DNA of 64,000 nucleotides from Siphonodentalium dalli (lineage: Eukaryota > Mollusca > Scaphopoda > Gadilida > Siphonodentaliidae). Under the pieces are notes generated by a model that worked only from the letters and a program-made list of their open reading frames with translations, had not been told where the DNA came from and searched no databases. The translations under genes and the position numbers were made by a program. This document shows positions 1-64,000 of this stretch, in pieces (within the stretch, counting starts at the first letter, position 1; every line of letters starts with the position of its first letter). Location of the stretch: the NCBI GenBank assembly GCA_032622095.1, contig CP136068.1:132749989-132813988 (forward strand), given 5' to 3'.

Positions 1-380
1 TAATGACAGGAAACATGTCTTTAGACTAAGAAATAACGATTTTTTGGCACACATACATTATGTATTTCACATCAGAGCTCATGTGTATACTCACATTAGT
101 TTATGTCATTCAAAGGGAGAAACTCATTTAGAAAGATTAAATGAGACAAAACTACCTCACTCTAGATGTAGTTGCAAGGTACATGTATACTTGTAAATGC
201 CATTGGAACTAAATAATGATTTTTGTGTCCACCGGTATGTCATGTACCGGTATACATTGCAACTACATGTACATGTAACTTGCCTAACATACCATTTACA
301 TGTATGAAGAGGGAATTTTTAAGTGTTTTTTAATCAAAATTTTAACCCAACTCTTGACAGTAAGTTTGAACCCATGCAGT
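1..380. other. No gene recognised
   Basis: AT-rich sequence with several ACATGTA-type short palindromic words. No open frame of note, no splice-like structure and no clear repeat ends were found. Confidence 0.5.
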
Positions 381-816
381 TTAAAGGTACTCAATCCGAT
401 CAGAGGGTCCTACATTACTATTTCTTTGGCTTTGGGGGGTAAAAAATAATTGATTCGAGTCGAGGAACCTACCAATCAAAGCTCAGTCTGATCAGATATC
501 GATATTTGAAGTTTTGTTAGTTCTATTCTTTCTGTCCCAGAACACGATCAAAATTGCGTTATTATTACCACTTGATTTTAGAGTTATCCATCCTTGTCTG
601 TTTGAATAGTGTTTCTGGTGTACACATCTCGAGCAAATTACGGAGTTAGGGGCAATTATTAGTACTCATCTCGAGAAAATAACAAATTTCAAAAATCAAT
701 ATCTAATAACTCTGAGCTTTGTTTGATGGGTTCCTCGACTCGAATCAAATATTTTTTACCCCCAAAGCCAAAGAAATAGTAATATAGGTCCCTCTGATCG
801 TATTGAGTACCTTTAA
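381..816. mobile_element. MITE, family A (TTTAAAGGTACTCAATCCGA ends)
   Basis: The left ~110 bases, beginning TTAAAGGTACTCAATCCGAT, recur as the reverse complement at about 700-816, ending ATTGAGTACCTTTAA. Both arms carry the same landmarks in mirror order: GATCAGAGGG, the AAAGAAATAGTAAT block, the poly-T/poly-A run beside GATTCGAGTCGAGGAA, and CAAAGCTCAG. There is no coding capacity. Related copies lie at 12317-12790 and 58233-59102. This is a non-autonomous terminal-inverted-repeat element; the superfamily is not determined. Confidence 0.75.
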
Positions 817-1012
817 TGGGTGTATATATTTATGTATTACATGTGGTTCTATACATGTATTTTATCTTTAGTTAGTTTGTTGATCTTGAATAAATTTGTA
901 TTGCTCCACAATCAGTTTCCTTAATGTTCTATTATACTAAAACAACTCAATTGATAACAATACCCCTGTATCCCATCAAAATGTACTTCATTGCCATCCT
1001 CATCATTTCACT

Positions 1013-1790
1013 TTGGTATCCCCACCCAGGAGTACCTTGGTGTTATTCACCCAGGTGTTCCTTGGTGTTATTCACTCAGGTGTTCCTTGGTGTTTCCTAC
1101 CCATGTGTACCTTGGTGTTTCCCACCCAGTTGTACCTTGGTGTTTTCTTACCCAGGTGTACCTTGGTGTTTTCTTACCCATGTGTACCTTGGTGTTTTCC
1201 TGCCCAGGTGTACCTTGGTGTTTCCTTACCTGGGTTTACCTTAGGGTTTTCTAACCCAGGTGCATCTCAATGGGAAATCCACCTGGGTAAGAAAACACCA
1301 AGGTACACCGGCGTAAGAAAACACCAAGGTACTCCTGGTTGGAAACATCAAGGTACACCTGGGTGGGGAACACACAGGCAGGAAACATCAGGGTACACCT
1401 GGGTGAATAACACAAAGGTGCACCTGGGTGGGAAACACCCAGGTATGAAACATCAGGGTACACCTGGGTGAATAACACCTAGGTACACCTGGGTGGGAAA
1501 CACCCAGGTATGAAACACCAGGGTACACCTGGGTGAATAACACCAAGGTAACCTGGGTGGGAAACACCCAGGTAGGAAACATCAGGATACACCTGGGTGA
1601 ATAACACCATGGTACACCTGGTGGGGAAACCCCCAGGTAGGAAACACCAGGGTACACCTGGGTGGGAAACACCCAGGTAGGGTACACCTGGGTGTGGTCA
1701 CCTGGGTAATTACACCCAGGTTTATCCATACCCGGGTTTTATCCTGTTTCAGGTGGGTAAATCATGGTAAAACCCAGGTTTCAGGGGGTC
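1013..1790. repeat. Minisatellite with an inverted left half
   Basis: A degenerate tandem array of about 20-30 bp units built on CCCAGGTGTACCTTGGTGTT. From 1013 to about 1262 the units read in that orientation. From about 1280 onward they read as the reverse complement (ACACCAAGGTACACCTGGGT and variants), so the array is a large imperfect palindrome centred near 1270. Several overlapping open frames exist on both strands only because the unit lacks stop codons; I do not regard them as genes. Confidence 0.85.
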
Positions 1791-1869
1791 TTGATGGTTG
1801 GTGGATGTCTTGGTAGATAGATTTATACCTGGGTTTCGGCCCAAAAAACCTGGGTGGATTTACCCAGGT

Positions 1870-2640
1870 ACATTTTTATATGGGTTATAGTCCTACGTGT
1901 AACTCTTGTTGGGTCTTTTATCACATTTACCAAGCTATATGCGTCGGAAATTAGCTTTATTTTGGAGGTACTCACGAGGTAATTAGAATTATAGTCTCCA
2001 GTGAGTACTATATTTTCAGAGATGTCAAGTGCATCAGAAATTGAGGAGTCCAGAAGGCGCCAATAATTATGGCTACAAAATTGGTCTGACCTGTATGATA
2101 CCCCAATAATCATGTGAGATTTTTTAGCAAATACTTCAAACCAGAGAATCGAGGAGTCGAATTCTAAGTCAAATCTTTCTTTGTAAATAACATGATCAGC
2201 AAACATGACACATATTCCACCCAGTACGCGTCTCGGTCTTTTCGAATAGGGGAACAGTATCCATTGACTTCTAAATGTTCGGAGGAATATTCTGGATCAA
2301 GATGCGTCTCAGTAAAGCAGAGAACGTCAAATTCGTTGATCAAGTCAATTATCTTTTCTAACTTGTGTCGGATACTTCTTTCATTGTAATGAAAGATAGA
2401 GATGGAATTAGGTACATTTTTCGAGTGAGTGGGAGGGCCTGTGTTGGTCTCTATGTCGCTCGATAACAATATCAGAAAGAGGGTAAAAAGAAATTTAAGT
2501 TTGATGTTAATTCTCCAAAAACCGCTACGGATATGCAGACTACTGTGAAGGTGGATGGTGAAAGGCGAACTCTTTTTCCTCGAATCAAAGATACCAATCG
2601 CAGCCCTATACTGGTTCAGACAACACGACATATTTTAGTC
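1870..2640 (-). pseudogene. CR1/L2-like LINE remnant: leader plus AP endonuclease
   Basis: Read on the minus strand from 2631, one frame gives a hydrophobic leader (KFLFTLFLILL), then DIETNTGP, then the start of an AP-endonuclease domain with the signatures HYNERSIRHKL and FDVLCFTETHLD. The reading frame breaks near 2215-2228. The domain resumes in another frame from 2206 with GGICVMFADH, then GVSYRS, the GDYN metal-site motif (ENIVLTGDYN) and DPTRVTRRTITHI. Similarity stops at about 1870, where the sequence becomes minisatellite-like. The reverse transcriptase is absent. LINE copies usually lose the 5' end, but this one keeps the 5' part and lacks the 3' part. It is dead: frameshifted and truncated. 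Confidence 0.8.
2434..2457 (-). other. Degenerate 2A-like ribosome-skipping motif
   Basis: The minus strand encodes D-I-E-T-N-T-G-P just after a hydrophobic run and before the endonuclease. The canonical 2A-like signature is D-x-E-x-N-P-G-P, known in CR1-like retrotransposons of several invertebrates. Here the first proline of NPGP is threonine, explainable by one base change, so skipping would probably be lost. Confidence 0.7.
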
Positions 2641-4269
2641 GGCAATTGAAGCATGAAGTATAGGTCTGCAAATGGCCCGGATTCGAAAGAAAAGCTGCAT
2701 TCCACCATCGTTGCTTTGACACCCCAGTTCGGACGTTTTGTACTCGGGATATTTTGTGAGGGGGTGTTGCCACATAACATAGTACTATTGATTGAATCAT
2801 TGGTATAGTTGGTGAATATGATGAAAAACATGGAATAATAGAAAACATGGACAAAGAAAACAATGTGCATATGTACATAATGATGATGAGTTTGATGATA
2901 TGACATTTAGAGCACGAAGGGGGCTCGAGTGTTCGCGGACAAAAACAGGAGATTATTGTTTTTATTGCGCTCTTGTCCACTGACAACCCAATCATTGCCG
3001 ACGTGTTGACCGCACTGAGTTCTAGTTCCAATTAAGTCGGAATTTAGAGATACTGCTAACTTGGACCGAGTCGCCTGGACACTTAAAATAATTGTATGTT
3101 CGTGGGATAACCCATATTGTGGACGTTCTATTTAAATAATGACCAGTCCTCTCTTGATATTTATAGCAGTGGTGGATCAGGATTTCCCCGACGCAGGGGC
3201 TATATATGATCCCCGACTTGGGGCTATGTATGATCCCGAAATTTACCAGACGGGGTGGCTAACTAGTACTCTGAGCTATTTAATTAAAACATATTATATT
3301 GTACCTTCTTGCCCAGATTATTCTGACCGATACATTCAACTAAGTCCCTCAGTGAGTTGAAGTTTTCGAAACCCCACGCCAAACAACCATCGTGGTCGAA
3401 CACGTTCTATATCAAGCCTGTATATGCCAGACGTGTCGCTTCTGGTGTTCGTGCATTAATAAAATATCAGATATCACACAGACTTGAATAATTTCCGAAT
3501 CCGTAAGAGAAGACATGTTTTGGACTGCCCTTAAATGTCCTGAAAGCAGGCAGTTTGACTTCGCTTATCACTATTCACTTGCCTGGCCTGTTAAAAATGA
3601 ACCGCTCGCGCGCAGGTGATCAATGTTGTCAATTATTGGTGTGGCCATGTAAAATACATATATTTTACATACAGACATTACATGCATGTGTGTATCCACC
3701 CTAAGAGTAGCAAGTAACTGTTTAGCGTTTAAGAATAACATGTAACTGTTTTGGGTTTAAGCATAAAATGTAACTGTTTTGGGATGTTGATATCATCTAA
3801 TATTACGCCGAACTGTTGAAAAAATAAATACCTGTGAATATTTCAGGATTTCCTGTACCCCTTTGAGTAATTCGTTGGATGCCCGTTCGATAGCGATGTA
3901 ATTGTGTTAAAGACAAACACACCGACAAACTTACCGGCCGGATTCCTATATTATATCATTTGCGGGTATAAGCGGCATTACTCTATCTTCGTCAATGGGC
4001 AATCACTTTGGATTTCAGGTTTTCCTTGACAGATCGGCACGAGATTTTGCGTTCGCCTTCTATGTACACCGCAACATGTGGACCAAATTAAATGCCATGT
4101 CGCTTTAGGGCAATTATTAACAATAAATTAATTATAATAAAGTGAGTAGATGGTCGAAAAGATCGAGTGATCTTCTCCTTCACTGCGTTGTTTATAAAGT
4201 TCCCCATCATAACAGGTCGGAGTACCAAATTGTTTCCGGGTTGTGAGCGGGTGGAATATAATACCTACG
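2641..4269. other. No gene recognised
   Basis: The part next to the LINE (2641-2930) may be LINE 5' sequence; it holds a 46-codon minus-strand frame without recognisable motifs. At 3710-3785 the phrase ATGTAACTGTTTTGGG recurs. A short (TA)n run sits at about 4276-4290. Nothing else stands out. Confidence 0.45.
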
Positions 4270-4294
4270 GGCGTATATATATATATATATGGAG

Positions 4295-6490
4295 GATCTC
4301 CAATGAGTTATATTGGGATATAGTCTGGTCGATAACCTAAAATTTTAGGGTCAACCTATAATAAATTTGGACTAAGTTGGTTTCTATTCCATTTTGAAGA
4401 GGAATATATCCTCTATAACATATCCAAAATCCGCTAAAATCCGCTTTGAGCATTTTCTGCAATCCAAGATGGTGTCTATGAATTTCGGTGGTAGGTGCGC
4501 CAAATAATACCAAATTAGTAATAAATTCAAATACACACCAACAATGGTTAGTCGTAAACCATATCGGTAGAATGTCTGTCCCAATATGGCCGCCAAAATG
4601 GACAAAATCGAATGAAATTTACAATTTGTGGAAAATTGAATAGCTAGTCATACAAGAACGAACAAGCCATCGAATTATACGAGGAAGAATTATCTCAGAG
4701 TATAAGGGGAGCTTTTAATAATAGATGTAAGAATTCTCTCTAATGTATCTCGCGAGAGAGCAAACGAAAGTCAGGTCTCATACAACGATTAAATATGGAC
4801 TTTTTGGGCGCCAAGAAACAGAAGAATAATGTAGTTTTATCTCTACTGTTTATCTTGAATCGTGTAATATATGTGTATTAAAAAAGTTAAATGTGATCTT
4901 ATAGGGATGTATTGATTATGTGACCTTTTCTAGAAGCAGAAATGTATGTAACGGAAACAGTCTCACGAATGTGACCGATAATCATTTATTTTTATATCTA
5001 CAACACCAAATCTGTCAAAATTCACTACTATGGAACAGTATGGGGGCTATTCATATGGTACTAGGTAAATGTGTAGATCCTATTGTCGTGTCTTAAAATA
5101 GTAGTCATAGTTGCATCCGGTCACGTGATTAAACACGAATATTTCGCTTTTATCACACAATTGCATGGTGGTATACCATGAACGCAATTTATCAAAATAC
5201 AAAGGAGTACCATAGACTATCTTCAATAAATTCTCAACATAACCAAATTTTCTTACATACTCTGTGGCAGAGACTTTACTGTCTTTGTACCTGGAAATTA
5301 TATGTGCTTAAATGCACTAAGGCCGCATATATATACGCGAAAAGTACTACCTTTTCTGCAACCGAATCGCCGCGTTTACCAATTCTCCCTAATGTTACAC
5401 ATATCTACTGCATACAAAACCATAAATAGCTACAATGAGTGAATGGTAAACGCAGAACTAATAACTTTAAACGCTGATGACCTGATATTTAGCGCAAGTA
5501 TGTGGGTGGCAATGGTAATATAATTTCAAACAACAGGATATTGAAAACTAATAGGGCGTATTGCGGGGTACATATTCCCGTTGTAAAGTGCCGATTGAAG
5601 TAATTTGAACAAATTTGTCTACTAAGAAACCGGTTTGGAAGCAGCATGAAAATTAGTGTTAAATAATTTGTATGAAGTACAGTCTCTTCGATCTCGTGAG
5701 ATATGGTACTATTCTGTTTAAGAGATGAGTGTTTATTTACAGTATAATCAGCATTACGACATACGCGTATGGTTTATTATCACGGAGAGTGTTGAAAATT
5801 CCGGAAATGTAACTAGTATTTACACAGCAAGGGTGTGCACTTCAGTTTCTGCGTTACATTCAATAATTAATCATCATTCCAAATGAAACTACCACGCACT
5901 GGGTGACGAAATATTCCTTCGTGTGTTGCGTGCTCGAAATAACTGTGTTTGGCCCGACTGTTGGATGCATTCTAAGCAGAAAACCCGAACGTAAATCATT
6001 GGGTTGACGTGCGTTTCAGTGATCGATAAATCATTCAGATAGATCTGTTTTAATTATATGTGTACCTTTAAAGATATATAACAACATACTTGTAAATTAC
6101 TAATGTGCATTTTCGCTTATTGGGGGTTATCCAATATGTTTCTTTTGTCGTACATGTAGCATGGATTGGAGTTGCGGCCATTTTGACAGCCATTTCATCA
6201 CCTCGATTGCATTATTTTCTGTCCTTGTCACTCTATTCGCCACATATACTCTAATTTAACACAAACTGGTATATATCGGATGGATGATTAATGCGTTCTG
6301 GTGTCGCCGATGGGGGATATTGTAGAAAAACCTACTTCACAAGGTCGAAAAATGGGCATTTTTAAAATCTTTTAAAAACAGTTTGCTCAGAGCGGATTTT
6401 GGATATGTTGTAGAGGATATATTCCTCTTCAAAGTGGAATAAAAACCAACTTAGTCCAAATTTATTCTAGGTCAAACCTTTTATTGACCA
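4295..6490. mobile_element. 2.2-kb element bounded by ~110-bp inverted repeats
   Basis: The segment 4305-4455 (AATTTGGACTAAGTTGGTTT, GAGGAATATATCCTCT, CATATCCAAAATCCGCT) returns as its reverse complement at 6385-6490. The ~1.9-kb interior has only short frames, none with a recognised transposase motif. It could be a non-autonomous TIR transposon or two opposing copies of a shorter repeat. A similar end fragment (GATCTCCAACGAATTATGTT) is near 35512. Confidence 0.6.
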
Positions 6491-8307
6491 GAATAATATA
6501 AGAGTTTGATAAATTTGATACACAACGATACACATCATACTCGGCAAGCGCCTCGTAAAATAATCATCCGCATCTCACTCGAGGTGAACAAATGTATGCT
6601 GCTCAGAACTTTTAACTACTGTCTGTGATTTGATTGAGTTGATTCGTACATTAGCGGACCCATTAGGATATCTGGCACATATGGTGTACAACGATAGTGC
6701 ATTCCTCATCTTAGAATGTCCACGAATATGACTGGGCTAGTCAAATACATCAGTCAGCGCCCGGGCCTCCCCACCACGGGAGATCCGTCGGGTACTCACT
6801 GAGAAATCTGACGAATATAATATAGAAATATGTCGCACTCTATCAGCCCAATGACATTATGGTAAGGATACACCGTTCCTCGTGTCCCGGTGCGGACATC
6901 GTGACATTGATACCTGCATGGATGGTACACTCAGTCATATTAATAGGGTTCGCCTATTTTATATTCGAGATGGGTCGTACACAATTTTCTGCGCCTCGTC
7001 TGAATTCCACTAAGAAATTTGACATAATAATGCATATACTTTTTGTGCATTCCCCATCGTATAATTTCCAAGAATTCGTCCGGTAAAGTCGCACACAGTA
7101 TTCCGCGTCCCTTCAGGAGCTGGACACGCACTAAGAAATATGGCAAATGAACTTATTTTTGTTTTTGTTTAAACATAATTTATTTGTTCATAATTTGATA
7201 TATGACAAAAGGGATTGGAGGACAAGTGCTGTAATCACTTAGAATACCCTCCTCTCCCTACATGAAACTTATGTATTAACTTTGTTGCACAAGACATGAT
7301 ACATTTTCATGATTTGATCCGGACAATCTGTAGACAATCCCACCTCCTCTCCCATCAGGAAACCATAAGAAATATGAGAAAATATAATGTAGAAATGAGT
7401 CGCACATCACATTGTGCAATTTTATGTATTTGGTTGAGTTAGTCGCCTGGAACCCACACTATTGTGCGCAGTGTTCTGTGACTGTGGCAGTCTGGTGCAT
7501 TCCTCATCGTAGATTTCCCGTGAATTTAACTGGGCGAGTCGCATGTAATCATCGGCGCCCCGTCGGGATCTCCGTCCCCCCAGATTACGTCACGTATAGC
7601 GACGGGACGTTGTTCCTGGTGTAATAACTGTTGGTGTTCCCGTATCGTAAACATCTATCCACGCACTGACACCTACAAACATGCAAGTAATAATCTGGTT
7701 ACCATCCCTACTACTTTGCATCTTAGCAAAGGGATGGCAATTTGGTTCGTATATTTGGAAACATTTGTCATTAACCTCCAACATAGCTATCCCTAGGCTT
7801 GTAAGTTGTAATGTAATTGACTATTTAAATGCGGCTATAGAATATTTAAGAAGGTGTACTTTAATTAACCATTTGCTAAGTTTATACTAGGTGATGAGTA
7901 GCTACTTGATTAGCCGTTTGTTCTAACTTATTTATGAACATCCCTACACATGAATGAATGGGACTGCAGGGAGAAACATAGCGGGGATATATTTTTCTAT
8001 CTATCGTCTGTTCATACTATCAGGGTGTCCCTAGAAATGAAGAACAGACAATTCCGGTGTATAACATGAGTATCAGCTAATAATATTATCATATTCTTAA
8101 ATGATGTGATCTACTTTATGATCATAGTCATTGCTCACACATTACAACGTGTTGATCCAGCACCATATGACTGGAATGTTAGGGCTCATGTATATATTTT
8201 GCTCACCATTTGCCAATACGGATGTACATATTGGTAAAATACATAACTCGTGAAAACATTTTTAAACAAACATTTACAAAATCATTAAGATGAAAACATC
8301 GGAGCTA
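6491..8307. other. Diverged direct repeats, no gene recognised
   Basis: The phrase GCATTCCTCATC followed by a GTCGCA- or GTCAAA-containing tail recurs near 6700 and 7497, with a weaker form near 7047. This suggests old duplicated segments about 350-450 bp apart. Otherwise only short unsupported frames are present. Confidence 0.4.
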
Positions 8308-8316
8308 TTCAATGAG

Positions 8317-8726
8317 GCTGAATAGGTCATTGTCGCATGTTTTCGAACAAAAAGACACCCAGGATCTCTCAAACCAGGGTGTCACAAACAAGCAAAATGA
8401 CACCCAGGATCTCAAAGTCACACCAAACAACGAGAATTTTGTTTAGTCGTCTGCTATTAATATTGGTCCAACTATCAAGGATGCGGAACTGCGCTGCCAG
8501 TCAGACTCAAAGCCCATTTAAATTTCGTTGATATTTCACTCCGATCACAAACAAAATTATCATAATATTAATAGCAGACGACTAAACAAAATTCCCGTTG
8601 TTTGGCGATACTTTGAGATCATGGGTGTCATTTTGCTTGTTTGGGACACCCTGTGTGTCTTTTGGTCAGTTTGAGAGATCCTGGGTGTCTTTTTGCTCGA
8701 AACCATGCGACAATGACCTATTCAGC
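8317..8726. mobile_element. Mutator-type MITE with 9-bp target duplication
   Basis: The terminal inverted repeats start GCTGAATAGGTCATTGTCGC and extend well over 100 bases per arm. The element is flanked on both sides by the 9-base direct repeat TTCAATGAG (8308-8316 and 8727-8735). A 9-bp duplication with long TIRs is typical of Mutator-like elements. The arms carry GACACCCAGGATCTC and GTTTAGTCGTCTGCTATTAA in mirror order. There is no coding capacity. Its termini share GCTGAA with the element at 46317-46611. Confidence 0.85.
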
Positions 8727-8812
8727 TTCAATGAGGGGCGGGCGGATTATGTTTATTTCTGTCGTTTTGCAAACACATAAACATAACTATATAGATACAA
8801 TAATATATGAAC

Positions 8813-9066
8813 CAAGCCTTGAAATAGGGTGTCTGTCATTTGCAGAATGGGGTCCCCAGAGGGTGAATTTGGTGATGCTACCCCGCATAGCGGTCTAGCA
8901 TCACCAAATTCACCTTCTGGGAACCTCATTCTGCTTAGGTGTAAGCAGAATGAGGTCCCCAGAGGGTGAATTTGGTGATGCTAGCCCGCTATGTGGGGTA
9001 GCATCACTAAGTTCACCCTGTGGGGACCTCATTCTTCAAATGACAGACACACTATTTCAAGGCTTG
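8813..9066. mobile_element. hAT-type MITE with two internal hairpins
   Basis: The TIRs begin CAAGCCTTGAAATAG and are flanked by the 8-bp direct repeat ATATGAAC (8805-8812 and 9067-9074), the duplication size of hAT elements. Inside are two consecutive hairpins of about 90 bases, each built from CCCCAGAGGGTGAATTTGG and its complement, separated by CTTAGGTGTAAG. It is only 254 bp with no ORF. A diverged, interrupted relative is at 53088-53477. Confidence 0.85.
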
Positions 9067-9074
9067 ATATGAAC

Positions 9075-10066
9075 ACCGCAAAATGACAACTTTAGAACAA
9101 ATAATGTTGCTGTTTCGTAAAGGCGTTCGTTTGCCTATACCGAGATCATAGAAATTCAGCAGGACTTACTAGCCTAGCATCAGGGCAAACTATTAGGACC
9201 ACGAACAATGGGTAGCATTGAGAATAACTGAATATACTTCGTATTTCACAAAGGACAGAACTGATGCCAGCGGCATCCCCAGTGTTCACGCTGGACATTT
9301 GTTTGACCAATTCTTATTTATTTAGGCCAAATTAAAAACAATTTTGCCAAATTAACTCCTCATTTTCTGGTCTCAAAATTAATGAATATTTTGGCTTTAT
9401 TAAACATCTAACATTCTATATAATTATGTCCGTACCTTCAAGGACGATATCTAGACTTCTTTAATCCCACCATTGTTAATTTGTTACTTGACAATATTCC
9501 ACTACACACCATCTACCATTCAGCATTATGACAGACAATGGATTCATTAGTGTTAATCCTCATTACTATTATATTGCATTGTTAAATAGTGTCCTGCCAT
9601 TAGCGCCATTTGTTACCCATTAAGCTGTGTAATCCGGCTAATCAATTAGCAGATTATCATACTATAACCTTTATTCTCATGTCGCTCCCGTTACAAAATC
9701 ATTTTGTTTTTTTTAATTATATTTAAGATCTTGGGGTAAAAACAACTTTGGCCAAATGAAATTTGTTTTGGCCAATTTCGAAAATAAATAGGTCATCCGC
9801 GGGGTGTCATCTCTTCCCCCCCCCCCCCCGAATCCAAAAAACAATTTATTTCTGAAGGTTTATTTCGATTCCACAGAGGACCGACTTGAAGCCAGCACCA
9901 TCTTCCCCTCACATGTTAGCCTGCCCGGAGCCCGATGTCTGCCAGTCTGCATCGACACAAATTGTTTCTCATGAAACTCTTCTCTTCCTTGCCTTGGCGT
10001 GTGTTGCTCTGAAGTCGTTCGTGTGAGAAATGGTGACTTCATAGTCACGAGCATGTGTCATCTCAA
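9075..10066. other. No gene recognised
   Basis: AT-rich; the phrase TTTGGCCAAATTAA and variants appear near 9325-9360 and 9745-9790. A poly-C tract is at about 9819-9828. No supported frame. Confidence 0.4.
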
Positions 10067-10466
10067 TTAACCCTTTACCCAACAGAACGGCCCTGTGCCA
10101 ATGCATTCTCTTATATATGCGAGTCGACCATAGGTCGCCTCGCATATATAAGAGAATGCATTGGCTTAACACATTAAAAATTATAACATTGTTAAAGAAT
10201 GTAAGAAAAAATGGTAAAAAGTGTTAAAAAAAGATTTTTTTTAGGCCAATGCATTCTCTTATATATGCGAGGCGACCTGTGGTCGATTCGCATATATAAG
10301 AAAATGCATTGGCACAGGGCATAACTGTAACTATCACAATGTGGTCAAGGAGTCGGTTCCAATGATATCCATATTTGTATGGTTCTATTGAGACAGACCG
10401 AAGATATTTTAGGCTGTTGAAGCTTTATTTGGCCGATTTTGGCCGGTTTGTTGGGTAAAGGGTTAA
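10067..10466 (-). mobile_element. TTAA-flanked tandem-hairpin MITE, copy 1 (piggyBac-like)
   Basis: The ends are TTAACCCTTTACCCAACA and TTGGGTAAAGGGTTAA, i.e. a CCCTTT-type TIR bordered by TTAA on both sides, the hallmark of piggyBac-type insertion. Inside are two ~70-bp hairpins with the stem GCCAATGCATTCTCTTATAT and a GTCGACCATAGGTC-like loop, separated by an A/T-rich spacer. One flank between TIR and hairpin is short and the other is ~150 bp (ACTGTAACTATCACAATGTG and onward). Here the long flank lies on the right, so the copy is inverted relative to most others. Confidence 0.85.
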
Positions 10467-11005
10467 ACATTTATAAGCACCTGGCTCCGTACAACTTGCG
10501 TTGAACGTAGAAGCACCCATAGACCAGGAATCATTAGACACGTTCAGCCACTCGTAGATGAAGTTGCATTTGGCGGTAAACTCACAAGATTTTACAGCGA
10601 AATCCTCACATTAGTTAGATAGATTCGGCTTGTTGGTTATGGTGTGTAACGTGTAGGCATAAAATGTCCAATCATAAATATGGCTTATTTTGTGTGGAAG
10701 ATAGCTCAGGGTTAATAGTTATAATAGAATATACTATGGTGATCGATCCTTCGAATTTATGATCCGTTATAACTTAGCCGTTTGCGACAAGCTCTTTTGG
10801 CTTCTACTGCTACAGAGATATGCCTATTGAACTAACATGTACCAATATACTGCCAAAGTCTTGTTACAATTATATGTAACGAGATGTTCCCTAATTGCAG
10901 GCATTTGTTTGAGTTGTCTCGTATTAATTGTCGCTATCCATGCTGCCATTTACCTTACAGGCTACATGTACACGTCAGTATTTACACGCGGAATCAGTAC
11001 AATCG
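10467..11005. other. No gene recognised
   Basis: No repeat ends or convincing frames. The short frames ending near 11049 overlap the LINE remnant in the wrong phase. Confidence 0.4.
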
Positions 11006-11395
11006 CAGGGCAGTACAATCGAAGACTTCAAAAAGGTACTCAACCATGACAATATACGTCCACCTGCCTATTTTGATCATAGTAAATGACCTAAATCCCA
11101 TAGCCTTCATACCCGGTTAAGACTGAACTGCAGCCACCTGAGTTGTGACCTGACAGATAATAATGTAAAAAATTCCCCCTTCTGTTTATATGGGGAACTT
11201 GAGACAACATACCACTGTCTCTTTGAATGTACATTTTATCAAGAGCCCAGAAGAGAACTATATGACTCCCTACCCAATGTTGCCCTATCCGAGAACACTC
11301 TATTGCGGGTATCAAGGGAGCTGAGCCTTCGCGAAAGCAAACACATATTTAATGCAGTACAGACATATATTATGAAAACAAAAAGATTCTCATGA
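11006..11395 (+). pseudogene. LINE ORF2 C-terminal remnant (RLRxNCSxLxxDL type)
   Basis: One frame encodes STIEDFKKVL, an in-frame stop near 11075, then HTRLRLNCSHLSCDL, a zinc-knuckle-like stretch (FCLYGELETTYHCLFEC) and a helical tail to a TGA at 11393. This arrangement (RLR..CS.L..DL, then SPxCxxG..E..xH.xxxC, then an (R/Y)..L segment) is the C-terminal end of a widespread invertebrate non-LTR retrotransposon ORF2. The catalytic part is missing and the frame carries a stop, so it is a dead 5'-truncated copy. Confidence 0.75.
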
Positions 11396-11670
11396 TCCCC
11401 ATGCGTTATGCGACAGCATGATATTCCCCATTATATATGTAGTACTAAATGCCTTCAGATAACGATTATTTTGTATGTTACTTACTTGTTATTGTTCTCA
11501 GTTAACAGCCATTGTGATTGACCCCCTCCTATGGTGCCTGACGCATGCATATTACTATAGACGAACATCATTTTTATCACGCAACAACTCAATTATTGAA
11601 AACTTCCCCACCACTGCCATCATTCCACGATGCATCTGTCCCACTCATGCCTTCTACTTTCTCACCCCTC

Positions 11671-11763
<93 letters not shown>

Positions 11764-12000
11764 CAAAAGACCTGCTACCCCTAAGACTATCTTCTCCCTG
11801 TTTCCATCCTAACTCAAACTTATTTATATATTTTAATTTCTCCTAAAACCATTATTTCATTCCTTTCCCGTCTGATTGACACCCCGCCCTCACTTGTTTA
11901 GGGAAGGGACATGTCGCCAAAGAGGAGAAGACTTGATATAAGCCCTCGGGATTGTTGTCTGATCCTCATTTCCATATATTGGTGTAAACAATATTTATTC
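11396..12000 (+). other. Probable LINE 3' untranslated tail
   Basis: This stretch follows the LINE stop codon. It contains the long CT tract and then the CTCACTTGTTTAGGGAAGGG segment, which I infer to be element 3' UTR because nothing interrupts it. The exact 3' end is uncertain. Confidence 0.4.
11674..11759. repeat. (CT)n microsatellite
   Basis: About 43 uninterrupted CT dinucleotides on the + strand. It creates serine/leucine repeat frames that are not genes. Confidence 0.98.
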
Positions 12001-12316
12001 CCAATACAAAAAAACAAGATGAATATTTTAACAAAAATATTTCCATACATAAACTCTTCTATTTTGCATATTTGTATCATCTGTATATTACGTTATCTGT
12101 TTGGATTTGGAAGGTGTATTCGAATCAGTGTTCGTCTATGTTCGTGCATGAGCGACTGGCTGCAAATAGGGATCCCCTGCAAATAACATATCTATATATA
12201 GAGCACAATCCCACATTCCCCGAGCGTTGGGAAAGCAGAGAAATATCCAAGGCTAAGAATATTTCAGCTCGCGGTTTATGTGTCGTGGTCAGCACACGTC
12301 CAATGGTGATTTCCAA

Positions 12317-12790
12317 TTAAAGATGCATTATCCGAATTAACGCTCCTAAATTACTATTTATTTTACTTCGGGGGGAGGGGTTAAAAATATTTGATTAGAG
12401 TCGAGGAAGCCGCCCATCAAAGCTCAGAGTGATCTGATATCGATTTTTTAAGTTTGTTATTTCTCGAGATGTGCAATTATTTGTGGCCCAGAAAAACGAC
12501 ATCAACCGGACAGTCTCGGACAAAATTGCTTATGAAGTTGGATAACCCTAAAATCAAGTGGTAATACGGCCAAATTTAGTGATACTTCAAGTGATAATAC
12601 GGCCATATTTCGTTGAACAAAATGTTGATACATAACACGTTTAGGGAAATTTATTGCACAGTTGACAGTGGTTAGCATTATTTTGTTTAAATTAATCGAT
12701 TTCTGATAACTAAAGCATATTTTGAAGAAATGTTGTTGTTGTTTAATATTGATAATATGGGGCCCGTCTGATCGGATTGAGTTACTTTAA
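12317..12790. mobile_element. MITE, family A, degraded copy
   Basis: It shares with 381-816 the internal landmarks TTTGATTAGAGTCGAGGAAG, CATCAAAGCTCAGAG and GATCTGATATCGAT, and the closing GATCGGATTGAGTTACTTTAA. The left end (TTAAAGATGCATTATCCGAA) is diverged, and the TIR match is weaker than in the first copy. Confidence 0.6.
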
Positions 12791-12826
12791 AATTAATGTG
12801 TGAAGTCAATTATACTGTTTCTAAGT

Positions 12827-13034
12827 ACAGTTATGCTCTAAATAATCGACTCCTTAACCACAGCAGAATTATGGGTAACTTTTTCAGAATTTAGTCGGAA
12901 ATATGGCTTGTTGCCATTCATCGGAAAGCTCTCTTCCGATGAATGGCAACAAGCCATATTTCCGACTAAATTCTGAAAAAGTTACCCATAATTCTGCTAT
13001 GGTTAAGGAGTCGATTATTTAGAGCATTACTGTA
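12827..13034. repeat. Near-perfect 208-bp palindrome
   Basis: The left arm runs from TACAGTTATGCTCTAAATAA through GACTCCTTAACCACAGCAGA and GGCTTGTTGCCATTCATCGG to the centre near 12930. The right arm is almost its exact reverse complement, with only a few mismatches over ~100 bases. A single-arm relative sits at 35285-35392, so this is a dispersed foldback element rather than a one-off. No frame of interest. Confidence 0.9.
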
Positions 13035-13116
13035 GTTGAGAGCATGCGAATATTTCTTGGGGAACACTGGCACGTCATGTTTGCGGGTCTGAATTGTAAC
13101 TGCACATAATCGGAGA

Positions 13117-13537
13117 TTAAGGTGGAGGTCAAGTGAACACTTTTGAATGGGGATGTCCATGCAAATCTCAGGAGCAAAATTTAGAGTTGCATATACTTCT
13201 GAGTGTGACTTGATGTGGTATTGGAAACAGGCATTTATCTGGCGGTTCCGCCTGGTAAATTATAAAATTTTGCAATAAATATATTTTTGAGATTTTTTTT
13301 CTGGAATTACATCACATGACCTACATTTGAAAAATCAATATAATATACTAATTCAAAAATAAATACACCAACATTATAATGGAACACGTTTCAAGCGGAC
13401 CCGCCAGATACATGTTGTTTCCAATACCACATCAAGTCACATTCAGAAGTATATGAGCAACTGTAACTTTTGTTCCGCAGATTTGCACGGAAATCCCCAT
13501 TCAAAAATCAAAATTGGTCACTTGACCTCCTCCTTAA
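13117..13537. mobile_element. Foldback MITE with TTAAGG ends
   Basis: The ends are TTAAGGTGGAGGTCAAGTG and CACTTGACCTCCTCCTTAA. Arms of ~140 bases match in inverted order, including TATACTTCTGAGTGTGACTT, TGATGTGGTATTGGAAACA and the CCGCCAGATA block. The centre is AT-rich. The short inverted words GCGGGTCT (13083) and AGACCCGC (13537) lie just outside, so the boundary may be wider. Confidence 0.75.
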
Positions 13538-13689
13538 GACCCGCATTATATATTTATAGTACGATATGAAACATATACCCTTCGTGAGCCTTTGTTCCGT
13601 TTCGGAAGGATTTGCCTTCCGCGCACATTTTGATAGTTTACACATTTTATTTTTAAAATTTATAATGACGTTATATAACACCAACCGGG

Positions 13690-13800
13690 GTACCTCCAGT
13701 CGGTACGCAATATTTGGTTGAAATCGATTCAGGGATCTGGGAGAACAATCACGAACAGATATACAGACATATCCTACTCTATTCTATATATATTTTAATA
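13690..13800 (+). repeat. Dispersed repeat (GGTTGAAATCG.TTCAGGG type)
   Basis: TTTGGTTGAAATCGATTCAG, a GGGAGAA block and ACAGACATATCCTACTCT occur here. Close relatives are at about 35765-35830 and 36195-36265. Confidence 0.6.
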
Positions 13801-14393
13801 TGATCTTGGTAACCTGTCGTTCACGATCATAGAAAACACGGATTGTAATACACCCCAATAGTCGGCACCGGGAACAAATCAAATCAAATATTTGTAACAA
13901 ACATATAGTAACATTTATGTCTGAACACAATTGCCCAACATAATTAAAAATGAAAAATAAAGAATATGTGTTTGTGCTGAGGTGGTAAATGCTGCGGCCA
14001 TGGACACGGTTAATGCATATACAATATTCAATTCAATTCAATACAAATAAGATATTTTCTCAAAAAATAAAATCCTATTCTGCTATTGTATATATGCATA
14101 GCGCTGGCCGCTCAGTCGGTTACTAGAAAATTTGATTATTCTTTTTGCTACAAGTTTCGTAAGCTACACACGTTGGTCTCCAAACTTCTAAACGGATTGA
14201 TCGTGTGCACGTGTGGCTGAATGGTCACGTGAGTCAGGTGACTTCCGTTGGCAACTGCAACACACTTTATAAGTTACACGTACATACATGTGGCTGGACA
14301 TGCTTAACATCTGCGATCTGGTGGCTGAACTAATTTGCGAACCCCCTATATATACACAAGTATATGCCTGCCGTAGTTAGTACATGTATATGA

Positions 14394-15263
14394 GTGCCAT
14401 ATTCCGGGTGTCCAATAATGTACAAATCTACTCTGCTAACAATCGAACGGTCATTCCGTGTATGTGTGAAACATATGCAATCTCTTCCAACCAGGACACC
14501 AACGACTGTGGCGCTTAGTCTCCTGGGATTGCTTCCAGTCGAGATGGAAATTCATCTGCGGAAACTGTACTTTCTTGAAAAACTCATACACATACCGGTG
14601 GGCCACCAGACTCCGTTGAGGATATTTCTTTTCAAGGCACATCAATATCGGCTATTTGGTGGCTCCATGTCAGGATTTGTTAAAGACATTTTCACCTTAT
14701 TAGAGGAATATCATCTTTTAACATTCCTCACTGTCTTCATGGACACAGGATTATTCCCATCGAAAAACGAATGGAAGAGACTGGTTTGCGAGACAGTCGA
14801 AACAAACTATTACTCTTCGTGGTATCGTTCGACTGCGCTCAATGCCGAGCTCTCACTATTCATGCGCTGCCATTCCCATCCCAATCAAACATGGAAAATT
14901 TGGAATCTGTGCAAATCCCACCGATCATTCTCGAAGCCACTGAGACACGTAGCAAAGCTGCTCAACAAATCAACTTACGAAAATAATCTGACGTGCAGTT
15001 TGTGCGACACGGATTACAACCACGAGTTATTCCATGTGTTTTGGTCTTGCAGGTCGGCCACAGTGATACATTTAGTTGATCAGCACTGGGAAATGATACT
15101 AAATAAACACGGGATCGATGTGTATCTGTTCCTCACATCTCTCGCACCAACAGATCTTATGTCAGTTTTCCTCGGAGGTCACATGCCGTCGCTCTCCGAA
15201 CATATCTACGATGTTTTAGACTTGGTGATCATAGACGCAAGTGTATTCTTGCTATATATGTAA
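14394..15263 (+). pseudogene. LINE ORF2 C-terminal remnant, 289-codon open frame
   Basis: A long open frame without a proper ATG (it opens after an upstream stop) encodes FRVCVKHMQSLPTRTPTTVA, LSLLGLLPVEMEIHLRKLYF, LFPSKNEWKR and a C-terminal knuckle CSLCDTDYNHELFHVFWSC. This is the pattern of the region after the reverse transcriptase in a common molluscan non-LTR family (R.CVK.IQ.LP.RTRT, EIDLRKL.FL.L, FPSK..WK). The catalytic domain upstream is missing, consistent with 5' truncation. The surviving frame is uninterrupted for 290 codons, so the insertion is probably fairly young. An AATAAA at 15466 and an ATATAT tail near 15485 fit the element's 3' end. The scrap at 24380-24556 may belong to the same family. 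Confidence 0.75.
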
Positions 15264-18261
15264 TATGATCACAAACACCAATTCGGACCATGTTTTCCAG
15301 CGCTGTTCATACACGAACATGTATTCGTGTGTGTGTCAGATTGCTATATAAATGATTCTGATAATGCATGGACTATCACAGAAATCGTGTTACCAATCTA
15401 GTTAAACTGTATATTTATATATGTATTATAACTCATGTAAATATCTACTCTCCCACGAGGAGGCAATAAAGATATATATAACAATGTATATATCATATAT
15501 GTACTTGTATAGCCATGTACCACCATAACCAGCATTATCGTTGTCATCATTATCACTGTCATCGTGTTACTTATAAGTGTTTTTTAATTTACTAACATGC
15601 TAGTGTTCCATATTGAATTATGATTAAGACATATATTAAAACCATAGTGCATTCCAATACCTCGAATACAAAGTATATATGTCTGGATCAGTCTCCGGCA
15701 CTCTCCGCCAATGTCTGTCGATGCAAATTGCTTCTCAATCTGCTTTCAGAGATCTGCGGCTGATGGCTGCGAACAACTCATGCGGATATCGGGTTATGCG
15801 CCACGTTTCAAACCATGCATGTCACGGGCGCTTCCACAGGGTTGCGACTGACGCGATTAAATGCGTCCGATTTTAACACGTTTTGAAATCGGTTGCGTTT
15901 AACAGCGCCAAAGCACGGCGTAAGGTCCAGTGAGCAAAAAAGTTAATGTACGGTCTAGCCAGTGGTGCATGAAGATCCTTAGAAACATTTGACTGGGAAT
16001 ACAATCATGTAGATGTTTGATTCTCCCTAAAAAACAGCAATTTGCACGGCATAAAACAGAGAAAAGCGTGCCTTGTTAGTCTATTCCTGATATGGTATAA
16101 ATAAAGAGCGTTTCTTTCAGTTCTGTGCGAATTTAAAAAAAAAAATTAACAACGATTTAATATTGACAGTATACATACCAAGAATTAGTTTGAATCGACG
16201 ATGTCTTCTGTAAACGTTCATGTTAACATGTTATCTTCAAGTTAAAATCAAATTTAATAGTCTAATATAAATTTAATGCATGACTCCAGCCATAAACTAA
16301 GTTATTTATGAATAATAACGATTCTGTAATCTTAACATCATCATTTCACCACCAGCGACTTAGCTAAGTCAGCAGGATCCACCATACAGCATAGTGAACA
16401 AGCATGACCACTCACACATGGGTGAGACCTTTATCTTACGGGATCTACTGTTGACCAACGCAATTGAGCCGTGAAATAGCATAGCTATGTATATACTCTG
16501 CTTTATTATGTCATCAAACTAGTTAGTATGTAAATTGATTTCAGACAAAACCCCGCATATTTAGATAATTTAAATAATTTCGGCCAAATATTTGAACTGA
16601 AATGGTCACCAGATGAACAAATATAAACTTAGGGGTTGTCATATCCAACGACGCGACAACAGCCGAGAGGCTCCTGCGCCGTAAAATTACAAATACAGAT
16701 ACAGTTGGAAGAACCCGTTGTAAACCCGAAATTAACATGGGATGCAAATAAAAGTTACTGGAAGTGGGTGCATTCAGAAACTATAGGTGAACACCCCCAA
16801 CAGGGACCCTCTATCCACGTCCCTGCTAACAGATGATTTACAATGATTTAATTTGTCCATTCGTTGTACAGTTCCGGGCCTATAATGTCGAATAACACAG
16901 AATAGCCTATACTAATATGATCATACGCTAGCGTAATTAACGAACCAAAGCAAACACACCCACACGAGGGTACCTGTGGCTTTTTTATTCTTTTTTTTCT
17001 TTTTATCAAAATCAGTTAATCGATTCCCTGGTATTCCCTCCAAATAAGATTCACACAATGCTATATTTCCTGGGTTCGTCGAATGCATGGATCCCAATCG
17101 TAATTTCGAGTATAAATTAGGCAGATCGTACTTCCGGGTACTCTTGTACGACAGCTTGACTATTCATGGTTATAAAGTACTAGTACCAACATCAAAGTGA
17201 AAATAATTATACCTTGTCGAGAGGGGAATGGGAACATCTTTAATGAATTTAACCGATGTATTTCTTGACGCTGGGTGAGCACTGCGGCGGAGAAACTTCA
17301 CCGAGAAGCGTGTCCATTTCATAGCTGTTCATTTCATTCAAAGGTGTCACCGTGTAACTTTCCCCATGGACGGATTTCGCCTGAAATTGCACGGATGTAT
17401 CTCGTTTCGCACAGTACTGCACCGTACCAAGTGATGTACGTTAAATGTCAAGTAGAACTGAGTAAAACGGTAATTCGTGATGACATTATTATTATACTTC
17501 ACATTCGAGTCAGGAATTTCGATCACTTTTCACTCGTGTGTAGACTAGTTACTAGTGTCGTTATTTATTGTGTCTTATTTTATCAATAAAAGGTAAATAA
17601 CGCTACGAATGAACTTACATTGTAATTCAATATTCATAATTCTCATTTGCAATACCAGCAATCGAAAGACACAGTAACAAGATTTTCCGATTACGACATT
17701 AATGCTTTAAGCCCACCGATCTACTGTGTGACAAAAGCCCTCGCGAAATTCAAAACAGCAGCGTCGTATTAAATAATAATTGGTGACGTCACAAAATCAG
17801 ATATAGTCTATATACGAACAAAGCGTCCGGCTTTGGTTCGTTGTTAATGACATTAGAACATAAAACACAAACAAACATTACACGTTTTCACCCTTGCACA
17901 TGCACCCACACGCTGATGATGATCCATGTGTCGGCCTGTCCGAATGATAATTGGGATATCTTCAAGCAGAAACGGTCAAAATGTGAAGTATATCATTCGC
18001 ATCTTTGACATCCCATATCTGGTTTGGCGACATCTCTATCTGCGGCTTTGATACCCGAAATTATGGTTGGTACCCGCACTTCGACGCAGATAGTAGTTTC
18101 GCGACCGCTCTGCGGGCTATAAAATTTTATGGTTAATTAAACATATATTTTTCTATTGATACACGCATTATCCGCCATCTGTGTCTGATAATTATTTTTC
18201 AAACGAACTACCTAACGTCAAAAAGTGTCTACTATTTATGATAAAATCGAGAGCCGGAACC
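15264..18261. other. No gene recognised
   Basis: After the LINE tail (to ~15490) there is only scattered AT-rich sequence. One TAAAGAGCGTTT motif lies near 16104. The phrase CATCATTTCACCACCAGCGA at ~16337 recurs at ~27542. The short frames at 15679-15876, 16636-16836 and 17275-17589 show no motif I recognise and lack convincing starts. Confidence 0.4.
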
Positions 18262-18450
18262 TTTACCTACAATGAAGTGCTGTACTAAGGAACCGATAAT
18301 AACTAAGAAATATATTCCCTGCGTTATTTTTTGGACTTAATAAGATTTCCTGTCAATATTTCAAAAAGTTCCCAGGTTTTGTACTGGTGTAATATGATAT
18401 CTATACGGGCGTTAGCCGGAGTAGAGATTCATGACATGATCCACTGCGAT
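18262..18450 (+). repeat. Dispersed repeat family C (AACTAAGAAATATATTCC)
   Basis: Shares with 36290-36480 (inverted), 37125-37880 (interrupted) and 38755-38935 (inverted) the blocks ACTAAGAAATATATTCCC, GTCAATATTTCAAAAAGTTC and GTAGAGATTCATGACATGAT. The short frame over it is not a gene. Confidence 0.7.
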
Positions 18451-20870
18451 ATCTATTTTACACTCGGGGACGTGGTTGGAGGATTTAAGTTGGAATTACC
18501 TGATCGGATTCAGATATTGCACGGGGCATCCAATACAAATGATTTATCTGTTATGAGCGCTGCTGGTTTGCGAGATGTGTTGAAGATAACAATCTTACTT
18601 TTTTCGTGCGAAAACTGGAACCCCCACTTTAAATTGTAATCATTTCAGCCAAACCTTGGCTGTTTATTTCACAGTTGTTTGTAGGATGATCTGTGTGTCG
18701 ATGGGATGATCTGTGTGTCGATTGAGAACACATGGAGGATTTGTGTAAATGTTAGCCCAAACTACATTTCGAAGTAACGAGGGCTTTGTTGTTTATTTCG
18801 AGGAATAATACCGCATCAGATGAATTCAGCCCAAATATATTTACATGTGTCGAGGGTCTAACTCTATACTGAGCAATAAAAAAGTAATATAATAAATACC
18901 GAGTATATTTAATTTAACGCCAATGGGTCGTTTCTGTGCGTTTAAAAGTGTATTTATGCCTAAGCAAAGTGACATAACGATATTAAAATGAATTGGCCGG
19001 TATATATTATTAGTTATCAGGGTTACCAGGGTCGTAGTTGCATAAATTACAATATATCTTATTTTTATGCTAAGATAATTGCGTGGTTATTTGTTAGAGC
19101 TTGATCGGTATTGAGGTTAACACAAATCCCATATATGGAAAGTGACTTGCGCATGCGCAAAACAGATACAATGGTCTTACTAAAAACGAAGCAATAAACG
19201 ATTGATAACAACAAACACCGACCCAGTTAAATAACTACATTAGATGGCGGTGTATGCGTCTTTAAGAGTGTGTCTATATCATGTGATTAACTAATTAAAA
19301 ATTATTTCGCCTACATATTTCGATAATTATCAGGTCCGCAGTTCGATCATGAAACAATAAATTTCTGACTTTATGTTAAGATTATTGCTTGGTATTTGTT
19401 TCAAATCAGATAGCTGCATCTCGGTAATCTTGATCGCCTTGAGCAGATATATTTATAGCGTCGGTTCTGCCAACGAAGCGAAGAAATATTGTCAAATTCC
19501 ACGTCTAAATACGCGTCTTATTCTCACTTATACCGTGTTTATATCAGTTTTATTCTATGTGTTGTTGTGTATTGTATTACTTTGATCAAGGTTGCGCTTT
19601 TGTTATTCTTACAAAAGGTAAATTTGATGCGTGTTTGATGCGTGTTTACATTTTACAATTGCGTCTGCCATGTACAGTCTGCGACGGAATTCCACATGTC
19701 CGAGCGCCATTGATTCCTTAATTACGAGACTAATTTATCGAATGAGGTCAAATTTTTGCATATATCAAGACTCGTATGTTATTCTGCACCATTCTGACGA
19801 GTGCCAACTTTCATTTTGCATTATTTTCGTTTTTATCGAAAAATAATCGTTCTCTATGGAGATTCCCATGTAAATTTTTTCAACCCAAAAAAATTCATTG
19901 TTTTGCCAATTTCAAGCTAGTTTATAGCATGGTCATGGCATAATTTGGCCTAGCCAGTGACGGTAGACGTTCCTTGAGTGTGCACAACACATTTTGGTTC
20001 CAACGAAGCAGGCTAAAATCCTGAAATTTGTCAATTTTACTTTGCGTGTGAAGAAAATATTCATTTAAACTTCCAAATTTGGTTGAAATATGCTCAACAA
20101 CATTCAGTTGAATGGTGACATTATTTATAGTCACCGACTAACTTCCACGATGAATCAAATTTGTTTTTATTGGTGACAATTATGTCGCGAGAGATAAAAA
20201 TGTAATTTTTTTAAAGAAAATGTTAAATTTTAGCTCATTTTAAGACTTTAATTGCTTGGTAATTATTGAGATTGCAGTTTCCTTATATGGCAACTCCTTA
20301 TTTGGAAGTTTCTTGCGCATGCGCAGAAATGATAGAATTCCATGAAGACGTCGCCATTTTTTTTATTAGTCCAGGCAGAGAAATTTTTGTTTCATTTATT
20401 TAATTTATGATGGCGATGTTATTTGATCAATACTAGTCATTTTTGTGTTGTAACACGATGGTAAGATCAGTTCTGCAAATATCCACCGCACCTGCGAAGT
20501 TGATTTGTATAATCGCAGATTTCAATGATCCTTTGTTCTTGTACTAATAATAATGCTATTACGCGTTGGGCGGATCTACTGGTTATCCGTAACTTTTTGA
20601 TTATCTCCCCTGGTCTCGTTAGGTGATCACGTGACCCAATACAAATGGCAGCTACCATGACAATTAGAAGATTCATCGTTTGCGATAGAAAACATAACTA
20701 AAATGGCAATTTTATTGGAGGAAAAATATAATTTATTTTGCGAATGCAATGTAAACCTCACCGCGAGGAAATGCAATATTTAAAAGTGTTTATGGGTGGC
20801 TAAATCAAGCAGATATCGCCATTATTGTTGCCTGCATTGTATCTGTTTAGTTTTTTGCCTTCTGGAAGTT
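18451..20870. other. No gene recognised
   Basis: A short direct repeat of GATGATCTGTGTGTCGAT is at 18684-18722. TTGCGCATGCGCA occurs at ~19148 and ~20313. Short frames only; none has a domain or signal peptide that I would defend. Confidence 0.4.
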
Positions 20871-21068
20871 CTGCCAAGTTCTGGCAGTTCTGCAACTCAG
20901 TGTACTTTAAAACCTGATATGTTTGCTCTGCTTCTTTCCATGGTGGCTAATAGAGAAGCAGGATACCAACATGAGATTATCAATATTAATCAGATAATAG
21001 CAGCCGAAAGACTGTCAGTTACCTTAAGGTATTTGGCTACTGCCACTACTGGTACGTACTTCTCGTAG
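20871..21068 (+). pseudogene. PIF/Harbinger transposase N-terminal fragment
   Basis: A + strand frame encodes MFALLLSMVANREAG, a spacer, then INQIIAAERLSVTLRYLATA before a stop. The combination MF..LL..V, about 20 residues, then I...ERL.VTLR(Y/F)LATG is the conserved stretch just before the DDE nuclease domain in Harbinger-type transposases (HARBI1 family). The catalytic DDE part is not found downstream. The fragment ends at a possible splice donor (TACTGGTACGT), so it may be one exon of a broken copy. Confidence 0.6.
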
Positions 21069-21505
21069 ATCGGTGTTAATTATCTTCGTCAATGATGTCA
21101 TGTCACGCTTCTTAATAACTCATTTGTTCGGAAATACTTATTGGGGGTCGAAACGTATAAAATTGAACTACCAACACTTCCAAAAACAACACCGATAAAC
21201 AATAACGCTCTTTTCTGTTCCATGCAATGGAAATGGCTATTTATTGTCCTGATATCAGTGATATAAATGAATGCCTAAAATTAGTATTATCCTGAAATAA
21301 ATTTATGCCACTTTGGCGAACATGGGAACCACGGTACAATTTATGCCATTTTGGCACACTTCAGAGTGAAATCAGGGCTTATATTTCGGCGAGAATCCAA
21401 ATCTAGATTCTCGTAAATATTCTCGCAAATTACCCTGGATTCTCGTGAAAAAGTATATATGGATTTTCGCAAAATCAGATGAAATATATGCCCTGGAAAT
21501 ATAGC
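21069..21505. other. No gene recognised
   Basis: Contains the repeated phrase TTTATGCCACTTTGGC / TTTATGCCATTTTGGC (21300-21358) and several GATTCTCG words near 21395-21445. Nothing codes. Confidence 0.4.
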
Positions 21506-22475
21506 AAATCGTTTAATGCTTTAGAATTTTTGTTTTCGGAGATTTATATATATGCTTAAAGACATATTATGGACTTGTTATGGACTTTTTCGGGTGCGAG
21601 AAATTGATAAGTTAGTGCTCAGGCACTTTGCCAATCTGGGGAATGTTATCATTCTACTAACATCACTGAAAATTTCCAAAAAAATCTACCACACCACTTC
21701 ATAGAGAACATCGTCTGAACTACTCCAAATTGTAAATATTTACATCTCGATTCGGGGCGCAACTATCGGCTATAATTAAACAAAAATGATTTCGCCATCG
21801 AGAGTCATTGCATTTAACTAATATATAAGAATGACGTTGTGTATCATCCATTTGGATTAATATTCGTAACAAATAACTACTTTGAGAAAGATTATTCTTA
21901 ATTTCTATTTGATCACTCTGCCCATTGTCTACCGGAGTGTTTCACATCACTTTAATCAAGGAAGACTGTTCAGAAAAACTGCATTTCAAGAAATCGTTTA
22001 ATGCTTTAGAATTTTAGTTTTCGGAGATTTATATATATGCTTAAAGACATATTATGGACTTGTTATGGACTTTTTCGGGTGCGAGAAATTGATAAGTTAA
22101 TGCTCAGACACTTTGCCAACCTGGGGAATGTTATCATTCTACTAACATCGCTGAAAATTTCAAAAAAAATCTACCACACCACTTCATAGAGAACATCGTC
22201 TGAACTACTCCAAATTGTAAATATTTACATCTCGATTCGGGGCGCAACTATCGGCTATAATTAAACAAAAATGATTTCGCCATCGAGAGTCATTGCATTT
22301 AACTAATATATAAGAATGACGTTGTGTATCATCCATTTGGATTAATATTCGTAACAAATAACTACTTTGAGAAAGATTATTCTTAATGTCTATTTGATCA
22401 CTCTGTCCGGTGTCTGCCGGAGTGTTTCACATCACTTTAATCAAGGAAGACTGTTCAGAAAAACTGCATTTCAAG
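21506..22475 (+). repeat. 485-bp tandem duplication
   Basis: AAATCGTTTAATGCTTTAGA at 21506 starts again at 21991, and the following ~485 bases repeat with only a handful of substitutions, ending GAAAAACTGCATTTCAAG in both units. The low divergence implies a recent direct duplication. A more diverged single copy is at about 25725-26105. Confidence 0.92.
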
Positions 22476-22544
22476 ATCACCAAACAACTTTCCTTTTTAG
22501 GGCCACCACATCTTTCCAAAGATGTACTTCTTCCATTTTGCTAT

Positions 22545-22820
22545 CAAAGACCGAAAACTTTCGTTAAACTAGAGATCCAAATACCCACTAAGGGCCCCTA
22601 TATCTTGAAATATTAAAGACCGAAAATGTCGTTAAACTATAAAGACCGAAAAATGTCGTTAAACTAGAGATCCAAATACCCCCTATATCTTGATATATTA
22701 TAATGACCGAAAAATGTCATTAAACTATTAAAGACCGAAAAATGTCGTTAAACTACAAAGACCGAAAAATGTCGTTAAACTAGAGATCCAAACATCCCCA
22801 TCCCCTATTGAAGAACGAAA
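22545..22820 (+). repeat. Minisatellite (AAAGACCGAAAAATGTCGTT)
   Basis: Irregular array of AAAGACCGAAAAATGTCGTT followed by AAACTAGAGATCCAAATACC or a shortened form, roughly six to seven times. Confidence 0.85.
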
Positions 22821-22849
22821 TATGTCGTTACACCATTAATACATAATTT

Positions 22850-22945
22850 GTGTTTATGAAAGTCTGGCACCCATTAGCAGTTTGTTTTCAGTACATTTTA
22901 ATATTCATTGGAACGTAAAACAATTATTCGCTGACAGAAATCATG
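22850..22945 (+). repeat. Dispersed ~95-bp repeat
   Basis: The stretch from GTGTTTATGAAAGTCTGGC to ACAGAAATCATG is nearly identical to 46398-46491, where it lies inside a Mutator-type MITE. This copy may therefore be the core of a degraded copy of that element. Confidence 0.75.
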
Positions 22946-23092
22946 TTAATATCGCCTTTCGTTACTGGTTTCCTCGACTCAAATATTTCTCACTGCTCAA
23001 TACTTACAATTAAAAAAAAATCTGTGTTTTGTGTCACTTCTTAATAGCATTATGTATTCTGCTATTGAAAAGAAAAAAAGTTGCAGTATACC

Positions 23093-23590
23093 TTAAAGGT
23101 ACGGAAGGCCTTGGTGGGTATCCTGTGAACATATTTCCACCTGTCAAAAACCGATACAAACGAAAATAATATTCAAATATAGACATACTTTGTTAATATA
23201 CAAATGAGAAATATCTCATAAACAGTATGTTATTGTCGTAAATTTGACGATTGTTATGTAAACAAAGCATAAAAAGTTACTTTCTTGGTGTTTCTTTATA
23301 TTATGATGGTAAACATAAAGAGCGTTCTTTGTTGCTCAATTCCTTATTTGGAAATAATAAAGAGCGTTTATACTATTTGTGTGTGATTAGCCAGTAGCAT
23401 TGTTCTGCCTTCTATAACACAATCAGACTCTTGTTTAGGTAAAATTTAGTAGGTCTTTATGTAAGCATGATGTTTACGCGATAGTGATCGTATATTTGAA
23501 CCAAAATGTATGCGTTTTAATATTTTTCTGTTTACGGTGTTTGGAACAAATATGAATATTTTCTACAACTAAGCCCCCTCGTCCCTTTAA
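23093..23590 (-). mobile_element. MITE, family B (AAAGAGCG-bearing), copy 1
   Basis: A ~500-bp element with ends TTAAAGGTACGGAAGGCCTT and a right end reading, on the other strand, TTAAAGGGACG. The interior matches the other copies in reverse: AACAGTATGTTATTGTCGTA, ATGTAAACAAAGCATAAAAA, and two TAAAGAGCG motifs near 23318 and 23358. No ORF. Confidence 0.8.
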
Positions 23591-24379
23591 TATAATTAAT
23601 ATAACATCCCTCATCCAATAATCTCCAAATTGCATATATAAGTTCAGTCCTAGTTACACGTCACGCCGCCCCTCATCATTTGCCAATTGTACACCCTTTT
23701 TTTGTTGCTGCTGCCGCAACTGCTCAATTTCTTAAAAAATTATTGAAAAAATGGCCCTCCCGCCCGCCGACATTTACCTCTGATTTTTGTTGTATCATCG
23801 GTCCGCAACAAAATTGAGCACACGTCCCTATATAATATACATATTTAAACCGAGTATACACGGTGGTGTAATAGATCAACCGTTAATTTAACCGTTTAGG
23901 TAGCATATTTCCACGTATACGTTATCACGACAAATCCCTGCTTATCTATTATTAATGAACCAAACAATTAACATGTCAACACACTCTGGCCCGCCAATGC
24001 TACAGTGTATAAACGTAACGGGACAAATATGCACATTATATTGGCAGCTAACGAGGACATTCATCACCAGCAATCTGCTTACCCCTTTCAGCCGATATGA
24101 TAGAAACTAAACGATTTGTTACTTCTAATTACCCGTACTTAATTACACTACTTGCGTGTTAATAAAGTACGACCCCATTGCCACTAAAGGTGAAACATGG
24201 GATTTAGAACATTAATATTCACTCTTACATAGTTCCACATTCAAGGTTCGTCTTGTGTAATCGTATGTCAGTTGTAACGTTGTGAAACTGCAACCGAACT
24301 GAATTATTCTATGCTAAATAGTTCATGGCTGACCTGATGCATGCATCTTAGTTTTCTTGTAGCATATGTCAACGAAATT
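23591..24379. other. No gene recognised
   Basis: No repeat boundaries or credible frames. Confidence 0.4.
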
Positions 24380-24556
24380 TCACAGACCGTGCTCCGTCAA
24401 TGATGCTATCGTGTCGCCTGCAGTGGTCGGGAACGAGAATGCCAGCGTGTTTATATACAAACCATGAGGTGAGTCATACAATGACTTAACAAGGTCATCA
24501 ATAAAAGTAAGGTACAGAAATGGAGATAAAAGACTCCTTGTCTCGTATCTTGCTCC
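24380..24556 (-). pseudogene. Reverse-transcriptase fragment of a LINE
   Basis: The minus-strand frame gives TRSLLSPFLYLTFIDDLVKS, then SPHGLYI and PTTAGDTIASLTEHGL before a stop. This matches the RT core of non-LTR elements: (Q)G..LSP.LY..FI.DL, then SPHGL.I, then PT.ADD..LLS....GL. The catalytic A-D-D is A-G-D here and a stop follows, so it is inactive. Confidence 0.7.
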
Positions 24557-25724
24557 ATTTTGATTGAATGTGTAATGATTCTGCATATATGGCTTGTTGA
24601 TCAAAACCTCCTTTAATAGTTCGGCTTGGTCATGGCATCCGACACATTGGTTGAATGTGTATATATACTGTACATGTAGGTAAATCTCTTGGAATACAAA
24701 TAGTTTATACGCTAAATGCATGTGTGTTGGAAAATTCAACTATATCGGAAATATGCCAGCCTCTGTTCTGAAATGTGAGAGTGCGGCTATATGAACTTGT
24801 AGACACGGATGCAACTATATTTTAAACAACATTGTGCTAATTGTGAATGGATGTCATGTTGACCAAAGACTCTTTTAATAACATCTGTTGCTGTTTCGAG
24901 ATATTTCAATTCTTTAATCTCAATAAACCGTTAAATATGGTATGTGAGATATGAATATTTAAATATATACAAATTTAAATACATACAAAAATAAATATAT
25001 ACAAATTTAATATACAAATAAATATGGTATGTGAGATATACAAATTTAAAGATATACAAATTTAAAGATATACAAATTTAAACAAATGGCAAAAGCACGT
25101 TCAGCAGGTAACTATATAATAGTACATGTAATGTATCAATTGAAGGTACATCCACCCATAACTTATGTCATGAAACCATTAAGTGTGAGGGAAGATCAAT
25201 CATTATAATAATATCGTTTTAATGTGTCGATTGCGGTGTGTTCTAATTTATTGCATGTACCTGTACTGCATGCAGTTTTACTATAGCGCTCATATATACA
25301 TGTATGAGTATGTCAAAATGTTAGTTTTTTTGGACTATAGCTGACACATGCAGTGTGTGATGTAATCATAGCTATAGCAGGTCTTTACGGTTAGATATGA
25401 TAATAAAACCTGTAAAATCCCGTGTTGGGTTGAAGTAGGTATATATAGTGTCACACTTGCCTACATCGTATAGAAAATACTAAGCATCTTCTCTGTGTAA
25501 TCTCAGAAAATGATCACAGACGAAATATATTGTTATTTCATATTACACAGTCCTATATTACTGCAACCAAATTGTGGATAATTGTTCTCAAATTACGACA
25601 ACCTGTAATTGAAAACACCATTTTAAATTTAAACGCGTGGCCTGTTTAGACACAACCTTTGACAACGTGAGGACAAAACTGGACACACAAAAACACTTTG
25701 TACATATATACAATTCTGTTTCCC
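24557..25724. other. AT-rich stretch, no gene recognised
   Basis: At 24951-25082 there is an irregular repeat of GATATACAAATTTAAA-type words. The sequence before 24556 continues the minus-strand LINE frame without recognisable similarity. Nothing else is supported. Confidence 0.4.
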
Positions 25725-26105
25725 TGCTTAAAGACGTATTATGTACTTGTTCGGGTACGTGAACTGATATGTTAGTATTCAGGTGCTACGCCAATTGGAG
25801 GAATGTAGCATTCTACTAACATCACCGGAAATCTGAAGCAAATCGACCGTACCACTCCATAGAAAACATTGTCTAAACTACGCTAAATTGTAAATATTTA
25901 CTACTCGAATCGGGACGTTTCTATCGGCGATAAACTAACGAAAACGATTTCGCCATCAATAGCCACATCATTTAATTCATATATAAGAATGATGGTGTGT
26001 GTTTTCAATTTAGAAATAATATTTGTAAAAGTAACTACTTTGAACAAGATTATTTTCCTTTTCTATTTGATCACCCTATCGGAGTGTTTCACATCACTTT
26101 AAATA
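25725..26105 (+). repeat. Diverged copy of the 485-bp repeat
   Basis: Shares with 21506-22475 the ordered words CTTAAAGACATATTATGGAC (here CTTAAAGACGTATTATGTAC), CATTCTACTAACATC, AAATTGTAAATATTTAC, GATTTCGCCATC and ATATATAAGAATGA. Clearly older than the tandem pair. Confidence 0.8.
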
Positions 26106-26628
26106 CACAAAGTTAGTCCTGTCGTGTTGTTTAATGTTATGTTACACGCTTTGTGCGGGAGAGTAGCGCGTCACTAAGTTGACAAAACGTGTGTCCCAAA
26201 TCGGAAAAAATACCAGGACGAAAAAACATGTGTGTAATACTTATTAATTAAGTTAATTTCAGTGGTCAAAACTTTTTGTCTCCACAATCAAATTTTGAAC
26301 TATTTTGAACATTTTCACATTTTGTATTATATTTATGTTATGGATGCCAGAAAATGAATCATTCATATGTGTTAATTCGAGGAACACATGAAAAGGTAAT
26401 GATAGGCATCTTCGCACTGATTGCTGCATGTGCAACATGGACTGCCCGATATATACTTTTGGAATTTATCAGACTTTAGATCACTGCAATAATTCCGTAA
26501 TCTGGCGTTAAGTACATTATATTGCCTACGTCTTGTACAGATACCTCGGGGGTCTAGTGATATGATCAGTTATTCTAAGATAAGTTTTGAAATCTGAAAT
26601 CGTGTGGACCTCCGTTGTGAACTGGACC
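26106..26628. other. No gene recognised
   Basis: No supported feature. Confidence 0.4.
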
Positions 26629-27005
26629 TTAACCCTTTACCCAACAAACCGGCCAAAACCGGCCAAATAAAGCTTCAACAGCCTAAAATATCTTCGGTCT
26701 GTCTCAATAGAACCATACAAATATGGATATCATTGGAACCGGCTCCTTGACCACATTGTGATAGTTACAGTTATGCCCTGTGCCAATGCATTCTCTTATA
26801 TATGCGAGTCGACCATAGGTCGCCTCGCATATATAAGAGAATGCATTGGCCTAAAAAAAATCTTTTTTTAACACTTTTTAACATTTTATAATTTTTAATG
26901 TGTTAAGCCAATGCATTCTCTTATATATGCGAGGCGACCTATGGTCGACTCGCATATATAAGAAAATGCATTGGCACAGGGCCGTTCTGTTGGGTAAAGG
27001 GTTAA
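26629..27005 (+). mobile_element. TTAA-flanked tandem-hairpin MITE, copy 2
   Basis: Starts TTAACCCTTTACCCAACAAA and ends TTGGGTAAAGGGTTAA, with the long flank on the left (AATAAAGCTTCAACAGCC, TTGACCACATTGTGATAG) and two GCCAATGCATTCTC hairpins at about 26784-26850 and 26908-26974. Confidence 0.88.
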
Positions 27006-27356
27006 CATCAGAAGCATGCCGTTGAATCAGATACGCCCACTGGACATTATGCCATACTCCTAACTACAGATAACGTGTATAAGTTGTGTTAGCCTCTGTC
27101 GATAGTTTATATTCTATTCACACTTGAGGGTGTCTATTGAAAACAAAACTACAAAACAAATATCGACTTAGAGTATGGTGGCGATAGTCAACCCCGCGTC
27201 CTATCAGACAATGTACCCCCGGGAACACAACAAGAATCAATGTAGATTCGATTCCAGTCTTGTAAATGGGTACACGTGTATGAGGTACAGCGATATGCCA
27301 CTTTAACCCTGCCTATACTAGATATTCATCTACATGCGTAGTAGTTCCCCTATGAA

Positions 27357-27411
27357 CTGTTCAGATAATAAGTTCATCACCTGGTAGTTTGTTGAACTTA
27401 TTATCTGAACA
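27357..27411. repeat. Perfect 20-bp-stem hairpin
   Basis: TGTTCAGATAATAAGTTCA and its exact reverse complement, separated by ~16 bases. Too short and isolated to call an element; no gene end nearby makes it a terminator. Confidence 0.8.
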
Positions 27412-27419
27412 TTTCCCAC

Positions 27420-27655
27420 CAACGAATATCAATCGTTCTGTTTTATGTATGTCGTCTGCTTGTATTAATGCACAAATAAACGATACACGCATAGTTCAAC
27501 GAACCTAACAATGACTCGAAAAATACATTAATCTTAACAGCATCATTTCACCACCAGCGACTTATCATGGACTTATCAATCATTCTGTTCTTGTATATAG
27601 TATCTGTTTTATGTATGTCGTCTGCTTGTATGAATACACAAATAAACGCCCCTCC
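27420..27655 (+). repeat. Direct repeat pair
   Basis: TTTTATGTATGTCGTCTGCT followed by TGTAT.AAT.CACAAATAAACG occurs at about 27442 and 27608, ~166 bp apart. Otherwise no gene. Confidence 0.7.
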
Positions 27656-27816
27656 AAATGAATAATATACCGCGAGAATGTGATTTGGGGGGCTAACCGC
27701 GGGATGGTCGAATAGACCGAGAGGTCTGTTCCTTCACCCCTCATTTTTTAGCTTTATTTTAAATACATCAGAAGAAAAAAAAGATAGCAATTTGTAACTC
27801 TTTTTTTTGTTGGTCT

Positions 27817-28140
27817 TTAGTTTCTTTTTCCTGGTAGTGGAGGATTTTTCGAGAGTTTGATGTTGATTTGGCCCTTTAATGTTCGAACGGTGACTCTTCC
27901 GGGTGACGATTGGTGCTGGTCTGGCCCTTTATAGATCTGGCGATCCCTCAGGAGGAATAATTCGTAGTTGGTAAGCTGATATTTCTTTCCTGCTGAGTAG
28001 TGCATGTGTATACTGATACCGCTCCAACGTATACTTTTATAGCTGAATCGGAGAATCCATTTAGTATAGAAAGGGTTAACTGATACGTAAAGATCCACAG
28101 TCCGATTTGAATCCATAAAACTAGAATGCAATATGTTCAT
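27817..28140 (-). CDS. Hypothetical 107-residue basic protein (weak)
   Basis: An ATG-started minus-strand frame of 107 codons. It encodes a basic, tyrosine- and serine-containing protein (begins MNILHSSFMDSNRTVDLYV, ends PPLPGKRN). No signal peptide, membrane segment or domain that I recognise. It lies beside a pyrimidine/AT-rich stretch and no splice sites or polyadenylation signal stand out. It may be chance or part of an unrecognised repeat. Confidence 0.15.
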   Translation of the reverse strand: MNILHSSFMDSNRTVDLYVSVNPFYTKWILRFSYKSIRWSGISIHMHYSAGKKYQLTNYELFLLRDRQIYKGPDQHQSSPGRVTVRTLKGQINIKLSKNPPLPGKRN

Positions 28141-28699
28141 TTCTCATTAAACTGTAATTACAGTATTTGAGAGTAATACATACAATAGCAGACGGGGTAT
28201 ACATGGACATATACATTACACACATATGCATATACACATGTATACGTATTATATTCATCTGAATAACAGTTGTTACGAGAACTTCGCAAGCAAAGTGTGT
28301 TCTCTTCCATTTAAGTATTAGTTTATAACTTCGACCTACAAGTAATTAACAAGAAGATTTAGAGAAGAAAATTAGTCATTCCATCATGACAGAGTTATTA
28401 TTGTTTATGTTCAATAAAAACATATTGATCCACCGTATTCGTAAATAGAAATATTGCTGGTATAATCATATTATCAAGACAATTTCTGGTATAATAGGAA
28501 AACTTCAGATATCTTATTTTCCAACTCCATCGTTGTTTACGACACATATGTTAAGTTTTAAAGAGAACAAGGGAGAGAAACCACAATTGATACGCTTTCT
28601 ATACCAGCACATATAGTAATAGGTAGCTGAGCCCACGTCCTCAGAAAATATGTAGCTTTATGGGGCGTTAGATTTTTTGTAAGAACAAAGAGGTCGAAT
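28141..28699. other. No gene recognised
   Basis: AT-rich; ACACATATGCATATACACATG-type dinucleotide-like words near 28220. Nothing codes. Confidence 0.4.
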
Positions 28700-29330
28700 T
28701 CTGGCAAAAATGTTGCTCTAACTTGACGATAATCTGCGTGTTCTCAAATGTGAACCACACACCACATATATTATTTTGAAGATGACTCAAGTTATCATTT
28801 AGATAACGCAAATATTATGATGTATAAGTCGAAAATGGCACATAAGTCCGTCATAAATCATTCGAACTTGAATTGTGTTTTCTGGTAAATGTAAATCATT
28901 TACTAAATGTCAAGAAAGTCAACCGGACAACCCAACAAATGTATTATTTCTGAGCCGATAAAGAGACATAGCTCATCGGACCACGACTAAAATCGAAATA
29001 GGCCCGTGCCTTCTCAAATGTGAAATGTCGAACATTGGGCCATGACCAAATTCGAACTTGATCTGTGTCTTCACAAATGAGAATCACGTACCAACTATCA
29101 AGAAATTTCGTAAAATACTGCTCAAGGTATCATCCGCGGACAACCGAAAAAAAAACACAGCTAGTATATACTAAGTCGAAAATGTGGCATAACTCCGTCA
29201 AAAATCAACGGACCGTGACCAAATTCTAACTTAACCTGCGCGTTCTTGAATATCAACTATAAACCAAATCCCATGAAATTCTAATTAATATTGTTAAAAT
29301 TATGATCCGGATAACTCGGAAGGACGGAAA
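28700..29330 (+). repeat. Degenerate satellite, ~150-190-bp units
   Basis: The phrases CATAACTCCGTCAAAAATCA / CATAAGTCCGTCATAAATCA and AACTTGA.CTGTGT.TTCTCAAATG recur at roughly 28718, 28864, 29053 and 29225. The spacing implies about four old monomers with indels. No coding function. Confidence 0.7.
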
Positions 29331-29456
29331 TACGCACATATAGACGGACGCATGTGCATGCTGATTATAATAATCCCCCGTAATGGTATCGGAGAACAAT
29401 TAGATCGTGCCATTGAACCCATTAATATGAGGGTCTAGTGGTTAGACATTGACATA

Positions 29457-29914
29457 TGTGACCCGCCATATCAAATCCAGTCGGAAGTCGGGATTTGTTT
29501 ACCCTGTGCCAATGCATTCTCTTATATATGCGAGTCGACCATAGGTCGCCTCGCATATATAAGAGAATGCATTGGCCTAACAATTTTTTATCATGTTTTT
29601 TAAATAAATGTTTCTGACAATTTTTAGGACATAAAATAAAAAACATCCATTACCCTGCAGGGAGCCCCACACATATATAGAAGCATATAGAAGAGTGTCG
29701 TCTGCTCATGTTTGTCTGGGGCTCTGTATGGGTGAAATTATAAAATTGTTAAAGAATACAAGAAAAAATTATTAAAATTGTAAAAAATTGTTAGGCCAAT
29801 GCATTCTCTTATATATGCGAGGCCACCTATGGTCGACTAGCATATATAAGAGAATGCATTGGCACAGGGTAAAACAATCCCGACTTCCGACTGGATTTGA
29901 TATGGCGGGTCACA
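29457..29914. mobile_element. TA-flanked MITE carrying the same hairpin module
   Basis: Long TIRs begin TGTGACCCGCCATATCAAAT and run through AGTCGGAAGTCGGGATT, bordered by TA on both sides (29455-29456, 29915-29916). This would fit a Tc1/mariner-type TA target. Inside are two hairpins with the same GCCAATGCATTCTCTTATAT stem as the TTAA elements, entered directly from CCCTGTGCC. The spacer is unique (CAGGGAGCCCCACACATATA). The hairpin module is therefore shared between elements with unrelated ends. Confidence 0.82.
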
Positions 29915-30021
29915 TATACATAAGAGTAAGTTTTACACACTTTGATACAAAATCAGGTTAGCAAATATTCTTCGCTGATAAATGGCGTCCATGCATTCCT
30001 TCGTTTTCAAAAAAGTTGTAG

Positions 30022-30136
30022 ATAATAAAGAGCGTTTAAAAATTTTGTCATCCTTAATTGCAAAGATTACAACGACCGTCTCTTATAAAGAGCGTCCATG
30101 CCTCCGTCACCCAAAAACTGGAACCTATAAAGAGCG
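30022..30136 (+). promoter_or_regulatory. Three TATAAAGAGCG-like motifs upstream of a gene candidate
   Basis: AATAAAGAGCGTTT (~30024), TATAAAGAGCGTCC (~30086) and TATAAAGAGCGTTC (~30127) lie within 115 bases directly upstream of the frame starting at 30179. The last could act as a TATA element ~30 bases before a start site near 30155. The same motif is common in the MITE family B and elsewhere, so it may simply be repeat debris. Confidence 0.4.
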
Positions 30137-30178
30137 TTCTCATTTATAATACTTTGTACTAATATTCAACATATAGTG

Positions 30179-30832
30179 ATGGATTCTTTTGTGTTTCATC
30201 GTGATGCATGTGTAATACGAATGATCACTATATGCGCTTATTTTTTCATTTTCTTTTGTCTAGTAAGCTGCAAATTAACTTGTCAAATCGGACATGGCAT
30301 CTTTAAATATCCAATGAAGTGTTTCCCGGATAATACCGGCATCAGACACTATTATATGCTCATGCGTCAATACGACGTACAATTTATTCCGGAATCGACC
30401 CCGTGTCACACTAAGCTTCATATTACGTTTTTGCACCACCAGACGACTAGACACTTTAATCCTCCAAAGTTCTTAGCAAGGCAATCGGATAATGCCAGTG
30501 GCGATCAAATGAATGCATCAGTGCGCATGCGTCGATATTTCTCTGATCCTATTTCTATACAATGTTATAATGTTCAATACAGAGTGTATACCCTTCACAA
30601 TGCAGCTAATATAGTGTACAACACACTCGGTCATTGTACAGGGAGTCATGGATATACATCGGACAATAACAGCCTTTTGTGCGCTGATATGTTTTGGATT
30701 AAATTGAGACATGGAGTTAATCGTCCTTACTATTTGTATGCACTTGGACACATATTAGTTATATGTGCAGTGTTACCGCAGCGGGGTGGATTCGTGAAGT
30801 GTAATGGAATAGTTACGGTTATTTCCAGGTAA
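30179..30832 (+). CDS. Candidate secreted protein, 217 residues
   Basis: The frame opens at ATG 30179; a second ATG at 30221 would place a textbook signal peptide at the very N-terminus (MITICAYFFIFFCLVSC). The mature region has about nine cysteines, three N-glycosylation sequons near residues 105, 112 and 163, and a hydrophobic stretch late in the protein (YLYALGHILVICAVL). I recognise no family. The frame ends at TAA 30830, but the stop overlaps a good donor (CCAG|GTAAGA, intron from 30829). Either this is a complete single-exon gene, supported by an AATAAA 66 bases later, or it is a first exon whose partners are not found here. Length, start context, signal peptide and upstream TATA-like motifs make it better than chance, but no homology supports it. 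Confidence 0.45.
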   Translation: MDSFVFHRDACVIRMITICAYFFIFFCLVSCKLTCQIGHGIFKYPMKCFPDNTGIRHYYMLMRQYDVQFIPESTPCHTKLHITFLHHQTTRHFNPPKFLARQSDNASGDQMNASVRMRRYFSDPISIQCYNVQYRVYTLHNAANIVYNTLGHCTGSHGYTSDNNSLLCADMFWIKLRHGVNRPYYLYALGHILVICAVLPQRGGFVKCNGIVTVISR

Positions 30833-30897
30833 GAAACTATGTTTTGTTTTGTAGATTTGGTTTTTGGTATATATACATTCCCGTTATGTGTGTAGGC

Positions 30898-30903
30898 AAT
30901 AAA
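30898..30903 (+). promoter_or_regulatory. Possible polyadenylation signal
   Basis: AATAAA 66 bases after the TAA of the 30179 frame. Such hexamers are common in AT-rich DNA, so it is only supportive. Confidence 0.35.
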
Positions 30904-32644
30904 GTATATTTATGAAAAACATTTAATATTATGATCGCATATATCGGTCGCATTAAATTATGTCATGTCTACTTTCTAAATGGTGATACATGTATCCATA
31001 CTTTCGCAAATACCCAGCGAGTACCAGATAACGTAATTCATACAACAACAAAAACAGGTTGATATAAATTGAATGATGCACGGTGGCGTTTGTTCTCAAA
31101 CCATAACTATTGTTCACAAAGAACTTATCTAATTTTATGGAAATATATTTGGAAAACTAGATGCCTTTGACCAATACTGAGGTTAAATTATAAAACATAC
31201 CACTTGGTTTGGTAAAGTGTACGGGTTGTAACTGAAAAGGTTGACGACCATTTCCACAAAGCGAGTAATTATATTACCGAATTCACTATCGTGCGTTATA
31301 CAAATTGTTTTCAATGCTTCGGTTTATAACTGCATAAGTTTAATCGAAACAACAAGTTTTTTCCTAATTAATTTGCCATCTTCGTTTGAGCGTTATAAAA
31401 CAGTTATTATAAAAAGGAAATAAAACTATAATAAGAACATTGAACCAACTAAAGTAACTGATGGCTTTCGTAATTAATTGTGGCGATCAAATAAGTGAAT
31501 TTGTCAACTATAAATGACCTTTAATTGTACCGTTAAATAGACCTTTCCACAGCTGTCAACCAAATATTTATTAGCATGTATTTTCGACTAATCAGCAACT
31601 GAGCCGGTCTTTGGCTGCATTTCAAATTCTGATGCCATCTTTGTTCATCCTAAGTTTGATGTCCGTGCATACATTCAGTGTTAAATTAAAGTAGATACAC
31701 ATAATTATATCAAGTATTGTATAACACTTATAGTGTTGTGAGAAGTGTACTACATGTCCCTTGTCGATATGCAAATACTATATTACCCCCCCCCCCCCCA
31801 CACACACACACACACACACACACATGTGTACATGTATATACATGTATATAACGAATTAATTCAACAATTACACAAAAAAGTACTTCAGAAAATACAAATT
31901 TATATTCAGATATATACATTCGATGAACAAACTCGCAAATAGGAATGGAATATGTATAAAATGCATCTTTTCAAAGCTAAAGACATGACTGGGAAGTAAC
32001 ATTTATGTAGTTATATATATGTAACGGTAATACTGACATATGCCTCGAAATAGAATGCCATTAACTCGCAAAAATAAATCATACATACAGGTACTTGAAG
32101 GCAAATGCCAGTTGCACTGTTGCATGTACATATGGCGCTGAAGACAATATTACTTCTCGTGCCGTTAGCTGTGGTGCAAATGCGTTTTATGTTCAACGTT
32201 CTCATGATATGCATATTTCAGTTCATATTCTGGCAGCATATCGTTTTATTCGACGAAATTCATGTAAGCCACACCGTTCAAACACATGCAGATCCTTAAA
32301 TAACATGTCAATTTTCCATTTTTGTGTGTGTGGACAGTTCGTGTTCAAATATATCGTATCGGGATTATCTGCGTAATTTTATTGTTATTTCTAAAATGTC
32401 AAGAGTCCTATTTTCGAAACCGTTCCTGTTAGAATAATTCTGATTCGATTGATTTTAAAAGGGCATGTGATACTACCTGTGTACCAACTGACGAGCTATG
32501 TGTAAGCTCGCGCGTTCTGTAGTAATTTTAGGTCATGAATTCTGTAGTAGAAAATCAACGAGTTGCGTAGTAAACTTTTGGCACTCTGATCCGCCGTTTC
32601 TATAGACCGATCGGGTCGTTGAAAATTGCACCTAATGCGCATAA
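30904..32644. other. No gene recognised
   Basis: Short frames only. The + strand frame at 32095-32376 is cysteine-containing but has no proper start or signal. The microsatellite is listed separately. Confidence 0.4.
31787..31824. repeat. Poly-C plus (CA)n microsatellite
   Basis: About 13 C residues followed by about 12 CA units. Confidence 0.95.
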
Positions 32645-33631
32645 GATTGTCCATTAATAAATGGACAATCCGTACCTAAATTTTCATTAATTAATGGTCA
32701 ACCCGACCACGCGTGGTACGCGAGCTTGGGATTGTCCACTAAATCACGACATATATATATAATCTGAAGGGTAATAACTCTATAAAGAATGTACCTTTAC
32801 TAAATAAAGGCGATTTGTATGAGAAATTGCAACACCACAATATATCAACTTCGGTGAGTGGGCTTGGGGAGGCTTGGGGTAACGCTGTTTAAAGGCACGT
32901 GAGGCCTTAGTTGTCGAAAATATTCATATTTGTTCCAATCACCGTAAACAGAAAAACATTAAAACGCATACAGTTTCGTTCATATATACCATGACCATCG
33001 CGTAAACAGCATGTTATCATAAATATTTACTATATTTTACCTTAGCAAGAGCCTGATTGTGTTACAGAAGACAGCACAATGCTGCTGGCTAATCACACAC
33101 AAATGGCATAAACGCTCTTTATTCGTTCCATATCAGGAATTCACCAACAAAGAACGCTCTTTATGTTTACCATCATAATATAAACAAACACCAGAAAAGT
33201 AACTTGTTATGCTTTTGTTTACATAACAATGGTCAAAGATATGACAATAACATACTGTTTATGCGATATTTCTTATTTGTATACGGACAAAGTCTGTCTA
33301 CATTTTGTTGTTCTTTCTGTTTGTGGCGGTTTTTGACGGGTGGAAATATTTTCACAGGATACCCACCGCCAAGGCCAACCGTACCTTTAAAAACACTTCT
33401 TCAAATATTTCCGTTGTTTCGTCAAAAACACTTCTTCAAATATCTCCGTTATTCGTCAAAAACACTTCTTCAAATATCTCCGTTATTTAGTTAATACAAA
33501 TTAAATTAAATGACTAGCGTTAATGGTTCTATATAAATGGACAATCCCAAGCTCGCGTGCCACGCGTGGTCGGATTGACAATTAATAAATGAACATTTAG
33601 GTACCGATTGTCCATTTATAAATGGCCAATC
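32645..33631. mobile_element. TIR element with a family B MITE nested inside
   Basis: The ends carry a small hairpin each (GATTGTCCATTAATAAATGG and its counterpart). Inverted arms share CCACGCGTGGT and CGAGCTTGGGATTGTCCA (here and at 33540-33580 in complement). The interior includes the family B MITE and, at 33390-33490, a three-fold 32-bp repeat of AAACACTTCTTCAAATATCT. Removing the MITE leaves a ~480-bp non-autonomous element. Confidence 0.75.
32888..33391 (+). mobile_element. MITE, family B, copy 2 (best preserved)
   Basis: Ends TTTAAAGGCACGTGAGGCCT and AGGCCAACCGTACCTTTAAA, ~18-bp imperfect TIRs. It contains two inverted TAAAGAGCG motifs (ACGCTCTTTATTCG, ACGCTCTTTATG) ~42 bases apart. 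Nearly identical to 52402-52903 and 57735-58238. No ORF of substance. Confidence 0.88.
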
Positions 33632-33819
33632 TTTAAAGAATTGCCTGGAAAATTGATACACATGTATACATTGAATCGATGAGTGTCCGGGATAAGTGTC
33701 GTTGACATCAGACGTCTCAAGTGAACACTATAACAGACAATTAATCACACAAATAGCGTTCATTATCACGTAAAATATATGTAGGAACATGGGTACACAT
33801 GGGTAACCTAGCTGACCAG

Positions 33820-34220
33820 GGGAATATCATGGGATATGTAATCAACGTTCCCTCATAACAACACTCTGGTAAAAGCCCGGTAAACCATGGTTTACCAGGA
33901 TCTAATTACTCTGGTTAATTGTTGGAAAGTCATGTTTACAATAAAAACACTCTGGTAAAAAAAAATCTGTATACCATGTTTACCAGGCTCTCCTCTGATA
34001 AAGTCAGATTTGCAATGATACGATAAGAGATTTGCATTGCTATATGGTAAAAGCCACGTAAAACCCATGTAAAGGGGACATAACCTTGTAAATTCCAAGT
34101 AAATCATGTTAAAGTCAGGTTAACAATGATATACTCTGGTAAAAGCCACGTAAAAGGGACATACCATTGTAAATTCAAAGTAAAGCATTGTAATGTCAGG
34201 TTAAGTATAAACCCATGTAT
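33820..34220. repeat. Degenerate minisatellite (CTCTGGTAAAAGCC)
   Basis: Words such as ACTCTGGTAAAAGCC, GTAAACCATG and CAGGTTAACAATGA recur at irregular spacing, suggesting a decayed tandem array of ~60-80 bp units. Confidence 0.6.
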
Positions 34221-34264
34221 AGCACAACATATACTGTTCTAAGTTATTTCTTCTGGGAAATATC

Positions 34265-34740
34265 TCTTTTAAAAAAAACGCTCTTTAAATGTTTGTATTA
34301 TCTTCTTCATTTCTGAATACATCCGTCATTTAGTCAACATATATTTCTTTGATAAAACAAACGCTCTTTATATAACGCTTTACTTCAAAAGTTATCAGTT
34401 ACTTCAAAACGTAGCACTGCAACCGTGGTGTTTTGTATATGTGTTGGTTCCAGTCAGAGATGGATCTTGTGAATAACTTAGTTCTACATTTCCTAGTATA
34501 AATGTTTTGTGGCAGCTAATAACACATCCTTTGATTTCGAATGAGGTGAGGTAATGCCATATATATAATATACAAGTATATAATACAAGGCGAATGGTAA
34601 TATGAATCTTAGTACTATTTCAAGACTAAAGTCGGGTACATGTATATGTTCCCTTGGAGCAGTTCAGACTTACACTACCGGTCCCACAAAACGTATTTCA
34701 ACCAGCGACACGAATTTAGGTTGGGCAAAAGCACCCACGT
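34265..34740. other. No gene recognised; two AACGCTCTTTA motifs
   Basis: AAACGCTCTTTAAATG (~34275) and AACGCTCTTTATATAACG (~34368), ~92 bases apart, are the inverted form of the TAAAGAGCG motif. No MITE ends were seen around them. Confidence 0.4.
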
Positions 34741-34744
34741 GATA

Positions 34745-34830
34745 ATCCAAAAGTCATATTGGACTCCCGAATGTCATATTGGACTCCCGAATGTCATATT
34801 GGACTCCCGAATGTCATATTGGACTCCCAA
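34745..34830 (+). repeat. 20-bp tandem repeat, four units
   Basis: GTCATATTGGACTCCCGAAT is repeated about four times almost without change; one more partial copy occurs at ~35177. Confidence 0.95.
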
Positions 34831-35284
34831 GTGTGCAATATGAATATTTTATCGGGACTTTGTGACGTCAAGAATTAACTATTGCGAAAATGGATCAGTG
34901 AAATTGTGATGCGCGCGCAACACTGGTGGATTTAGCAGACGTTTCACTTCCGCATTGAGTTTTTTGTCATTCCGTGTTTTCTATTCAAATCATGTTTTCT
35001 GATGATCAAATTCAGGCTTTTATAGAGAATTAAGGGCCAACAAATACCAAAATTAACCACTAAAGTTTTAATCCCAACATTTCGATAAACATACAGATGG
35101 ATAATACAAATGTCATTATACAATGTTGTGTACAGTATGAACGTTTTTCTTGTACTCGTCTGGGTTGTGGTGAAAAGTCATATTGGACTCGACACTGCGT
35201 GTAATCTCCAAACCGACGCTGCAAACATTCAGGTACCTACATCACTAATGTAATCTCTAAACCATTGCTTTAGATGTTTTGATA
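34831..35284. other. No gene recognised
   Basis: Nothing beyond the isolated AAGTCATATTGGACTC word. Confidence 0.4.
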
Positions 35285-35392
35285 AATGCTACAGTAATGC
35301 CCAAAGTAATTGACTCATTAACTATACAGCAGAATTATGGGTAACTTTTCAGGATATAGTCGGAAATATGGCTTGTTGCCAATAATCGGAAA
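35285..35392 (+). repeat. Single arm of the 12827-13034 palindrome family
   Basis: From CTACAGTAATGCCCAAAGTA through CAGCAGAATTATGGGTAACT to GGCTTGTTGCCAATAATCGG it follows the left arm of the palindrome; the second arm is missing. Confidence 0.75.
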
Positions 35393-35754
35393 GATCTTAC
35401 TTCGTTCAATATGACGTTTCACCACAAACTGGACTCGCACAAGAAAAACACATGATATACACAACATAATAAATTTATAGAATATGTAGTTTGCGTTGCT
35501 ATATAAATGATCTCCAACGAATTATGTTGGGATATAAAATTTTGTGACGCGAGTTTGACCAGTTGATTCACAACAAGTCGTTGACGATTTGTGCATCAAA
35601 TTTATCAAACGAGTTTCATAAAATAATTTTGTACTAAATAACGGAGATATTTGAAGAAGTATTTTAACGAAATAACGGACATATTTGATAAACGTGTTTC
35701 CAAAGAGCGTATCTGCCTAGGGAATTTGCTTATATAAACGGTGGATCCAGGAAG

Positions 35755-36275
35755 GATCAGGTGCAAATTTGGTTAAAATCGGTCCAGGGGCTGGGAGAAA
35801 ATCCGACCACACAGTCAGGTCCTACTCTTGTATATGTAGATATAGAATTATGCAACTTCAATATATCCTCACGATAATAGGTTCATATTGGATTTACTTG
35901 ATTCTGGAATAAGCCCAAAGTGGACCTATATACTCGTTATTTCGTTGGATGGCGCGGGCAACAGTGAAAACATGTTATGAAGAGCGTATATCTGGCGCTG
36001 CAACATATCCTCGTGCACATAGGTTAACATGGACCTAAATATTCACATAGGTTCATATTGGACTTAATTGATTCTTTATTCCCATAATGAGCCTATTTTA
36101 CTTTTTTGTTTTATTTATTTATCTGCATTTGTTTAGATAAATAATTGAAAAACTAACACCGTGATAACCTTCGCCAGGGTACCCCGAGTCACTAAACTAA
36201 ATTTGGTTGAAATCGGTCCAGGGGGCTGGGAGAAGAACGGGCCGACAGACATATCCTACTCTTCTATATAATTAT
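35755..36275 (+). repeat. Cluster of dispersed repeats
   Basis: GGTTAAAATCGGTCCAGG near 35771 and GGTTGAAATCGGTCCAGGG near 36203 match the family at 13690-13800. Between them, AGGTTCATATTGGA (35879, 36050) and TGGCGCGGGCAACAGTGAAA resemble in complement the element at 57292-57714. Confidence 0.6.
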
Positions 36276-36491
36276 ATAGATGATAAAGTAGATCATGCCA
36301 TGAATATCTACTATATCTAACACCCGTAGAAATCATATTCCACCAGTACAAAACCTGGGAATTTTTTTAAGTTTTGACAGGGAACCATACAATATTGAAA
36401 AAATAACGCGGAGAATACATTTTTTAGTTACTATCTGTTCCTTGGTAATGTACTTCACTGTAGGTGAAGGTCCCAACACGAAATTTCACGA

Positions 36492-37020
36492 TTTAAAGGC
36501 ACAGGGTGGCGTTCGTTGCAGAAATATTCATATTTGTTCAAATCGCCATCAACAGAAGGAATATTAAGATATATATAGTTTTGTTCATATGCCAAACATA
36601 ATCAGCGCGTAAATAGTATATTGTCGCCAAGACGAACGATGGTGTACGTAAACAAGAGCCTGTTCGTGTTACAGAAGTTGTGCTTCTGTTTACATAACAC
36701 AGCGCAATTCTATTGGTTAATCACACAAAACTTATATAAACGCTCTTTATTATTTCCATATCAGGACAACAGTAACAATAACGCTCTTTTTGTTTACCAT
36801 ATCCGGATCTAAACAAAAGCCAGGAAACGTAACGTCTTTTGCTTTTGTTTACATAACAAAGGACAACAAATTGACAATAACATACTGTTTATGCCATATT
36901 TCTGATTTGTATAAGAACAAAGTCTGTCTATATTTTACTATTCTTTCTATTTATGGCGGTTTTTGACGGAGGTGAATATTTTAACAGCATACCCACTGCC
37001 AACGCCGCCCGTATCTTTAA
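36492..37020 (+). mobile_element. MITE, family B, copy 3 (second subfamily)
   Basis: Starts TTTAAAGGCACAGGGTGGCG and ends GCCGCCCGTATCTTTAA. It shares the GGCGTTCGTTGCAGAA segment with the copy at 63706 but not with copy 2, indicating two subfamilies. Motifs ACGCTCTTTATTAT and ACGCTCTTTTTG are ~42 bases apart. Confidence 0.82.
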
Positions 37021-37183
37021 GTGAATTTGTGAGCGATTTGAATTCCTATAATGGAATTTCTACTGTGTAACAAATTCAAAGTTGATTGCGATATCGGCTC
37101 ACATAAGTCACAGAAAAGCTTGCAATTTCGAGTTGGGAACTTCACCTACAGCGAAGTACATTATCAAGGAACAGATAATAACT

Positions 37184-37729
37184 CGGGGGGGGGGGGGGGT
37201 CGGAAAAAAAATTCAGGCACGTATGGCATTTTTTCCCTTTCGATCATGTTTTGTACCCACCCACCCCCACTGCCAAATTTTTTTCCGTTTTCGGCAGTTT
37301 TTTCCGACCATTTTTTGACATCCACCCCCCCTTTTAACACTAAAACAGAGATTTTGAGGGGGGTAATTCACTGTAAACAGCTGTATATGAATTTCTGTGC
37401 ATACTATTTATCATGGATGTTAACATGGACATGTAAATAGGAATGAGTCATTTTGAGGTCATTCGGCCAAAAAAACATGGCTGCCAGCGGCCATCTTGGA
37501 TTTCAAAATTTGCAACAAAATACAACACGATAACTGCCTGCAGTCAGTTTACCAGTTAGAGTTACATTATTTCTCTCATTCAAAGTGGTTTTGAAGCCCA
37601 ACTCATTGCCAAAACACTAAAAAAACAGCAGGAAATTTAGTTTTTAGTTGCGGAAAAAATTGCTTGTTGGTGGCTTTGAACACCCACCCACCCCGGCATT
37701 TTTTTTTCACACCCCCCCCCCCCCCCTTG
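37184..37729. mobile_element. 546-bp element with G/C-tract ends and 7-bp target duplication
   Basis: Begins with CG(n) and ends with a C tract then TTG, flanked by AATAACT on both sides (37177-37183, 37730-37736), and cuts the family C repeat exactly at that word. Subterminal CGGAAAAAAA / TTTTTTTTCAC are roughly mirror images. The apparent 129-codon frame inside is not supported as a gene. Confidence 0.75.
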
Positions 37730-38142
37730 AATAACTAAGAAATATATTCCCCGTGTTATTTTTTCGACTTTATAAGGTCCCTGTCAAAACTTCAAAAAAT
37801 ATTTTGTATTGGTGGAATATGATCTCTACGGAAGTTAGCCAGAGTAGAGATTCATGGCATGATCTAGTTGATAAAGATGTCATTCCGACTTGACGCCATA
37901 GCACCACCATGCGTAGGATTTATATAACATAACATAATTAAGTCGGACATATGAGCCCATTAATATAATGTTGTGATGGCCAGATATATCGAATTTCCAA
38001 AGAGACAGTTTTAAAGCCCCGCGAGGCGTTCGTAATATCAATATCAAGATGTCGGTATTTCGCTACCCAAATAACAAATTACAACTTCTGCGAATGATGT
38101 CGTATCGGTATATCGCCTCAAATCATAACTATTTATTGGGTG

Positions 38143-38678
38143 CCTTACTCGTATTTAAATTCGCGCAGTACTATTTTTCGCTGTTTTGAATTCGCGCACT
38201 TTAAATTGGCGCACCTAGCTGCGCGAATTCAAAACTGACAAAAATATTTTCGTAATATTTCCGTGATTTTTCGTATTTCTTGTAGCTGATGACAGTTTCG
38301 GTTCTTAGTCATTGCTGGAGATGGTATATGTATTAAACACGTTATTGGTGGATTTACATCGTGTAGACAATAAACTAGTAACTACATGCATCATTATTTT
38401 GTGGCGACCTGGAATATTAGTATTTCTTATACAAGTTATACAATGTCTATGTTACCATGATTTGTCGCTTGGCACTGTGAACAATGGTCGAGCAATAGCG
38501 GTTGGTCGAATGAAAATATATACATACATGTATAGGCATGATTGTCTACTCAACCGTTCATAATACATGTAAACTCAGCAGCATAGATCTGTGGTTTAGA
38601 TTAAACTCGAGCTCATTTTTAATTTCGCGATGGTGCGCGAAAAATATAGTACTGCGCGAATGTAAATACGAGTAAGGT
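38143..38678. mobile_element. TIR element (CCTTACTCGTATTTAAATTC)
   Basis: The left CCTTACTCGTATTTAAATTC and GCGCAGTACTATTTTTCGC return in complement at 38640-38678. The subterminal region is rich in GCGCGAATTC-type words. The interior frame at 38312-38563 shows no recognised domain. Confidence 0.75.
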
Positions 38679-38754
38679 ATGTCTTGTTGCTCTATCTATA
38701 TGCAGGCCCACGTGTCATTATAAACAGTTTGTCCAACCATTACGGTATATACTA

Positions 38755-38935
38755 GATCAAGCCACGATTCTCAACTCTGCGTAACGAATGTTGAGATCAT
38801 ATTCTACCAGTACAATACCTTGGAACTTTTTGAAGTTTTGACAGGGAACCTTACAAAGTCAAAAAAATAATGCGGGAAATATATTTCTTAGTTGCTAAAT
38901 GTTCCTTAATATTGTACTTCACAGAAGGTGAAGCC
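38755..38935 (-). repeat. Family C repeat, solo arm
   Basis: GTTTTGACAGGGAACCTTAC, AAATATATTTCTTAGTTGCT and ACTTCACAGAAGGTGAAG match the left arm at 36290-36480. Confidence 0.75.
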
Positions 38936-39390
38936 CGTCTGTGTTACACTAAATACTGTTTGGTGATTGGACAACAGGTACTGTCAATTGGGTCAACGTT
39001 TTACATCACAACAACACGAAGCGTGTAACACGAACACGACATCACAAATTGTTGACCTAATCAATAAAAATGGTCAGCAGAATAATAGGGCGTGCTTCTC
39101 AAAGTGCAGCCGAATTGCATCTGAAGCCAGTTATTTATATCGATCACGTAATCGTTGTAAAGTGCTTGTAAATCTTATATTGGGCTGACTTAATGTGCTG
39201 CGTAGGCCAGTGTCGAATTTTCGGCAGATTTGGTGAAAATACATAAGAATACATTCGCGATTTACACAATGACCCAACGACCAAAGTGGGGTACACACCA
39301 ATAACACGCACACCACATTCAATGCTTTCTTACAGCATTAAACCAGGTATTATAATATTAACTAAGTGTTTTAACTCCATTTATCCACAG

Positions 39391-39437
39391 AAATGCCGAC
39401 AACGCCTTCATAAGCACGTTATTACCAGTGCACCACC
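39391..39437 (+). promoter_or_regulatory. 5' leader with short upstream ORF
   Basis: TTTATCCACAG at 39380-39390 looks like a splice acceptor, so the leader probably joins an upstream non-coding exon that I cannot place. It contains a six-codon uORF (ATG 39393 to TAA 39411-39413), 24 bases before the main ATG. The main start sits in a good context (CACCACCATGA), which favours 39438 as the true initiator. Confidence 0.5.
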
Positions 39438-39932
39438 ATGACGGAGTCTGCGCCAACTGATTCGGACTATTCTCGAGATGGTGGTAACTCCATCGCTCCT
39501 AGTGATGCCAGTTCTCTAGGGATAGTTCCTTTCGGTTTCCACTCAAAAACTTCATACGACGCCGATGGTGCTTTACGTCATTTCCGGAGTGAATGCTTCA
39601 AGCGGATGGCAAAGCAACATGACAGCGACATCTGGCGGCGGCCACCGCCCGATATGAGATATGTGTCATTCGAGCCTTCCCCTCCCAAGAGAAACGCGTC
39701 AGATTCAATGAGACCTTGGGAGTACGGAACGATACCAGGGCAACGCATAGTCGTCAAGCGTCCCAATGAAACTGTGGTGCCGCACGCCCTAAAACCGAGG
39801 ATAGACGAACCTACACGATTCGATACGCTCTTCCGGTTCAAACGACCGTTTACGGCGAAGAAGGAATTCGTTCGCGAGGGAATGAATAAAACCCAACAGT
39901 ATCGTAATCCAAAGCCTCACGACTTCCGGGAT
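39438..39932 (+). CDS. Exon 1 (coding part) of the four-exon gene
   Basis: 165 codons from ATG to GAT, followed by GTAAGT. The Kozak-like CCACCATGA and the low-repeat, higher-GC composition stand out against the surrounding AT-rich DNA. The open frame runs into the intron for ten more codons only. Confidence 0.85.
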
Positions 39933-42900
39933 GTAAGTATTCAACCCAATTCTAAGTACATCTGATTTATATATGTATTAACCCTTTACCCAACAAAACG
40001 GCCAAAACCGGCCAAATAAAGCTTCAACAGCCTAAAATATCTTCGGTCTGTCTCAATAGAACCATACAAATATGGATATCATTGGAACCGGCTCCTTGAC
40101 CACATTGTGATAGTTACAGTTATGCCCTGTGCCAATGCATTCTCTTATATATGCGAGTCGACCATAGGTCGCCTCGCATATATAAGAGAATGCATTGGCC
40201 TTTTTTTAACACTTTTTACCAATTTTTCTTACATTCTTTAACAATTTTATAATTTTTAATGTGTTAAGCCAATGCATTCTCTTATATATGCGAGGCGACC
40301 TATGGTCGACTCGCATATATAAGAGAATGCATTGGCACAGGGCCCTTCTGTTGGGTAAAGGGTTAATGGGTTGGAGTATTGGATATTCTTTCAGCGTTCT
40401 AGATCTTCAGTTGTAAAACACACATGTTTATAGATAAAATCGTATGCATCTTAATAATATCTTCGTCCCAAATGGAAACATGTAATAAACAACCAACATG
40501 CATGCTTATGTGTATATACCAGAAAAGTCATATTTTTCAGCAAAGTTAATTCTGTAATTATGAATGTCCCGCCAGATCATCGAAACCATTTAAATAAATG
40601 GGAACACAATATAACAGCATAATAATTTTAGGGTGATAAAACGCTAGTAAAGCAAGACGATGATTGCATCACTGAAATAAACTACATGTAAGAGATACAG
40701 TCTGTCCGAACTGACAATATGTATTTGATCACATATATAAAATATATGCCATATTATATACCATTTGAAATAGGAAGCTCTCTAAAATTGTATTGTCAAC
40801 TTATCCGGTATAATAAACCGGTAAAATAAACATGTTGTTTTTGTTGAGTTACCAACGTGTTTTTGTGCTGAAGTTTCATCTGGTTTTGTTGCGCAAAGTG
40901 TATTATTTTCAATGGAGGGGGAATAACTATATATTTTAAGGATAGTTATTCCCCCTTCCATTGAAAATCCGGAACATGTCTCTATTCCGAAGGTTCGCTA
41001 TTCCGAAGGTTCACTATTCCGAAGGTTCTCTATTCCGAATGTTCGCTATTTTTCCGAAGGTTCACTATTCCGAAGGTTCGCTATTCCGAAGGTTTTGTTA
41101 TTTTAAAGGTTAATTCTATATTCTAAAGTATTGAGAGGGTCCGTTATCACGAAGACTCTTTTTATGAAGGAAATAACTTAAAACATTAAAACAATAAATG
41201 TGATTTGTTTGGTTTTCGCGGGTTTCCTTGATATTGAATGTCATTATGTATGACGTTATTTTTCAATACGTATTCACGTCACGCAGCCCACACAATTGCT
41301 ATGTTTCCATACGATTTAATGCCATCACGTATTATGTTATATCTCAATAATCTTAGAGGTATGAATACGCCAGATAAAGGCGGTTTATAACAGTGGGGCT
41401 ATAACGCGTAATGCATACTGGAGCGCCATAACATACTGCGTAGCTGTATCGCTGAATAGACGGGTATGAGTTGAACCTAACTGCAATTGTGAATTGGTAT
41501 TGACTTTAAAGGCCCACTTAATTTTCGTGTCACCGATTATTTTTTATAGTGCCTTTATATATGGTTTAATAACAATCTGTGCCATAAAATATGATTAAAG
41601 TACTATAATTCATCACCATGTGAAACGTCTGTGTCTCAGAAGATGCCCATATAGAAATAGAATACAGATGAACTCATAAAAAGATTCCCCCGTACCCGTA
41701 ATGGCTCCCAGAATGCAACATAATTCAAACTAAAATGTATTTTCAATGGAATAACTCAATCTTTAATATATAGAGTTATTCCCCCTCCATTGAAAATAAT
41801 ATACTTTGCGCAACAAAACCAGATGAAACTTAAGCACAAAACACGTCGGTAACTCAGCAAAAACAACATGTTCAAAGTTTATTACACCGGATAAGTTGAT
41901 AATACAATGTTAGAGAGCTTCATATTTCAAATGGTATATAATATGGCATATATTTTATATATGTGATCTGGGGTTCGAAAATTAAGTGGGCCTTTAATTT
42001 TGATGTTTCTTTCAAATACAGATTGCCAGTTCGGACAGACTGCATCTCTTACCTGTAGTTTATTTCAGTCATACAGTCATCGTGTTTTCAACTGTCCATA
42101 ATAAACGATAAACTGATACTGTCTTCTTGCTATTAATAACCGACACCTGGGACAATCTGGCAATTAGAACGGGGTGTATAAATGTACTCTATATGTGAAT
42201 ACTAGCGTAAAATAGTATTTTTCATTCCTCGTGTGTTTTCTTGTGGAGGTGCAAAATTTTTATTCATTTCTGGTTAAATACGCCCAGAGTAGAAAACCTT
42301 CGGAATAGCGAACCTTCGGAATAACGAACCTTCGGAATAATGAACCTTCGGAATAGGGAACCTTCGGAACAATAAACCTTCGGAATAGCAAATCTTCGGA
42401 ATAATGAACCTTCGGAATAGAGAACCCTACCCGAAAATCCATTTTAGTTTGAAGTCTATTGCATTCTGGAAGCCATAACGGGGGAATCTTTTTATGATTT
42501 CAGCTGTTTTCTATTTCTCTATGGGCATCTTCTGAGACACAAACGTTTAAAATGGTGATGAATTATAGTATTTATTTTAATCCTAATGTATGGCATAAGT
42601 TGTTAAAAAAAACGTATATCAAGGCACTATAAAAAAAAATCGGTGACTCGAAAATTAAGTGGGCATTTAAAATCAATACAAAGTCACAACTGCAGTTAGG
42701 TTCATCTCATATCCGTCTATTCAGCGATGTTCTTCTACGCAGTTATAGCCTCCAGTATTCATTAACCCTTTACTCAACAAAACGGCAAAAAACGCCCAAA
42801 TAAAGCTTCAACAGCCTAAAATATCTTCCGTCTGTCTCAATAACACCATACAAATATGGATATCACTGGAACCGGTTAATTGACCACAGTGTGATGGTTA

Positions 42901-45900
42901 CAGTTATGCCCTGTGCCAATGCATTCTCTTATATATGCGAATCGACCATAGGTCGCCTCGCATATATAAGAGAATGCATTGGCCTAAAAAAAACTTTCTT
43001 ACATTTTTTATAATATTTTTCTACATTCTTTGACAATTTTATCATTTTTAATATGTGTTAAGCCAATGCATTCTCTTACAGATGCGAGGCGACCTATGGT
43101 CGACTCACATATATAAGAGAATGCATTGGCACAGGGCCGTTCTGTCGGGTAAAGGGTTAAGCGTTATAGTCCCAATGTGATAATCCGCTTTTAGCTGGCG
43201 TATATTCTTGCCTCTAAGATTATTGAGATATTACGTCATACGTAATGACATTAAATCGTATGGAAACATAGCAATTGTGTAGGCTGTGTGACGTGAATAT
43301 GTCTTGAGAAATAACGTCATACGTAATGACATTAAATCTCAAGAAAATCCGCGAAAGCAAAATTCCTTCATAAAAAGAGTATTCGTGAAAATGAACCCTC
43401 TCCATACTTTAGAATATATAATTAACCTAAAATAACAAAAACATTCGGAATAGCGAACCTTCGGAATAGAGAACCTTCGCAATAGTGAACATTCGGAATA
43501 GCGAACCTTCGGAATAGAGACATGTCCCCCGTAATTTCCTCTTCAATGGGAAGGATTTATTTGATAATTTGAGCACATTCATTGTCTTGAATGTCTCAAT
43601 TTGATTAATTTAACATTGGAAGAGCACGAATTAAGACAATTCCAATCTGTAAATATTCATTTATATTTATTTCTTGCAGCTTCCATCCATCGAGAAACTC
43701 GGATTGTCGGAGTTCAAATCAAATACAGATCCAGATCCGTTCAAAATTAAATTTTCTTCAGAAAGACTCAATTGTGGTGAGTTGATATCCAATGTGATGT
43801 GTACGACAGAGAATATGCGCCTCTTCAAGTTCACTTTCAAGTGCGTTTCGACACCAAATTCTTTTTATCATTTTATCAATGACCTAATGACCTTTTTCTC
43901 TTCAGAAATGTCTCGTTTGCGAGTTATTTCCAAATTATTTCACAGATCGTTAATTTGTTTTTATTTTCCGTTATCAGTATTTGTTTGTTTCCTGCAACAC
44001 ACCACCATACATTTAGAAATTTCGATATATTTATTCGTTAATCACAAATTAGTTTGAGACTTTTGATTGGAAAGTAACTATCCAGATAATATTGCTGCAT
44101 CGTGATGCCATTAAATGTTAGCTGCATTTTCTATTGTCTATTATTTTCTGACGCCACCTGTCTATGTTCAGACAGCTGACAAAATGGTTGTACGGTATGT
44201 GTTTTGGTTGTATAGCATACTAGAACTAGATGTACTAAATGCAAGGAGTGATTGCATGATTGATTCTCGCCAGATATTTGGAGGCTAATTTCGGGCAAAT
44301 TTCAGATGATGAACAAAATACAAATTAATAGCTCGTCGTTAAGATCGTAGCATGCAACACACTGTACCCCTCCGCGGCCACTTTCAGATAACTGTCTGGT
44401 AACTTTACCCATGTGACTAGATTGAAACATACACATCAGCCCAATCCCCACGAAGTATGTATTATTACCCAGCATTATAACATGGTTGGTCTATTAAAAC
44501 ATGAATAATTTTAACGGCAAAGTCCAACATCTTCATTCTCATCAACCCAATCACCACAACGTACGTATTACTGTCCAACACTGTAACATGGTTGGTATAA
44601 TAAAACATAATCAATATTAACCCTTTACCCAACAGAACGGCCATGTGCCAATGCATTCTCTTATATATGCGAGTCGACCATAGGTCGCCTCGCATATATA
44701 AGAAAATGCATTGGCTTAACATATATTAAAAATGATAAAATTGTCAAAGAATGTAGAAAAATATTATAAAAATTGTTAAAAAATGTAAGAAAAAATTATA
44801 AAATTGTTAAAGAATGTACGAAAAAATGGTAAAAAGTGTTTAAAAATGATTTTTTTAGGCCAATGCATTCTCTTATATATGCGAGGCGACCTATGGTCGA
44901 CTCGCATATATAAGAGAATGCATTGGCACATGGTATAACTGTAACCATCACAATGTGGTCAATGAACCGGTTCCAATGATATCCAAATTTGTATGGTGTT
45001 ATTGAGACAGACAGAAGATATTTTAGGCTGTTGAAGCTTTATTTTGGGCGTTTTTGGTCGTTTTGTTGGGTAAAGGGTTAACAGCAAAGCTAACAAACTA
45101 ACCCTCACCAATTACTGTTGAACTTTGTTGTTAAAATTAATTGAGCTTCAATAGGCCAACCATGCCTATATGCAGGTTCCAGAACAAATGTGAAAAGAAG
45201 CCCTGCTTGGTGACTACTACACCCACGATCATTTGTGCATTTTCTCTGATAACGCGGCTTGTATACATGGTATGGGTAGATATCGGGGTCTTGCCTGTAC
45301 TGCATGCGCAATTGATATGGGAGTTAAATATTGATAGAATCGTTCAGCAGTTTGCAGTTGATTGGCTCTCTAAACACAGACACAGATATTGGATTTGTCG
45401 TGTCTTGTTGACACACAGTTTCACTGGCACCTCCACATAAAGACGAAATCGATCGTAAAGTAGTAATATTAGTTAGAAATGTCACTCGTTATCGACATAA
45501 TTCGCACAGTAAATAAACAGGCATGCTATTTATTCACACCACATATCAGATTGCACAGTCATTAATATCACACTGCTTGATAACAGGTTTATACCTATTG
45601 TAATGAGCAGGCCCATGCATGGTACTACGCCAACAATATGGGACATGTTCAATAATTTATTTTCATCATAGAACTGATAAGAAATATAACATACATGTAT
45701 GGTGTTCATATTTAGTGCGACTTGAAGTTGTTTTATATTCCCGGAGATTCCAGCTCACATGCAGTGCAGTATACATAACGTAATATCGTTTATCTTTATA
45801 TAAAATGCTTATTTCTTATCGAACCCCGCGGTCATAAGCGAGCCAGAAAGCCGTGCGCGCAATGAACTGGATTCTCATCTCAGTGAAAAAACTGACAAGG

Positions 45901-48900
45901 GCACAATGTCGTGGCAACTGAAACAATGACACGCATGCAGCCAGTCTCAGTTAACTACATATCCAAATATGTATTACTGAGTCTGATTACCTTATGTATA
46001 CTTTCTATTTCCCGTACCACGGGAGTCAGAGCCATTAGCGCCAACCATAACTCACTAGTAATAGCTCCAAGATTAAAGCGCCAAATCGAAACGGTTAACT
46101 TAACACAGTGTGGTGTAAGTTGGTGGAAGCCTGTAAATGCGTCCGAGAAATGATATATCGACGATATTACGACATATTTAGTAAGACTTTTGAGTGTATG
46201 TTTACACAGACTGAACGGATGCGTGTTCCCAACGGTGAATCAGACACCAAAAATTATCAAGAGATTGTTTGGCAGATTGGTCAAGTTATCTTTTAGACAA
46301 CACAACAGTTATTATAGCTGAAGGGTTCACTCTCACCAAAAAAAGTGCTGTAGGGTACACAGGGTTTGTGATAGGCACGAACACCATTACTTAAATTGTG
46401 TTTATGAAAGTCTGGCGCCCATTAGCAGTTTGTTTTCAGTACATTTTAATATTCATTGGAACGTAAACAATTATTCTCTAACAGAAATCATGGCAGATAC
46501 GAAAATTTAATGCCTTTAGAACGACATTTCAAACCCTGTGTACCCTTCAGCACATTTTGAAAATCCTGTGTACCCTTCAGCACTTTTTTTGGTGAGAGTG
46601 ACCCCTTCAGCGTTATTATATCTAAGTCGAACAGAGGCGTAAACAAAATCACCGCACGATCATTTTCAAACTTGACATGTGTTTTCTCTCCTCCAATCCC
46701 GTTACCGATTTAATTTGGTAAAACTAAATATGTTTAACCAATCTAAACGATGATAAATACAAGCAACCGACTATAGCCTGGATCGGAAGCGCTTGTCAAG
46801 CAACTGAACATGTATATGTGTGTTCGTCCGGTCGAAACGACTGTTGACCGGATGATAACTTGAATACTATTCGACAGAATTTGATGAAACTTGGTCAGTG
46901 GCATTCATATGAGGACGTCCCGATCAAGTTCGAAATTAGATCCGGTCAGACTATTTTTGGGGTAGTTATGTCTCCTTTCTACTTACGATTTGCCGACTGT
47001 TGCGTTGTCCAGATGGCAACTTAAGTTATCAATATCCAATAGCTTTGAAATTAAGTGAGTTGGTTAATCACATAATAGTACAGGTCCAGTTCGAATATCG
47101 GTTCGGTCCGACCATTTGGACGGCGTTATGCCTCTTTTTTTTACTAAAGAATTGTCTATTATTTTGTTGTCCGGATGTTAACTTGAATATTTATTCGACA
47201 TAATTTGATGAACTATTTGATAAACGTCTTCCAGTATCCGCATCATTCAGTTGGTCAAACATGATTGGGTGCGCAGTGTTTATGATTATCCGATAGCTTT
47301 AAAAGTTAGGAAGTGGATTAACATACAGGTCAATATAAAATTGTGGCCTTCATATGAGAAGTGTCGATTAATTCGAATTTCGATAAGACTATTTCTGGCG
47401 GAGATACATGTATGCCCTTTTCGACTTAGAAATTTCCGATTATGTTGTTGTCCGGACATTAACTTGAATATTATTCGACATAATTTGGTAAACCTTTGGA
47501 CATGTAAGTGGCCTTAAAATGAGAAAGTCTCCATCAAGTTCGAATTTGGATCCGACTATTTCTGGCGGAGTTATTCCCCTTTTCTACTTAGAATTAGCTG
47601 ATTAGTTCTTGTTGCCCGGGTGATATCTCAAATTATGATTATCCGATAGCTTTCAAAGTTAGGAAGTTGATTAACATGCAGGTCAATATAAAGTTGGCTT
47701 CGTTCAGACAAATTCTGACTGAGTTATTCCCCCTTTTTTGTATCTATTGAAATATATTAAAAAAATAGACAGTGTTTGGAAGCAATATTTGATTCAATTA
47801 CAAGTAAGCCACCTTATTCGTGGGACGTATGGCCTATCTGACTTTTATTGTGCATACCAATTACGTTTGAATATGGCAATCAGAAATGCGTCACCGATTA
47901 CATTCTTATACTGGGTGGATGCATGGAAATGAATATAAGCTTTTTCAAAATGGCGGTGATACGAGTTCTGACCACAGGAAATGTTTTCCGCTCGATTTCG
48001 CGATAATAAGACCTTTTAGTGTTCAAAACCTATATGTAATTCACGTGTTGATATAACTCTCGCTTGCTGAGAACTTTGTTAACCTCAAATTGACTCAAAT
48101 TACTGGCTCACGCCATCTGGTTTTTACCATACATAGAAGACACGTGCACCAATGTCGTAAAAGCATTGTTGTTCGACAGCAGAGTATATATGCACGTGAA
48201 CGCATAATCAAATTAATGTAATCGAGGGTACTCTGGGTTTGTAAAAACGATTACCAGTCGGTTGTCAGTGTTCCAGGGCAATGCAATCTAAACTAATATC
48301 CATAACACTACCATATGGATTCAACGTCGCAAATCATCATATTTTGTGTGACTTTAATGTATTTTCAATATATAATATAATCCCCTAGACCTTTTAGAGC
48401 CTTTTAACCCTTTACCCAACAAACCGGCCAAAACCGGCCAAATAAAGCTTCAACAGCCTAAAATATCTTCGGTCTGTCTCAATAGAACCATACAAATATG
48501 GATATCATTGGAACCGGCTCATTGACCACATTGTGATTGTTACAGTTATGCCCTGTGCCAATGCATTCTCTTATATATGCGAGTCGACCATAGGTCGCCT
48601 CGCATATATAAGAGAATGCATTGGCCTAAAAAAAATCTTTTTTTAACACTTTTAACATTTTTTCTTACATTCTTTAACAATTTTATAATTTTTAATATGT
48701 TAAGCCAATGCATTCTCTTATATATGCGAGGCGACCTATGGTCGACTCGCATATATAAGAGAATGCATTGGCACATGGCCATTCTGTTGGTTAAAGGGTT
48801 AAATGTCTATTGTGCTATGTTCGCCCCAGGTTGATCGGATTGACTTTCGGACCATGCACCGGGCCTATATTACATGCCTGAACGTATTCTTTATTGTAAA

Positions 48901-51900
48901 TAGAACAACTGTGTCTGTCTTTAACATCATCTTACTGTTTGTGTTCCAATACAAAACAAATATATAACATATGATTTGCATGTCAAGAGACAGTCGGTTT
49001 GCAATTGCGTCACATACATGTAAAACTCTGACTGACCAAACTCAACCACATTGTATAGTGGCATAACTGTTTACAAATCATGAATAGCGACGCGTCACTA
49101 TTATCACTTTATTTTTATGCCTTGAGCTTTAATGATGAATGGGACATGAAGTTATACATGTGACACCTTTATGCACAAATATGACTCTGAATTTCGGTTT
49201 GCAGTGCATGGTTTACCAACGGGTCCTGCTGAAAGGGAATTGATACAAGGCAAACGGCAGATGGCGCCAGCGATGTCATCCAAGAAACATTGGGAACCCA
49301 CCCTGGCTCTCGAGCAAAACAGATATCCCAACAAATTCGCAGGATTCACTGTAAGTTGGCTCTTATGTTATCGTTCACTGTCATTCAGCAGATTGACGCC
49401 TGATGCCACCACCGATTAAGTGGCCTTGCTAATGTTATGTGATGCTGGTGTGCCTTGCCGAACTTCTACATGTATGATGCTAATAAGGCAAAACGATACT
49501 GTTATTTAATTTAAGTTTTCTTTTTCGTTGTGTTGGGCTGATCCGAATAAATCGAGGAAAAGCCACTATATGTATACAAGATTGTCAAATACATTGTATA
49601 TTCACAGGTCCCCTGGTGCGATAATCCCACCATGATTATCCACCTTAATACCTTGTAATGTATGTAGGTGGATACTCATGGGAGGGGGTTGTCGCACCAG
49701 GGGACCTGTGTATTAAGGTGGATACGCATCGGGGGATTAAGGTATTAAGGTGGATACACATGGTGGGGTTGTTGCACCAGGGGACCTGTGTATTAAGGTG
49801 GATACTCATGGTGGGGTTGTCGCATCAGGTGAATACGGTATTAAGGTGTATACACATGGTGGGGTTGTCGCACAAGGTGACTATGGTATTAAGGTGGATA
49901 ATCGTGGTGGGGTTGTCTCACCAGGGGACCAGTGTATTAAGGTGGATTCGCATGGTGGGGTTGTCGCACCAGGGGACTAAGGTATGAAGGTGAATACACA
50001 TGGTGGGGTTGTTGCACCAGGGGACCTGCGTATTGAGGTTGATAATCATGGTGGGGTTGTCGCATCAGGGGAATACGGTATTAAGGTGGATACACATGGT
50101 GGGGTTGTCGCACCAGGGGACTATGGTATTAAGGTGGATATACATGGTGGGGTTGTCGCACCAGGGGACTAAGGTAGTATGGTGGATACTCATGACGGGG
50201 TTGTTGCACCAGGGGACTAAGGTATTAAGGTGGATACTCATGGTGGTGTTGTGGCACCAGGGGTCCTGTGTATTAAGGTGGATACACATGATGGGGTTGT
50301 CGAATCAGGGGACCTGTGTATTAAGGTGGATAATCATGGGAGGGGATTGTCGCACCAGCGGACTACGGTATTAAGGTGGATACACATGGTGGGGTTGTTG
50401 CACCAGGGGACATGCGTATTAAGGTGGATAATCATGGTGGGGTTGTCGCACTAGGGGTCCTGTGTATTAAGGTGGATACACATGATGGGGTTGTCGAATC
50501 AGGGGACCTGTGTATTAAGGTGGATAATCATGGGAGGGGATTGTCGCACCAGCGGACTACGGTATTAAGGTGGATACACATGGTGGGGTTGTTGCACCAG
50601 GGGACATGCGTATTAAGGTGGATAATCATGGTGGGGTTGTCGCACTAGGGGTCCTGTGTATTAAGGTGGATACACATGATGGGGTTGTCGAACCAGGGGA
50701 CCAGTGTATTAAGGTGGATACACATGGTGGGGTTGTTGCACCATGGGACCAGTGTATTAAGGTGGATACACATGATGGGGTTGTCGCACCAGCGGACTAA
50801 GGTATTAAGGTGGATACTCGTGGTGGGGTTGTCGCACCAGGGGACATGTGTGTATATTAATAATATCTGTATTGGTTATTGGAAACAGACCATGGTTGAG
50901 ATGGTTGTTCCTGACGTTTTTCAAACACCAGCTCCACCATTATTAAAATTTCGTAACAACAACGCTTTTCCGTACCAGTATCGTAGCAATTCAGCAGGAT
51001 ACATCGGGATTATAGCAATCCAGCAGGACGCACCAGCATTATAGCAATTCAGCAGGACGCGCTAGCATTATAGCAATCCATCATGATCGCTTAACCAGAA
51101 GTTGATACATGATATGTTGTGGTTCACTTCTCAACTCAATTGAATTCAATTAGTCATATATACAGTTCATGTATACATGTATTAGAAATATTGCATGATC
51201 GCGAAACCATCATAAATATAGGAACACGACCTTTCACAGATTTTGACTATTTCTGAGCTTCGTGTTGTATATACATGTTCATTCGAATTATTTTGTCTCG
51301 TTTTCTTTATGATGTTAGTTGTTATTACATGATCCTACCTTTATTCCATTCACTTAACCTATTCTATAAACTGTGCTATTAAACGTTCGCTTAATATCAT
51401 GATACAGTGTCAGGTGACCTTTGACTTCCGGTTTGTCGTCTGTTTATATTCCGTACGCTACGTATCAAATTACTTATGGCGTCCAATAGTTTTCCAACAA
51501 ACTATAATGAATGAAGAGTTTGAAAAGCTATGTCATTAAATATACGCCATTAAATATGCTAAAGAGTTTTTATTTATCTGGGACTATTTATTTACGCGTG
51601 CAAACAACGCATAGTTACTTGAAATGTCATCGCATGCCTTATATAAGTCGATGTTAGTTTCGCGTCCCATTTGTTGATTTAGGTATGTTTTGTTGAAGTT
51701 TTGGATTATGTAATCAATAGAATCTACAACTTTTCCCCAATTTATAGCGGAATTTACAATACTCGTCCGGTAAATTAGGTCTGGACGTAGGCAAAGGCTC
51801 GGTCTAGACCTAATTTACTGGACTCGTTTGGTAAATTCCGCTATAAACTGGTGACGATCGCGAGTTGTAGGTCCTCTATATGTTATGATTTAACTTCGTT

Positions 51901-52179
51901 ATGAATAATGCAAACTGAAGCTCGTAAATTTCAACGGAAGCAAAATATATATGACAGCATGCAAGTGCGCGAAAATATCAGTTGAGTGCATACATAGGGT
52001 GAATTTTGGTTTGAAGCTAATAGTTGCCACCAGTATAACTAATCATATTGTTCCTTCTGCAGAGGTTCCGGCTACGGAACAGAAATCCTTACAGCGCATT
52101 CATGGAGCGCGCCGAGGTGCATCTAGAGAGGAAGTGGGCGAAGGAAGAGATGCAAAAATCTCTGGAACAATGCTCCTGA
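39438..52179 (+). CDS. Four-exon gene, unrecognised 284-residue protein
   Basis: The coding join is 39438-39932, 43680-43776, 49205-49350 and 52063-52179. Every junction has a GT donor and AG acceptor and the phases fit (0, 1, 0): GAT|GTAAGT to TTGCAG|CTT, TGTG|GTGAGT to GCAG|TGCATGG, and ACT|GTAAGT to TGCAG|AGG. The protein is hydrophilic, with no signal peptide or membrane segment. Order: an acidic/serine-rich start (to ~residue 30), a Pro/Arg-rich central part (WRRPPPD, FEPSPPKR, RPWEYGTIPGQ), a Phe/Lys-rich part (FDTLFRFKRPF), LPSIEKLGLSEF at ~166, VHGLPTGPAE at ~198, and a highly charged, probably helical C-terminus. I do not recognise the family. Such small Pro/Arg/Tyr-containing soluble proteins include many ciliary or sperm microtubule proteins, but that is only an impression. 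The introns (3.7, 5.4 and 2.7 kb) are largely repeats. Confidence 0.85.
39978..40366 (+). mobile_element. TTAA-flanked tandem-hairpin MITE, copy 3 (intron 1)
   Basis: Full-length copy, long flank left, ends TTAACCCTTTACCCAACA / GTTGGGTAAAGGGTTAA, hairpins at about 40131-40198 and 40269-40337. It starts only 45 bases after the exon 1 donor, in sense orientation relative to the gene. Confidence 0.88.
40655..43554. mobile_element. Foldback composite with CTATTCCGAAGGTTCG subrepeats (intron 1)
   Basis: The outer arms, 40955-~41740 and ~42430-43554, are reverse complements: both start at an ACATGTCTCTATTCCGAAGG region, continue with a minisatellite of CTATTCCGAAGGTTCG (40980-41100; 42290-42430 and 43440-43520 in complement), then the TATTCTAAAGTAT, GACGTTATTT and GTTTCCATACGATTTAATG blocks. 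A second inverted pair, X, at 40655-40950 and ~41740-42085 (CAACAAAACCAGATGAAACT; GTTCGGACAGACTGCATCTC) overlaps them, and a TTAA MITE interrupts the right arm. Long inverted arms with internal tandem subrepeats are the plan of foldback transposons. No transposase is seen. Confidence 0.8.
42762..43160 (+). mobile_element. TTAA-flanked tandem-hairpin MITE, copy 4 (inside foldback arm)
   Basis: Ends TTAACCCTTTACTCAACA and TCGGGTAAAGGGTTAA, slightly diverged. It is absent from the opposite foldback arm, so it inserted after that arm pair formed. Confidence 0.87.
43680..43776 (+). CDS. Exon 2 of the four-exon gene
   Basis: Preceded by a T-rich tract ending TTCTTGCAG and followed by GTGAGT. 32 codons plus one base (LPSIEKLGLSEFKSN to SSERLNC). 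The split codon G|TG gives valine with exon 3. Confidence 0.82.
43777..44616. other. Intron 2, first part: nothing recognised
   Basis: Intronic. GTACGTATTACTGTCCAACA near 44561 resembles GAAGTATGTATTATTACCCAGC near 44451 with a shared TATAACATGGTTGGT context, a small local duplication. Confidence 0.45.
44617..45081 (-). mobile_element. TTAA-flanked tandem-hairpin MITE, copy 5 (intron 2)
   Basis: Long flank on the right, i.e. antisense relative to the host gene. The spacer between hairpins is expanded by duplicated ATGTA.GAAAAA.TTATAAAATTG units. Confidence 0.87.
45797..45805 (+). promoter_or_regulatory. TATA box upstream of the nested secreted-peptide exon
   Basis: TATATAAAA about 130 bases before the ATG at 45926. 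A start near 45828 would give a leader of ~95 bases. An eight-codon uORF (45906-45929) overlaps the main ATG as ATGA. Confidence 0.45.
45926..46114 (+). CDS. Candidate first exon of a secreted pro-peptide gene (nested in intron 2)
   Basis: The ATG opens a 63-codon stretch: a basic N-terminus, a hydrophobic core (YVLLSLITLCILSIS) ending near VRA at residue 36, a 12-residue pro-segment, then RLKR (residues 49-52), a furin-type cleavage site, and QIETVNLTQCG with an N-glycosylation sequon. A strong GTAAGT donor follows at 46115 in phase 0. This plan suits a processed hormone, antimicrobial peptide or other secreted protein; I cannot tell which. It is on the same strand as the host gene and not in its frame. 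No downstream exon is recognised. The first ~190 bases after the donor are followed by a MITE. If read through, the frame ends 16 codons later. Confidence 0.4.
46317..46611. mobile_element. Mutator-type MITE with 9-bp target duplication (intron 2)
   Basis: TIRs GCTGAAGGGTTCACTCTCAC and GTGAGAGTGACCCCTTCAGC, flanked by GTTATTATA on both sides (46308-46316, 46612-46620). Subterminal GGGTACACAGGGTTT and AAACCCTGTGTACCC are inverted, the latter duplicated. The core includes the ~95-bp segment also found at 22850. Confidence 0.85.
46800..47710 (+). repeat. Degenerate ~160-bp satellite (intron 2)
   Basis: TTGTCCGGATGTTAACTTGA, TATTCGACATAATTTG and TATCCGATAGCTTT recur near 46845, 47004, 47168, 47448 and 47607, mostly ~160 bases apart. 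Short frames here are by-products. Confidence 0.75.
47711..48403. other. Intron 2: nothing recognised
   Basis: No repeat ends or exon-like signals that I could defend. Confidence 0.4.
48404..48802 (+). mobile_element. TTAA-flanked tandem-hairpin MITE, copy 6 (intron 2)
   Basis: Ends TTAACCCTTTACCCAACA and TTGGTTAAAGGGTTAA (one mismatch). Hairpins at about 48556-48625 and 48704-48772. It lies ~400 bases before exon 3. Confidence 0.87.
49205..49350 (+). CDS. Exon 3 of the four-exon gene
   Basis: Acceptor TTTCGGTTTGCAG, donor GTAAGT. After completing the valine codon it encodes HGLPTGPAERELIQG, then HWEPTLALEQNRYPNKFAGF, ending with threonine in phase 0. Confidence 0.85.
49605..50850 (+). repeat. 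48-bp minisatellite, ~25 units, inverted first unit (intron 3)
   Basis: The unit is GTATTAAGGTGGATACACAT plus GGTGGGGTTGTCGCACCAGG plus about eight variable bases. The first unit (49605-49655) is in the opposite orientation. Within 50243-50640 a ~194-bp higher-order block of four units is duplicated almost exactly. Because 48 is divisible by three, frames with a 16-residue repeat (GVVAPGDxCIKVDTHG) run for up to 124 codons, but they are broken repeatedly and exist in several frames, so I do not call a protein. Confidence 0.92.
50983..51080 (+). repeat. ~30-bp tandem repeat, three units (intron 3)
   Basis: TAGCAATCCAGCAGGACGCA followed by CCAGCATTA, three to four times with small changes. Confidence 0.8.
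51724..51871. repeat. Palindrome (intron 3)
   Basis: CTACAACT, TTTATAGCGGAATTTAC and GGTAAATTAGGTCTGGAC on the left return in complement on the right, ending GAGTTGTAG. The loop is about 20 bases near 51795. It sits ~190 bases upstream of exon 4's acceptor. Confidence 0.85.
52063..52179 (+). CDS. Exon 4 (terminal coding exon)
   Basis: Acceptor TTGTTCCTTCTGCAG. 38 codons, RFRLRNRNPYSAFMERAEVH onward, ending KSLEQCS and TGA at 52177. A decayed duplicate of this exon lies 126 bases downstream. No AATAAA is visible before the MITE at 52402, so the mRNA end is unknown. Confidence 0.85.
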   Translation, partial: RFRLRNRNPYSAFMERAEVHLERKWAKEEMQKSLEQCS

Positions 52180-52219
52180 TTGTCCACGCCTTCAATCGAA
52201 CACGCCGTAAACCAGTAAC

Positions 52220-52318
52220 GCGCATTCATTGAGCGCAGCGAGATGCATCTATAGATAAAGTTGGCACAGCATCCCGGAAGAAATGCTGAAATCTCTGGAA
52301 CAATACTCACGATTGTCC
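52220..52318 (+). pseudogene. Decayed duplicate of exon 4
   Basis: GCGCATTCATTGAGCGCAGC, GAGATGCATCTATAGA, AATCTCTGGAACAATACTCA and GATTGTCCAC follow the exon 4 sequence (from GCGCATTCATGGAGCGCGCC) 126 bases downstream. In the equivalent frame it reads AFIERSEMHL then a TAG, and there are indels. It may be transcribed in the 3' UTR but cannot encode the C-terminus. Confidence 0.75.
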
Positions 52319-52401
52319 ACACTATCACACTGTATACATAGGGAGTGGGTGCGGCACAGCCCACATGAACCACCAATTGCTGGTCACCCGTGAACTTAAA
52401 C

Positions 52402-52903
52402 TTAAAGGCACGTGCGGCCTTAATTGTCGAACATATACATATTTGTTCCAAACACCGTGAACAGAAAAACAGTAAAACGCATACAGTTCCGTTCATATAT
52501 ACCATGACCATCGCGTAAACAGCATGTTATCATAAAGATTTACTATATTTTACATAAGCAAGAGCATGATTGTGTTACAGAAGACAGCACAATGCTGCTG
52601 GCTAATCACACACAAATGGCATAAACGCTCTTTATTCGTTCCACATCAGGAATTCACCAACAAAGAACGATCTTTATGTTTACCATCATAATATTAACAA
52701 ACACCAGAAAAGTAACTTTTTATGCTTTTGTTTACATAACAATGGTCAAATATATGACAATAACATACTGTTTATGCGATATTTCTTATTTGTATACGGA
52801 CAAAGTCTGTCTACATTTTGTTGTTCTTTCTGTTTGTGGCGGTTTTTGACGGGTGGAAATATTTTCACAGGATACCCACCGCCAAGGCCAACCGTACCTT
52901 TAA
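52402..52903 (+). mobile_element. MITE, family B, copy 4
   Basis: Ends TTAAAGGCACGTGCGGCCTT and AGGCCAACCGTACCTTTAA. Very close to copies 2 and 5. It lies 222 bases after the stop codon of the four-exon gene. Confidence 0.88.
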
Positions 52904-53087
52904 ACTTAAACAACTATAGTAACCATGAGAAATGAAACTCAGAGTTTAGTGTCGAGCAATCGAAACTGCACTGGTGTTGATAAATACACAACACCTTTCA
53001 GAATCTTTCATCTTTTATTGAATTTGTTGTGGCGGCGCAATGTTACAGTCGTCTGATCCACTCTCAACTCATTCTGTAAATAATCCT

Positions 53088-53477
53088 GCAAATAGTGTGA
53101 CTGTCATTTGAAGAATGTGGTCGCCAGAGGGTGCGTTAGTAATGCTAGCATCACCAAATCCACCCTCTGTGGACCTCTTTCTGCTTAGGCCTCATCTTCT
53201 GGGAAGTATATATAGACTCAAATTATAACATTGTTTTAGTTACATATTCCCTTCTGGGAAGTTTCTCTACCCCCTAATATTACAGAAGATAAAATGCATA
53301 ATCGAAGTGACTGATGGGTGAACATCACCTATCATACATGTATGTCTCCCATAGCAGTTGATGCCTAAGCAGAATGAGGTTCCCAGAGGGTGAATTTGGT
53401 GACGTTAGCCCGCCGTGGGTGGTCGCGTGACAAAATTCACTCTCTTGGACCTAATTCTGCAAATAACAGACATACTA
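53088..53477. mobile_element. Degraded relative of the hAT-type hairpin MITE
   Basis: GTGACTGTCATTTGAAGAAT and GCAGAATGAGGTTCCCAGAG with the GGGTGAATTTGGTGA block match 8813-9066. A ~180-base unrelated piece (53187-53367) separates the two hairpin halves. The ends are eroded, so no target duplication is called. Confidence 0.65.
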
Positions 53478-54305
53478 TTTGAATCCTTGTATGTAAAAGA
53501 GTCGCAATTCAGACACGAGTTGTCTTTTGTCCGTATATATGACACATCGTCTGGGTTATACAATTATAACAAGAAGCATACCAATACGTTATATTACCAT
53601 TGCACTATAGGTTACATTTGTCGTAACATTTTCTATCCATTATTTGATAATATGCGAAGTCTGTGATATTTGTCTTTCTTATTCATGTTTTGTGTAACGC
53701 TATTTAAAATATGTTTGGAAGCAGGAGCAATAAAATCAAAATATTATTTCATAAAGTTGTTGTCAGTGATTTATGCAATTTTGGCACTTTTTCACTAAAG
53801 TTTAATTCGTCGTGTGCCGCATAAGTACAGTTGTTTCTTAAAACGAACAATTCCCCCAAGTGTAAGCACAAGTTTCATGGCAAACATTGCTTTCTTAATT
53901 TGTAGGCCGCTATTTCATACTTTTGGTGACTTAGCATGGGAGCAACATGTCCCACATTGGTTTCCATTGCTATAAGCGATAGCAATCCGAACGTCCAGCT
54001 AAATGTACATGTACTTTATGCTGTGTTCATATATCACACATCGATAATTCCGCCTGTTCGTTGGTCCTTCCCGCGAAGCGCCCATCATACTGGCATCTGA
54101 CGGAGCCTGTCTGTGTACTGTTCCACCTCGGCACCCTCCCAGTGCTTGTTTTTCAGGGGTTTCATGAACCTGTTCGAAAAGTGGAAAGCGTGGTTTTGCA
54201 AACTCTATGGATACTGACATTAATTACAAATGTTAATTTGTATAACCTACCAGAAACACACAGTTTCGTGTATAGATCACTCGCACCCACGTGACAACAA
54301 AGTTA
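53478..54305. other. No gene recognised
   Basis: AATAAA at 53729 might serve the upstream gene, but the distance is ~1.55 kb. No supported frame. Confidence 0.4.
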
Positions 54306-55495
54306 ATAGACTTTCCCATCGGACCGTTGTCGGTTACACTGGTGTAAATGTTTTCCATAGGCCTCAGTGCAACGTTTTAGCGTATGCTGTTTATTATATA
54401 AATCAGGTCCAAAATTTTCTTTAAATCTAAAAGATTGACATTTGCAGAAACTTTTTATGCAAAACAATCACGTCCGTCTAGCAGGGAATTCGCCTTTATC
54501 TCTTGTGTATTCGTAACTATTGTCAGAACCGCACTAAAAATAATGTCATATTTTAGACCATACCACACAATTCAAACTTCACTACAAAGGGTTAATTCCG
54601 CTGTTAATGGCTATGGCTGCGGACACACGTACCACAGTATCGATGGCATAGTAGGTGTGACAATTTATTATGGTGGAGTTTGGTGAAAATTGGTTGTCAT
54701 AATTAATATGCCATAGCAAGACATGTCGGCCTCTGAAAATTCGCACAATGAGTCTACCAAGCTCTACCAGCGACGGTCGATCTCTCAGTGATGTATCTAC
54801 CTGAATGTCTTGTCGATGTTGAATCTTTACTGAACACGCATTGTTATATTTGGCATGCTAATACACAAGTCCACTTGACAACTTAATGAATAACACATCT
54901 TAACAGCCATGATTGTTCTTACTAATGAAATTAATATAAGTATATAAACATGCATGCATTGAGATCATATTACAAAAACGTACCACAATAGTGATGTGTG
55001 AGTCAATGAGGAATTGCCACCAGGCCACGATCAAACACAATTCTGGACGATCTATCGTGCAATTATATGTATCGTCGTGAATACAATTTAGCAAAACGTA
55101 ATGAGTAGAGATCAACTTGGTGAAAAGCAATGGTTAATTGGTCCAGTCGACTCATTGTGCGGAAAATCAGCGGGCGACATGGATAGCTATGGCACACAAT
55201 TATGACGGACCAATTGTCACCAAACTCCACCATAATAAATTGTCACACCTACTATGCCATCGCTACTGTGATACGTGTGTCCGCAGCCTATATTACCTAT
55301 AGGAAATCATAGGGAAGAGTTGTGATGATTTGTTTTATGCAAAAGGCACGCAAGGCTATTGACCATGCAATCAGGGCCCATGCAGTGTCTATTTTATTCT
55401 CTCCTATATATGTCTCCCGCATCCGTTGATGTCATTCCGAACCGTATTTACACCAGTGTTACCTGTCGATGGGTACACTATTAGAGTTCGGTGTT
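54306..55495. mobile_element. 1.2-kb foldback element
   Basis: Arms of ~400 bases: GGTTACACTGGTGTAAATG (left) against TTTACACCAGTGTTACC (right), TTTTTATGCAAAACAATCAC against its diverged complement, and near-exact GGCATAGTAGGTGTGACAAT, TATTATGGTGGAGTTTGGTG against 55200-55270. The loop is ~450 bases. No ORF of note. Confidence 0.8.
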
Positions 55496-56278
55496 TGAGG
55501 ATGGCACTTGCACCTAACGCTGTCAATCGTTTATCAATTAAAAAATGAATACCGACGCATACATCAATACCATACGTTTTGTCACAGTTCTGTTGTCTCT
55601 TTCTGGTCATCAATTGCTATATCTAATGCTATATATAAGCGACTTTCATATATGTAGATTCATCATTCTTATGGGGCTCTTTGCGCCCAACTACTTTCCA
55701 TAAGTCATTATTCTTGAAACCGAAACATCTTATCGTGATTTTGAATTTCATATTGCTACACTGCCCGGTTGTTTCATGTTTTACCCGGGACTGTGTGAAG
55801 TCTGGCAATTAGCATGTTATCCATATAGACTATACATGCAGCATATTCATACGGTTTTATTTTGAGCTCTGTGTTAGCCACACTGACGTTTCTAGAACTG
55901 AATACGATCTTAGCATTAAACTTCATCAAAGGCAATTTCCTATAGATATTGTCCACCGGCTAAGTATTTGGATTTGCGTGTTCGTTTTAATCGGTAATTG
56001 ATAATCCCCTAAGCTTGTTATTTACAATGCCATAAATCCGCGTTGGTACTAAAATAGCCGAACAACAGTGCGTGGTTGATTTGCCATATATGAACCTGCA
56101 TGAACAAGAATAGAACCTATATAGCATTCGCTAGTGTGTAACGAACATTCATATACACGCCGTCCAGTGGGTTATATGCTGACACACGGTGATTTTTATC
56201 TGTCATGATAGACGTCTAGTATCTTATTTAAGTACACTGTTAAAACTTACTGTAAATCTACGTCAGTAGAGGAAATCA
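55496..56278. other. No gene recognised
   Basis: Nothing supported. Confidence 0.4.
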
Positions 56279-57200
56279 TTTAACGGACCATCGGTCAGTG
56301 TTATGAGTCTATACGGACCTTTGGACCTTTATTTCCCGTATCATTGTTCCGCTTTGTTTCGACATATATTTACGTATACTTATAGTTCCGTAAATTGTCA
56401 CTTATAGTTCCGTAAATTATCACTTATAGTTCCGTAAATGTCAACATGTGACTTGGCCACGTAGTTTGATCGCGGCATGAGGCTACGCACACATGTCGCG
56501 AGTGATCATGCAGTCGCCATTTTTCTTCAATTCACGTTTCGATAATGTACGTGCAGGTGTGGCAATTAAATTATATGTAGTTGTACTTAATTACGGGAAC
56601 TATTAACCCCGGTGTCCACGTGCGGTTTATTTGTACCGTATTTTGTACATCAAAGTATCAACTTTATTTAGTCATACCAGAGAATGGCAGAATTGTGCTG
56701 AACAAATATACCCCATGTAAACTAAACAACGGGGCTAACACTGTGCCTACGTTATTTCAAACAATATATCATTGATTTGACATACTTACGTGTACATGTA
56801 CTTTTTTTAAATTACGACAACTACAACCGTCATATATATGTGTATATATATGAACATTAGTCATTTAGCAAATCATTGTTTGGTAAAATCAGGAACCAAA
56901 GTCCTGTAAAATTATGGCACTTACAACCGTCAAATATATGAACATTAGTCCTTTCACGGACCATTGATCAGTAAAATGACGAACCAGATTCATATAAATA
57001 TACAGTGAGTTAGTTGTATAAAGTCAAACCAGAGTCCTTAATTGTAATGGACTGTGAGCTGGCAGATACTGTTTCGTGAATTCGATAAAAGAGGGATAAC
57101 CCAAAATCATATTTGACATAAATGGTTCAACATCAGTGTCGCCCTGATTCGGTATCATTTGTCTGTTTTTGTTTGGCGAAATAATATGCTTCGATCGGAT
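56279..57200 (+). repeat. ~0.9-kb dispersed repeat D, copy 1
   Basis: Begins TTTAACGGACCATCGGTCAG and ends in GTTTGGCGAAATAATATGCT. It contains a triple CTTATAGTTCCGTAAAT repeat (56378-56440) and an ~85-base internal duplication around ACAACCGTCAAATATATGAA. Copy 2 is at 59102-60620, same orientation, interrupted twice. Confidence 0.85.
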
Positions 57201-57291
57201 AATCGATCCAAGTGAATTATAAATTAAAACTTATTGTAAATCTAAATCATTACCAGCTCAATGCTATCCGTAATCCAGTGTGTTCTCTTGA

Positions 57292-57714
57292 AAATAGGTT
57301 CATATTGAACGTATTTCAAAAACCCAAATACGCCCATTTCGGCGTTATTGAATCTGATTTACGCTCTATATGAACGTAAACGGGCACGAAAACAGTCGTA
57401 TATGAGCGTATTTATATAACAAATACGTCCACAGTGGGCGTATTTGATGCACCCAAACGAAACACGCACATATTGGTATTATTTTATCAAACTTGTTTTC
57501 ATCGACACGACTTACTAGATTCGCGCTCTTTATAATGTGGTTTCACTGTGGCCCGCGCCATTAAACGGAATAACGGGTATACGCTCATTATGGACTTATT
57601 TCAGACTCGACTGTTTTCGTGCCACATTTACGTTCATATAGAGGGTAATCGAGATTCAAATAACGCCAATATGAGCGTATTTGGGTTTTTGAAATACGTT
57701 CAATGAACCTATTT
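57292..57714. mobile_element. TIR element (AAATAGGTTCATATTGAACG)
   Basis: The left end AAATAGGTTCATATTGAACG and CCCAAATACGCCCA, the TCTATATGAACGTAAA and GGGCACGAAAACAGTCG blocks all return in complement on the right. ~420 bp, no ORF. Similar sequence pieces lie at 35878-36095. Confidence 0.8.
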
Positions 57715-57734
57715 GCATGATGATATGTTGATCA

Positions 57735-58238
57735 TTTAAAGGCACGTGAGGCCTTAGTTGTCGAGAATATTCATATTTGTTCCAATCACCGTAAACATAA
57801 AAACATTAAAATGCATACAGTTTCGTTCATATATACCATGACTATCGCGTAAACAGCATGTTATCATAAAGATTTACTATATTTTACCTAAGCAACAGCC
57901 AGATTGTGTTACAGAGGACAGCACAATGCTACTGGCTAATCACACAGGAATGGCATAAGCGCTCTTTATTTGTTCCATATCAGGAATTCACCAACAAAGG
58001 ACGCTCTTTATGTTTACCATCATAATATAAACAAACACCAGAAAAGTAACTTTTTATGCTTTTGTTTACATAACAATGGTCAAACAAATGACAATAACAT
58101 ACTGTTTATTCGATATTTCTTATTTGTATACGGACAAAGTCTGTCTACATTTTGATGTTCTTTCTGTTTGTGGCGGTTTTTGACGGGTGGAAATATTTTT
58201 ACAGTATACCCACCGCCAAGGCCAACCGTACCTTTAAA
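57735..58238 (+). mobile_element. MITE, family B, copy 5
   Basis: Ends TTTAAAGGCACGTGAGGCCT and GGCCAACCGTACCTTTAAA. Its right end overlaps the first bases of the adjoining family A MITE, both reading TTTAAAGGTAC. Confidence 0.88.
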
Positions 58239-59102
58239 GGTACACAATCCGATTCGATGGTCCACATATCATCAAATTCCAACAACAACATTTTTTTAAA
58301 TGCCTTTGCAGTTATCAGAATAATAATGTATAGCATTTGTAAAGCGCCTTTCCCATGAGGCCCAAAGCGCTCAAAGTTTTACAATTATTACCCTGATGAG
58401 CCTGAACATTCAGTAACCATCTACTGCTCCCCGGGGACAGGGGGAGGTACAGCCGGGAGTATGCGAGGATACCATATGGCTAGCATACTGACAAGATCTT
58501 TCACTGCTCATTATCAGGTACCCTTGTAATGCATGGGTGGTGCAAAGCAGACACAGTACGAGCGACCTTGCTCAAGGGTCACAACTTGGCGCGAGATTCA
58601 AACAGTGTACAATCCAACAATTGCACATCGCTCAAGTCGGCCAAGCCACTGCTGTGTGGAAACTCATAACAGACCGCCAGCCAGCCGCGAACTCGCCTCG
58701 CTGTGTTGACAGCGAAGACAAGTCCAACGCGCTAACCACTGGACCACGGAGCTCCACATGAATTAATTATTTGCCCAAAAATAATCCTAACCACAGGCAA
58801 CTATAGTATAAAATTGCCCAAAACCTATCAACATTTTGGTCAACGATATTTTGCCGGTTTGTCAAAGATCTGACACAAAAAGCCACTTGATTTTAGAGTT
58901 ATCCATCTTCATCCGCAATTTGGTCAGAGAAATTCGACTGTTTACTGGGCCACTTGAAATTAAAATAACACATTTCAAACGTCGATATCTGTGCACTCTG
59001 AGCTTTGATGGGTGGGTTCCTCGATCCGAATCAAATATTTTTTTACCCCGAAGGCAAGGAAATAGTAATTTGCGGGCGTTAATTTGGATTGAGTACCTTT
59101 AA
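58233..59102. mobile_element. MITE, family A, split by a SINE
   Basis: Starts TTTAAAGGTACACAATCCGA and ends GGATTGAGTACCTTTAA, with GCTTTGATGGGTGGGTTCCT and ATCAAATATTTTTTTACCCC in the right arm. The SINE replaces most of the left arm. Without it the length is ~430 bp, as in the first copy. Confidence 0.7.
58318..58755 (-). mobile_element. tRNA-derived SINE, copy 1
   Basis: On the minus strand the head reads GTGGTCCAGTGGTTAGCGCG then TTGGACTTGTC (box A-like) and GCGAGTTCGCGGC (box B-like), i.e. a tRNA-like RNA polymerase III promoter. The body follows, and the tail has GAGCGCTTTGGGCCTCATGG, AAAGGCGCTTTACAAATG and an ATT-rich 3' end. The tail type (GCGCTTTGGG..GGAAAGGCGCTxTAxAAATG) is widespread in animal SINEs. 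Confidence 0.8.
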
Positions 59103-59576
59103 CGGACCACAGGTCAGTTTTATGAGTCTACGGACCTTGGACTTTATTTCCCGGATTATCGTTCCGTTTTTTTTATGTATATTTACGTATACTTATAGTA
59201 TACTATCACTTATAGTTTCGTAAATGTCAACACGTGACTTGGCCACGTGGTTTGATCACGATACGAGGCTACGCATACGTGTCGTTAGTGATCAAGCAGT
59301 CGCCATTTTTCTTCAATTCAAGTTTTGATAATGCACATGCAGGTATGGCAAATAAATTAATGTAGTTGTACGTAATTGCGGGAACTATTAACCCAGTTGT
59401 CCACGTGTGGATTTATTTGCACTGTATTTTGTACTTCTAAGTATCAACTTATAATTAGAAATACCAGAGTGTGACATAATTGTGCTGAACAAATATACCC
59501 CATGTAAACGAGACAACCGGACTAACACTGTACCTAGTTTATTTCAAACAATATATTGTTATTTGGCATAATTAAT

Positions 59577-59997
59577 AATAATAATGTATAGCATTTGTTA
59601 AGCGCCTTTCCCATGAGGCCCAAAGCGCTCAAAGTTTTACAATTATTACCCTGATGAGCCTGAACATTCAGTAACCATCTACTGCTCCCCGGGGACAGGG
59701 GGAGGTACAGCCGGGAGTATGCGAGGATACCATATGGCTAGCATACTGACAAGATCTTTCACTGCTCATTATCAGGTACCCTTGTAATGCATGGGTGGTG
59801 CAAAGCAGACACAGTGCGAGCGACCTTGCTCAAGGGTCACAACTTGGCGCGAGATTCAAACAGTGTACAATCCAACAATTGCACATCGCTCAAGTCGGCC
59901 AAGCCACTGCTGTGTGGAAACTCATAACAGACCACCAGCCAGCCGCGAACTCGCCTCGCTGTGTTGACAGCGAAGACAAGTCCAACGCGCTAACCAC
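59577..59997 (-). mobile_element. tRNA-derived SINE, copy 2, head-truncated
   Basis: Nearly identical to copy 1 over its whole length (a few substitutions), but the first ~16 bases of the tRNA-like head (GGAGCTCCGTGGTCCA side) are missing; the break is at GTGGTTAGCGCG. It interrupts repeat D. Confidence 0.82.
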
Positions 59998-60082
59998 ATG
60001 TACTTTTTTTAAATTACGGCAGTTACAACCGTCATATATATCAGTATTACGCATATATGGACATTAGTCCTTTCAATGATCA

Positions 60083-60305
60083 TTGTTGATTGATTTATTG
60101 CATAAGTCACATAACAGTGAAACAAGCAAAACATATATACACTATGTACACAACTTTGAATATCACATTAATCATTGTTCATTTCATATACACAGCAGTA
60201 ATTAAATTAGATTACACAATAATAGGCGATAAACTTAACAAGTATGATAATTACATGTGTTCATCCATAACAATAAATGATTTCGATTATATAGTATCCG
60301 TTCCG
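60083..60305 (+). other. Insertion within repeat D, origin unknown
   Basis: ~220 AT-rich bases present here but absent from copy 1 between the CATTGTT and ATCAGGAACCAAAG blocks. It produces most of a 113-codon frame, which I do not regard as a gene because the rest of that frame is repeat D. Confidence 0.5.
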
Positions 60306-60942
60306 TATAATCAGGAACCAAAGCCCTGTAAAATAACGGCACTTACAACCGTCAAATATATGAACGTTAGTCATTTCACGGACCATTTGATCCGTAAAAT
60401 GACGAACCAGATCCATGTAAATATACAGTGATTTAGTTGTATAAAGTCAAACCAGAGTCCTTATTTTTAATGAACTATGAGCTGACAGATATTGTTTCGT
60501 GAATTAGATAGAATAGGGATAACCCAAAATCATATTTGACATAAATGGTTCAAACTCAGTGTCGCCCTGATTCGGTATCATATGTCTGTTTTTGTTTGGC
60601 GAAATAATGTGCTTCGATCCAACTAACATTAAATTAGTCGAAATATTGTTATGAAGGAGCGATAGAGTCCATACTTGCGGGCATCATTGAATAAAAAAGC
60701 TGGCGCAAAAGGTTGCAAAACCGGTTATTTCTGGAAGACGTTCATTCGCTGCAATATTGTTAAGAGTGTAATTGGTGCATTGGTGTGCGCGATTATACAA
60801 AGTGTTCACACAGGGGAATAACGAATTTGGCACTGTCAAATTCAACCACATGTATAATGGTTAAATAAAACATTATTTTAATTCAGTATGTGCTTGACCG
60901 AGACAGAAATAGATAACACTATAACTGTTGCGTTGTGGGCAA

Positions 60943-61187
60943 TGGATATTGTATGGATATTGTATGGATATTGTATGGATATTGTATGGATATTGTATGG
61001 ATATTGTATGGATATTGTATGGATATTGTATGGATATTGTATGGATATTGTATGGATATTGTATGGATATTGTATGGATATTGTATGGTATTGTATGGAT
61101 ATTGTATGGATATTGTATGGATATTGTATGGATATTGTATGGATATTGTATGGATATTGTATGGATAATGTATGGATATTGTATGGA
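60943..61187. repeat. 11-bp minisatellite, ~22 units
   Basis: TGGATATTGTA repeated almost perfectly, with one 10-base unit and one A variant. As 11 is not a multiple of three and the unit lacks stops, several frames on both strands stay open and look like repetitive proteins (YGYCMDIVWIL and others). They are artefacts. Confidence 0.97.
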
Positions 61188-61301
61188 ACTCACTTTTCCA
61201 GTACCTCCTTCTGCATGTGTTTCTCCAGCTGCGTCAACGGAGTATACACGGACCGAATGTTCTTCATCAGGTTATTATAGCTGTAACAAATACACGTGAC
61301 T

Positions 61302-61679
61302 TTAACCCTTTACCCAACAAACCGGCCAAAAACGGCCAAATAAAGCTGCAACAGCCTAAATTATCTTGGGTCTGTCTCAATAAAACCATACAAATATGGA
61401 TATCATTAGAACCGGCTCATTGACCACATTGTGATGGTTACAGTTATGCCCTGTGCCAATGCATTCTCTTATATATGCGAGTCGACCATAGGTCGCCTCG
61501 CATATATAAGAGAATGCATTGACACTTTTTACCATTTTTTCTTACATTCTTTAACAATTTTATAATTTTTAATGTGTTAAGCCAATGCATTCTCTTATAT
61601 ATGCGAGGCGACCTATGGTCGACTCGCATATATAAGAGGATGCATTGGCACATGGCCGTTCTGTTGGGTAAAGGGTTAA
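61302..61679 (+). mobile_element. TTAA-flanked tandem-hairpin MITE, copy 7
   Basis: Ends TTAACCCTTTACCCAACA and TTGGGTAAAGGGTTAA, long flank left. Its right TTAA is shared with a degraded family B element that follows. Confidence 0.87.
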
Positions 61680-61900
61680 AGACACGGATGGCCTTCGCGA
61701 TGGGTACTGCTGTTGAAATAGTCATATCTATTAAAACCACCATAATCAGAAATAATATTAAAATATAGATAGATTTTGTTCTTATACAGATCATAAATAT
61801 CACAACAGTAGTATGTTATTGTCAAGATCGTACGCCTAGTTAGTAAACAAACACCATGTTATGATACAGTACAGTACATAAAGAGTATGCGATACGCAAA
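61676..61900 (-). mobile_element. MITE, family B, truncated and diverged
   Basis: TTAAAGACACGGATGGCCTT, AGTATGTTATTGTCAAGATC and CATAAAGAGTATGCG parallel copy 1, then similarity is lost. Confidence 0.6.
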
Positions 61901-62690
61901 ACACTCAACACCGGGGGGACCCAATATGTGAACTTTCGCAAAAAATGCCACCATATTCTCGACACTATGTATTTCGGTGTTGAATGGGTCACTGAATCTG
62001 CCAAAAATTACCCCGGTGTTGAATGTTTAGCTTATAGTACAATCTTTACGTGCTGTATAAACAAATGCTCCGCTCACACTAAGTATGTTTTGTGGATACT
62101 ATCGCATTCATACTATAATTACACTACACTATTAGTGTATTGTTGAGGTATACCTATACGAATCGATGTAGAACATACATGTACATAGTGACACTAACTA
62201 ACGATGTGTGGTTCTGTCCAGTCGTATTAATTAGTGTGCGAGTGTATCCGTGATTTATCTAACGGGACCTGCATGATAACTATGGGACTCGCATAAATTA
62301 TAGCGATATCATATTACTAATGAGAGTTGAATATATGGGATCTGATTGGATGGGTGAGAATGAGTGACTGGTTATTGGTTTCTGGATGAGGAATCTCTCA
62401 GGCCCAATGGTGTAATTCCGAGAAGTGAGTTTTTGATATGTATTCGCCCCCCCCCCAGTATTGCTGCTTTGTGTTTTATCGATCTGTAGAATCACCCTGC
62501 GGTGTTATGTTGTGTTGTCTGTGCATGTGGTAAAAAGATTACTAGTTTTGGAGTGATTTATAACTCGCATAGCAGTGGTGACTAAAGGTAGCGTGGATCT
62601 GGAAGTCATATATCAGCACTCATGCACTATAGTCATAGTTAGTGTAATATTACAAACAACTTTCGCAACACAATATGTTTAAAATAAACT
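61901..62690. other. No gene recognised
   Basis: One C-tract (~62448-62457). The + strand frame at 61928-62146 lacks a recognisable domain. Confidence 0.4.
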
Positions 62691-62699
62691 GGTTGTGTT

Positions 62700-63432
62700 T
62701 TAGATACCTAGCCACACTGACTAGCTCACTAGCCATGTGCGACTTAAATATCAGTTGTGATTAGATCACTAGCCAATTGTGACTCTCCTGGCAGTAGCTC
62801 AATAGCTATGCGAGACTTACCTAGCTCACTAACCTTGTGAGGTGACTATAAGTACTGACTAATTCACTAGTCATGCGTAACTTGCCCAGCAGTAGTGACT
62901 AGCTCGATCATTAGCCATTCGTGACCTCGCATCATTAGCTAGCTCACTGGCCTTGCATGGTGACTTACATAAGAGCAGTGATTAGCTCACTAGCCATGCG
63001 TGACTCACATAGCCATATTGACTAGCTTACTAGCCATGTGACCATATGTGACCTACCCAACAGTTCTGTTTAGCTCACTAGCCATGCGTGACTTACCTAG
63101 TCGTATTGACTAGCTCACTGGCCATGCGTGACTTACCTATCAGTTCTGGTTAGCTCACTAGACATTCGTGACTTAACTAGTCATATGGACTAGCTCACTG
63201 GCCATTTGTGACCTACCTATCAGTTCTGGTTAGCTCACTAGCCATGCGTGACTTACCTAGTCATATTGACTAGCTCACTGGCCATGCGTGACTTACCTGG
63301 CAGTAGTGATAACTCACTGGCCATGCGTGACTTACCTGGCAGTACTGACTAGCTCACTGACCATGCGTGACTTACCTGGCAGTACTGACTAGCTCACTGG
63401 CCATGCGTGACTTACCTGGCAGTACTGACTAG
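62700..63432 (+). repeat. 40-bp minisatellite (GACTAGCTCACTGGCCATGC)
   Basis: Units of ~40 bases, TGACTAGCTCACTGGCCATG plus CGTGACTTACCTGGCAGTAC. They are degenerate at the left and nearly identical in the last 130 bases, as if expansion is recent at the right edge. Confidence 0.9.
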
Positions 63433-63705
63433 TGTCGTGTTAATATCAGGCTGACTCAGTGTAAACTCCATCGCTAACTTCGATATATCAACGTCACGTG
63501 ACTGTAATACAAATGATAGTCAAGCAATAGGTGCACAACTGACCGGACCGGTATCAGGATCAGGAATCAACGTCACCAATTAAGTCTCTAAGCCAAATAG
63601 GTTTTGATTTTAAAGTTCTTTAAAACGTATATAAATGTTTGTCTAAATAACCAATAGTAAACGAGCTGTGGAAACTCACAATGCAGATTCAAAAATCAGC
63701 AATCG

Positions 63706-64000
63706 TTAAAGGTACGGGCGGCGTTCGTTGCAGAATATTCTATTTGGTCAAATCGCCATCAACAGAAGGAATATTAAAATATATAGTTTTGTTCATATGC
63801 CAAACATAATCAGCGCGTAAATAGTATATTGTCATCAAGACGTACGATGGTGTACTTAAACAAGAGCCTGCTCGTATTACATAAGTTGTGGTTCTGTTTA
63901 CATAACATAGCGCAAGTCTATTGGTTAATCACACACAAATGGTATAAACGCTCTTTATTATTTCCATATCAGGAAAACAGTAACAAATAACGCTCTTTAT
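63706..64000 (+). mobile_element. MITE, family B, cut by window end
   Basis: TTAAAGGTACGGGCGGCGTT, GCCAAACATAATCAGCGCGT and two ACGCTCTTTAT motifs. Same subfamily as 36492-37020. Confidence 0.82.

Follow-up and report, generated by a model that had tools for sequence, protein, structure and literature searches.

The systems nearest to the locus described here are the small microtubule inner proteins (MIPs) of cilia and sperm, for its product, and the piggyBac-type MITEs, for part of its introns. According to passages of PMC10973386, relatives have not been assigned to the great majority of MIPs, for which disorder and coiled coils are the probable reason, and the MIP modules NWE, SNYG, PYG, and GFG are named there; lineage-specific MIPs are mentioned in the abstract of PMC10460401.

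We analysed a window of 64 kb (G000:C8:132749989-132813988) of the Siphonodentalium dalli assembly, which comprises 2,226,750,531 bases (2.23 Gb) in 9 contigs. In this window, a preliminary description had placed a complete four-exon gene of unrecognised family. On the sequence evidence, it is likely that the locus is a real, single-copy nuclear animal gene that is read on the + strand from a start codon at 39438 and has no recognised domain.

Structure of the candidate gene

The segments of the gene and of its immediate surroundings, in window positions, are the following:

39438-39932, + strand: exon 1, initiator ATG, 165 codons, donor GTAAGT, phase 0 out
43680-43776, + strand: exon 2, 97 nt, phase 0 in and phase 1 out, recovered without prior exon information
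49205-49350, + strand: possible exon 3, 146 nt, phase 1 in and phase 0 out
52063-52179, + strand: exon 4, terminal, in the frame first described, stop TGA at 52177-52179, acceptor recovered without prior exon information
52063-52232, + strand: alternative terminal exon, read in the other frame when exon 3 is skipped, giving a 253-aa product
52209-52327, + strand: tandem duplicate covering most of exon 4, degenerate, 75% identical, frame broken, just after the stop

Scripted joining of the four exons gave 855 nt, that is 284 residues and a stop, with no frame defect over the 284 codons, and all three introns run from GT to AG with phases 0, 1, and 0 across the junctions. The coordinates, intron ends, phases, and 284-aa product of the preliminary description were thus reproduced exactly, and the locus has the start, open frame, GT-AG introns, matching phases, and stop of a protein-coding gene. 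The DNA of exon 1 has a single match in the 2.23 Gb genome, and the 284-aa product gave four matches at E up to 10, all of them its own exons (6/6 candidates scored); no paralogue was seen in the genome searches with these two queries.

Coding signal

Codon usage was evaluated with log-odds trained on 12 kinase and HSP70 reading frames of the same genome, a small set of 6,057 codons to which pseudocounts were added. Three of the 15 training loci had been dropped, namely two HSP70s resembling another one and one locus in which the longest frame was not the kinase. In the frame first described, the scores of exons 1 to 4, in bits per codon, were +0.12, +0.16, +0.13, and +0.11; by their own table, the 12 training frames ranged from 0.09 to 0.23, and the dropped locus scored −0.03. 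This frame is the best of all six in exons 1, 2, and 3; in exon 4, it is beaten by frame 2, with +0.30 vs 0.11 bits per codon. A coding bias like that of known genes of the same genome was thus found for exons 1 and 2, and the frame of exon 4 is ambiguous. The gap in exon 4 comprises 4.3 bits from amino-acid composition and 2.7 bits from synonymous codon choice (2.6 bits in frame 2 vs −0.1 in the frame first described), the latter being a weak signal that amounts to 1.8 bits over exon 1.

In length, exon 1 ranks third among the 18 stop-to-stop frames of at least 120 aa in the window. Exons 2 to 4 jointly scored above 1500/1500 random length-matched stop-free triplets, in a comparison that is uncorrected for the choice of these segments in the preliminary description.

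Blind gene-model search

We searched the window, extended by 70 kb at either end (204 kb in total), for exon chains on both strands, blind to the exons listed above. Splice sites were scored with generic matrices and had to reach 3 bits each, a minimum that was later found to be too strict for exon 3. On the + strand, the top model was a low-complexity valine-rich stretch (94712-105204, score 64.1), and the second, with a score of 26.8, consisted of exons 1 and 2 followed by the acceptor at 52063, with exon 4 in the other frame to 52232. The top model on the − strand (16.7) fell among pieces with weak aldo-keto reductase matches. The next best model in the window reached 8.9 (− strand) vs 26.8, which agrees with the proposal that the locus is the sole clearly structured gene in the 64 kb.

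The search was rerun on the + strand only, with a splice threshold of 0 and varied per-exon penalties. At penalties of 9-13, the three-exon model was again second on the strand. Penalties of 6 and 8 chained the whole + strand into a single model with dozens of exons, exon 3 being skipped, and were set aside as over-permissive. Exon 3 was absent from every best model of both the strict and the relaxed searches.

There is good support for a gene with its start at 39438, to whose coding sequence exons 1 and 2 and the part that follows the acceptor at 52063 would belong. The exact four-exon structure first described is one of two readings with near-equal scores.

As a separate observation, the top segment of the codon model is a valine-rich open frame of 1.4 kb outside the window (103771-105159), which is probably a simple-repeat artefact.

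Exon 3 and the frame of the terminal exon

All junctions had been said to carry consensus splice sites. GT and AG are present at every one of them, but the sites of exon 3 are weak, with 1.0 bits for the acceptor and 2.4 bits for the donor (T at −1) on the generic matrices. We compared them with the sites of 40 exon regions from the same genome (26 tektin and 14 HSP70-type, including some near-identical pairs), taking the top-scoring site close to each exon end. The acceptor falls at the 19th percentile (n = 36 acceptors) and the donor at the 40th (n = 35 donors), percentiles that are flattered because several of the lowest reference sites look misplaced.

Among the 24 phase-compatible internal exons in 43777-52062, exon 3 ranks first, and on the + strand it is open in the required frame only. 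Candidates equalling it were found in 8/40 control windows for total score and in 4/40 for coding score; for exon 2, this occurred in 2/36. The control windows were taken from the flanks and from positions 1-39000 of the window, with the strands counted separately, and some of their candidates are possibly real exons or simple repeats.

With exon scores of 9.8, 9.4, and 11.4, the four-exon chain outscores the three-exon one only at an exon penalty below 7.8, and since this penalty is arbitrary, the two chains are not separated by it. Overall, the scoring leans to three exons. We put the odds that exon 3 is used at about even, because the exon is missing from the best chains and because synonymous codon choice in exon 4 points to the other frame. 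The degenerate copy of exon 4 was also tried as an arbiter of the frame, but its differences, which number 6, 6, and 8 by codon position, carry no signal.

Repeat content of the introns

Repeat cover was obtained from a self-comparison of the 204 kb at E 1e-10, which misses the 75% identical copy of exon 4. It amounts to 79%, 33%, and 67% of introns 1, 2, and 3, respectively, and to zero in exons 1-4; if only matches beyond the gene are counted, the cover falls to 22%, 18%, and 21%. The introns had been described as dominated by mobile DNA, which is fair for intron 1 at most, given outside-gene matches of 18-22% and an intron 3 that is mainly tandem minisatellite. The repeats found were:

39978-40366, + strand: piggyBac-like MITE in intron 1, TTAA-flanked, both ends exact
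40974-43528, no strand assigned: fold-back repeat region in intron 1, 16-bp minisatellite arrays in inverted orientation
42756-43161, + strand: second MITE copy in intron 1, without the exact end motif
44617-45081, + strand: MITE in intron 2, exact at both ends
46842-47696, no strand assigned: dispersed repeat in intron 2
48404-48808, + strand: another MITE in intron 2, exact at one end
49742-50851, no strand assigned: 48-bp minisatellite in intron 3, 23 copies

The MITE is about 390-465 bp long and has the inverted ends TTAA-CCCTTTACCCAAC. In a genome search with the copy at 48404-48808, where the best 40 of 1,430 candidates were scored, these 40 were the query and 39 near-full-length copies, 97-99% identical. 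Within the 204 kb, exact CCCTTTACCCAAC ends follow TTAA in 24/24 cases, where base composition would predict 0.003, and they belong to nine elements with both ends and six single ends. The elements combine a TTAA target site with CCC-type inverted ends, which we take to mark a piggyBac-type MITE. The intron inserts would thus belong to an abundant piggyBac-like family, and the identity of the copies suggests that it is young. For the dispersed repeat of intron 2, the main genome matches are 72-79% identical over about 250-410 bases (best 40 of 1,620 candidates scored).

Further MITE copies with both ends exact lie elsewhere in the window, at 10067-10466, 26629-27005, and 61302-61679. The window also holds minisatellite arrays at 1024-1693, 60942-61187, and 62851-63432; among these arrays, an 11-bp unit repeated 22.5 times keeps long frames open on both strands. 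Two pieces look LINE-like by eye: 1823-2634 (−), in a region with a weak endonuclease match under the cut-off (E 0.007), and the open piece 14394-15263 (+), with no Pfam match at E 0.1.

Protein product and family search

The 284-aa protein is basic (pI 9.7), hydrophilic (GRAVY −1.0), and proline-rich. Its highest 19-residue mean hydropathy is 0.61 and it has no membrane segment, which makes the earlier reading of a soluble protein a reasonable one. A single-sequence AlphaFold2 prediction of exon 1 alone, which is weak evidence, gave no confident fold (mean pLDDT 53.8, pTM 0.14).

No Pfam family was found over the cut-off for the 284-aa product, its fragments, or the 253-aa alternative, the best E being 0.008 with unrelated families. 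In the PDB, neither the 284-aa product nor the 89-residue stretch formed by exon 2 and the alternative tail, which was the part of the 253-aa form compared, had a match at E ≤1, and at E up to 10 only chance matches appeared, the best at 0.96. The names encountered (pPIWI_RE_Z, BCOR, Involucrin2; HCN1, delta subunit, Mec-8, myosin-2) are all under the cut-off and were discarded as chance matches. NCBIfam, a prokaryotic library, yielded no family for the 284-aa form; in scans of viral and of prokaryotic contigs, a peptide pattern of exon 1 matched 11 and 24 stretches, of which none was confirmed as a relative; the window had no Rfam match at the gathering score. The family can be called unrecognised, as it had been, with respect to Pfam, NCBIfam, and the PDB.

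We also looked for marks of ciliary proteins. No DM10 family was listed in the Pfam scans of the 284-aa product and its fragments. The letters NWE, SNYG, PYG, and GFG are absent from the product, although the published modules are profiles and diverged modules may differ in their letters. RFX-like sites occur in the window at chance level (17, where 15.4 would be expected), and exon 1 contains one of the 17. The PDB copy searched includes 8otz, which we take to be a sperm axonemal doublet, and 8iyj, and no axonemal doublet chain matched the product. 8IYJ is named as a sperm axonemal doublet in a passage of PMC10973386. The genome itself encodes cilium genes: with Pfam profiles, 26/33 tektin matches were over the cut-off, and a PIERCE-type exon was found at 5.4e-12. 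The presence of such genes is no evidence that the candidate gene belongs among them.

Flanking genes and other loci

A fucosyltransferase exon lies about 23.5 kb before the window start (E 1.1e-36). An exon of a ligand-gated channel is located around position 129,500, outside the window (E 1.1e-10). Two pieces located 1.6-9.3 kb after the window end have weak aldo-keto reductase matches under the cut-off (E 0.03 and 0.0006). These flanking genes are no clue to the function of the candidate gene. Two further flanking frames, 119898-120104 (−) and 122115-122378 (+), score well in the codon model but match nothing in Pfam at E 0.1.

Two loci on other parts of the assembly emerged during the analysis. 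In G000:C2:149.83-150.60 Mb, a cluster holds at least 96 of 135 kinase matches (best 134 of 983 candidates scored). Among the matches listed, 95/96 are on the minus strand, many at a spacing of 2-3 kb, and 67 have equal scores. For one kinase of the cluster, an intronless ORF of 269 aa (L013:1495-2304), the closest PDB entry is testis-specific serine kinase 6 (E 1.4e-55). The cluster would represent an amplification of a sperm-type kinase and may merit a study of its own.

The other locus is a nuclear mitochondrial insert (G000:C1:108127492-108128832) with COX1, a tRNA-like stretch, and ND2, in which AGR is read as serine and COX1 is open over 527 codons in the invertebrate mitochondrial code; the serine reading points to an invertebrate. 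ARAGORN, run with bacterial settings, found no tRNA in the insert; by eye, the tRNA-like stretch contains Leu, Gly, and an uncertain third one. This differs from the scaphopod Pictodentalium vernedei, where Ser and Asn lie between cox1 and nad2 according to a passage of PMC9859601.

Discussion

The evidence is best accounted for by one gene, probably an ordinary one of three or four coding exons, whose introns would have grown larger through piggyBac-like MITEs, fold-back repeats, and a minisatellite. Two observations that count in favour of a real gene are that the exons score like the training frames and that they have no repeat cover at E 1e-10 inside repetitive introns. The second one also speaks against the opposite view, that of a decayed or non-coding locus in which the open frame of exon 1 is a relic or due to chance, and exons 2 to 4 are a selection from many candidates. 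Such a view could appeal to the two window frames that are longer than exon 1, to the decayed tandem copy beside exon 4, to the control windows that match exon 3 (8/40) and exon 2 (2/36), and to the fact that neither a homologue nor a transcript was seen. It would have to explain, however, why the locus gives the top model in 204 kb that is not a simple repeat, why 284 codons have no frame defect, and why exons 2-4 beat all the random triplets, the last point being uncorrected for the initial choice of segments; we regard it as unlikely. A gene belonging to a known eukaryotic family but diverged beyond the reach of single-sequence searches, such as a small testis or ciliary protein, is compatible with the explanation we prefer. 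The basic, hydrophilic, proline-rich composition would suit it, as would the lack of assigned relatives reported for most MIPs in a passage of PMC10973386, whereas the best PDB E of 0.96 and the best Pfam E of 0.008, under the cut-off and with unrelated families, speak against it, and we hold it for possible rather than probable.

Within a real gene, the question concerns the 3' half. That exon 3 is unused, so that exon 2 is spliced straight to exon 4, whose other frame runs to 52232 and yields a 253-aa product, is a serious contender that we place only slightly below an even chance. This chain is the best one for the locus in the both-strand search and at penalties of 9-13, and exon 3 is skipped at 6 and 8 as well; exon 4 has a codon score of 0.30 vs 0.11 when read in this way, through both synonymous choice and amino-acid composition; and the splice sites of exon 3 are weak. 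On the other side, its margin over the four-exon chain is only 7.8 bits minus an arbitrary exon penalty, the sites of exon 3 are within the reference range, and the + strand of exon 3 is open only in the required frame. Both forms could also coexist: in a lineage-restricted protein family, the 146-nt exon 3 would act as a frame-switching cassette, giving one C-terminus (charged and helix-like by eye) when included and the same terminal exon in its second open frame when left out, so that the terminal exon would encode two different tails. We consider this very unlikely. For gene prediction in large, repeat-rich genomes, the locus is an example of two readings of a 3' half that are inseparable without RNA or relatives.

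Returning to the ordinary gene of three or four exons, its product, if expressed, might be an extended intracellular protein that acts by binding lengthwise to a larger partner. Our first guess for this partner is a microtubule or axoneme, a doubtful one that comes from a likeness to MIPs in size, charge, and composition. The absent MIP letters, the lack of a match to an axonemal PDB chain, and the chance-level count of RFX-like sites speak against it. Once confirmed, the gene would add one more uncharacterised protein, and a gene that stayed readable while its introns gained apparently recent MITE copies.

In the comparison with known systems, no sequence likeness between the product and MIPs (e.g., PIERCE and SPMIP proteins) was detected in the PDB searches, and the likeness is one of size and of basic, hydrophilic composition. 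The intron inserts, assigned by their ends and target site, resemble piggyBac-type MITEs in the TTAA, in the inverted ends, and in size.
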